Shown here: piece by piece, positions 1 to 33,164 of the stretch
How positions within the stretch are numbered: position 1 is the stretch's first letter
Layout: each line of letters opens with the position of its first letter
Source of the DNA: an uncultured Anaeroplasma sp.
GTDB lineage: Bacteria; Bacillota_I; Bacilli_A; Acholeplasmatales; Anaeroplasmataceae
DNA length: 33,164 nucleotides
Assembly: GCA_947592005.1 (NCBI GenBank)
Contig: CANQDJ010000012.1
Coordinates: 1 to 33,164, forward strand
Direction: 5' to 3'
The notes under the pieces: generated by a model
Seen by the model: the letters and a program-made list of their open reading frames with translations, nothing else
Told to the model about the DNA's origin: nothing
The model's database searches: none
Program-made: the position numbers and the translations under genes

Positions 1-49
1 GGTGTCTTTTTTTGAAGTAAAAATTATGGAATAATTTATTTTTGACTAT

Positions 50-78
50 TTATTAATAGTTGGATTTTATGGTATAAT
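50..78 (+). promoter_or_regulatory. Candidate extended -10 promoter for rpiB-upp-atp
   Basis: A TGG-TATAAT extended -10 lies at 70-78. A weak -35 (TTATTA, 50-55) is 17 bases upstream. It is the only good promoter seen before rpiB, and no comparable one was found before upp or the atp genes, so it may drive the whole 8 kb operon. Inferred from sequence match only. Confidence 0.55.
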
Positions 79-123
79 ATATAAAAATATGTAGGAATAA
101 TTTTTAAGATGGAGAGTTTTAAA

Positions 124-570
124 ATGAAAATATCTATTGGCTGTGATCATTCGGCTTTCGATTTGAAAAATAGTATTATATGTCATTTAAAAGAAAAAGG
201 ATATGAGATTTTAGATAGAGGAACATATTCTAAGGAAAGTTGTGATTATACGGATTATGGATATAAAGTGGCTTGTGATGTGAAAGATGGTATTGCCCAA
301 AGGGGAATCGTAATTTGTTTTACAGGCATCGGAATGTCTATTATAGCCAATAAAGTAAAAGGAATACGCTGTGCTTTGGTTTTAGATGAAGAAGCAGCGG
401 TGTTGACTAGAGAACATAATGATTCCAACTGTTTGGCACTATCTGCCAAGTATTTGACAGCGGATAAAGCAATAAAAATCGTGGATTTATGGTTGAACAC
501 CAAATTTTCCAATGAAGAAAGACATATTAGACGTGTTGAGAAAATCAAAAAATATGAGGAGGAAGTATAA
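124..570 (+). CDS. rpiB: Ribose-5-phosphate isomerase B
   Basis: Interconverts ribose 5-phosphate and ribulose 5-phosphate in the cytosolic pentose phosphate pathway. The 148-residue product has the RpiB/LacAB fold signatures: N-terminal IGCDH (5-9), catalytic Cys65 followed by TGIGMSI, and REHND around His98. I start at ATG 124 rather than the in-frame ATG at 109, because GGAGAG (111-116) is correctly placed for 124 and RpiB proteins begin MKI.IG.DH. The residue after the catalytic Cys is Phe66, where family members usually have Gly. It is first in a tight operon with upp (1 base between stop and start), as in Bacillus, although glyA, which lies between them there, is missing. Confidence 0.93.
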
Positions 571-571
571 A

Positions 572-1195
572 ATGGCGGTTACGGTATTAAATCATTCTTT
601 GATTAAACACAAACTTACAAATATACGAAGAAAGGAAACAAAGACAAAAGATTTTTATCAAAATGTCAGTGAAATTGCGGGATTGATGGCGTATGAAATC
701 ACGAGAGATTTTCCGTTAAAAGAAGTAGAAATAGATACTCCTATTTGTAAAACCATTCAATATGAACTGGGTAACGATATTGTAATTGTACCTATTTTAA
801 GGGCAGGTTTGGGTATGGTTGATGGTATCCGTAGTATGATTCCTACTGCTAAAGTTGGTTTTGTAGGATTATATCGAGATGAAGAAACATTGGAGCCACA
901 TGAATACTATGCAAAATTTCCGGATACGATTGCTGATTCTATTGTTTTGCTTGTCGATCCGATGTTGGCAACCGGCGGAAGTGCGATAGCGGCTATATCT
1001 ATGTTAAAAAATCGTGGTTGTACCAATATTCGTTATGTTGGTCTTGTAGGGGCACCGGAAGGTGTAGAAGCATTGAGTCAAGCCCATCCTGATGTGGATA
1101 TTTATTTGGCAGCGTTAGATGAAAAACTAAACGATAAAGGATATATTGTTCCGGGACTTGGCGATTGCGGGGATAGATTGTTTGGTACGAAATAA
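572..1195 (+). CDS. upp: Uracil phosphoribosyltransferase
   Basis: Salvages uracil to UMP using PRPP. The 207-residue product has family-typical length, the PRPP loop [12 protein letters not shown] and the conserved C-terminal [11 protein letters not shown]. The reading frame is open further upstream (to 512), but ATG 572 gives the normal [15 protein letters not shown] start and has AGGAGG at 557-562. The next gene starts immediately after its TAA. Upp upstream of the atp operon is conserved synteny in Bacilli. Confidence 0.96.
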
Positions 1196-1423
1196 ATGAA
1201 GGTTTCTAAATATGCGAAATTTTACGCTTTAGCAACCCAAGGAATTTTAACAATGCTTACATTACTCGGTATCGGTTTTTTAATCGGGTATAAAATTGAT
1301 AAAAATTCATTTTGGCCACCACTTTTAGCGTGTATTGGTATGTTGTGTGGACTTGTTATATTTATTTCCTATTTATTGTATTTGGTAAAAGGGGAAGATA
1401 AAAAAGATGAGTTTAAAAATTAG
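1196..1423 (+). CDS. atpZ: AtpZ-like small ATP synthase accessory membrane protein
   Basis: A 75-residue protein with two predicted membrane helices (about 12-33 and 41-63) joined by a short polar turn, and a charged C-terminus (EDKKDEFK). Length, topology and position directly before an AtpI-like gene and atpB fit the AtpZ/'F0F1-ATPase subunit' family, thought to help c-ring assembly or Mg2+ handling. The start codon follows the upp stop with no gap, so translation is probably coupled. The 3' end overlaps atpI by 17 bases. The family call rests on topology and context more than on motifs. Confidence 0.75.
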   Translation: MKVSKYAKFYALATQGILTMLTLLGIGFLIGYKIDKNSFWPPLLACIGMLCGLVIFISYLLYLVKGEDKKDEFKN

Positions 1424-1814
1424 TTATTTAATTGTTCCCATATCCATTGTTTTAGTAGCGATAATCACCGTTATTTTGGCAATTTGTGGACAAGGGTGGT
1501 ATTATTATTTACTTGGTGCTTTGGCAGGATTGTTGAATCATGGATTGTTGGTAAAGCAAACCGCTCGAATCGAACGATTTGCCAAACTGGATCCGGAAGG
1601 TAAAACATTAAATCCCAAAAAAACGGCTCTTTTATGGTATTTTTTAAGAGTTTTGGTTTTTGTCGGAGTTTTTGTGGCTTTAGCCTTTAAAGCGAACATC
1701 GCCGAAGATAAAAATGGTATTTGGTTGATTGTTACAGCATTGGGTGGATATTTGACAATTAAAGTGGTTATGATTATATGCTTACTGATTTCAAGGGAGA
1801 AGGTGAAAGAGTGA
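1407..1814 (+). CDS. atpI: AtpI-like ATP synthase subunit I
   Basis: A 135-residue integral membrane protein with four hydrophobic segments (about 7-27, 31-51, 72-92, 105-128). It sits in the atpI position ahead of atpB. AtpI is known as a chaperone for c-ring assembly that is not part of the finished enzyme. A purine-rich GGGGAAG (1390-1396) serves the ATG at 1407. The gene overlaps the previous CDS by 17 bases, and its TGA stop is embedded in the GTGA start of atpB, so translation should be coupled. Confidence 0.78.
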   Translation: MSLKISYLIVPISIVLVAIITVILAICGQGWYYYLLGALAGLLNHGLLVKQTARIERFAKLDPEGKTLNPKKTALLWYFLRVLVFVGVFVALAFKANIAEDKNGIWLIVTALGGYLTIKVVMIICLLISREKVKE

Positions 1815-2491
1815 GCTTTTGGGAAAGTTTTTTTAGTAAAATGAATAAACCCATTATTTCCACATTGATTATTACAGGTGTTTTATGTGTTGTATTCATT
1901 TTATTAAGTTTTAAAATCAAAAAGGTCGATCCAATGAAGAAAACACCTTTGTGGCTTGTCCCGTTTTTATGGCTTGTCGATTTGATGAATTCATTTATTA
2001 AAGATAATATCGGAATGCGTTGGAAGTCGTATTCCCCATGGTTTTTGACTTTGGTAATTTTTATTTTCTTTGCGAATACATCGGCTATTTATTTGTTGGA
2101 AAATCCGACAAGTTATCTATTGGTTACTTTTACTTTAGCAATGTGTTCTTTCTTTGTAATTCAAGCAACGAATATGGCCTCCAATGGAGTTCTAGGGTAT
2201 TTTAAAAGTTTTTTGGATCCCAATCCCGTTATGTTACCAATGAATATAATCAGTGAAATATCTTTGCCGATTTCATTATGCTTACGTCTTTTCGGTAATG
2301 TAATAAGCGGTACGGCGATTTCTATTTTAATTAAGCAAGGCTTTGGGTGGTTTTCCATTCCGGTTATGCCGATTATAAATGTTTTATTTGATTTTGCGTT
2401 TAGCATTATTCAAGTAGCAGTATTTGTTATTCTGTCTATTATCTTTACTTCTATGAAGATTAAAGATGAAGAAAAAATATATTCAAAATAA
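1811..2491 (+). CDS. atpB: F1Fo ATP synthase subunit a
   Basis: Forms the stator ion half-channels against the c-ring. The essential arginine is in LCLRLFGN (Arg159 with this start), preceded by PNPVMLPMNIISE, both typical of subunit a. I choose GTG 1811 (226 residues) over the in-frame ATG at 1778. GGGAGAAGG/AGGTGA lies just upstream, and GTGA overlaps the atpI stop by 4 bases, the same junction used at atpF/atpH. Several hydrophobic helices run through the protein. Confidence 0.95.
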   Translation: MSFWESFFSKMNKPIISTLIITGVLCVVFILLSFKIKKVDPMKKTPLWLVPFLWLVDLMNSFIKDNIGMRWKSYSPWFLTLVIFIFFANTSAIYLLENPTSYLLVTFTLAMCSFFVIQATNMASNGVLGYFKSFLDPNPVMLPMNIISEISLPISLCLRLFGNVISGTAISILIKQGFGWFSIPVMPIINVLFDFAFSIIQVAVFVILSIIFTSMKIKDEEKIYSK

Positions 2492-2506
2492 AGGAGAAAA
2501 AGAATT

Positions 2507-2773
2507 ATGGAATTTATGTCATTTTTAGCAACGTTTTTAGCGAATGCAACAGTAGGGGACGGATTAAAGGCTATCGGTGCCGCAATCGCCGTATTTACAG
2601 GTTTTGCTGCGGCTATCGGTGAAGGTAATGTAGCGGCTCATGCGGTAGATGCTATAGCACGTCAACCGGAAATGGCGGGTAATATTCGAATTACTATGTT
2701 GATAGGACAAGCCGTATCCGAAACGACCGGTCTATATGGATTTATTATAGCAATCTTATTATTATTTATGTAA
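2507..2773 (+). CDS. atpE: F1Fo ATP synthase subunit c, two-carboxylate (Na+-type) ion site
   Basis: An 88-residue two-helix proteolipid that forms the rotor ring. The cytoplasmic loop is ARQPE (51-55) and the essential carboxylate is Glu72 in AVSETTGLY. The alignment Glu39-33 residues-Glu72 matches Q32 and E65 of the Ilyobacter Na+ c subunit, but with Glu in place of Gln. Val70, Thr73 (for Ser66), Thr74 and Tyr77 also correspond to Na+-site positions. This is the two-carboxylate arrangement described for Fusobacterium nucleatum. SD AGGAGA (2491-2496) precedes the ATG. Na+ coupling is inferred from these residues. Confidence 0.96.
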   Translation: MEFMSFLATFLANATVGDGLKAIGAAIAVFTGFAAAIGEGNVAAHAVDAIARQPEMAGNIRITMLIGQAVSETTGLYGFIIAILLLFM

Positions 2774-2787
2774 TTTTAAGGAAAGGA

Positions 2788-2810
2788 AATTGTCTTAGTG
2801 TTAGACAATT
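2788..2810 (+). promoter_or_regulatory. Intercistronic hairpin between atpE and atpF
   Basis: AATTGTCT (2788-2795) pairs perfectly with AGACAATT (2803-2810) around a 7-base loop. The next base begins the AGGA ribosome-binding site of atpF (2811-2814). There is no T-run, so it is not an intrinsic terminator. It may stabilise the 3' end of atpE mRNA or restrain atpF translation, which would help make much more c than b subunit. Confidence 0.5.
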
Positions 2811-2822
2811 AGGATAATAAAA

Positions 2823-3386
2823 ATGTTTTTAAGTATAAGTGAAGCATTAGAGTCCATTGTTTCTACGGTTGAGCAAGCACTAGGACCTTTAGCGAATCTT
2901 AAGATTGAGGGTGTTCATGTGCGAGATATAATCATTCAACTTGTTTCAACCATTATTCTGTTTTTAGTTGTTCGCTTTTTCTTATGGAAACCGATTACCA
3001 ATATATTAGAAAAACGTCGGGAAGCAATCGATAAATCTTTAGAGGAGGCGTCTGTCGCAAGAGAAAATGCCAAACAAATCGAGGCGGAATTATCAACGGA
3101 GTTATCTAATGCGAAAATGCAAATTAAGGAACTTTTAGATAAAGCCGAAAAAGACGGAAATGCTAGAAGAGAAGAAATTATTAAAGATGCGAAAGAAGAA
3201 GCAAAACGTCGATTGGATAATTTAGAGTTGGAATTACAACAAGAAAAAAAGAATATGGAAAAAGAAATCAGACAAGAAATTGTCGATATTGCATTTGCGG
3301 CAGCGGAAAAAATTGTAGCCAAAGAAATCAATCATGATAAATATCTAAATGTGGTAGAAGATATTTTGAAGGAGGCTAATTCGTGA
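2823..3386 (+). CDS. atpF: F1Fo ATP synthase subunit b
   Basis: Peripheral stalk subunit of 187 residues. A single membrane helix (about 38-56, ending in WKP) is followed by a long charged helix with heptad character (about 60-170), the standard b-subunit layout. An extra N-terminal stretch of about 35 residues precedes the helix. It ends in a GTGA junction with atpH. Confidence 0.94.
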   Translation: MFLSISEALESIVSTVEQALGPLANLKIEGVHVRDIIIQLVSTIILFLVVRFFLWKPITNILEKRREAIDKSLEEASVARENAKQIEAELSTELSNAKMQIKELLDKAEKDGNARREEIIKDAKEEAKRRLDNLELELQQEKKNMEKEIRQEIVDIAFAAAEKIVAKEINHDKYLNVVEDILKEANS

Positions 3387-3898
3387 TAGAAGCAGAGTAT
3401 GCAAAGGCAATATATGATTTAGCCGTAGAAGAACACAAAGAGGAGAAATTTGTTTCTTGTTTCGAAACGATTATAGAAAGTTTAAAAGATAATGACTTTC
3501 AAAAAGTTTTAACCTCTCCGTTTATTCAATCAACGGAGAAAAAGAAAATAATTGAAAAAATATTTTCCGAGTTGGAAAAGACATTTGTGGATTTTCTTTA
3601 TGTTTTAATTGATAATCATCGTTTTGATCGGATAGATGATATTTACGATGAGTATAATAGATTGTTGTTGGAACAAAGAGATATTATTAAAATTGAAGTA
3701 CACAGTGCGGTTCCTTTAAATAGTATGCATATGGTTCATTTGATTGAATCTTTAAAGGAAAAATATAAAGACAAAAAAATAGAATTGGAAAATATAGTGG
3801 ATCCGACACTTATTGGAGGCATACAAATTATATCCGGAGGAGAATCTTTGGATATCAGTTTGAAAAACTCATTAAATAAACTTAAGGAAGCACTATAA
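3383..3898 (+). CDS. atpH: F1Fo ATP synthase subunit delta
   Basis: Links the peripheral stalk to the F1 head. The 171-residue product has the N-terminal AKAIYDLA signature, a helical N-domain, and the C-terminal [12 protein letters not shown] typical of OSCP/delta. It starts with GTG (3383), overlapping the atpF stop by 4 bases, with GGAGG at 3371-3375. Confidence 0.94.
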
Positions 3899-3912
3899 GA
3901 AAGGATAAATGT

Positions 3913-5421
3913 ATGGCAAATATCAATTTATCTGAAATTTCAAGCCTAATTAAAGAACAAATAAAGGCTTATAAAGAAGATATTAAAACAGAAAATGTAG
4001 GACGAGTTGTTCAAGTTGGGGACGGTATTGCGTTGATTCACGGATTGGATAAGGCGATGGCTTCTGAGTTATTGATTTTTCCGAATGACGTGTACGGAAT
4101 GGTTCAAAATTTGGAAGCGGATTGCGTAGGTGCTATTTTACTTGGAGAAAGTTCTAAAGTAAAAGAAGGCGACGTGGTAAAATGTTCTGGTAGAATTTTG
4201 GAAGTTCCTGTAGGAGAAGAATTTATCGGAAGAGTTGTTAATCCGTTGGGGCAACCGATGGACGGATTAGGAGCAATTTCTGCTCAACATACTCGCCCGA
4301 TAGAAGTAAAAGCGACGGGAGTAATGGATCGTAGTAGTGTTAATACGCCATTGCAAACCGGTATTAAAGTTTTAGATGCGTTGGTTCCGATTGGAAGAGG
4401 ACAAAGAGAATTGATTATCGGCGATAGACAAACCGGTAAAACTTCTATTGCCGTAGATACTATTATCAATCAAAAAGGAAAAGATGTCATATGTATCTAT
4501 GTCGCAATAGGTCAAAAGGAATCTACGGTATCGAATGTATATGAAACGTTAAAAGAACACGATGCGATGAAGTATTCGATTATAGTAACAGCATCTGCGT
4601 CTTATCCTGCACCTATGCTTTATTTGGCACCATATGCCGGTGTAACTATGGCAGAATATTTTATGTTTGCTGGTAAAGATGTATTAATCGTTTATGACGA
4701 TTTATCCAAACACGCCGTGGCATATCGAGAAATGTCATTATTGCTTCATAGACCACCAGGACGGGAAGCATACCCGGGAGATGTATTTTATTTACATTCA
4801 AGATTGTTGGAACGGGCCGCTAAATTAAATGATAAATTGGGCGGAGGAAGCATTACGGCTTTGCCAATAATCGAAACACAAGCAGGTGATATTTCTGCAT
4901 ATATTCCTACGAATGTTATATCTATTACAGACGGACAAATTTTTTTACAGGCAGATTATTTTTATAAAGGAATCCGCCCTGCCATTAATGCTGGTCTATC
5001 TGTTTCTCGTGTCGGTGGTGCCGCACAAACAAAGGCGATAAAAAAAGTATCTGGAACGTTAAGATTGGATTTGGCTTCTTATAGAGAATTAGAGTCTTTT
5101 ACCCAATTCGGATCGGATTTGGATTCTTCTACGAAGGCTCGTCTGGAAAGAGGAAGAAGAACACAAGAAATATTAAAACAAGATTTACATAAAACCTTAT
5201 CTATGGAAGAGGAAGCAATGATTTTGTATTGTTTGACCCATTCTCATTTGGATAATATACCTGTTGAAAACTTGGCTAAATTTGAGGACGCTTTATATAT
5301 GGATATGAAGACCAATGAAGAAGCGAAGGCTTTGGCAGAAGAAATACGAACGAAGAAAGTATTGCCGGAAACGGATAAAATGGATACTTATATCGGTAAT
5401 TTTAAAAAAAGATTTATGTAG
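3913..5421 (+). CDS. atpA: F1Fo ATP synthase subunit alpha
   Basis: Regulatory nucleotide-binding subunit of F1, 502 residues, full length. The P-loop GDRQTGKTS is at 170-178 and the ATP synthase alpha/beta signature ([13 protein letters not shown]) is present. SD AAGGA (3901-3905) precedes ATG. It lies 14 bases after atpH. Confidence 0.98.
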
Positions 5422-5433
5422 GAGGATATAGTA

Positions 5434-8106
<2,673 letters not shown>

Positions 8107-8107
<1 letters not shown>

Positions 8108-8140
8108 AATGCCATATTATATGTATGGCATTTCTTTCTT
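8107..8140 (+). terminator. Terminator-like hairpin after atpC
   Basis: AAATGCCATA (8107-8116) pairs with TATGGCATTT (8124-8133) around a 7-base loop, followed by TTCTTTCTT. The tail is interrupted by C, and the SD of the next gene starts at 8141, leaving no room for a promoter. It probably terminates only part of the transcripts. Confidence 0.7.
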
Positions 8141-8151
8141 AAGGAGGATAT

Positions 8152-8373
8152 ATGTCAGCAATCGCAATTAATATTCAAGGATTAATTTATACTATTTTGT
8201 TTTGTATTTTTTTCTTATTAAGTTATTTTATCATTTTAGGAACAAGATTCGAACAATTATTCAAACAAGGAAGCACTTGGCAAATTCGTGCCGGACAATT
8301 TTTAGTTTCTATACTTTTGGCTTATTTTTTGGCTACGGCAGTAATGTCTTTGATAAATTCTATGCAATTTTAA
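8152..8373 (+). CDS. ywzB: DUF1146 (YwzB-like) small membrane protein
   Basis: A 73-residue protein with two hydrophobic segments (about 9-30 and 48-68) separated by a basic RFEQLFKQGSTWQIR loop, as in the DUF1146/YwzB family. In Bacillus ywzB also follows atpC and precedes the spoIID/spoIIQ region. The function is unknown. AAGGAGG (8141-8147) sits 4 bases before the ATG. It may be expressed by read-through of the hairpin after atpC. Confidence 0.8.
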   Translation: MSAIAINIQGLIYTILFCIFFLLSYFIILGTRFEQLFKQGSTWQIRAGQFLVSILLAYFLATAVMSLINSMQF

Positions 8374-8381
8374 AATTTTAT

Positions 8382-8410
8382 GTATATTCACCTAAATTTT
8401 GTCAATACTA
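8382..8410 (+). promoter_or_regulatory. Candidate sigma-F-type promoter for spoIIQ
   Basis: GTATA (8382-8386), 14 bases, then GTCAATACTA (8401-8410). Against the sigma-F consensus as I recall it (GYWTA and GGNRANAHTR) the -35 matches fully and the -10 at 9 of 10. SpoIIQ is a classical forespore sigma-F gene. The -10 ends 6 bases before AGGTGA, so the mRNA would start at the ribosome-binding site. The spacing is slightly short for sigma-F. Confidence 0.5.
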
Positions 8411-8427
8411 AAATTGAGGTGAAAGAC

Positions 8428-9108
8428 ATGAAAGAAAAAACAAAAAGATTTTTCATTGAAAAAAAGGAATTGTTAATATTTATCGGTGTAGTTGTATTTG
8501 TATTTGCGGCTGTAATCGGTATTGCAACTTTGGCTTTAAACTCAAGAAAGAAAGGAGAAACAGATATACCTGTTGATCCGACTCCAGATGTAAATGACCC
8601 ATCTACAAACGGAGGTTCCACTCCACAACCTAATTTACCTGTTGTTGAAAAATTTACTTTGCCTTTAACAGGAGATTACAAATTGGTTAGAACATTCTTT
8701 GATGAAACTTTATCAGATGAAGAATTAGAAAGTGCGGTTATTGTTACAGGAAGCGAATTTATCACTTCAACTGGGACAAGTTATGCAAAGGCTAATAACG
8801 CAACATTTGATGTTTTGGCAATTTACAGCGGAACAGTTCTTTCTGTAACAGAGGACGAGCTTGCCGGAACGACAGTTGAAATTAAACATTCTAATAATGT
8901 TGTAAGTGTTTATTCTTCCTTATCTGACGTTAAAGTAAAAGCAGGAGATACTGTAAAACAAGGTGCTGTTATCGCAAAGGCATCTACCTCTATCAATGAT
9001 ACTGAAGCAGGTGTGCATGTACATTTAGAAGTAAAAGTAAACGGTAAATATTTGAATCCTACTACAATCTTTGGAAAAGAAATCGAAGAAGTCGCAGAAG
9101 TAAAATAA
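8428..9108 (+). CDS. spoIIQ: SpoIIQ-like LytM/M23 domain sporulation protein, probably inactive
   Basis: A 226-residue bitopic protein: basic cytoplasmic N-terminus, membrane helix (about 14-37), a low-complexity Pro/Asp/Thr linker (about 43-70), then a LytM domain (about 75-215). In B. subtilis SpoIIQ in the forespore membrane binds SpoIIIAH across the intermembrane space. The second zinc motif HVH is present (His197, His199), but the first (H-x-G-x-D) reads Ser114-Thr-Gly-Thr-Ser118, so two zinc ligands are lost and a scaffold role is likely. I start at ATG 8428 behind GAGGTGA. The in-frame ATG at 8380 overlaps the candidate promoter. The context (ywzB before, spoIIID after) supports spoIIQ over a generic M23 peptidase. 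Confidence 0.88.
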   Translation: MKEKTKRFFIEKKELLIFIGVVVFVFAAVIGIATLALNSRKKGETDIPVDPTPDVNDPSTNGGSTPQPNLPVVEKFTLPLTGDYKLVRTFFDETLSDEELESAVIVTGSEFITSTGTSYAKANNATFDVLAIYSGTVLSVTEDELAGTTVEIKHSNNVVSVYSSLSDVKVKAGDTVKQGAVIAKASTSINDTEAGVHVHLEVKVNGKYLNPTTIFGKEIEEVAEVK

Positions 9109-9140
9109 AACCATTTATACAGAATAAAGTAGATAAAAAC

Positions 9141-9186
9141 GGACTATGGGAATGACTTGAAATTTTCATAGTTCATTTTTTATTTT
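9141..9186 (+). terminator. Rho-independent terminator after spoIIQ
   Basis: GGACTATGGGAA (9141-9152) pairs with TTTTCATAGTTC (9163-9174), a 12-pair stem with three G-U pairs and a 10-base loop, followed by ATTTTTTATTTT. Confidence 0.85.
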
Positions 9187-9192
9187 AAAAAA

Positions 9193-9229
9193 TCGTAAAA
9201 AGCACAAATATTTTTGTGTTTTTTTACGA
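9193..9229. repeat. Long inverted repeat upstream of the HTH/TPR regulator
   Basis: TCGTAAAAA (9193-9201) pairs with TTTTTACGA (9221-9229). Inside it CACAAA (9203-9208) pairs with TTTGTG (9213-9218) around TATT. It could be a second terminator (T-rich arm but no following T-run) or an operator for the gene at 9286. The CACAA/TTGTG half-sites recur upstream of the peptide gene. Confidence 0.6.
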
Positions 9230-9285
9230 AAATGATTTAAAAAAAATAAAATTCATTGTAAAATGGAATAGAAGGAGTGGAACAT

Positions 9286-10500
9286 ATGAAATATATTTAT
9301 AATTTTAATTTGAAAGATGTTGTAAACATTGACAACTACTATACTTTTTTGGAAATTTATCTGAAAGAAAATCATATTTTGAAAAAGGATTTTTTTGATA
9401 AAACAGGTATTTGTCCGAATTCTTATCGTTTCTTTTTAAAAAACAAAGAAAAAAACAAACATTATTATTATGGAATAATTTCCAAAAAATACAACATCAT
9501 TATTCCAACAAATGAACAATTAATCACATTATCCCAACAATATTCCAAGATCTTTGAAGATATTTTATATAAAAGAGTTGAAAAATATGAGGAAGATTTA
9601 AAAATAATAGAAGATGTCCTAGGAGATACATCTACCGAAAATAGAACGATTGCTTCTATGCATGAAATTTATTTCTATATCTTAGAAGTATTTTTGAAAA
9701 TATCATTGGGAAAATTAATTAGACAAGATAGATTAAATATTCTACAAATATTTATTGAAACATTAAAATCATATAAATCTTTAATAATAAAGGATTATTA
9801 TGTTTTATATAATATGCTTGTAATAACATATCAAGGATTAAAAAATACCATTGACGAAAATACCATAGAAAATACAATTAATTCTGCAAACGACTATTAC
9901 TTTTTTCAACCTTTAATGTATAAAATCATTTCGGATTCATATTATTTGGTAGGAAATTATATTAATTCTGTTGTTTATGGTCAAAAATCTTATGACGGAT
10001 TCATACAATGTTCGAATTTCTTTAGGGCTGTTTCTATAAAAACCAATATAGCCTATTCTTATATAATGGGAAATAGTTTTTTACAAGCCTATTATACTCT
10101 TCAAGAACTATATTATGGCTTAGAAAATTATAATATAAAACAACAAACTGCCATACTTCGAGGAATGAGTGAATCTTTTATATTTTTAAATAAATATGAA
10201 GAAGTATATGAATTACTTCAGAATCACTTAGATATAGATCGAGTAGAATTACAAATAGAATATGCCTTTGTTTTGTATAAGTTGGATAAAAAAGAAGAAT
10301 TTTTGAATTTATATCAAACATATATGAACAAATCAAATATAGAAATTTATAAAACGTATACTTGCGTTTTAGAATATATATATAGTTTATATTTAAAAAA
10401 TGAAAATATAGAAAAAAATAGCACTATATTGCGTATGACAGTCAAAGAATTAGGCAATTCAACATTTGTCAAATTTTGTAAATTTTTGTCGAAAATGTAA
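9286..10500 (+). CDS. Putative RNPP-like regulator: N-terminal HTH, helical TPR-like C-terminus
   Basis: A 404-residue, fully helical-looking, Lys/Asn/Tyr-rich cytoplasmic protein that I cannot assign to a named family with certainty. Residues 18-57 look like a degenerate XRE helix-turn-helix (LKKDFFDKTGICPNSYRFFL). From about 200 onward there are tandem 33-37 residue helical hairpins resembling TPRs, the clearest at 209-238, 244-280 and 284-316, each with the small residue/aromatic spacing of the motif. HTH plus TPR with a short exported-peptide gene downstream is the RNPP (PlcR/NprR/Rgg) layout. ATG 9286 is chosen over GTG 9277 because AAGGAGTGG lies at 9272-9280. The gene is markedly AT-richer than its neighbours (12 G/C in 9301-9360 against 23 in 6301-6360). 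A plain TPR protein without DNA binding is the alternative. Confidence 0.65.
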   Translation: MKYIYNFNLKDVVNIDNYYTFLEIYLKENHILKKDFFDKTGICPNSYRFFLKNKEKNKHYYYGIISKKYNIIIPTNEQLITLSQQYSKIFEDILYKRVEKYEEDLKIIEDVLGDTSTENRTIASMHEIYFYILEVFLKISLGKLIRQDRLNILQIFIETLKSYKSLIIKDYYVLYNMLVITYQGLKNTIDENTIENTINSANDYYFFQPLMYKIISDSYYLVGNYINSVVYGQKSYDGFIQCSNFFRAVSIKTNIAYSYIMGNSFLQAYYTLQELYYGLENYNIKQQTAILRGMSESFIFLNKYEEVYELLQNHLDIDRVELQIEYAFVLYKLDKKEEFLNLYQTYMNKSNIEIYKTYTCVLEYIYSLYLKNENIEKNSTILRMTVKELGNSTFVKFCKFLSKM

Positions 10501-10508
10501 ATCGTTTT

Positions 10509-10549
10509 AAGACTTTTTCTAAATTTAAAAGAAGAAGTCTTTTTCTTTT
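10509..10549 (+). terminator. Rho-independent terminator after the HTH/TPR gene
   Basis: AAGACTTTTTCT (10509-10520) pairs with AGAAGAAGTCTT (10530-10541), 12 pairs with one G-T, 9-base loop, followed by TTTCTTTT. It separates the regulator transcript from the peptide gene. Confidence 0.85.
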
Positions 10550-10585
10550 GAATTTTAAATTCTAACCGTAAGTTATCATTTTATA

Positions 10586-10598
10586 TTGTGAAACACAA
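10586..10598. promoter_or_regulatory. Candidate activator site TTGTG-AAA-CACAA
   Basis: A perfect 5-3-5 inverted repeat ending 10 bases before the -35 box of the peptide promoter. Its centre lies about 52 bases before the expected start, a usual activator position. The same half-sites occur in the inverted repeat upstream of the regulator (9203-9218). Confidence 0.4.
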
Positions 10599-10608
10599 AA
10601 AATCAAAT

Positions 10609-10637
10609 TTGAAAGATTCCTATAAAACTTATAAAAT
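10609..10637 (+). promoter_or_regulatory. Sigma-A-type promoter of the peptide gene
   Basis: TTGAAA (10609-10614), 17-base spacer, TAAAAT (10632-10637). Transcription would begin near 10644, just before GAGGAGG (10655-10661). It is well matched and gives the peptide its own monocistronic transcript. Confidence 0.7.
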
Positions 10638-10672
10638 CCGATTGAATTTTAAAAGAGGAGGAAATAAGTTTT

Positions 10673-10837
10673 ATGAAAAAAGTTAAAACAATCTTTGGAT
10701 TAACATTGGCATTTATGGGATTACTTTCTTTGGGACTTTATGTAACTTCTAAAGTAAATAATAGTGTAAATAACTTACACGATGAACAAAAACTTCCTGT
10801 TCCGCCACAAGATCCTGATGACTACGATTTGTTATAA
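10673..10837 (+). CDS. 54-residue putative exported signalling peptide precursor
   Basis: A short ORF with strong expression signals: its own promoter, GAGGAGG 11 bases before ATG, and a perfect terminator behind it. The product has a basic start (MKKVK), a hydrophobic segment (about 6-24), a possible signal peptidase site after VTS (24-26), then a polar tail ending in PPQDPDDYDLL (44-54). This is the design of Phr/PapR/NprX pro-peptides, whose C-terminal residues are the signal, and it lies 172 bases after an HTH/TPR gene. Alternatives are a small single-span membrane protein or a sporulation microprotein, given spoIIID next door. The coding capacity is well supported. The signalling role is inference. 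Confidence 0.7.
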   Translation: MKKVKTIFGLTLAFMGLLSLGLYVTSKVNNSVNNLHDEQKLPVPPQDPDDYDLL

Positions 10838-10846
10838 TTAAAGAAA

Positions 10847-10884
10847 AATAAGACTAATTTTTAATGGTTAGTCTTATTTTTTTT
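10847..10884 (+). terminator. Rho-independent terminator after the peptide gene
   Basis: AATAAGACTAA (10847-10857) pairs perfectly with TTAGTCTTATT (10868-10878) around a 10-base loop, followed by a T-run through 10884. Confidence 0.92.
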
Positions 10885-10899
10885 GTAATGACATATAGT
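10872..10899 (+). promoter_or_regulatory. Candidate sigma-E-type promoter for spoIIID
   Basis: TCTTATT (10872-10878), 13 bases, CATATAGT (10892-10899). Against KMATATT and CATACAHT as I recall them, matches are 6 of 7 and 6 of 8. The -35 lies inside the preceding terminator. The -10 ends 5 bases before AGGTGA. spoIIID is a sigma-E gene in B. subtilis. Confidence 0.42.
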
Positions 10900-10915
10900 T
10901 TGATAGGTGATTAGA

Positions 10916-11167
10916 ATGGACTATGTGGATAATAGGGTTTTAAAAATGGCTTATTTAATGTTGGAAGGAAGACGAACGGTAAGAGAGGTTGCGAAAATGG
11001 TTGGATATTCTAAATCGACGGTCCATAATGACTTAACTACGAGATTAAAGGATATGGATTATGAGTTATATGAAGAAGTTAGAGATTTATTGGAATACAA
11101 TAAACAAATCCGCCATATTCGTGGCGGAGAGGCAACTAAATTGAAGTATCAACAGAAATTTCAATAA
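10916..11167 (+). CDS. spoIIID: SpoIIID, mother-cell sporulation transcription factor
   Basis: An 83-residue DNA-binding protein that in Bacillus and Clostridium modulates the sigma-E regulon in the mother cell. The helix-turn-helix is TVREVAKMVGYSKSTVHNDL (about 20-39), followed by the highly conserved C-terminal IRHIRGGEATKLKY. ATG 10916 is chosen over GTG 10907 because AGGTGA (10905-10910) is correctly placed only for the ATG. The 3' end overlaps the convergent yigZ by 32 bases. Its presence is strong evidence of a sporulation programme. Confidence 0.95.
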   Translation: MDYVDNRVLKMAYLMLEGRRTVREVAKMVGYSKSTVHNDLTTRLKDMDYELYEEVRDLLEYNKQIRHIRGGEATKLKYQQKFQ

Positions 11168-11762
11168 ATGTATCTTTTCGTTCTTGTAAATTGGTGAAAT
11201 CAATTTTGAAGGTGTATAAATCTTTTTCTAATTTTTTATAATCTTCTTTATCACAAGTGGCAATGAGTATGACATCTGTAAGGAAAGAAGTATCTATTAT
11301 ATGGATATAGTGTATTGTCTTTAATAAGGTATTATAGCCGGAATAGGATAAAATAAGTTGGAATTCTTTTTGTTTTTTTCTTTCATAAAATGTGGCTAGT
11401 TTCAAGCATTCGCTTACTGAAGAAGAGTATGCTCGAATAAGACCGCCCGCTCCTAAAAGAATGCCACCGAAATAACGGGTTGTTATAACCAATATATCGG
11501 TTAAATGATTCTTTTTTAATACCTCTATCATTGGGAAACCGGCTGTTTTTTGTGGCTCTCCATCGTCAAAACATTTTTGTATTTCTTGATTTTCTCCTAA
11601 GATATAGGCATAACAATTATGGGTTGCATCATAATATTTTTTTTTGACTTGGTCTAAGTACGTATTGACTTCTTCCAAAGAATGAACTCTAAAAATTTGA
11701 GTTATAAATTCGGATTTTTGAATAATTATTGTATTTTGATAAGTATTTTGTATCCGTTTCAT
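11136..11762 (-). CDS. yigZ: YigZ/IMPACT family protein (UPF0029)
   Basis: A 208-residue homologue of B. subtilis YvyE and E. coli YigZ. The N-terminal domain (about 1-115) carries KSEFI, ATHNCYAY, DDGEPQKTAG and the hallmark TRYFGGILLGAGGLIRAYS. The C-terminal domain (about 130-205) is the ferredoxin-like DUF1949 fold. The precise role is unknown (IMPACT proteins relate to translation control). ATG 11762 has GGTGA just upstream and is preferred to GTG 11771. It is transcribed divergently from cca and convergently with spoIIID. Confidence 0.93.
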   Translation of the reverse strand: MKRIQNTYQNTIIIQKSEFITQIFRVHSLEEVNTYLDQVKKKYYDATHNCYAYILGENQEIQKCFDDGEPQKTAGFPMIEVLKKNHLTDILVITTRYFGGILLGAGGLIRAYSSSVSECLKLATFYERKKQKEFQLILSYSGYNTLLKTIHYIHIIDTSFLTDVILIATCDKEDYKKLEKDLYTFKIDFTNLQERKDTFIEISVDTSI

Positions 11763-11778
11763 ATCTTTCACCGTAAAT

Positions 11779-11807
11779 ATTATAACTTATGACTTATATA
11801 TTTTCAA
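11779..11807 (-). promoter_or_regulatory. Sigma-A promoter of yigZ
   Basis: On the minus strand TTGAAA (11807-11802), 17-base spacer, TATAAT (11784-11779). The GGTGA ribosome-binding site (11772-11768) begins 6 bases after the -10, so the leader would be about ten bases. Confidence 0.75.
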
Positions 11808-11814
11808 TAAACTA

Positions 11815-11823
11815 TGATATAAT
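11815..11823 (+). promoter_or_regulatory. Extended -10 promoter of cca
   Basis: TGA-TATAAT at 11815-11823 with no clear -35. GGTG (11830-11833) starts 6 bases after the -10 and serves ATG 11840. It overlaps nothing of the divergent yigZ promoter, which lies 8 bases upstream. Confidence 0.6.
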
Positions 11824-11839
11824 GGTATTGGTGCATAAT

Positions 11840-12940
11840 ATGAAGGATTTGGAAACGGGAATTCAAATATTAAAACAGATAGAACAACAAGGATATAGCG
11901 GTTATATTGTCGGTGGGGCTGTTCGTGATTATTTATTGGGATTGTCTGTGAATGATATAGATATTGCCACAAATATGCCGATAGAAGTATTGAAACAATA
12001 TTTTGATGTTTTGGAAACGGGAATTTCTTATGCAGGTGTTACTATTTCAATAGGAAAACAAAAGATTGAAATTACGCAATTTCGAAAAGATTTGGAATAT
12101 GTTGATCATCGCCACCCTAAAATTGAGTTGGTGGATACGTTTAAAGAAGATTCAAAGCGAAGGGATTTTACTATCAACGCTCTTGCGCTAGATAAAGATG
12201 GAAATATATTGGATTATTGGAATGGACAAGAGGATTTAAACCGAAAAATTATTCGAACAATAGGAGATCCGAATAAGCGGTTTGAAGAAGACGCTTTAAG
12301 GATTTTAAGAGGATTATATTTGTCTTCTAAGTTGGATTTTATTATTGAAGAAGATACGTTGAAAGCCATTATCAACAAGAAACATCTTTTATCTTTTCTT
12401 TCGAATGAAAGAATTTATGATTTTTTTGTAAAAATATTGTACTGTAAAGGAAAAAATGGGTATAATTATATAGAAAAATATAATATTTTCGAATATATAG
12501 AAGAATATAAAAAATGGTTTGATATTGTTTCGGATTCTTATCGTCAAGAGGATCTATGCATATACTATTATATGAAATATGGGACATTTCCGAAGATTAC
12601 TTCCAATGAAGATAAGAAGAAGGGTTTGGTTTTAAAGAAAGTATTGGATTCCGATTGTTCGAATTATGTGATTTATGAGAATGAAGAAATCCTTACGGAT
12701 TTGATTGATGTGCTTACCAATTTGGGGTATAGGGAGATTGTAGAATCTTTAAAAGGTTTAAAGATTCATAAAAAAGATCTTCTTGCCGTCGACAATAAAG
12801 AATTAAGTAAATATTATCAAGGAAAAATGATTTCTGTTGTTCGAAAAGAAATCATTCGGGCGATATTGGACGGAAGAATAGAAAATAAGAGAAAAAGTAT
12901 CATTATATTTTTAAAAGGATTGGATGTTATAAAATGTTAG
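11840..12940 (+). CDS. cca: CCA-adding tRNA nucleotidyltransferase
   Basis: Adds or repairs the 3' CCA end of tRNAs. A class II nucleotidyltransferase of 366 residues: GG(A)VRD at 25-30, the catalytic DID at 39-41, RRDFTINAL and the RFEEDALRILRG motif are visible in the first 180 residues. The C-terminal half is helical and divergent, and it lacks an obvious HD motif. ATG 11840 is chosen because the open frame upstream (to 11789) runs through the -10 box. Its stop overlaps the start of pulA by 7 bases. Confidence 0.93.
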   Translation: MKDLETGIQILKQIEQQGYSGYIVGGAVRDYLLGLSVNDIDIATNMPIEVLKQYFDVLETGISYAGVTISIGKQKIEITQFRKDLEYVDHRHPKIELVDTFKEDSKRRDFTINALALDKDGNILDYWNGQEDLNRKIIRTIGDPNKRFEEDALRILRGLYLSSKLDFIIEEDTLKAIINKKHLLSFLSNERIYDFFVKILYCKGKNGYNYIEKYNIFEYIEEYKKWFDIVSDSYRQEDLCIYYYMKYGTFPKITSNEDKKKGLVLKKVLDSDCSNYVIYENEEILTDLIDVLTNLGYREIVESLKGLKIHKKDLLAVDNKELSKYYQGKMISVVRKEIIRAILDGRIENKRKSIIIFLKGLDVIKC

Positions 12941-15024
12941 AGAAAATGAAAGCGTATATTGATTCCTTTGAAGAGATAGCGATTTTGGTAGATAAAGATT
13001 TAGGAAAAGAAGATAAAGAATTTTATCTTTTGGATAAAAGAAAAAAATATAAATTGGATATATTATCTTTTTATGAAGAATATGCTTTTTATAAGTTTGT
13101 AGTGCGTTCTTTGCCTATTGTGGAATTAAATAAGGATTACTATATTATAGATAATCAAAAAAATAAATGTTTGTTGCGGAGCGGAGGTATTATCCGCAGT
13201 AAAGAATTTGAAGAAAAATTTAAGTATGATGGTCCTTTGGGTGTAGATTATACCAAAGAAAGATCGGTTTTTCGGTTATGGACTCCAGTTGCTAAAGAAA
13301 TTGTTGTAGAATTGTTTTATCAAGATAAAAAAGAGAAGTTTCCATTTTCTTATACCGGTGGTGGGTTATGGGAATGTACCATTGAAGGAGATTTGGAAGG
13401 ATATAAGTATTTGTTTTATGTTCGGGTATTTGAAAATTTTAAGCGAATTCATGATCCGTATGCGATTTCTTCTTCGGCAAATGGAGAATATAACTATATC
13501 ATAGATATAAATAAATTATATAAAATGAAGTATCCGAAGCCGAAATTTAGTGGGAAATATACGGACGCTATTATATATGAAGCATCGATTCGTGATTTTA
13601 CATATTATTTAAAAGACGAGAATCAAGGTACTTTCTTGGGAATGTTGGAAGATAAGCCGACCAAAAGCGGAGAGTCGACGGGCATTTCTTATATATCTTC
13701 TTTGGGAATTACGCATTTACAGGTATTACCTATTTTTGATTTCGGTGGAGTAGATGATGTTAAAAAGAATCAAAATTATAATTGGGGATATAATCCGGAA
13801 CAATATTTTATTCCGTGTGGGTGGTATTCTAAAAATCCGGACGATCCGTATTCCCGAATTAATGAAGTATTGGAATTTATAGATAATTGCCATAAAAATG
13901 GAATTCGGGTCAATATGGACGTTGTATTTAATCATGTATATAAATATGACGAATTTCCTTTTGATTATTTGGTGCCAGGTTATAATTACAGAGTGGGATT
14001 GGACGGAAAGATGTCGAATGCTTCTTTTTGTGGAAATGATTTTGCTTCCGAAAGGTATATGTGTTCGAGATTTATTCGTGATGTACTGAAATATTATGCG
14101 AAGATTTTTCATGTTTCCGGATTCCGATTTGATTTAATGGGATTATTGGATATTAAAACGCTCCAAAAAGCGTATGTCGAACTTTCTTCTATCGATAAAT
14201 CCATTATGTTGTATGGAGAGGGTTGGAATATGAATAATCCGTTGCCTGATGAAGATAGACCGCATATGTTTAATCATTATAAGATTCCGCAATATGCCTT
14301 TTTTAATGATCGATTTAGAGATTTTATTCGAGGAAGTCAAGGAAATCATTTCCCTGGATATGCGTATGGTGGAGGAAAGGGATTTTTCGATTTATATCAC
14401 ATTTTATTAGGATCTTGTATTGATTATTTTAAATTTCATGAGCCGACTCAATCGATAAATTATGTAGAATGTCATGATAATTATACGATGTATGATTATG
14501 GAAATACGCATTTGAAGCTCGATAATAAACAAAATTTAGATGCTTGTCGCTTGGCGTTGGAAATCGTGTTGGTTTCTCAGGGGATTCCTTTTATTCATGC
14601 CGGTGAGGAATTTTTCCGAACAAAACAGGGAATTGAAAATTCTTATAATAGTAAAGACGAAATCAATAAGATAGATTATGAAAGAAGAGATACATATTTA
14701 TCTATGGTTCAAACGATAAGAGATTTGATTTCGATTCGAAAAAAATGCAGTCTTTTACGGTTTTCGACTGCGGTTGAGATTAAAAGATATGCTCATGTTT
14801 TGGAAGGATTATTGGATTATCATACATTTGCGTTTTTGATTCAAACAGAAGGGGAAAAACTTTATATTATCATTAAAAACGATTCTTCCGATCGGACGAT
14901 AGAATTGGAAAATGTGGAATTGATTTTTGATGGATATAAGAAGAGAAAAGAAAAGGTTAATTCTTTTACGATGCATTCTCCGGGAGTTTATTTATTTAAG
15001 GGAGATGGAAAAAAATGGAATTGA
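12934..15024 (+). CDS. pulA: Type I pullulanase, cytoplasmic (GH13)
   Basis: Cleaves alpha-1,6 branch bonds of pullulan, glycogen or limit dextrins. The 696-residue product has no signal peptide, so it acts on internal or imported glucans. An N-terminal domain of about 100 residues is followed by a CBM48-like domain (about 103-190, starting GVDYTKERSVFRLWTP) and the GH13 barrel. The type I pullulanase motif YNWGYNP is at 282-288. GH13 regions: DVVFNH (329-334), GFRFD with nucleophile Asp400, acid/base Glu429 in YGEGWN, and ECHDN with Asp515. It is similar in size to B. subtilis AmyX. It overlaps cca (7 bases) and yhaM (10 bases), so the three are probably co-transcribed. Confidence 0.96.
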   Translation: MLEKMKAYIDSFEEIAILVDKDLGKEDKEFYLLDKRKKYKLDILSFYEEYAFYKFVVRSLPIVELNKDYYIIDNQKNKCLLRSGGIIRSKEFEEKFKYDGPLGVDYTKERSVFRLWTPVAKEIVVELFYQDKKEKFPFSYTGGGLWECTIEGDLEGYKYLFYVRVFENFKRIHDPYAISSSANGEYNYIIDINKLYKMKYPKPKFSGKYTDAIIYEASIRDFTYYLKDENQGTFLGMLEDKPTKSGESTGISYISSLGITHLQVLPIFDFGGVDDVKKNQNYNWGYNPEQYFIPCGWYSKNPDDPYSRINEVLEFIDNCHKNGIRVNMDVVFNHVYKYDEFPFDYLVPGYNYRVGLDGKMSNASFCGNDFASERYMCSRFIRDVLKYYAKIFHVSGFRFDLMGLLDIKTLQKAYVELSSIDKSIMLYGEGWNMNNPLPDEDRPHMFNHYKIPQYAFFNDRFRDFIRGSQGNHFPGYAYGGGKGFFDLYHILLGSCIDYFKFHEPTQSINYVECHDNYTMYDYGNTHLKLDNKQNLDACRLALEIVLVSQGIPFIHAGEEFFRTKQGIENSYNSKDEINKIDYERRDTYLSMVQTIRDLISIRKKCSLLRFSTAVEIKRYAHVLEGLLDYHTFAFLIQTEGEKLYIIIKNDSSDRTIELENVELIFDGYKKRKEKVNSFTMHSPGVYLFKGDGKKWN

Positions 15025-15902
15025 TGGCTAAAGTAATGGGAATCAATACTTCCGATGGAATTTATAATATATTGGTTGTTAATGAAAAGAATGAAACATT
15101 CAATTTGAAGATTTCACCTTCTATGATAGATTTGATTAAAGTTGGTGGATTATATAAGTTTATTTATACCGCTCAATATGGTGGACGTATGGCGAATATG
15201 GTTACGGAAGTAGAACAACCGAATCAGTTATCTTTGGAAAGTTCTAATGAAGCACTTCGTAAGTTTTTTCCGTCTGCCCCTATTTCTATGGAATATGCGA
15301 TAGAAGAAATTAAGAAATATATCGGAAAAATAGAAAATTCGATTATTCGTTCTATTACCGAAACGCTAATTGAAGAATATAAGGATAAGTTTTTTATTTA
15401 TCCCGCGGCGTCCAAACTCCATCATGCCTATGTTGGTGGATTGGCGTATCATAGTATAGGAATGTTACATTTATCCGATGGATTTTTGGAGAATTACTCT
15501 TATTTGGATAAGAATTATGTTTATGCAGGTATATTGCTTCACGATATAGGGAAGACGATAGAACTTACAGGGGTAATCAATACGGAGTATTCTTTAAAAG
15601 GTCAATTATTGGGACATTTGGTTTTGGGTGCGATGGAGATTGAACGGGTCGCTGAAAAATTGGGATATAAGGATACGGAAGAGGTTCTTATGTTGGAACA
15701 TATGTTGGTTTCTCATCATGGACAACCTCAATTTGGCTCCGCAAAAAGACCGATGACTCCGGAAGCGTTGGTGTTATGGTATATTGATACGATTGATTCC
15801 AAATTCAGAGTGTTGGGAGAAGAATTGGAGAAAACGGAAGTAGGGAATTATACGGATAGTATAGGCGTTTTGGATCGAATGAAAATTTATAAAATAAAGT
15901 AG
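15015..15902 (+). CDS. yhaM: YhaM-type 3'-5' exoribonuclease, HD domain
   Basis: A 295-residue protein with an N-terminal OB-like domain (about 1-75) and a C-terminal HD phosphohydrolase domain. Metal ligands are visible as HHAYVGGLAYH, LLHDIGK (His176-Asp177) and SHHGQPQFGS, followed by the YhaM-typical KRPMTPEALVLWYIDTIDSK. In B. subtilis YhaM trims RNA 3' ends. The ATG at 15015 overlaps the pulA stop. GGGAG (15000-15004) is the likely ribosome-binding site, and an alternative in-frame ATG is at 15024. Confidence 0.92.
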   Translation: MELMAKVMGINTSDGIYNILVVNEKNETFNLKISPSMIDLIKVGGLYKFIYTAQYGGRMANMVTEVEQPNQLSLESSNEALRKFFPSAPISMEYAIEEIKKYIGKIENSIIRSITETLIEEYKDKFFIYPAASKLHHAYVGGLAYHSIGMLHLSDGFLENYSYLDKNYVYAGILLHDIGKTIELTGVINTEYSLKGQLLGHLVLGAMEIERVAEKLGYKDTEEVLMLEHMLVSHHGQPQFGSAKRPMTPEALVLWYIDTIDSKFRVLGEELEKTEVGNYTDSIGVLDRMKIYKIK

Positions 15903-15913
15903 GTTTTCTAATC

Positions 15914-15942
15914 TTGAAATTGGGAAGGCTTTTGAGTATAAT
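15914..15942 (+). promoter_or_regulatory. Sigma-A promoter of the pheST leader
   Basis: TTGAAA (15914-15919), 17-base spacer, TATAAT (15937-15942). The start would be near 15949, giving a leader of about 240 bases that contains the T-box. Confidence 0.85.
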
Positions 15943-15948
15943 ATAGGT

Positions 15949-16173
15949 GTTTATAAAAAAATGAGGATAAAAGCCGTAATGGTTACGAAACGATGTAGAG
16001 AGAAGGTTATTTGGTGAAAGACCTTTTCGGAGTAGAGCTATGAATTCACTTTTGGAATGACGTTAATTGCGTCCGTTTTATCTGCGTTAAAGACAATGAG
16101 TGCTATATTTGATATAGAACTAGGGTGGTACCACGGTTTAATTCGTCCTTAGAGAAATCTAAGGATTTTTTTT
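15949..16173 (+). promoter_or_regulatory. Phenylalanine T-box leader of pheST
   Basis: The conserved T-box AGGGTGGTACCACGG lies at 16122-16136, with TGGT (16126-16129) as the antiterminator bulge suited to a tRNA with A73. The stem I distal loop motif TTGGTGAAAG is at about 16010-16019. The specifier is read as TTC (16045-16047, inside GAATTC), a Phe codon. CTATAT/ATATAG forms stem III (16104-16118). Uncharged tRNA-Phe should stabilise the antiterminator and allow read-through into pheS. The 5' end is inferred from the promoter. Confidence 0.93.
16146..16173 (+). terminator. T-box-controlled terminator before pheS
   Basis: TCCTTAGA (16146-16153), GAAA loop, TCTAAGGA (16158-16165), then eight T. 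It is mutually exclusive with the antiterminator formed by the T-box sequence just upstream. Confidence 0.92.
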
Positions 16174-16192
16174 ATGAATAAGAGGAGGATAT

Positions 16193-17233
16193 ATGGGAAA
16201 TTTAGAACAGTTAGACAAAGTTGTGGAAGAAGCGGAAAAAGAATTGAATGCGATCGATGATTTAAACCTTCTACAACAAAAGAAGGCAAACTATTTGGGT
16301 AAAAAAGGTGTTGTTGCCCAAATGATGTCCAATATGAGAGATTTGACGGTAGAAGCGAGAAAAGAAATCGGAATGCGGTCTAATCGTATTAAGGAATTGT
16401 TGGAGGCTAAGTTTGAAGAGAAACGAAAAGCCATTGAAGAGGCGATTATTTCCAAAAAATTACAAAGTGAGTCTATTGATGTAACATTACCGGGAGTTCA
16501 TTTACCGATTGGGGGAATTCACCCGTTAAATCAGACCATTATGGAATTAGAAGATTTATATATTGGTATGGGATATAAGGTTGCGGAAGGACCGGAGATT
16601 GAAACAGATGAAAATTGTTTTGAAAAATTGAATTTGCCAAAAGGACACCCTGCAAGAGATATGCAAGATACGTTTTATATTTCTCCTGAACTTTTGTTAA
16701 GAAGTCAGACTTCTCCCGTTCAGGTAAGAACAATGTTGGAAGAAGAAGGGAAACCGATTAAGATTATTTGTCCTGGTAAGGTTTATAGAAGAGATGCGGA
16801 CGATGCGACACATTCTCATCAATTTATGCAATGCGAAGGACTTGTTTTAGGAAAGAATATAACGTTGGCTGATTTAAAGGGAGCGTTATTGGAAATGGCG
16901 AAAAAGATGTTGGGAGAAGATAGAGAAATTCGTTTAAGACCTTCTTTTTTCCCTTTTACGGAACCTTCTGTGGAAGTAGATGTATCTTGTGGATTATGTA
17001 ATGGAAAAGGCTGCCCTACTTGTAAAAATACGGGTTGGATAGAGGTTTTGGGTGCCGGCATGGTAAATGATAATGTTTTACGTATGTCCGGGTATGATCC
17101 AAAAGAAATTCAAGGTTTTGCGTTCGGTATCGGAGTAGAACGATTGACAATGTTGAAATACAGAATCGACGATATTCGTAATTTTTATACGAATGATATT
17201 CGGTTTTTGAATCAATTTAAGGAGGTAAAGTAA
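16193..17233 (+). CDS. pheS: Phenylalanine-tRNA ligase alpha subunit
   Basis: Catalytic alpha subunit of the (alpha-beta)2 class II synthetase, 346 residues. An N-terminal coiled coil (about 1-85) is followed by the catalytic domain with [11 protein letters not shown], the motif 2 region around [17 protein letters not shown], and motif 3 [14 protein letters not shown] CxxCxGKGCPTC-type cluster ([12 protein letters not shown]) is present, as in several bacterial PheS proteins. GAGGAGG (16182-16188) precedes ATG. Controlled by the T-box. Confidence 0.97.
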
Positions 17234-17234
17234 A

Positions 17235-19610
17235 ATGAAAGTTTCTAAGAATTGGTTAAAAGAATATTTGAATTTGGATAAAATTACCGACGAAGAATTG
17301 TTTAATCAAATCAGTTTTCATATTTGCGAAATCGAATCTTATAAGAAATTGGTTGATGTCGATTGTCTTGTCATAGGAAAAGTACTGGATTGTCAAATGC
17401 ACCCAGATAGCGATCATTTACATATATGTCAAGTTGAGATTCGTCCGAATGAAGTTACTCAGATTGTATGTGGAGCCCCGAATGTTCAAACGGGTGTAAA
17501 AGCGATTGTGGCTTTACCGGGAGCGATATTGCCAGGTGATTTTAAAATTAAGCCTTCTAAGATTCGAGGAGTAGAATCGAATGGTATGTTATGTTCTTTA
17601 CAAGAATTGGGTATAGAAGAAAAATATGTGGAAGAAGAGTTTAAAAACGGTATTTATTTACTGCCTAATGATGCGGAGGTAGGGACAAATCCGCTTACTT
17701 ATTTGGGATTGGACGATACGGTAATCGATTTGGAGTTGACTTCCAATCGTTCGGATTTGTTATCGATTGAAGGGGTTGCGTATGATTTAGGGGCGGTGTT
17801 GAATCAAAAGATTTGCCCTATCGAACCTTCTTTGGAAGTTTCTTCTAAAGTCAATCCGATAACGGTGAAAGTGGAAACCGACAAATGTTATAAATATTAC
17901 GCAAGATATTTGGCAAATGTTAGTATCGGTCCGTCACCACAATGGTTGAGAGCCAGATTGATTGCGAGTGGAATTCGTCCAATCAATAATGTTGTAGATA
18001 TTACCAATTTTGTTTTAATGGAAATGGGACAGCCTCTTCACGCTTTTGATGCGGACGCATTGGGAAATACGATTGTGGTTCGTCAAGCCCATAAGGATGA
18101 AAAATTGTTTACTTTGGATAATATTGAAAGAACGTTGAACGAAGATGACATTGTCATTACCAATGGTAAAGAAGCGGTTTGTGTTGCGGGTGTTATGGGT
18201 GGATTAACCACTGAAGTAGAATCGACAACGAAAAATATCGTTTTAGAGGCTGCGTATTTTGATCCGCTATCCATTCGTCGCACTTCTTCTAAAATCGGTT
18301 TAAAAAGTGAATCTTCTATCCGTTTTGAGCGAAAAATAGATTATGAACGAGTAGAACGAGCATTGGATTATGCTGCTCAGTTGATGCAAGAACTTTGTTC
18401 TGCCGAGATATATGATAAAGTGGCTTATGATATAAAGGTTGTTTTAGAAGAAAAATGTGTGGAAGTTAGTACAGATAAGATAAATTCAATATTGGGTACG
18501 GAGATTTCCGATAGAGATATGCAGAATATTTTCGATCGGTTGGAATATTGTTATAAAAAAGATGGATTGTTGTATAAGATTGTATTGCCTTCTCGAAGAA
18601 TGGATTTGGAGGCCTCTATTCAAGATATTGCGGAAGATGTGGCAAGAATATACGGGTATGATAAAATACCGACTACGATTGCTTCTACTTCGGATAAAGG
18701 TGGTTTAACGTATCGTCAAAAGAGAATTCGGTTGATTCGCCAAATTTTATCGAATATGGGTTTAAATGAAATTGTATCGTATTCTTTGATTGCGAAAAAG
18801 GATTTACATTTATATACGATTTCCGCAGGTACCCCGGTAGAAGTTCTTATGCCTATGACGGAGGATCGGGCTGTGATGCGACAAAGTCTTTTAAATGGGG
18901 TAATCGATGCTGTAATGTATAATAAGGCAAGAAAAATCGATAATTTGGCTTTGTTTGAAATTGGGAATGTTTATTCTATGGAGAAAGAAGAATTGAAATT
19001 GTCGATTGCGTTATCGGGAGTATATTCTTCTCATTTATGGAAAGGAGAAAAACAAGAAGCCGGATTTTATCTATTGAAAGGAATTTTGGCAACATTGTGT
19101 GAAAAAATGAATATTCATTTGAGTTATACACCATATAAAGATGTTTCTACTTTTCATTCGGGAAGATGTGCCGGTATTGTTTATGAGAATAAATTGATTG
19201 GTATAATTGGGCAAATGCACCCTAAGTTTTCTAAAGAAATGGGTATTGGATTAACGGTCGCTTTGGAGTTGAATTTGGAAGATATTTTATCTTCTGTAGA
19301 ATCTTTTATTTATAAACCAATCAATAAATTCCCATCTATTACTAGAGATTTGGCGATTGTATGTAAGAAAGATATTCCGTCTTTGGATATACAAGCCTTG
19401 ATAAAACAAACAGGGAAAAAGTTATTGACTAACATTGAGTTGTTTGATGTTTATGAAGGAGAAAACATCGGGAAAGACGAAAAGTCTTTGGCATTTAAGT
19501 TGACGTTTGAAGATCCTTCTAAGACGTTAGAGGCTCAAGAAGTAGATAAGATTATTCATTCTATTTTAAATCGTTTGGAATTTACTTATCACGCTAAATT
19601 AAGAGAATAA
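17235..19610 (+). CDS. pheT: Phenylalanine-tRNA ligase beta subunit
   Basis: A 791-residue beta subunit with all standard domains in order: tRNA-binding OB fold (about 40-150, CQMHPDSDHLHICQV), B3/4 editing domain (about 210-380), B5 (about 400-475), the catalytic-like core (about 490-680), and the FDX-ACB anticodon-binding domain (about 698-790, starting PINKFPSITRDLAIV). It starts one base after the pheS stop, with AAGGAGG (17219-17225) inside pheS. Confidence 0.97.
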   Translation: MKVSKNWLKEYLNLDKITDEELFNQISFHICEIESYKKLVDVDCLVIGKVLDCQMHPDSDHLHICQVEIRPNEVTQIVCGAPNVQTGVKAIVALPGAILPGDFKIKPSKIRGVESNGMLCSLQELGIEEKYVEEEFKNGIYLLPNDAEVGTNPLTYLGLDDTVIDLELTSNRSDLLSIEGVAYDLGAVLNQKICPIEPSLEVSSKVNPITVKVETDKCYKYYARYLANVSIGPSPQWLRARLIASGIRPINNVVDITNFVLMEMGQPLHAFDADALGNTIVVRQAHKDEKLFTLDNIERTLNEDDIVITNGKEAVCVAGVMGGLTTEVESTTKNIVLEAAYFDPLSIRRTSSKIGLKSESSIRFERKIDYERVERALDYAAQLMQELCSAEIYDKVAYDIKVVLEEKCVEVSTDKINSILGTEISDRDMQNIFDRLEYCYKKDGLLYKIVLPSRRMDLEASIQDIAEDVARIYGYDKIPTTIASTSDKGGLTYRQKRIRLIRQILSNMGLNEIVSYSLIAKKDLHLYTISAGTPVEVLMPMTEDRAVMRQSLLNGVIDAVMYNKARKIDNLALFEIGNVYSMEKEELKLSIALSGVYSSHLWKGEKQEAGFYLLKGILATLCEKMNIHLSYTPYKDVSTFHSGRCAGIVYENKLIGIIGQMHPKFSKEMGIGLTVALELNLEDILSSVESFIYKPINKFPSITRDLAIVCKKDIPSLDIQALIKQTGKKLLTNIELFDVYEGENIGKDEKSLAFKLTFEDPSKTLEAQEVDKIIHSILNRLEFTYHAKLRE

Positions 19611-19621
19611 TTTTATGTAAT

Positions 19622-19657
19622 AAGGCTCGATGATGAAAATCGGGCTTTTATTATTTT
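19622..19657 (+). terminator. Rho-independent terminator after pheT
   Basis: AAGGCTCGAT (19622-19631) pairs with ATCGGGCTTT (19639-19648) with two G-T pairs and a 7-base loop, followed by TATTATTTT. Confidence 0.8.
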
Positions 19658-19688
19658 ATCTTTCTTATTTTTTTAAAAGAAAGATAAA
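19655..19688. repeat. Perfect 12-base inverted repeat between pheT and rlmN
   Basis: TTTATCTTTCTT (19655-19666) and AAGAAAGATAAA (19677-19688) form a 12-pair stem with a T-rich loop. It could be a back-up terminator or a site upstream of the rlmN promoter. There is no T-run after it. Confidence 0.55.
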
Positions 19689-19707
19689 TGGTTTCGTTAT
19701 TTTTATA

Positions 19708-19737
19708 TTGAAATAAAGAAAGAAAATCTTGTATAAT
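19708..19737 (+). promoter_or_regulatory. Sigma-A promoter of the rlmN-rpe operon
   Basis: TTGAAA (19708-19713), 18-base spacer, TATAAT (19732-19737). AGGTGG (19750-19755) follows, 4 bases before ATG. Confidence 0.8.
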
Positions 19738-19759
19738 AAAGAAGAAATTAGGTGGTAGT

Positions 19760-20791
19760 ATGGAAAGCATTTACGAGTATAGCGAAGAAATGTTTAAACA
19801 ATATTTTGTAGAAAACGGAGAAAAGCCGTTTCGCAGTTCGCAAGTTATAGAATGGATTTATCGTCATAGGGTTCATGATTTTGATTCGATGACGAATATC
19901 AAAAAAGAAGTGCTTGCTAAATTAAAAGAACAGTTTTATTTTTCCGCTTTAGAGTGCGTAACACACCAAGTTTCAAGCGACGGAACACAAAAATTTTTGT
20001 TTCGTTTGGAAGACGGAAATTGGATTGAATCCGTTTTAATGAAAAATAATTACGGATATAGTATTTGCGTAACGACACAAGTGGGTTGTAATATGGGTTG
20101 TGCGTTTTGTGCGAGTGGGTTGAAAAAGAAGAAAAGAAATTTAAAAACTTCAGAAATGGTTTTACAACTTCTTTCCGTTTCGGAATTTGCCAAAATACGA
20201 ATCAGTCATGTGGTTATTATGGGAATTGGGGAACCGTTTGATAATTATGATAATGTGTTACGGTTCATTCAAATTATCAATCACCCATTGGGTTTGGAGA
20301 TTGGTTCTCGACATATTACGGTTTCTACTTGCGGATTGGTAGATAAGATATATGAATACAGTGAATTTCCGCTACAAGTCAATTTGGCAATATCGCTACA
20401 CGCTCCTACCAATGAGATACGGAATCGTATTATGCCGATAAATCAGAAATATCCTTTGGAAAAAATTATGGAAGCCGTGGGATATTATATAGAAAAAACG
20501 AATCGGAGAGTAACGATAGAGTATATTCTTTTAAAAGATATCAATGACGGAAAAGATTGTGCCGATAAGTTATGTGATTTACTGCATGGATATAATGTCT
20601 ATGTGAATTTGATACCGTATAATGAGGTTATGGAAAAACCATTTAAGCGGTCTTTGAAACAGACAATGGTTGAGTTTTTCGATATTTTGAAAAAAAGAAA
20701 GATCAATGTTCAACTTCGACGGGAACAAGGCGGAGATATTGATGCGGCTTGTGGGCAACTTCGCAGTAAACAAATGAAAAAAGAAGAATAG
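19760..20791 (+). CDS. rlmN: RlmN, dual-specificity rRNA/tRNA adenine-C2 methyltransferase
   Basis: Radical SAM enzyme that methylates C2 of 23S rRNA A2503 and of A37 in some tRNAs. The 343-residue product has the 4Fe-4S motif Cys110-x3-Cys114-x2-Cys117 (CNMGCAFC) preceded by CVTTQVG, GIGEPFDNYDN, and the C-terminal methyl-carrying Cys331 in DAACGQL. It heads an operon-like run with the PASTA protein, rsgA and rpe, the order found in Bacilli except that prpC is absent. Confidence 0.96.
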   Translation: MESIYEYSEEMFKQYFVENGEKPFRSSQVIEWIYRHRVHDFDSMTNIKKEVLAKLKEQFYFSALECVTHQVSSDGTQKFLFRLEDGNWIESVLMKNNYGYSICVTTQVGCNMGCAFCASGLKKKKRNLKTSEMVLQLLSVSEFAKIRISHVVIMGIGEPFDNYDNVLRFIQIINHPLGLEIGSRHITVSTCGLVDKIYEYSEFPLQVNLAISLHAPTNEIRNRIMPINQKYPLEKIMEAVGYYIEKTNRRVTIEYILLKDINDGKDCADKLCDLLHGYNVYVNLIPYNEVMEKPFKRSLKQTMVEFFDILKKRKINVQLRREQGGDIDAACGQLRSKQMKKEE

Positions 20792-20831
20792 TTTTATTAA
20801 AAAATACGAAAAATAATACGGGTGTTGAAAA

Positions 20832-21689
20832 ATGAAATTTACTCGTATTTTATGGATTATTATAGGAATTATCGGAATTGGGTGGATATATTATTTATAT
20901 ATTTCTCCCCGTATTTTTCATTCGAAAGTTGTTTGTGTGCCGAATTTTGTCGGTTTGACGGAAGAAGAATTGAAACAACAGATGAAAAAAGAGAAATTAA
21001 ATTATAAGATTTATTATATTGACGGAGAATCTTTTTGTGTGGATTATACGGTTCCGAAAGAAGGAAGTAAGGTATATACGACGTATCCGATAGAGGTTTA
21101 TATTGAAAAACCTTTACCCAAGTATTATCCGAATTTTGTCGGATTGATATATGAAAATAATATAGATTGGATTCAACAATATTGTGAAAAACAAGGGATT
21201 GAGTATTCTGTAGAATATGTCGTTCAAAATGAGGCTAATAGCGGACAGATTATCGCTCAATCCAAGAAAACGGAGGAACAGGTTGTTAAAGGAGAAAAAC
21301 TTGTATTGACGGTAGCGGTAAATGATCAGTATTTTACAATGCCGAATTTATCGGGATTACCGATAACAGATGTGATACGATTGTTGGATTCGTATGATTT
21401 GAATTATAATATTATTTATTATAATGCACCCATAGAGAAAGATATTGTTTTATCACAGTCGATTTTGGAAGGAACGATATTGAAAAAGGGAAATCGATAT
21501 GCCTTTGATGTATATGTTTCTAAGGGAATGCCTATGGAAGTAACAGGTATAAAAATAGAAGAATTTTTATATGCTTTAAATGAATTGGATATAGAATATG
21601 ATATAATCTATGTGAATTCCATATCAAACCAATCTTGTATTGTCGGTTTGGAAAAAGGAAAAGAATGGAAAATTTATATGACGAAATAG
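20832..21689 (+). CDS. Membrane PASTA-domain protein lacking a kinase domain
   Basis: A 285-residue protein with a short basic N-terminus, one membrane helix (about 6-24) and an outside region of tandem PASTA domains: about 33-97 (VPNFVGLTEEELKQQ), 99-165 (YPNFVGLIYEN), 169-236 (MPNLSGLPITDVIRLL) and a partial fourth to 285. PASTA domains bind muropeptides or peptidoglycan. In Bacilli this position between rlmN and rsgA holds the PrpC phosphatase and the Ser/Thr kinase PrkC, whose outside part is PASTA. Here only 40 bases separate it from rlmN, so the kinase is absent rather than frameshifted. GGGTG (20820-20824) precedes ATG. It may act as a cell-wall sensor or tether. The domain call is firm, the function open. 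Confidence 0.9.
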   Translation: MKFTRILWIIIGIIGIGWIYYLYISPRIFHSKVVCVPNFVGLTEEELKQQMKKEKLNYKIYYIDGESFCVDYTVPKEGSKVYTTYPIEVYIEKPLPKYYPNFVGLIYENNIDWIQQYCEKQGIEYSVEYVVQNEANSGQIIAQSKKTEEQVVKGEKLVLTVAVNDQYFTMPNLSGLPITDVIRLLDSYDLNYNIIYYNAPIEKDIVLSQSILEGTILKKGNRYAFDVYVSKGMPMEVTGIKIEEFLYALNELDIEYDIIYVNSISNQSCIVGLEKGKEWKIYMTK

Positions 21690-21697
21690 GAGAATTT

Positions 21698-22621
21698 ATG
21701 CAAAAAGGGAGAGTTATTAACAGCAATAGCGGAGTTTATACGGTGGTTTTGGCTAATAAAGAAGAGATTAAAGTTAAGGCTCGTGGTAAGTTGAGAAATG
21801 TAAGAGTTACCAGACCGAATGATAAATCTTTCAGTTCCAAAGCGGTTCCGACGCAGGTTAAGATTTCTCCGAAAGTCGGAGATATTGTGTATGTGGAAAA
21901 GGATTGGATTGATCATATTGAACCAAGGAAAAATGAGTTGATTCGTCCGGAGATTGCGAATGTGGATCAAATTCTTTTGATTTTTGCGGCAACGGAACCG
22001 GAATTCTCTTTTTTGTTGTTGGATTTGTTTTTGGTTAATATTTTAAAAGAAAAAATCAATCCGATTATTGTCGTTACGAAGATAGATAAAATAGCAGAAG
22101 AAAAATTAAATGAATTAAAAGAAAAATTATTGTATTATGAAAATTTAGGGTATAAAGTATTATATATAGATGGGTTAAATAAAAAAGGAATCGAAGCCGT
22201 TTGTGATGTGTTAAACGATAAAATAACGGTTTTATCCGGTCAAACGGGAGCGGGCAAGTCTACTTTGATTAATGCGATTATACCGAATGCTCGGTTAAAA
22301 ACACAAGAAATTTCCAATGCGTTAGGCAGAGGAAAACATACGACTAGACAAACGAGTTTATATGAATATGAAAATGGATATATCGGAGATACTCCTGGGT
22401 TTTCCAAGTTGGATTTATTTCAGATTTCCGAAGAAAAATTAGCGGAATTGTTTATTGAATTTAAACAATATTCTTGTCGGTATAAGAATTGTTTGCATAA
22501 AGAGGGAAGTTTTGGTTGTGGAGTTATATCGGGAGTGAAGGAAGGAAAGATTTTAAGTTCCAGATATGAAAATTATCTTCAAATGTTAAGAAGAATGGAA
22601 GGAAGAGGTAGTAAATTATGA
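21698..22621 (+). CDS. rsgA: Ribosome small-subunit biogenesis GTPase RsgA
   Basis: Circularly permuted GTPase (YloQ/CpgA) that acts in 30S maturation. The 307-residue product has an N-terminal OB domain (about 1-70), G4 TKID at 127-130, then G1 GQTGAGKST at 181-189 and G3 DTPGFS. The C-terminal zinc-finger region includes CRYKNCLHKEGSFGC. ATG 21698 is chosen over an upstream in-frame ATG (21635) because it follows AGGAG and lies just after the PASTA stop. It overlaps rpe by 4 bases (ATGA). Confidence 0.95.
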   Translation: MQKGRVINSNSGVYTVVLANKEEIKVKARGKLRNVRVTRPNDKSFSSKAVPTQVKISPKVGDIVYVEKDWIDHIEPRKNELIRPEIANVDQILLIFAATEPEFSFLLLDLFLVNILKEKINPIIVVTKIDKIAEEKLNELKEKLLYYENLGYKVLYIDGLNKKGIEAVCDVLNDKITVLSGQTGAGKSTLINAIIPNARLKTQEISNALGRGKHTTRQTSLYEYENGYIGDTPGFSKLDLFQISEEKLAELFIEFKQYSCRYKNCLHKEGSFGCGVISGVKEGKILSSRYENYLQMLRRMEGRGSKL

Positions 22622-23256
22622 AAATTTCTTTATCTATTTTGTCGGCAGATTTTGCGAATGTGGAAATGAGTATCAAAGATTTAATGAATGAAGTGGATTA
22701 TATTCATTTTGATGTAATGGACGGGGAATTTGTTCCTAATATTACATATGGGTATTCTTTTGTAAAAGATTTACGCAAAATGACCAAAACCAAGTTTGAT
22801 ACGCATTTAATGATTCTTCACCCTCAAAATTATATTAAACAATTTGCGGAAGCGGGAAGTGATCGTATTACATTTCATGTCGAAGCAGATTGCGATGTTT
22901 TGTCGACGGTGCGGTTGATTCAATCTTTCGGTATTCCAGCCGGAATTTCTATTTGTCCTAAGACGAAAGTAGAAGAAATAGAAGAAGTTTTACCTTTTGT
23001 CGATTTGGTAATGGTTATGTCTGTCGAACCAGGTTTCGGCGGTCAAAAGTTTTTGGAATCGAGTGTTGAAAAAGTAAAAAGATTATATGAATTAAGAAAA
23101 GAAAAAGGATATTCTTATGAAATAAGTATTGATGGTGGCATCAATGATGAAACGATACAAAAGGTAAGTAAGTATTTGGATATTGTTGTTGTAGGTTCGT
23201 ATGTTTGTAGTCATAAAAATTCTTTAGAAAATTTGAATAAAATTAAGAATATTTAA
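22618..23256 (+). CDS. rpe: Ribulose-phosphate 3-epimerase
   Basis: Interconverts ribulose 5-phosphate and xylulose 5-phosphate. A 212-residue TIM barrel with SILSADF (6-12), the metal/catalytic HFDVMDGEFVPN (His30, Asp32), SVEPGFGGQ and DGGIN. It is translationally coupled to rsgA (ATGA). With rpiB at the other end of the window, both pentose phosphate isomerisation steps are present. Confidence 0.97.
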   Translation: MKISLSILSADFANVEMSIKDLMNEVDYIHFDVMDGEFVPNITYGYSFVKDLRKMTKTKFDTHLMILHPQNYIKQFAEAGSDRITFHVEADCDVLSTVRLIQSFGIPAGISICPKTKVEEIEEVLPFVDLVMVMSVEPGFGGQKFLESSVEKVKRLYELRKEKGYSYEISIDGGINDETIQKVSKYLDIVVVGSYVCSHKNSLENLNKIKNI

Positions 23257-23275
23257 TGGTCTTTTCGCATAGTAT
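23247..23275 (+). promoter_or_regulatory. Candidate sigma-E-type promoter for spoVM
   Basis: GAATATT (23247-23253), 14 bases, CATAGTAT (23268-23275). It fits KMATATT fully and CATACAHT at 6 of 8 (consensus from memory). It overlaps the rpe stop. The -10 ends 6 bases before AGGTGA. spoVM is a sigma-E gene in B. subtilis. Confidence 0.5.
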
Positions 23276-23291
23276 GGAATAAGGTGATACT

Positions 23292-23372
23292 GTGAAAAGG
23301 ATTGTTGTGATTAAGTTACCCAAATTCTTAAGTTGTATTTTAAATATGATTTGCGGAGGAAAGAAAAAATAA
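23292..23372 (+). CDS. spoVM: SpoVM, amphipathic spore-coat anchoring peptide
   Basis: A 26-codon ORF starting at GTG 23292 behind AAGGTGAT (23281-23288). The product carries VIKLPKFLSCILNM followed by a basic CGGKKK tail, and matches SpoVM, also 26 residues, at the IKLPKFL core. SpoVM inserts as an amphipathic helix into the curved outer forespore membrane and recruits the SpoIVA coat base. Position supports it: in Bacillus spoVM lies between the rpe/thiN end and rpmB. Pro10, essential for curvature sensing, corresponds to the Pro of KLPKF. It overlaps its own terminator. Confidence 0.9.
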   Translation: MKRIVVIKLPKFLSCILNMICGGKKK

Positions 23373-23387
23373 TTTCTTTCTTTTTTT
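23359..23387 (+). terminator. Rho-independent terminator of spoVM
   Basis: GAAAGAAA (23359-23366) pairs with TTTCTTTC (23373-23380) around a 6-base loop that contains the spoVM stop, followed by seven T. Confidence 0.82.
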
Positions 23388-23392
23388 ATGTA

Positions 23393-23416
23393 AAAATAAA
23401 AAACGGCAATTAGCCG
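23393..23416 (-). terminator. Terminator of rpmB (minus strand)
   Basis: Read on the minus strand, CGGC, 5-base loop, GCCG (23416-23404) is followed by a T-run (plus-strand A-run 23393-23403). It is a short GC stem directly after the rpmB stop region. Confidence 0.75.
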
Positions 23417-23437
23417 CTTTTTATTTTTAAGAAAGAA

Positions 23438-23626
23438 TTAAACTCTTTCAATATTTCCCTTTTTTAACGCTCTTGCAGAAACTTTAACTTTTTTTACATT
23501 TCCATTTTCGTCTTTAATGTGAATAGTTTGAAGATTGGCTTTCCAAGTACGACGGGTAGCATTTAAAGCATGAGATCTTCTGTTTCCTGTTACCGTTGTT
23601 TTACCGGTAATATAACATTTTGCCAT
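23438..23626 (-). CDS. rpmB: 50S ribosomal protein L28
   Basis: A 62-residue protein with the L28 signature [29 protein letters not shown] and a basic C-terminus. The reading frame extends 7 codons further, but ATG 23626 is the family start and has AAGGAGGT upstream. The zinc-binding Cys set of some L28 proteins is not present beyond Cys4. It is monocistronic and divergent from fakA, as in Bacillus. Confidence 0.97.
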
Positions 23627-23673
23627 GGTTCTAACCTCCTTAACCAATTAATCTAAATTCATTCAGCCCCTCT

Positions 23674-23702
23674 ATTTTACATTATTCTATAGAATTAATC
23701 AA
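23674..23702 (-). promoter_or_regulatory. Sigma-A promoter of rpmB
   Basis: On the minus strand TTGATT (23702-23697), 17-base spacer, TAAAAT (23679-23674). A 12-base palindrome ATTCTATAGAAT occupies the spacer (23684-23695). Confidence 0.7.
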
Positions 23703-23771
23703 GGTGTTTTTTTTAATTTTTTAATATTTTATAGGTTGATTTCGCTTTTTTTTACTAAAAAATATTAATAT

Positions 23772-23800
23772 TTGACAAGTTGAGTAAAAAGTGATATATT
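23772..23800 (+). promoter_or_regulatory. Sigma-A promoter P1 in the rpmB-fakA gap
   Basis: TTGACA (23772-23777), 17-base spacer, TATATT (23795-23800), the best -35 in the window. It would give fakA a leader of about 214 bases. I see no gene in the 373-base gap (23648-24020). Confidence 0.78.
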
Positions 23801-23827
23801 GCTTAGCGTATTCTCGAAGAAGAAAAA

Positions 23828-23882
23828 AGCATTTACAAATAGATGATTAAATGCTATAATGTTAAATGAATTAGACATTTAA
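23828..23882 (+). promoter_or_regulatory. Promoter P2 of fakA overlapped by TAAATG/CATTTA inverted repeats
   Basis: TTTACA (23832-23837), 17-base spacer, TGC-TATAAT (23852-23860). AGCATTTA (23828-23835) and TAAATGCT (23848-23855) form a perfect inverted repeat overlapping both boxes. A second pair, TTAAATG (23862-23868) and CATTTAA (23876-23882), lies over the start. Four similar half-sites suggest a repressor site. A further TATAAT (23976-23981) next to TACAGA-N4-TCTGTA has no good -35. Confidence 0.55.
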
Positions 23883-24020
23883 TAAAAAAGTTGGTGAGAT
23901 TCTGCATAGTAAAAAAAGAGAATTTAACGAATAAAAAATTATGTTTTAAGTTTAAAACTATTACAGAAGAATCTGTATAATCTATATAGAAACATCTTGA
24001 TATTTTAGGAGGATTACCAT

Positions 24021-25649
24021 ATGGGTGTAAGGAGTATAAGTGTCGCACTTTTAAAAACGATGGTAATGAATGGCGCTATCAATTTAAAAAATAATCATAA
24101 AGAAATCGATCAATTAAATGTATTCCCTGTTCCGGACGGAGATACGGGAACCAATATGTCTATGACGGTGATGTCCGGCGTTCGGGAAATGACTGCGTGC
24201 GAATCCAGTTCTATTATCGAAGTTGCTAAAGTGTTATCTCGAGGAGCGTTGATGGGAGCCAGAGGGAATTCGGGCGTTATTTTATCTCAATTCTTTAGAG
24301 GAGTGTATGTGGGATTAAAAGATATTCAACATAATGAACTTTCTATTGAAGAGTTTATGAATTGCTTGGAATCCGGCTGTCAAATTGCGTATAAGGCGGT
24401 AATGGAACCGGTAGAAGGTACGATTTTAACTGTTGTTCGTGAAGCGGCGGAAAATACAAAAAAGAGATTGGCGGAATTTAACACTATAGACGATTTGATG
24501 GATTGTTATATTAAGGAAGCCAAGAAGGCTTTGGAAAACACTCCGAATTTGTTGCCTGTTTTAAAGGAAGCGGGTGTTGTGGATTCGGGCGGAGCCGGAT
24601 TCTGTAAAATCATAGAAGGTATGATTATGGCTTTGAAAGGCAATATGCTGGAAGCCGCAGAGGATAATAAGGAAGAAAAGAAGAGTGCTGCCGCAAGTGT
24701 CGATGCGGAGATTAAATACAGTTATTGTACAGAGTTTATTTTAGAATTGCGAAAACCGGAAGTTTTTGATGAAAAGGTTTTAAAATCTAGTTTGTCTTTA
24801 TTGGGAGACTCTTTGGTCGTTGTGAAAGACGATAAGTTGGTAAAGGTACACGTTCATACCAATCGTCCGGGTAAAGCGTTGGAAACGGCCCAAAAGTATG
24901 GAGAGTTTACTTCCTTGAAAATCGAAAATATGAAATTACAACATTCCGAATTAAAAGATGGAGCCGGACAAGAGAAACCACAGCCTCGTAAGACTTTTGC
25001 GTTAGTGGCGGTATGTTTCGGAGATGGTATAGAGTCTACGTTTAAAGATTTAGGTGTAGACTATGTTATTGAAGGCGGACAGACAATGAATCCTTCTACG
25101 GAGGCCTTTGTTGCCGCAATCGAGAAGGTAAATGCGGAAAATGTTATTGTCATTCCGAATAATTCCAATGTTATTATGGCGGCAAATCAAGCGGCCGGTA
25201 TGGTTAAGAATTGTCGTGTGGAAGTAATTAAGGCGAAGACTATCGCTCAAGGATATGCTTCTTTGATGTATTTTGATCCGGAAGCGGATATGGATACGAA
25301 TTTGGCACAAATGACAGAAGCGATAGAGAATGTAACTTCCGGAGAAATTACATATTCTATTCGGGATACGGAAATCGGAGGAGTTAAGATTACCGCTAAT
25401 GATTATATGGGAATTGTAAATGGTGAAATTGTTGTTTCAACTAAAAAGAGAACGGACGCATTAAAGTCTTTGTTGGATTCTTGTATTAATAAAGAAACAC
25501 AAGTTGTAACTTTCTTTTACGGAAAAGATGTTGCGAAAGACGAGGTGTCATCTTTGGAAGAAATTTGCACTTCTATGAATTCCAATGTAGATGTGGAGAT
25601 TATAGACGGAAAACAAGACATTTATTCTTATATTATTGCCGTAGAGTAA
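24021..25649 (+). CDS. fakA: Fatty acid kinase subunit FakA (DhaL/YloV family)
   Basis: ATP-binding subunit that phosphorylates FakB-bound fatty acids, feeding the PlsX/PlsY route to phospholipids. The 542-residue product has an N-terminal DhaL domain with metal motif PVPDGDTGTNM (about 36-46) and GARGNSGVILSQF, a middle domain, and a C-terminal DegV-like/FAKA_C region (about 320-542). No FakB (DegV) gene is in the window. AGGAGG (24009-24014) precedes ATG. asp23/yloU, normally between rpmB and this gene, is missing. plsX two genes downstream fits the pathway. Confidence 0.93.
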   Translation: MGVRSISVALLKTMVMNGAINLKNNHKEIDQLNVFPVPDGDTGTNMSMTVMSGVREMTACESSSIIEVAKVLSRGALMGARGNSGVILSQFFRGVYVGLKDIQHNELSIEEFMNCLESGCQIAYKAVMEPVEGTILTVVREAAENTKKRLAEFNTIDDLMDCYIKEAKKALENTPNLLPVLKEAGVVDSGGAGFCKIIEGMIMALKGNMLEAAEDNKEEKKSAAASVDAEIKYSYCTEFILELRKPEVFDEKVLKSSLSLLGDSLVVVKDDKLVKVHVHTNRPGKALETAQKYGEFTSLKIENMKLQHSELKDGAGQEKPQPRKTFALVAVCFGDGIESTFKDLGVDYVIEGGQTMNPSTEAFVAAIEKVNAENVIVIPNNSNVIMAANQAAGMVKNCRVEVIKAKTIAQGYASLMYFDPEADMDTNLAQMTEAIENVTSGEITYSIRDTEIGGVKITANDYMGIVNGEIVVSTKKRTDALKSLLDSCINKETQVVTFFYGKDVAKDEVSSLEEICTSMNSNVDVEIIDGKQDIYSYIIAVE

Positions 25650-25655
25650 GATTAT

Positions 25656-25683
25656 AAAGGTTGGAGCATATCCAACTTTTTTT
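25656..25683 (+). terminator. Rho-independent terminator between fakA and recG
   Basis: AAAGGTTGGA (25656-25665), GCATA loop, TCCAACTTTT (25671-25680), continuing as T to 25683. The recG ribosome-binding site starts at 25689, so no promoter fits between. recG must rely on read-through or a promoter inside fakA. Confidence 0.85.
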
Positions 25684-25702
25684 CTTTAAAGGAGAATTTG
25701 GT

Positions 25703-27694
25703 ATGAATTTGGAAGGGATTAAGGGAATCGGTCCGAAAACTTTGGAATATCTAAAACAGGAAAATATTTTGACTATAAAAGATTTGGTAACGACATATCC
25801 GAAATCCTATACGGTGTATGAGGTGAATGTTGGGGATTTATTTTCTTGTGAACCGGTATGTGTTTCGGCGGTTGTAGTGTCCAAACCGATTTTTTTGAAG
25901 TACAGAAGAAATATAAATACGATTATTTTTTATGCGAATATTCAATCTTATAAAATAAAATGTGTATCTTTTTCTTTGGGGTATTTGCGGTATAAGTTGT
26001 TTACGAATACACCGGTTATATTGTATGGAAGATATAAAAAAGAGAATAAGGAATTTATTGTTCATAATGCTTTTTTTGAGCCGTTTTCTATTAAAATAGA
26101 AACGGATTATCATTTGAAACAAATTAAAAATGATTTGATGCGGAAAGCGGTTAAAAGTGCGTTTCAAGTAGGAATAAATTTAGAAGATAATTTACCGAAG
26201 GAATTGATAGAACAATATAAATTATATCCTTTTGTTCGATTTTTAACGGCTTGTCATTTTCCCCAAACCAAAATGGATTATATTCAGGTTCAAAGAAGAA
26301 GAAAATATGAGGAATTTTTTTGGTATTCTGTATCGTTGGAATTATTAAAAGTAACGAGGAAGAAAGTAAAGAAACCGGAACGAGTAATTGATAAGGAACA
26401 GATAAGTAGGGTTTTATTTGGTCTTGGGTTTGAATTGACTCCCGATCAAAAAGAAGTAATGAAGGATATTTATCGGGATATTTCCGCCGATTATTCTATG
26501 AATCGATTGATTCAAGGTGATGTTGGCTGTGGAAAGAGTATTTTGGCGTATTTGTCTGCCGTATTGGAGGTTTCCGCAGGGTATCAAGCGGTCATTATGG
26601 TTCCGACGGAATTATTGGCTATTCAGCAGTATCAAAATATTACTAAATTATTGGAAGGAATGCATATTTCCGTAGAACTTTTGACTTCGGGAATTAAAAA
26701 GAAAGATAAAGAGGATATTTTATATCGATTGATGAATCATCGGGTTCAAATTATAGTAGGAACGCACGCTTTGATTGAAGAAAAGGTTATTTTTCATAAA
26801 TTGGGTATTGTCATTATCGACGAACAACATCGGTTTGGTGTCCAACAGAGGAGCCGGTTGATTTCTAAGTTTCCAAAGGTGGATTGTTTGTATCTAACAG
26901 CGACACCGATTCCGAGAACGTTGGGATTGACGGCGTTTGGAGATTTGGATATTTCTTCGGTTCATTCTATGCCGAAAAACAGGAAACCGATTATTACGAA
27001 AGTGTATCCGGAAAGTAAATTGGATTATATTTGTGAATTTATTAAGAAGAAAGTTGCGGAAAAGGAACAAGTTTATATCGTCTCTGCTTTAGTGGAAGAG
27101 AATACGGAATTAGACGCGATAGATATTCGTCAAGCCTATGCATATTTTGAAGAAAAATTACCGAATATTCGTATTGGTATGGTTCATGGGAAATTGGCTT
27201 CTTCGGTAAAGAACAAGATAATGGAAGAGTTTAAAAACGGAGTATATGATGTTTTGTTGGCAACTACTGTTATAGAAGTTGGAGTCGATATAAAGAATGC
27301 GACGGTTATGGTTATTTTAGATGCCAATCGATATGGTTTGGCTCAAATCCATCAACTTAGAGGACGGGTGGGACGTTCGGATAAGCAAGGATATTGTTTT
27401 TTGGTCAGTAAAGTGGAAAATGAGCGATTGAATATATTGAGTCGGACAACCGATGGGTTTGAGATTGCTTCTGAAGATTTTAAGTTGAGGGGACCGGGAA
27501 ATTATTTTGGAGATGAACAAAGTGGTTTTGTTGGATTGAATTATGCGGATTTTGAAGCGGATTTTAAGATTTGGAGTTATGCCAAACAAGATGGAGAACG
27601 ATATTGTCATACTTTTTTGGAAACGGATTCTAAAAATCCCAAATTTTTGGAATTATTGACTATGAATAAAATGCAAAAAGGTAAAATTAACTAG
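25703..27694 (+). CDS. recG: ATP-dependent DNA helicase RecG
   Basis: Branch-migration helicase for stalled forks and Holliday junctions. With the start at ATG 25703 (after AAAGGAG, 25689-25695) it has 663 residues, near the family length. The upstream in-frame ATG at 25661 lies in the terminator. It has an N-terminal GIGPKTLEYL wedge/OB region, Walker A GDVGCGKS (272-279), DEQHRFG (373-379), TATPIPRTL, and the C-terminal QIHQLRGRVGRSDKQGYCFLV. Confidence 0.96.
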   Translation: MNLEGIKGIGPKTLEYLKQENILTIKDLVTTYPKSYTVYEVNVGDLFSCEPVCVSAVVVSKPIFLKYRRNINTIIFYANIQSYKIKCVSFSLGYLRYKLFTNTPVILYGRYKKENKEFIVHNAFFEPFSIKIETDYHLKQIKNDLMRKAVKSAFQVGINLEDNLPKELIEQYKLYPFVRFLTACHFPQTKMDYIQVQRRRKYEEFFWYSVSLELLKVTRKKVKKPERVIDKEQISRVLFGLGFELTPDQKEVMKDIYRDISADYSMNRLIQGDVGCGKSILAYLSAVLEVSAGYQAVIMVPTELLAIQQYQNITKLLEGMHISVELLTSGIKKKDKEDILYRLMNHRVQIIVGTHALIEEKVIFHKLGIVIIDEQHRFGVQQRSRLISKFPKVDCLYLTATPIPRTLGLTAFGDLDISSVHSMPKNRKPIITKVYPESKLDYICEFIKKKVAEKEQVYIVSALVEENTELDAIDIRQAYAYFEEKLPNIRIGMVHGKLASSVKNKIMEEFKNGVYDVLLATTVIEVGVDIKNATVMVILDANRYGLAQIHQLRGRVGRSDKQGYCFLVSKVENERLNILSRTTDGFEIASEDFKLRGPGNYFGDEQSGFVGLNYADFEADFKIWSYAKQDGERYCHTFLETDSKNPKFLELLTMNKMQKGKIN

Positions 27695-27744
27695 TTTTTA
27701 ATAGTGGAAAATGGTAGAATAATATAAATAAAGGAGGTTTTTGC

Positions 27745-28752
27745 ATGATAAAGATTGGTATTGACGCAAATGGAGGAGATAAAGGAGTTGAGGCAACGGT
27801 TCCCGGTGCTTTGATGGCTCTTGAACAAAATAAGGATATTGAAATTGTATTTTTCGGTGATGAAAAAAAGATTTTGCCTTATTTGAAAAATAAAGATCGT
27901 ATTTCGATTGTTCATACGGAAGAAACAATGGACATGGGAGAAAAAGATCCGATTCGAGCCGTAAGACATAATAAAAATTCTAGCTTATGTAAGGCGATGT
28001 ACGCCGCAAAGAACGGAGAAGTAGATGCGGTTGTTACTAGTGGGCCGACACAATGTGTTGTTATGGCTGCCCATCTTATTATTCGTCGATTGGATCAAAT
28101 GGAACGAGTGGCACTTTGTCCGATATTACCGAATTTAGACGGGAAACCGAGATTGTTGTTAGATGTCGGAGCGAATGTGGAATTGAAACCGGAACATATT
28201 GGAGAGTTTGCCATATTCGCAACGATATGTGCGAAAGAAGTTTTCGGAATTGAGAATCCGACAGTGGGATTGTTGAATATTGGCTCCGAACCGGGAAAAG
28301 GAAGACAATTCGATAAGGATTCGTATTATTTATTGAAAGATTTAAAAAATATACAATTTTACGGAAATGTGGAACCGGATCAAATTGCGAATTGTCCAAC
28401 CGATATTGTCGTTTGCGACGGATATAGCGGGAATGTATGTATGAAGAGTTTAGAGGGTACGGCAAAGACGATGGCAAAGATGCTGAAAGAAGAGATTAAG
28501 GCTTCTTTGGGCGGTAAGATAGGATATTTGTTTATGAAGAAGAATTTGAAACGTTTTGCTAAGAGAATGGATTCAAAGGAAGTTGGCGGTGCGATGATTT
28601 TCGGTATCGGTAAGCCGGTTGTGAAAGCACATGGTAATTCCGATGCGTATGCGTTCAGTAACGCAATTAAACAAGTTATAACGATGGTTCAAACGGATTT
28701 GATTCATAAGGTTGTGGAAGCATTGCCTAAAAAGGAAGAACAAAATGAATAA
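27745..28752 (+). CDS. plsX: Phosphate acyltransferase PlsX
   Basis: Makes acyl-phosphate from acyl-ACP (and reversibly links FakA products to the ACP pool) at the membrane surface. The 335-residue product begins IGIDANGGDKGVEATVPGA and has GPTQ, DVGAN, GNVEPDQI and CDGYSGNV, all typical. AAAGGAGG (27731-27738) precedes ATG. Only a weak TGG-TAGAAT -10 is seen in the 50-base gap after recG. The usual neighbours fapR, fabD, fabG and acpP are not here. It overlaps rnc by 8 bases. Confidence 0.96.
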   Translation: MIKIGIDANGGDKGVEATVPGALMALEQNKDIEIVFFGDEKKILPYLKNKDRISIVHTEETMDMGEKDPIRAVRHNKNSSLCKAMYAAKNGEVDAVVTSGPTQCVVMAAHLIIRRLDQMERVALCPILPNLDGKPRLLLDVGANVELKPEHIGEFAIFATICAKEVFGIENPTVGLLNIGSEPGKGRQFDKDSYYLLKDLKNIQFYGNVEPDQIANCPTDIVVCDGYSGNVCMKSLEGTAKTMAKMLKEEIKASLGGKIGYLFMKKNLKRFAKRMDSKEVGGAMIFGIGKPVVKAHGNSDAYAFSNAIKQVITMVQTDLIHKVVEALPKKEEQNE

Positions 28753-29416
28753 AAATATAAATATTCTACAAGAAAGATTGGGGTATTTTTTTAAGGATAA
28801 ACAAAAACTTATCGAGGCATTGACTCATTCTTCTTATGCGAATGAAAAAGGGATAAAAGATAATGAAAGAATGGAATTTTTGGGAGATGCTGTATTAGAA
28901 TTATGTATGTCTGATTTTTTATATGACGGAATCGATTTAGATGAAGGAGTTTTGACAAAAACCAGGGCAAAAGCGGTTTGTGAAGAGGCATTGGATTTAT
29001 ATGCCGATAAGATACATCTTGCCACGTTTATTTATCTTGGCAAAGGCGAAGAAGTGAGTGGTGGAAGAAGCAGGCCAGCCATCATTGCCGACGCTTTGGA
29101 AGCGGTATTGGGTGCGGTATTTTTAGATGGTGGTTTTGAAAGTGCGTATAAGGTAGTGGAAAAGATTATAATACCTTATTTTGATACGATTTTGGATTTT
29201 AAAGATTATAAATCGATTTTACAGGAAAAACTGCAAAGCGAAAAAAGGACGATTCGCTATGAAATCGTTCGTGAAAACGGGCCGACAAATGATAAGACGT
29301 TTGAAGCGGTTGTATATATGGACGACATATTGATGGGAAAAGGGCTTGGTAAATCGAAGAAAGAAGCCCAACAAAACGCAGCGAAAAATGCGTTATCTAA
29401 AGAGGCTAAGTCCTAA
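28745..29416 (+). CDS. rnc: Ribonuclease III
   Basis: Double-strand RNA endonuclease for rRNA and mRNA processing. The 223-residue product has catalytic signature NERMEFLGDAVLEL (40-53) and a C-terminal double-stranded RNA-binding domain (about 152-220, ending GLGKSKKEAQQNAAKNAL). The start is ATG 28745, because the frame upstream (to 28712) lies within plsX. The AAGGAA at 28732-28737 is the likely ribosome-binding site. Confidence 0.96.
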   Translation: MNKNINILQERLGYFFKDKQKLIEALTHSSYANEKGIKDNERMEFLGDAVLELCMSDFLYDGIDLDEGVLTKTRAKAVCEEALDLYADKIHLATFIYLGKGEEVSGGRSRPAIIADALEAVLGAVFLDGGFESAYKVVEKIIIPYFDTILDFKDYKSILQEKLQSEKRTIRYEIVRENGPTNDKTFEAVVYMDDILMGKGLGKSKKEAQQNAAKNALSKEAKS

Positions 29417-29443
29417 CTTTTTTCTTCTGTTTATCATAAAATA
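29416..29443 (+). promoter_or_regulatory. Candidate sporulation-type (sigma-K/E-like) promoter before dapB
   Basis: AACT (29415-29418), 16 bases, CATAAAATA (29435-29443). The -10 fits CATAnnnTA fully (sigma-K consensus from memory) and CATACAHT at 7 of 8. The -35 is weak. The box ends 5-6 bases before AGGTGA (29448-29453), the same geometry as at spoIIQ, spoIIID and spoVM. Confidence 0.35.
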
Positions 29444-29458
29444 AACTAGGTGAATGGT

Positions 29459-30103
29459 ATGAAAATGGTGATTCTCGGTATCAGTGGAAGAATGGGAAAT
29501 CGAGTATATGAGTATTTTAAGGATTCTTATGAAATAGTGGGAGTGGATATAATCCGTCATAAAACTGTTCCCACCTATTCGTCTTTAGAAGAAATAAAAG
29601 AACCGATTGATGTTGTGGTAGATTTTTCTTCTCCCGGTGCCGCGCCCCAAATAGAATACGCGATTGAACATGGTTTTTTAGTTTTAAGTGGTACGACAGG
29701 GTATGACGAAAAACAGATTGAAGAATGGGCCTTAAAAGGTGGTAAAAGATTTTATTGGTCGGCAAATTATGCCAAAGGAATCTTTTTATTTTCCAAAATG
29801 ATTCAAATGATTAAAGAAGAATACCCTTTGTTTGATTTTATTGAGATTCATGCTTCTACGAAGAAAGACGCTCCGAGCGGAACGGCCAAAATGCTCGCAA
29901 GGGATTTGAATATACCATATGATCGTATTCAATCCTTACGGATTCATTCGGCACCGCCGATTCATGAGTTGATATTTTCTTCTAAATACGAAAGAATCAA
30001 TATTCGGCATGAAGTGATGGATTCTTTAGCGTTTTTAGTAGGATTTGAACAAAAATTAAAAGAAATGTCGGAGGACAACAAAAATGATAAAAAAATTATA
30101 TGA
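29459..30103 (+). CDS. dapB: Short 4-hydroxy-tetrahydrodipicolinate reductase (DapB family)
   Basis: Reduces the DapA product in lysine/diaminopimelate synthesis. Nucleotide-binding GISGRMGN (7-14), GTTGYDEKQ (78-86), SANYAKG (101-107) and DAPSGTA (137-143) are conserved. The product is 214 residues, against about 265-275 in most DapB proteins. The usual catalytic His-His pair reads His131-Ala132, with Lys135 retained. The C-terminal half after DAPSGTA is compressed. ATG 29459 follows AGGTGA and is preferred to GTG 29450. It overlaps dnaD by 20 bases. It is either a divergent active DapB or a repurposed relative. No other dap gene is present. Confidence 0.8.
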   Translation: MKMVILGISGRMGNRVYEYFKDSYEIVGVDIIRHKTVPTYSSLEEIKEPIDVVVDFSSPGAAPQIEYAIEHGFLVLSGTTGYDEKQIEEWALKGGKRFYWSANYAKGIFLFSKMIQMIKEEYPLFDFIEIHASTKKDAPSGTAKMLARDLNIPYDRIQSLRIHSAPPIHELIFSSKYERINIRHEVMDSLAFLVGFEQKLKEMSEDNKNDKKII

Positions 30104-30680
30104 GTGCGGTTGTTTTCGTTACGAAGAATTTATTTTAACACATTTAAAAGAACTTTCTTTAACTTCGGACGAAGCGATTCTTTTGATTTTGATTTTAAAA
30201 GAATATGCGGAACGAAAGACTTTATCCAGTGAACATCTACAAGGACAAACTTCTTTGGTAAAGAATAAAGTGGATAAGGCTTTGACCAGTCTTTTGGAAC
30301 GTGGATTTTATGAAATTTATATTCATTATGAAGAGGGAAAAGGACAAGAATATATTTCTTTAGATGGATTTTTTCAAAAGGTAGAAGATATTTTGAATCA
30401 TAGACCGCATTCCAACGAGGACGAGTTGGTTTCTGTAAATCAATTTTTAACGAAGGCAATGAACCGTATTCTAACTTCCAAAGAACTGGAGATTACAGCC
30501 AGTTTGGTGATGGAAGATCATTATTCTTATGAAGATATTCAAAAGGCAACGGAAAAAATCAAACAAAACGGAAGGCTTCTTACTATGAAAAGTTTGGCAC
30601 AGGCATTGGTAGAGAAAGATTCTGTTCAAACGGCACCGACACCAAAAGTATTGAAAGATTTTTTCGAGAGTATAAAGTAA
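30084..30680 (+). CDS. dnaD: DnaD-like replication initiation/restart protein
   Basis: A 198-residue protein with an N-terminal winged-helix-like domain (about 1-95: LLILILKEYAERKTLSSEHLQ..., KVDKALTSLLERGF) and a C-terminal DnaB_2-type domain (about 118-185: ILTSKELEITASLVMEDHYSYEDIQKA). DnaD helps load helicase with DnaB and DnaI in low-GC Gram-positives. Being directly followed by nth (TAATG overlap) is the Bacillus arrangement. GGAGG (30070-30074) precedes ATG. It is somewhat shorter than B. subtilis DnaD. Confidence 0.85.
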   Translation: MIKKLYECGCFRYEEFILTHLKELSLTSDEAILLILILKEYAERKTLSSEHLQGQTSLVKNKVDKALTSLLERGFYEIYIHYEEGKGQEYISLDGFFQKVEDILNHRPHSNEDELVSVNQFLTKAMNRILTSKELEITASLVMEDHYSYEDIQKATEKIKQNGRLLTMKSLAQALVEKDSVQTAPTPKVLKDFFESIK

Positions 30681-31303
30681 TGAATAAGACGAAGTCGAAA
30701 GAAATATTGGGAATTTTAAGAACCGTCATTCCCAATCCGGTTTGTGAATTGAATTTTGAAACCCCGTTTCAATTAATTTGTGCGGTTTTATTATCCGCTC
30801 AGACAACGGATAAAAGAGTAAATATTGTAACCAAAGAGTTGTTTGAAACATATCCAACGCCGGAAGCGTTAATGAAGGCGGATTATGCGGAAGTATATAG
30901 AATCATTTCGAGTGTCGGTTTGGCTAAAACGAAAGCGAGAAATTTAATTGGTTTGGCTCGACAGATTCACGAAGTGTATCATGATGAAGTTCCTCAAAAA
31001 TACGAGGCACTTGTTTCTTTACCGGGAGTGGGAAGAAAAACGGCGAATGTCGTTCAAGCGGTCGGATTCGGAATTCCTGCTATGCCGGTAGATACGCATT
31101 TACATCGAATGGCGATTCGACTGGGATATATTGATTCTAATCAATCGGTAGTGGAAGCGGAAGAAGCGTATCGGAAATATATTCCGAAAGAGGAATGGAT
31201 TGATGCTCATCATTTGTTCTTATTGTTTGGAAGATATTATTGTAAGGCAAGCAATCCGAGTTGTAAAGATTGTCAATTGGAAAAATATTGTAAATTTAAT
31301 TAA
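30680..31303 (+). CDS. nth: Endonuclease III
   Basis: DNA glycosylase/AP lyase for oxidised pyrimidines. The 207-residue product has the helix-hairpin-helix LPGVGRKTANVV with its catalytic Lys, the catalytic Asp in MPVDTHLHR, and the 4Fe-4S motif C-x6-C-x2-C-x5-C at the C-terminus. Its start overlaps the dnaD stop by one base. Confidence 0.97.
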   Translation: MNKTKSKEILGILRTVIPNPVCELNFETPFQLICAVLLSAQTTDKRVNIVTKELFETYPTPEALMKADYAEVYRIISSVGLAKTKARNLIGLARQIHEVYHDEVPQKYEALVSLPGVGRKTANVVQAVGFGIPAMPVDTHLHRMAIRLGYIDSNQSVVEAEEAYRKYIPKEEWIDAHHLFLLFGRYYCKASNPSCKDCQLEKYCKFN

Positions 31304-31316
31304 AAACAAAGTTTTT

Positions 31317-31350
31317 AAATTCTATTTTAGGAAAAAAATAGAATTTTTTT
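31317..31350 (+). terminator. Rho-independent terminator after nth
   Basis: AAATTCTATTTT (31317-31328) pairs perfectly with AAAATAGAATTT (31335-31346) around a 6-base loop, followed by T to 31350. Confidence 0.85.
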
Positions 31351-31420
31351 ACATTTAAAATGTTATTTTTGTCAAAAAAATAAAAAAAACACTAAAAATA
31401 TTTTAAATCTTTAGATTTAA

Positions 31421-31429
31421 TGGTATAAT
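31421..31429 (+). promoter_or_regulatory. Extended -10 promoter of the GH3-like gene
   Basis: TGG-TATAAT at 31421-31429, the same extended -10 as before rpiB. The region at the -35 (TTTTAA, 31401-31406) is weak. Leader of about 38 bases to ATG 31474. Confidence 0.6.
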
Positions 31430-31473
31430 TAAACCGACTTTGTATTACTTAATTTAAGATAGAGGGTTTTAGT

Positions 31474-33164
31474 ATGCCAAGGAAAAAAAAGACAGTTTCG
31501 GTATCGGAAGATCAAACCAAAAAATTACTTACGGATTTTGATGCTTGGTCGGGAGAAGAAGTTTTATCATTTGGTTTACCGAAAATAGAGGGAATGAACA
31601 GAGAAGATTTAGAAGAATCTTCTTTTTTAAGAATGGTTTCTTTTTCATCTGTAGTTCAAACGTATAATTTAAAATTAATAGAACAAATCGGACAATATGT
31701 ATCCGGTTTGGCGATTCAAAGCGGAAAAATATTCATTTTCGATATAGAAAAAATTCGTCCGCTTTTTTTGAATAATGTAGATTATATGAAGCAAGTATTG
31801 CGTTCATTTACAAAAGGAATCAAGCAAATCGGCGGATATTACGCTTTAAAAGGATTAACCGATGAAACATTGAATTATTTAGAAGAAATGCCGGATTTGG
31901 TTATCGGTTCTTTTTCGGTGTATGAAGCGTTGAAACAAAAAGAATACAGTAACGCTTTTGTGTTTGATAAAGAAGAAGATATTTTGAATTTTCCTACGGA
32001 TACTTGGCAAAGTATGCTGAATAAAATGATGGAATTGGGGAATGCCATTAAAGAAGCCAAAATAGAAGAAAGTTATTGGAACAATAATGAGGAATTGGCA
32101 GAACAAGCCATCGTTTTATTGAAAAACGAAGGACAAGTTTTACCTTTAAAAGGAAGCGAGAAGATAGCCTTAATCGGGCATATCCTCCCGCAAATTGAAG
32201 AGGCGGAAGAGCCGATAGAAGAAAATATAGAGGAACTTCAATCTTATTTTGCGGAATGCGGAGCGAATATTATCGGACATAGTTTTGGCTACGATATAGA
32301 CGAAACCAAAGCGAAAGAGTTATCCAAAGAAGCAACGGCGTTGGCTAAAACTGCTGATATTGCCATCGTATTCTTATATGCGATGGAAGAAACACTTCCA
32401 AAGACTCAACTTGCGTTAATAACCGCACTGGCTAAAAATAAAAAATTAAAAACAATAGTTGTTTTATCTACCGCTCAGCCGATTGAATTAAGTTTCCATT
32501 CAAAATGTACAGCCATCATTCAGGCAAATATTATTCATTCTATAGAAAAAAAGGCTTTGGCGAATATATTGAATGGTATCGCAAGTCCATCTGGAAAGTT
32601 GATTTGGGAATATAAGTATAAGGGGAAAGGTTCAGAAGAGATTTCCTATCCAATTGGATATGGATTGGGATATGCAGAATGCGAATATTCCGATTTGAAA
32701 ATCGAAGAAAATACAATTCAATTTAAAATTGCGAATAAAAATGATATTTCTCAAGATCATTCGTTTGAAATTATGGTTAATGAGAAAAAAGAAAACATCT
32801 ATATGGATAAAATTCATTTAAACGCATTTGAAGAAAAAGAAATTCAAATTCCTTTGACTGAAAGGAATGAAATACATAAAATATGGATTGGTTCAAGTAA
32901 AGAAGATATTCGATTGGAAACTGAAATCAATCTTACAGAAGAAAATCCTTTGGAAGAACCAATAGAGGAAATAGTTGAGGAACCAGTGGAAGAACCAACA
33001 GAAGAGAAAGTTGAGGAACCAGCGGAAGAACCAACAGAAGAGAAAGTTGAAGAACCAGTGGAAGAACCAACAGAAGAGAAAGTTGAGGAACCAGTGGAAG
33101 AACCAACAGAAGAGAAAGTTGAGGAACCAGTGGAAGAACCAACAGAAGAGAAAGTTGAGGAACC
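31474..33164 (+). CDS. Degenerate glycoside hydrolase family 3 protein with acidic repeat tail (partial, runs off window)
   Basis: ATG 31474 after AGAGGG opens a frame of at least 563 residues with no stop before the window ends. There is no signal peptide (MPRKKKTVS). Residues 208-226 (LAEQAIVLLKNEGQVLPL) and 392-409 (YPIGYGLGYAECEYSDLK) are hallmarks of the GH3 C-terminal domain, with an FnIII-like stretch to about 485. The first 200 residues align in outline to the GH3 barrel (TYNLKLIEQIGQYVSGLAIQ; FTKGIKQIGG). However, the KHF and GR.FE.Y.EDP motifs are missing, and the SDW nucleophile region reads GSFSV (Asp lost). From 489 a Glu/Pro-rich tail of 12-residue repeats begins. It is probably a catalytically dead, cytoplasmic GH3-derived protein. 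Confidence 0.78.
   Translation, partial: MPRKKKTVSVSEDQTKKLLTDFDAWSGEEVLSFGLPKIEGMNREDLEESSFLRMVSFSSVVQTYNLKLIEQIGQYVSGLAIQSGKIFIFDIEKIRPLFLNNVDYMKQVLRSFTKGIKQIGGYYALKGLTDETLNYLEEMPDLVIGSFSVYEALKQKEYSNAFVFDKEEDILNFPTDTWQSMLNKMMELGNAIKEAKIEESYWNNNEELAEQAIVLLKNEGQVLPLKGSEKIALIGHILPQIEEAEEPIEENIEELQSYFAECGANIIGHSFGYDIDETKAKELSKEATALAKTADIAIVFLYAMEETLPKTQLALITALAKNKKLKTIVVLSTAQPIELSFHSKCTAIIQANIIHSIEKKALANILNGIASPSGKLIWEYKYKGKGSEEISYPIGYGLGYAECEYSDLKIEENTIQFKIANKNDISQDHSFEIMVNEKKENIYMDKIHLNAFEEKEIQIPLTERNEIHKIWIGSSKEDIRLETEINLTEENPLEEPIEEIVEEPVEEPTEEKVEEPAEEPTEEKVEEPVEEPTEEKVEEPVEEPTEEKVEEPVEEPTEEKVEE
32974..33164 (+). repeat. 36-base in-frame tandem repeat
   Basis: Five full units (32974, 33010, 33046, 33082, 33118) and 11 bases of a sixth, each encoding VEEPVEEPTEEK. 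Only two differences are visible: an Ala codon in unit 2 and a silent GAA in unit 3. The near-identity suggests recent expansion. The array is cut by the window end. Confidence 0.95.

Follow-up and report, generated by a model that had tools for sequence, protein, structure and literature searches.

The closest described counterparts of the locus reported here are the RRNPPA systems, in which a peptide pheromone precursor is paired with a cytoplasmic receptor. In NprR–NprX of the Bacillus cereus group the receptor combines HTH and TPR parts and the gene of a small exported propeptide lies directly downstream, which is also the layout of our pair; PlcR–PapR and AimR–AimP resemble it in the same way, being HTH–TPR regulators with adjacent exported propeptides. 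The Rap–Phr systems share the TPR receptor fold; some of their precursors contain the pheromone in tandem, and there are phage Rap systems with duplicated pheromones (PMC11343458); multiple mature-peptide copies also occur in systems of the PlcR–PapR/AimR–AimP type (PMC9765709). A survey with RRNPP_detector, resting on the same definition (a TPR receptor of 250–500 aa with a small exported propeptide), put forward 21 novel candidate RRNPP subfamilies, and its main text names neither Erysipelotrichia nor Mollicutes (PMC10075063). The survey used complete genomes only and required a TPR HMM match (PMC10075063), which the protein described below does not have, so that it would miss draft genomes with degenerate TPRs.

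Here we describe a candidate receptor and precursor pair in the window, by which we mean the whole stretch of 33,164 nt that was analysed, from the 1.49 Mb genome of an uncultured gut Firmicute. What is seen is the anatomy of a quorum-sensing system, with a receptor architecture, a class-wide family, adjacent precursors and a core conserved at the protein level, and we consider it very probable that the pair works as a pheromone precursor and its cytoplasmic receptor in the manner of RRNPPA systems. The 54-aa precursor would be exported via its N-terminal leader, and processing would release a short acidic peptide around QDPDDYDLL, which would be re-imported, probably by an oligopeptide permease. 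The SBP_bac_5 class includes oligopeptide-binding proteins, and SBP_bac_5 proteins are present in the genome of the window, which is an unspecific finding. Inside the cell the HTH regulator would take up the peptide in its TPR superhelix, and its DNA binding would be altered, changing transcription of the precursor gene (autoregulation) and of other targets. Tandem copies of the core would increase the peptide dose per precursor, as with some Phr precursors (PMC11343458). The steps beyond the anatomy are modelled on the RRNPPA systems (PMC9765709, PMC11343458, PMC10075063).

The locus between spoIIQ and spoIIID

Regulator and small ORF sit between a spoIIQ-like gene and spoIIID, with everything on the + strand (Table 1). 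The initial annotation had described a 404-residue regulator from 9286 onward and a 54-codon ORF, and both are found at those positions. The ORF begins 172 nt after the receptor gene, starts with MKKVK, continues into a hydrophobic stretch and has the C-terminal end LPVPPQDPDDYDLL; together with its perfect AGGAGG this bears out the earlier description of a strongly signalled reading frame with a basic start, a hydrophobic segment and an acidic tail. A perfect Shine–Dalgarno (SD) sequence combined with a strong hydrophobic leader is found in two of the eight small intergenic ORFs of the whole window, the 54-aa ORF being one; the other, 8152-8373, is a membrane-protein ORF kept at the same place in relatives. 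Precursor leaders were judged here and below by a hydropathy score (basic start plus hydrophobic segment), not by SignalP.

The control signals that the initial annotation assigned to the pair hold up in part. A promoter-like TTGAAA-17-TAAAAT site does precede the small ORF, but sites of this kind are frequent in this AT-rich window (22 found against 15.7 expected); downstream of each of the two genes there is an inverted repeat with a T run, but a strict terminator scan of the window scored neither of them (10509-10541, 10841-10884). The palindrome TCAAATTTGA at 10603..10612 may be an operator, a possibility read from the window and without backing from comparison. Separately, a perfect 11-nt inverted repeat, ATAAAACTTAT/ATAAGTTTTAT (10622-10632 and 10664-10674, 31 nt apart), stretches over the precursor gene's -10 region and its ATG; it was not seen in the congener G016.

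Table 1 Features of the candidate receptor and precursor locus and its flanking genes (positions in the window)
Feature	Position	Strand	Basis and remarks
spoIIQ-like upstream neighbour (outside the pair)	8380..9108	+	ORF; neighbour kept in relatives; name provisional, after the initial annotation
Receptor/regulator gene, 404 aa, HTH and TPR superhelix	9286..10500	+	ORF, ATG 9286, stop 10498-10500
HTH-type DNA-binding domain (predicted), residues 15-69	9328..9492	+	Model helices; HTH_3 in relatives
TPR-type superhelix, candidate peptide-binding part, residues 98-403	9577..10494	+	Model, Foldseek, TPR Pfam in relatives, NprR profile match
Terminator-like inverted repeat then T-rich stretch, 3' of receptor gene	10509..10541	+	Inverted-repeat search
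Palindrome TCAAATTTGA overlapping the promoter -35 region	10603..10612	.	Sequence and inverted-repeat search
Promoter-like TTGAAA-17-TAAAAT of precursor gene	10609..10637	+	Promoter scan; weak
Shine–Dalgarno AGGAGG of precursor gene	10656..10661	+	11 nt before ATG
Putative gene of the precursor peptide (54 aa; leader hydrophobic, tail acidic)	10673..10837	+	ORF; G016 counterpart with two core copies
Core DPDDY, residues 47-51	10811..10825	+	Shared with G016 as DPD[DN]Y; presumed part of the mature peptide
Precursor tail LPVPPQDPDDYDLL	10793-10834	+	Presumed mature-peptide region, contains DPDDY
Terminator-like inverted repeat with T run, 3' of precursor gene	10841..10884	+	17-nt arms, 94% complementary
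spoIIID downstream neighbour (outside the pair)	10919..11167	+	Pfam SpoIIID E 3e-31

Architecture and possible kinship of the putative receptor

With 404 aa the receptor falls inside the RRNPPA range of 250-500 aa, and its relatives measure about 370-435 aa. Searched alone it matches nothing in Pfam or NCBIfam, including the Pfam HTH and TPR models, and neither a three-sequence profile nor its members found anything in PDB or PHROGs. AlphaFold gave a model with pLDDT 77 from three sequences and with pLDDT 87.8 and pTM 0.86 from 23; the latter shows an N-terminal HTH-type domain, where five helices (15-28, 33-40, 44-52, 58-69, 76-94) are predicted, and an all-helical TPR superhelix. Pfam HTH_3 matches directly in 3 of 14 relatives (best E 6e-6), and TPR models of Pfam match up to nine of the 14. 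Structure prediction thus returned both domains that the initial annotation had called for: its XRE-like HTH (residues 18-57) corresponds to the model HTH of residues 15-69, and its TPR hairpins (209-316) form part of a superhelix that is larger in extent, reaching from about 98 to 403.

Foldseek placed the eukaryotic LGN, a generic TPR protein, at the top, and Rap and NprR as the best bacterial folds; the TM-scores are moderate (RapI 0.57/0.64). When the 23-sequence family profile was compared with PDB chains, NprR came first (E 3e-9 over 232 positions), followed by designed generic TPRs at 6e-9. Kinship with NprR is likely on this profile-level similarity, which extends over the TPR part only and is not cleanly separable from generic TPR resemblance. 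In contrast to NprR–NprX, the window receptor alone matches no NprR or TPR family model, and the core of its presumed pheromone is acidic and rich in Asp, Pro and Tyr. In the profile alignment NprR lacks the Asn that is most conserved in the TPR region of the family (N244), for which reason we claim no binding mode. Rap proteins have no HTH (PMC9765709) whereas the window receptor has a predicted one, and the N-terminal three-helix bundle of Rap–Phr is not found in it; for PlcR–PapR and AimR–AimP no sequence match to the window receptor was found in searches that used no dedicated profiles. In a tree the receptors of the window and its two congeners sit on a long branch, weakly placed beside receptors whose precursor also lies downstream. 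A phage collection searched with the window receptor and a plasmid collection searched with a receptor of family f24 gave no match, and hence no sign of a mobile origin there.

A class-wide family with tandem-repeat precursors

Four distant relatives within the class were retrieved with the three-protein profile, the best at E 1e-11, each adjoined by a secreted-type precursor (in G222, at a contig edge, by a precursor end) and three of them with tandem repeats. Once the profile had been enlarged stepwise (A2, A3, A4), 36 of the 395 genomes sampled in the class had a match to the receptor family at E<=1e-4; among 392 genomes of the phylum every match at E<=1e-8 fell within the same class. A secreted-type small ORF adjoins 17 of the 20 better-matched receptors with readable flanks (G000, G016, G350, G319, G222, G447, G203, G169, G271, G231, G069, G078, G072, G031, G188, G082 and G358), a count made by hand from the hydropathy score. 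Outside it stand G257, G427, G194, G353, G346 and G149, whose secreted neighbours are longer or doubtful, and G444, which lies at a contig end. The co-occurrence of both genes in relatives for which the initial annotation had asked is thus found, in several cases with tandem copies of one core in the small ORF. The three receptors without an adjacent precursor, those of G005 (L003), G325 (L023) and G073 (L068), may be eavesdroppers, or their peptide gene may be remote or lost.

The cores beside the distant receptors, which belong to other families, occur in four to nine copies and read DDPEPEFAYP, ADDPEPEIVYP, DDEPEFMY, DDPEPEFVY (five times) or DDDNDEGTLIC. The G447 precursor carries nine DDPEPEFAYP copies, one of them reading SDAEPEFAYP, and that of G222 at least four copies; there are six of ADDPEPEIVYP in G350, eight of DDEPEFMY in G319, five of GGVEDDPEPEFVYC in G203 and four of IRDD[ND]NDEGTLIC in G188. 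Several of these tandem-repeat precursors exceed 100 aa and so lie beyond the RRNPPA propeptide size of 10-100 aa. Single-copy precursors with PDDRPISY or PD[DE]RPIGY precede the receptors of G169, G271 and G231, and one further genus of the family to which the window belongs (G069, G078, G072, G031) has a secreted-type ORF of 54-69 aa after the receptor. When the core copies of one precursor are compared in pairs and the codon differences summed over seven precursors, 284 are synonymous and 19 change the amino acid; the core borders were picked by conservation, which inflates this ratio, whereas the abundance of synonymous change is independent of border choice. Fresh duplication can therefore not account for the copies, whose protein sequence has been kept constant.

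Such repeats would equally fit bulk production of effectors, with many copies of an antimicrobial or surface peptide made under the control of a HTH–TPR protein that does not bind them, and short secreted peptides beside a regulator are also typical of bacteriocin loci. We nonetheless regard this explanation as improbable. The cores are acidic and of very short length; the regulator's TPR superhelix resembles those of Rap and NprR, whose known ligands are short peptides; and the direct neighbours in families f24 and f19 are unrelated genes of housekeeping type (histidinol-phosphatase-like, LemA-like) with no immunity-like gene among them.

Longer secreted-type proteins (142-184 aa) lie downstream of family receptors at L037:2787-3278 (G257), L042:866-1294 (G427) and L046:294-848 (G194), the first with an internal EDDDDDPDVVG segment; they might be diverged precursors.

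The candidate precursor within the genus

Within the genus the receptor is present in three of 27 genomes, the window's own, G016 (46% identity) and G005 (41%), in all three between spoIIQ and spoIIID, while in G007 and G021 spoIIQ directly adjoins spoIIID. A scan of the genome contigs matched only two congeners, both already known: the MAGs 'Candidatus Avacholeplasma faecigallinarum' and 'Erysipelotrichaceae bacterium SIG215'. At the same site G016 has an 82-aa ORF, MKKLLFIFTSLSLFLMAVSF..., with two copies of EDPDNYGMFSLR. In ten genomes of the genus a DPD[DN]Y codon pattern was met only at the window locus and twice in G016, a control pattern giving no hit.

These comparisons bear on a reading that separates the two genes: the 54-aa ORF would encode a small membrane or sporulation peptide with no connection to the regulator, and the regulator would be an orphan, its ligand coming from a gene elsewhere or from neighbours. 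In its favour, G005 has the receptor at the same site without any small ORF and its genome, an assembly only 78% complete, yielded no peptide when searched with the DPD[DN]Y codon pattern; the window precursor moreover has just one copy of the core, and its likeness to the G016 precursor lies chiefly in the leader and DPD[DN]Y, with low similarity elsewhere. We find it very hard to credit all the same, given that the two ORFs share position, strand, a perfect SD, the leader and the core, which is duplicated in G016, and that a precursor adjoins the receptor in most of the family. If the pair is a pheromone precursor and its receptor, the signal is probably the DPDDY segment together with the tail, because the conserved unit of G016 is internal and repeated; the initial proposal that the C-terminal residues act as the signal thus survives in so far as the tail is probably included, though not as the last residues alone.

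Promoter dyads and a possible link to sporulation

Four precursor promoters of family f24, from four genera (L017, L018, L020, L022; 200 nt upstream, alignment A5), have in common a promoter resembling TTTACA-17-TAAGAT as well as a pair of dyads, AAANNTTCT..GAATATT near -196 and AAATATTC..GAATATTTACA over the -35 region; an equally good match to the distal dyad arose in only 0-4 of 200 shuffles. The f24 member G325, which has no precursor, lacks this promoter with its dyads, and this pattern suggests that the f24 receptor controls its own pheromone gene. A search ahead of the window genes found no operator-like dyad of the f24 type. A histidinol-phosphatase-like (PHP) gene lies 3' of the receptor at the f24 loci L017, L019, L020, L021, L022 and L023; it could be either a target or a chance neighbour.

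Of the 27 genomes of the genus only five have a Spo0A_C match, and the same five match SpoIIID; sporulation seems to have been lost in most of the genus. The receptor is found in three of the five spo0A+/spoIIID+ genomes and in none of the other 22 (hypergeometric probability about 0.003, the genomes being related); joint loss offers a simple alternative account, as the genomes are related and the receptor adjoins spoIIID. A Spo0A_C match is missing in seven f24 receptor genomes, which led us to reject a role in sporulation alone for the family as a whole. The suggestion in the initial annotation that the pair is linked to sporulation accordingly keeps its footing in location and co-occurrence within one genus, where these give weak support to the hypothesis, and loses it with the related cassettes of genomes in which Spo0A is not detectable. 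Although Rap proteins are among the closest folds and the locus lies between sporulation genes, a true pheromone pair whose receptor acts Rap-like, chiefly by engaging another protein (for instance a sporulation regulator) instead of DNA, is most unlikely in view of the predicted N-terminal HTH-type domain (HTH_3 in relatives), which Rap proteins lack (PMC9765709), and of the conserved promoter dyads in one family, which point to control at the DNA.

Place among the known systems and implications

The kind of system is known; what appears new is the family, an RRNPPA-like subfamily that we have not found described. Searches of the RRNPPA literature and of family libraries returned no mention of this group, and searches for RRNPP jointly with these taxa nothing relevant. 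We entertain a more far-reaching proposal only tentatively, rating it as doubtful: that these are an undescribed pheromone subfamily in uncultured relatives of the Erysipelotrichia and Mollicutes, with acidic Asp/Pro/Tyr pheromones often in tandem, one branch of which, between spoIIQ and spoIIID, times sporulation by cell density.

Our literature searches turned up no description of peptide quorum sensing in this group of gut Firmicutes with small genomes. Since tandem-repeat precursors reveal pheromone cores by sequence alone, synthetic peptides can be tried on the receptors with no need to culture the hosts, and in the genus of the window a density signal at a sporulation locus becomes directly testable.
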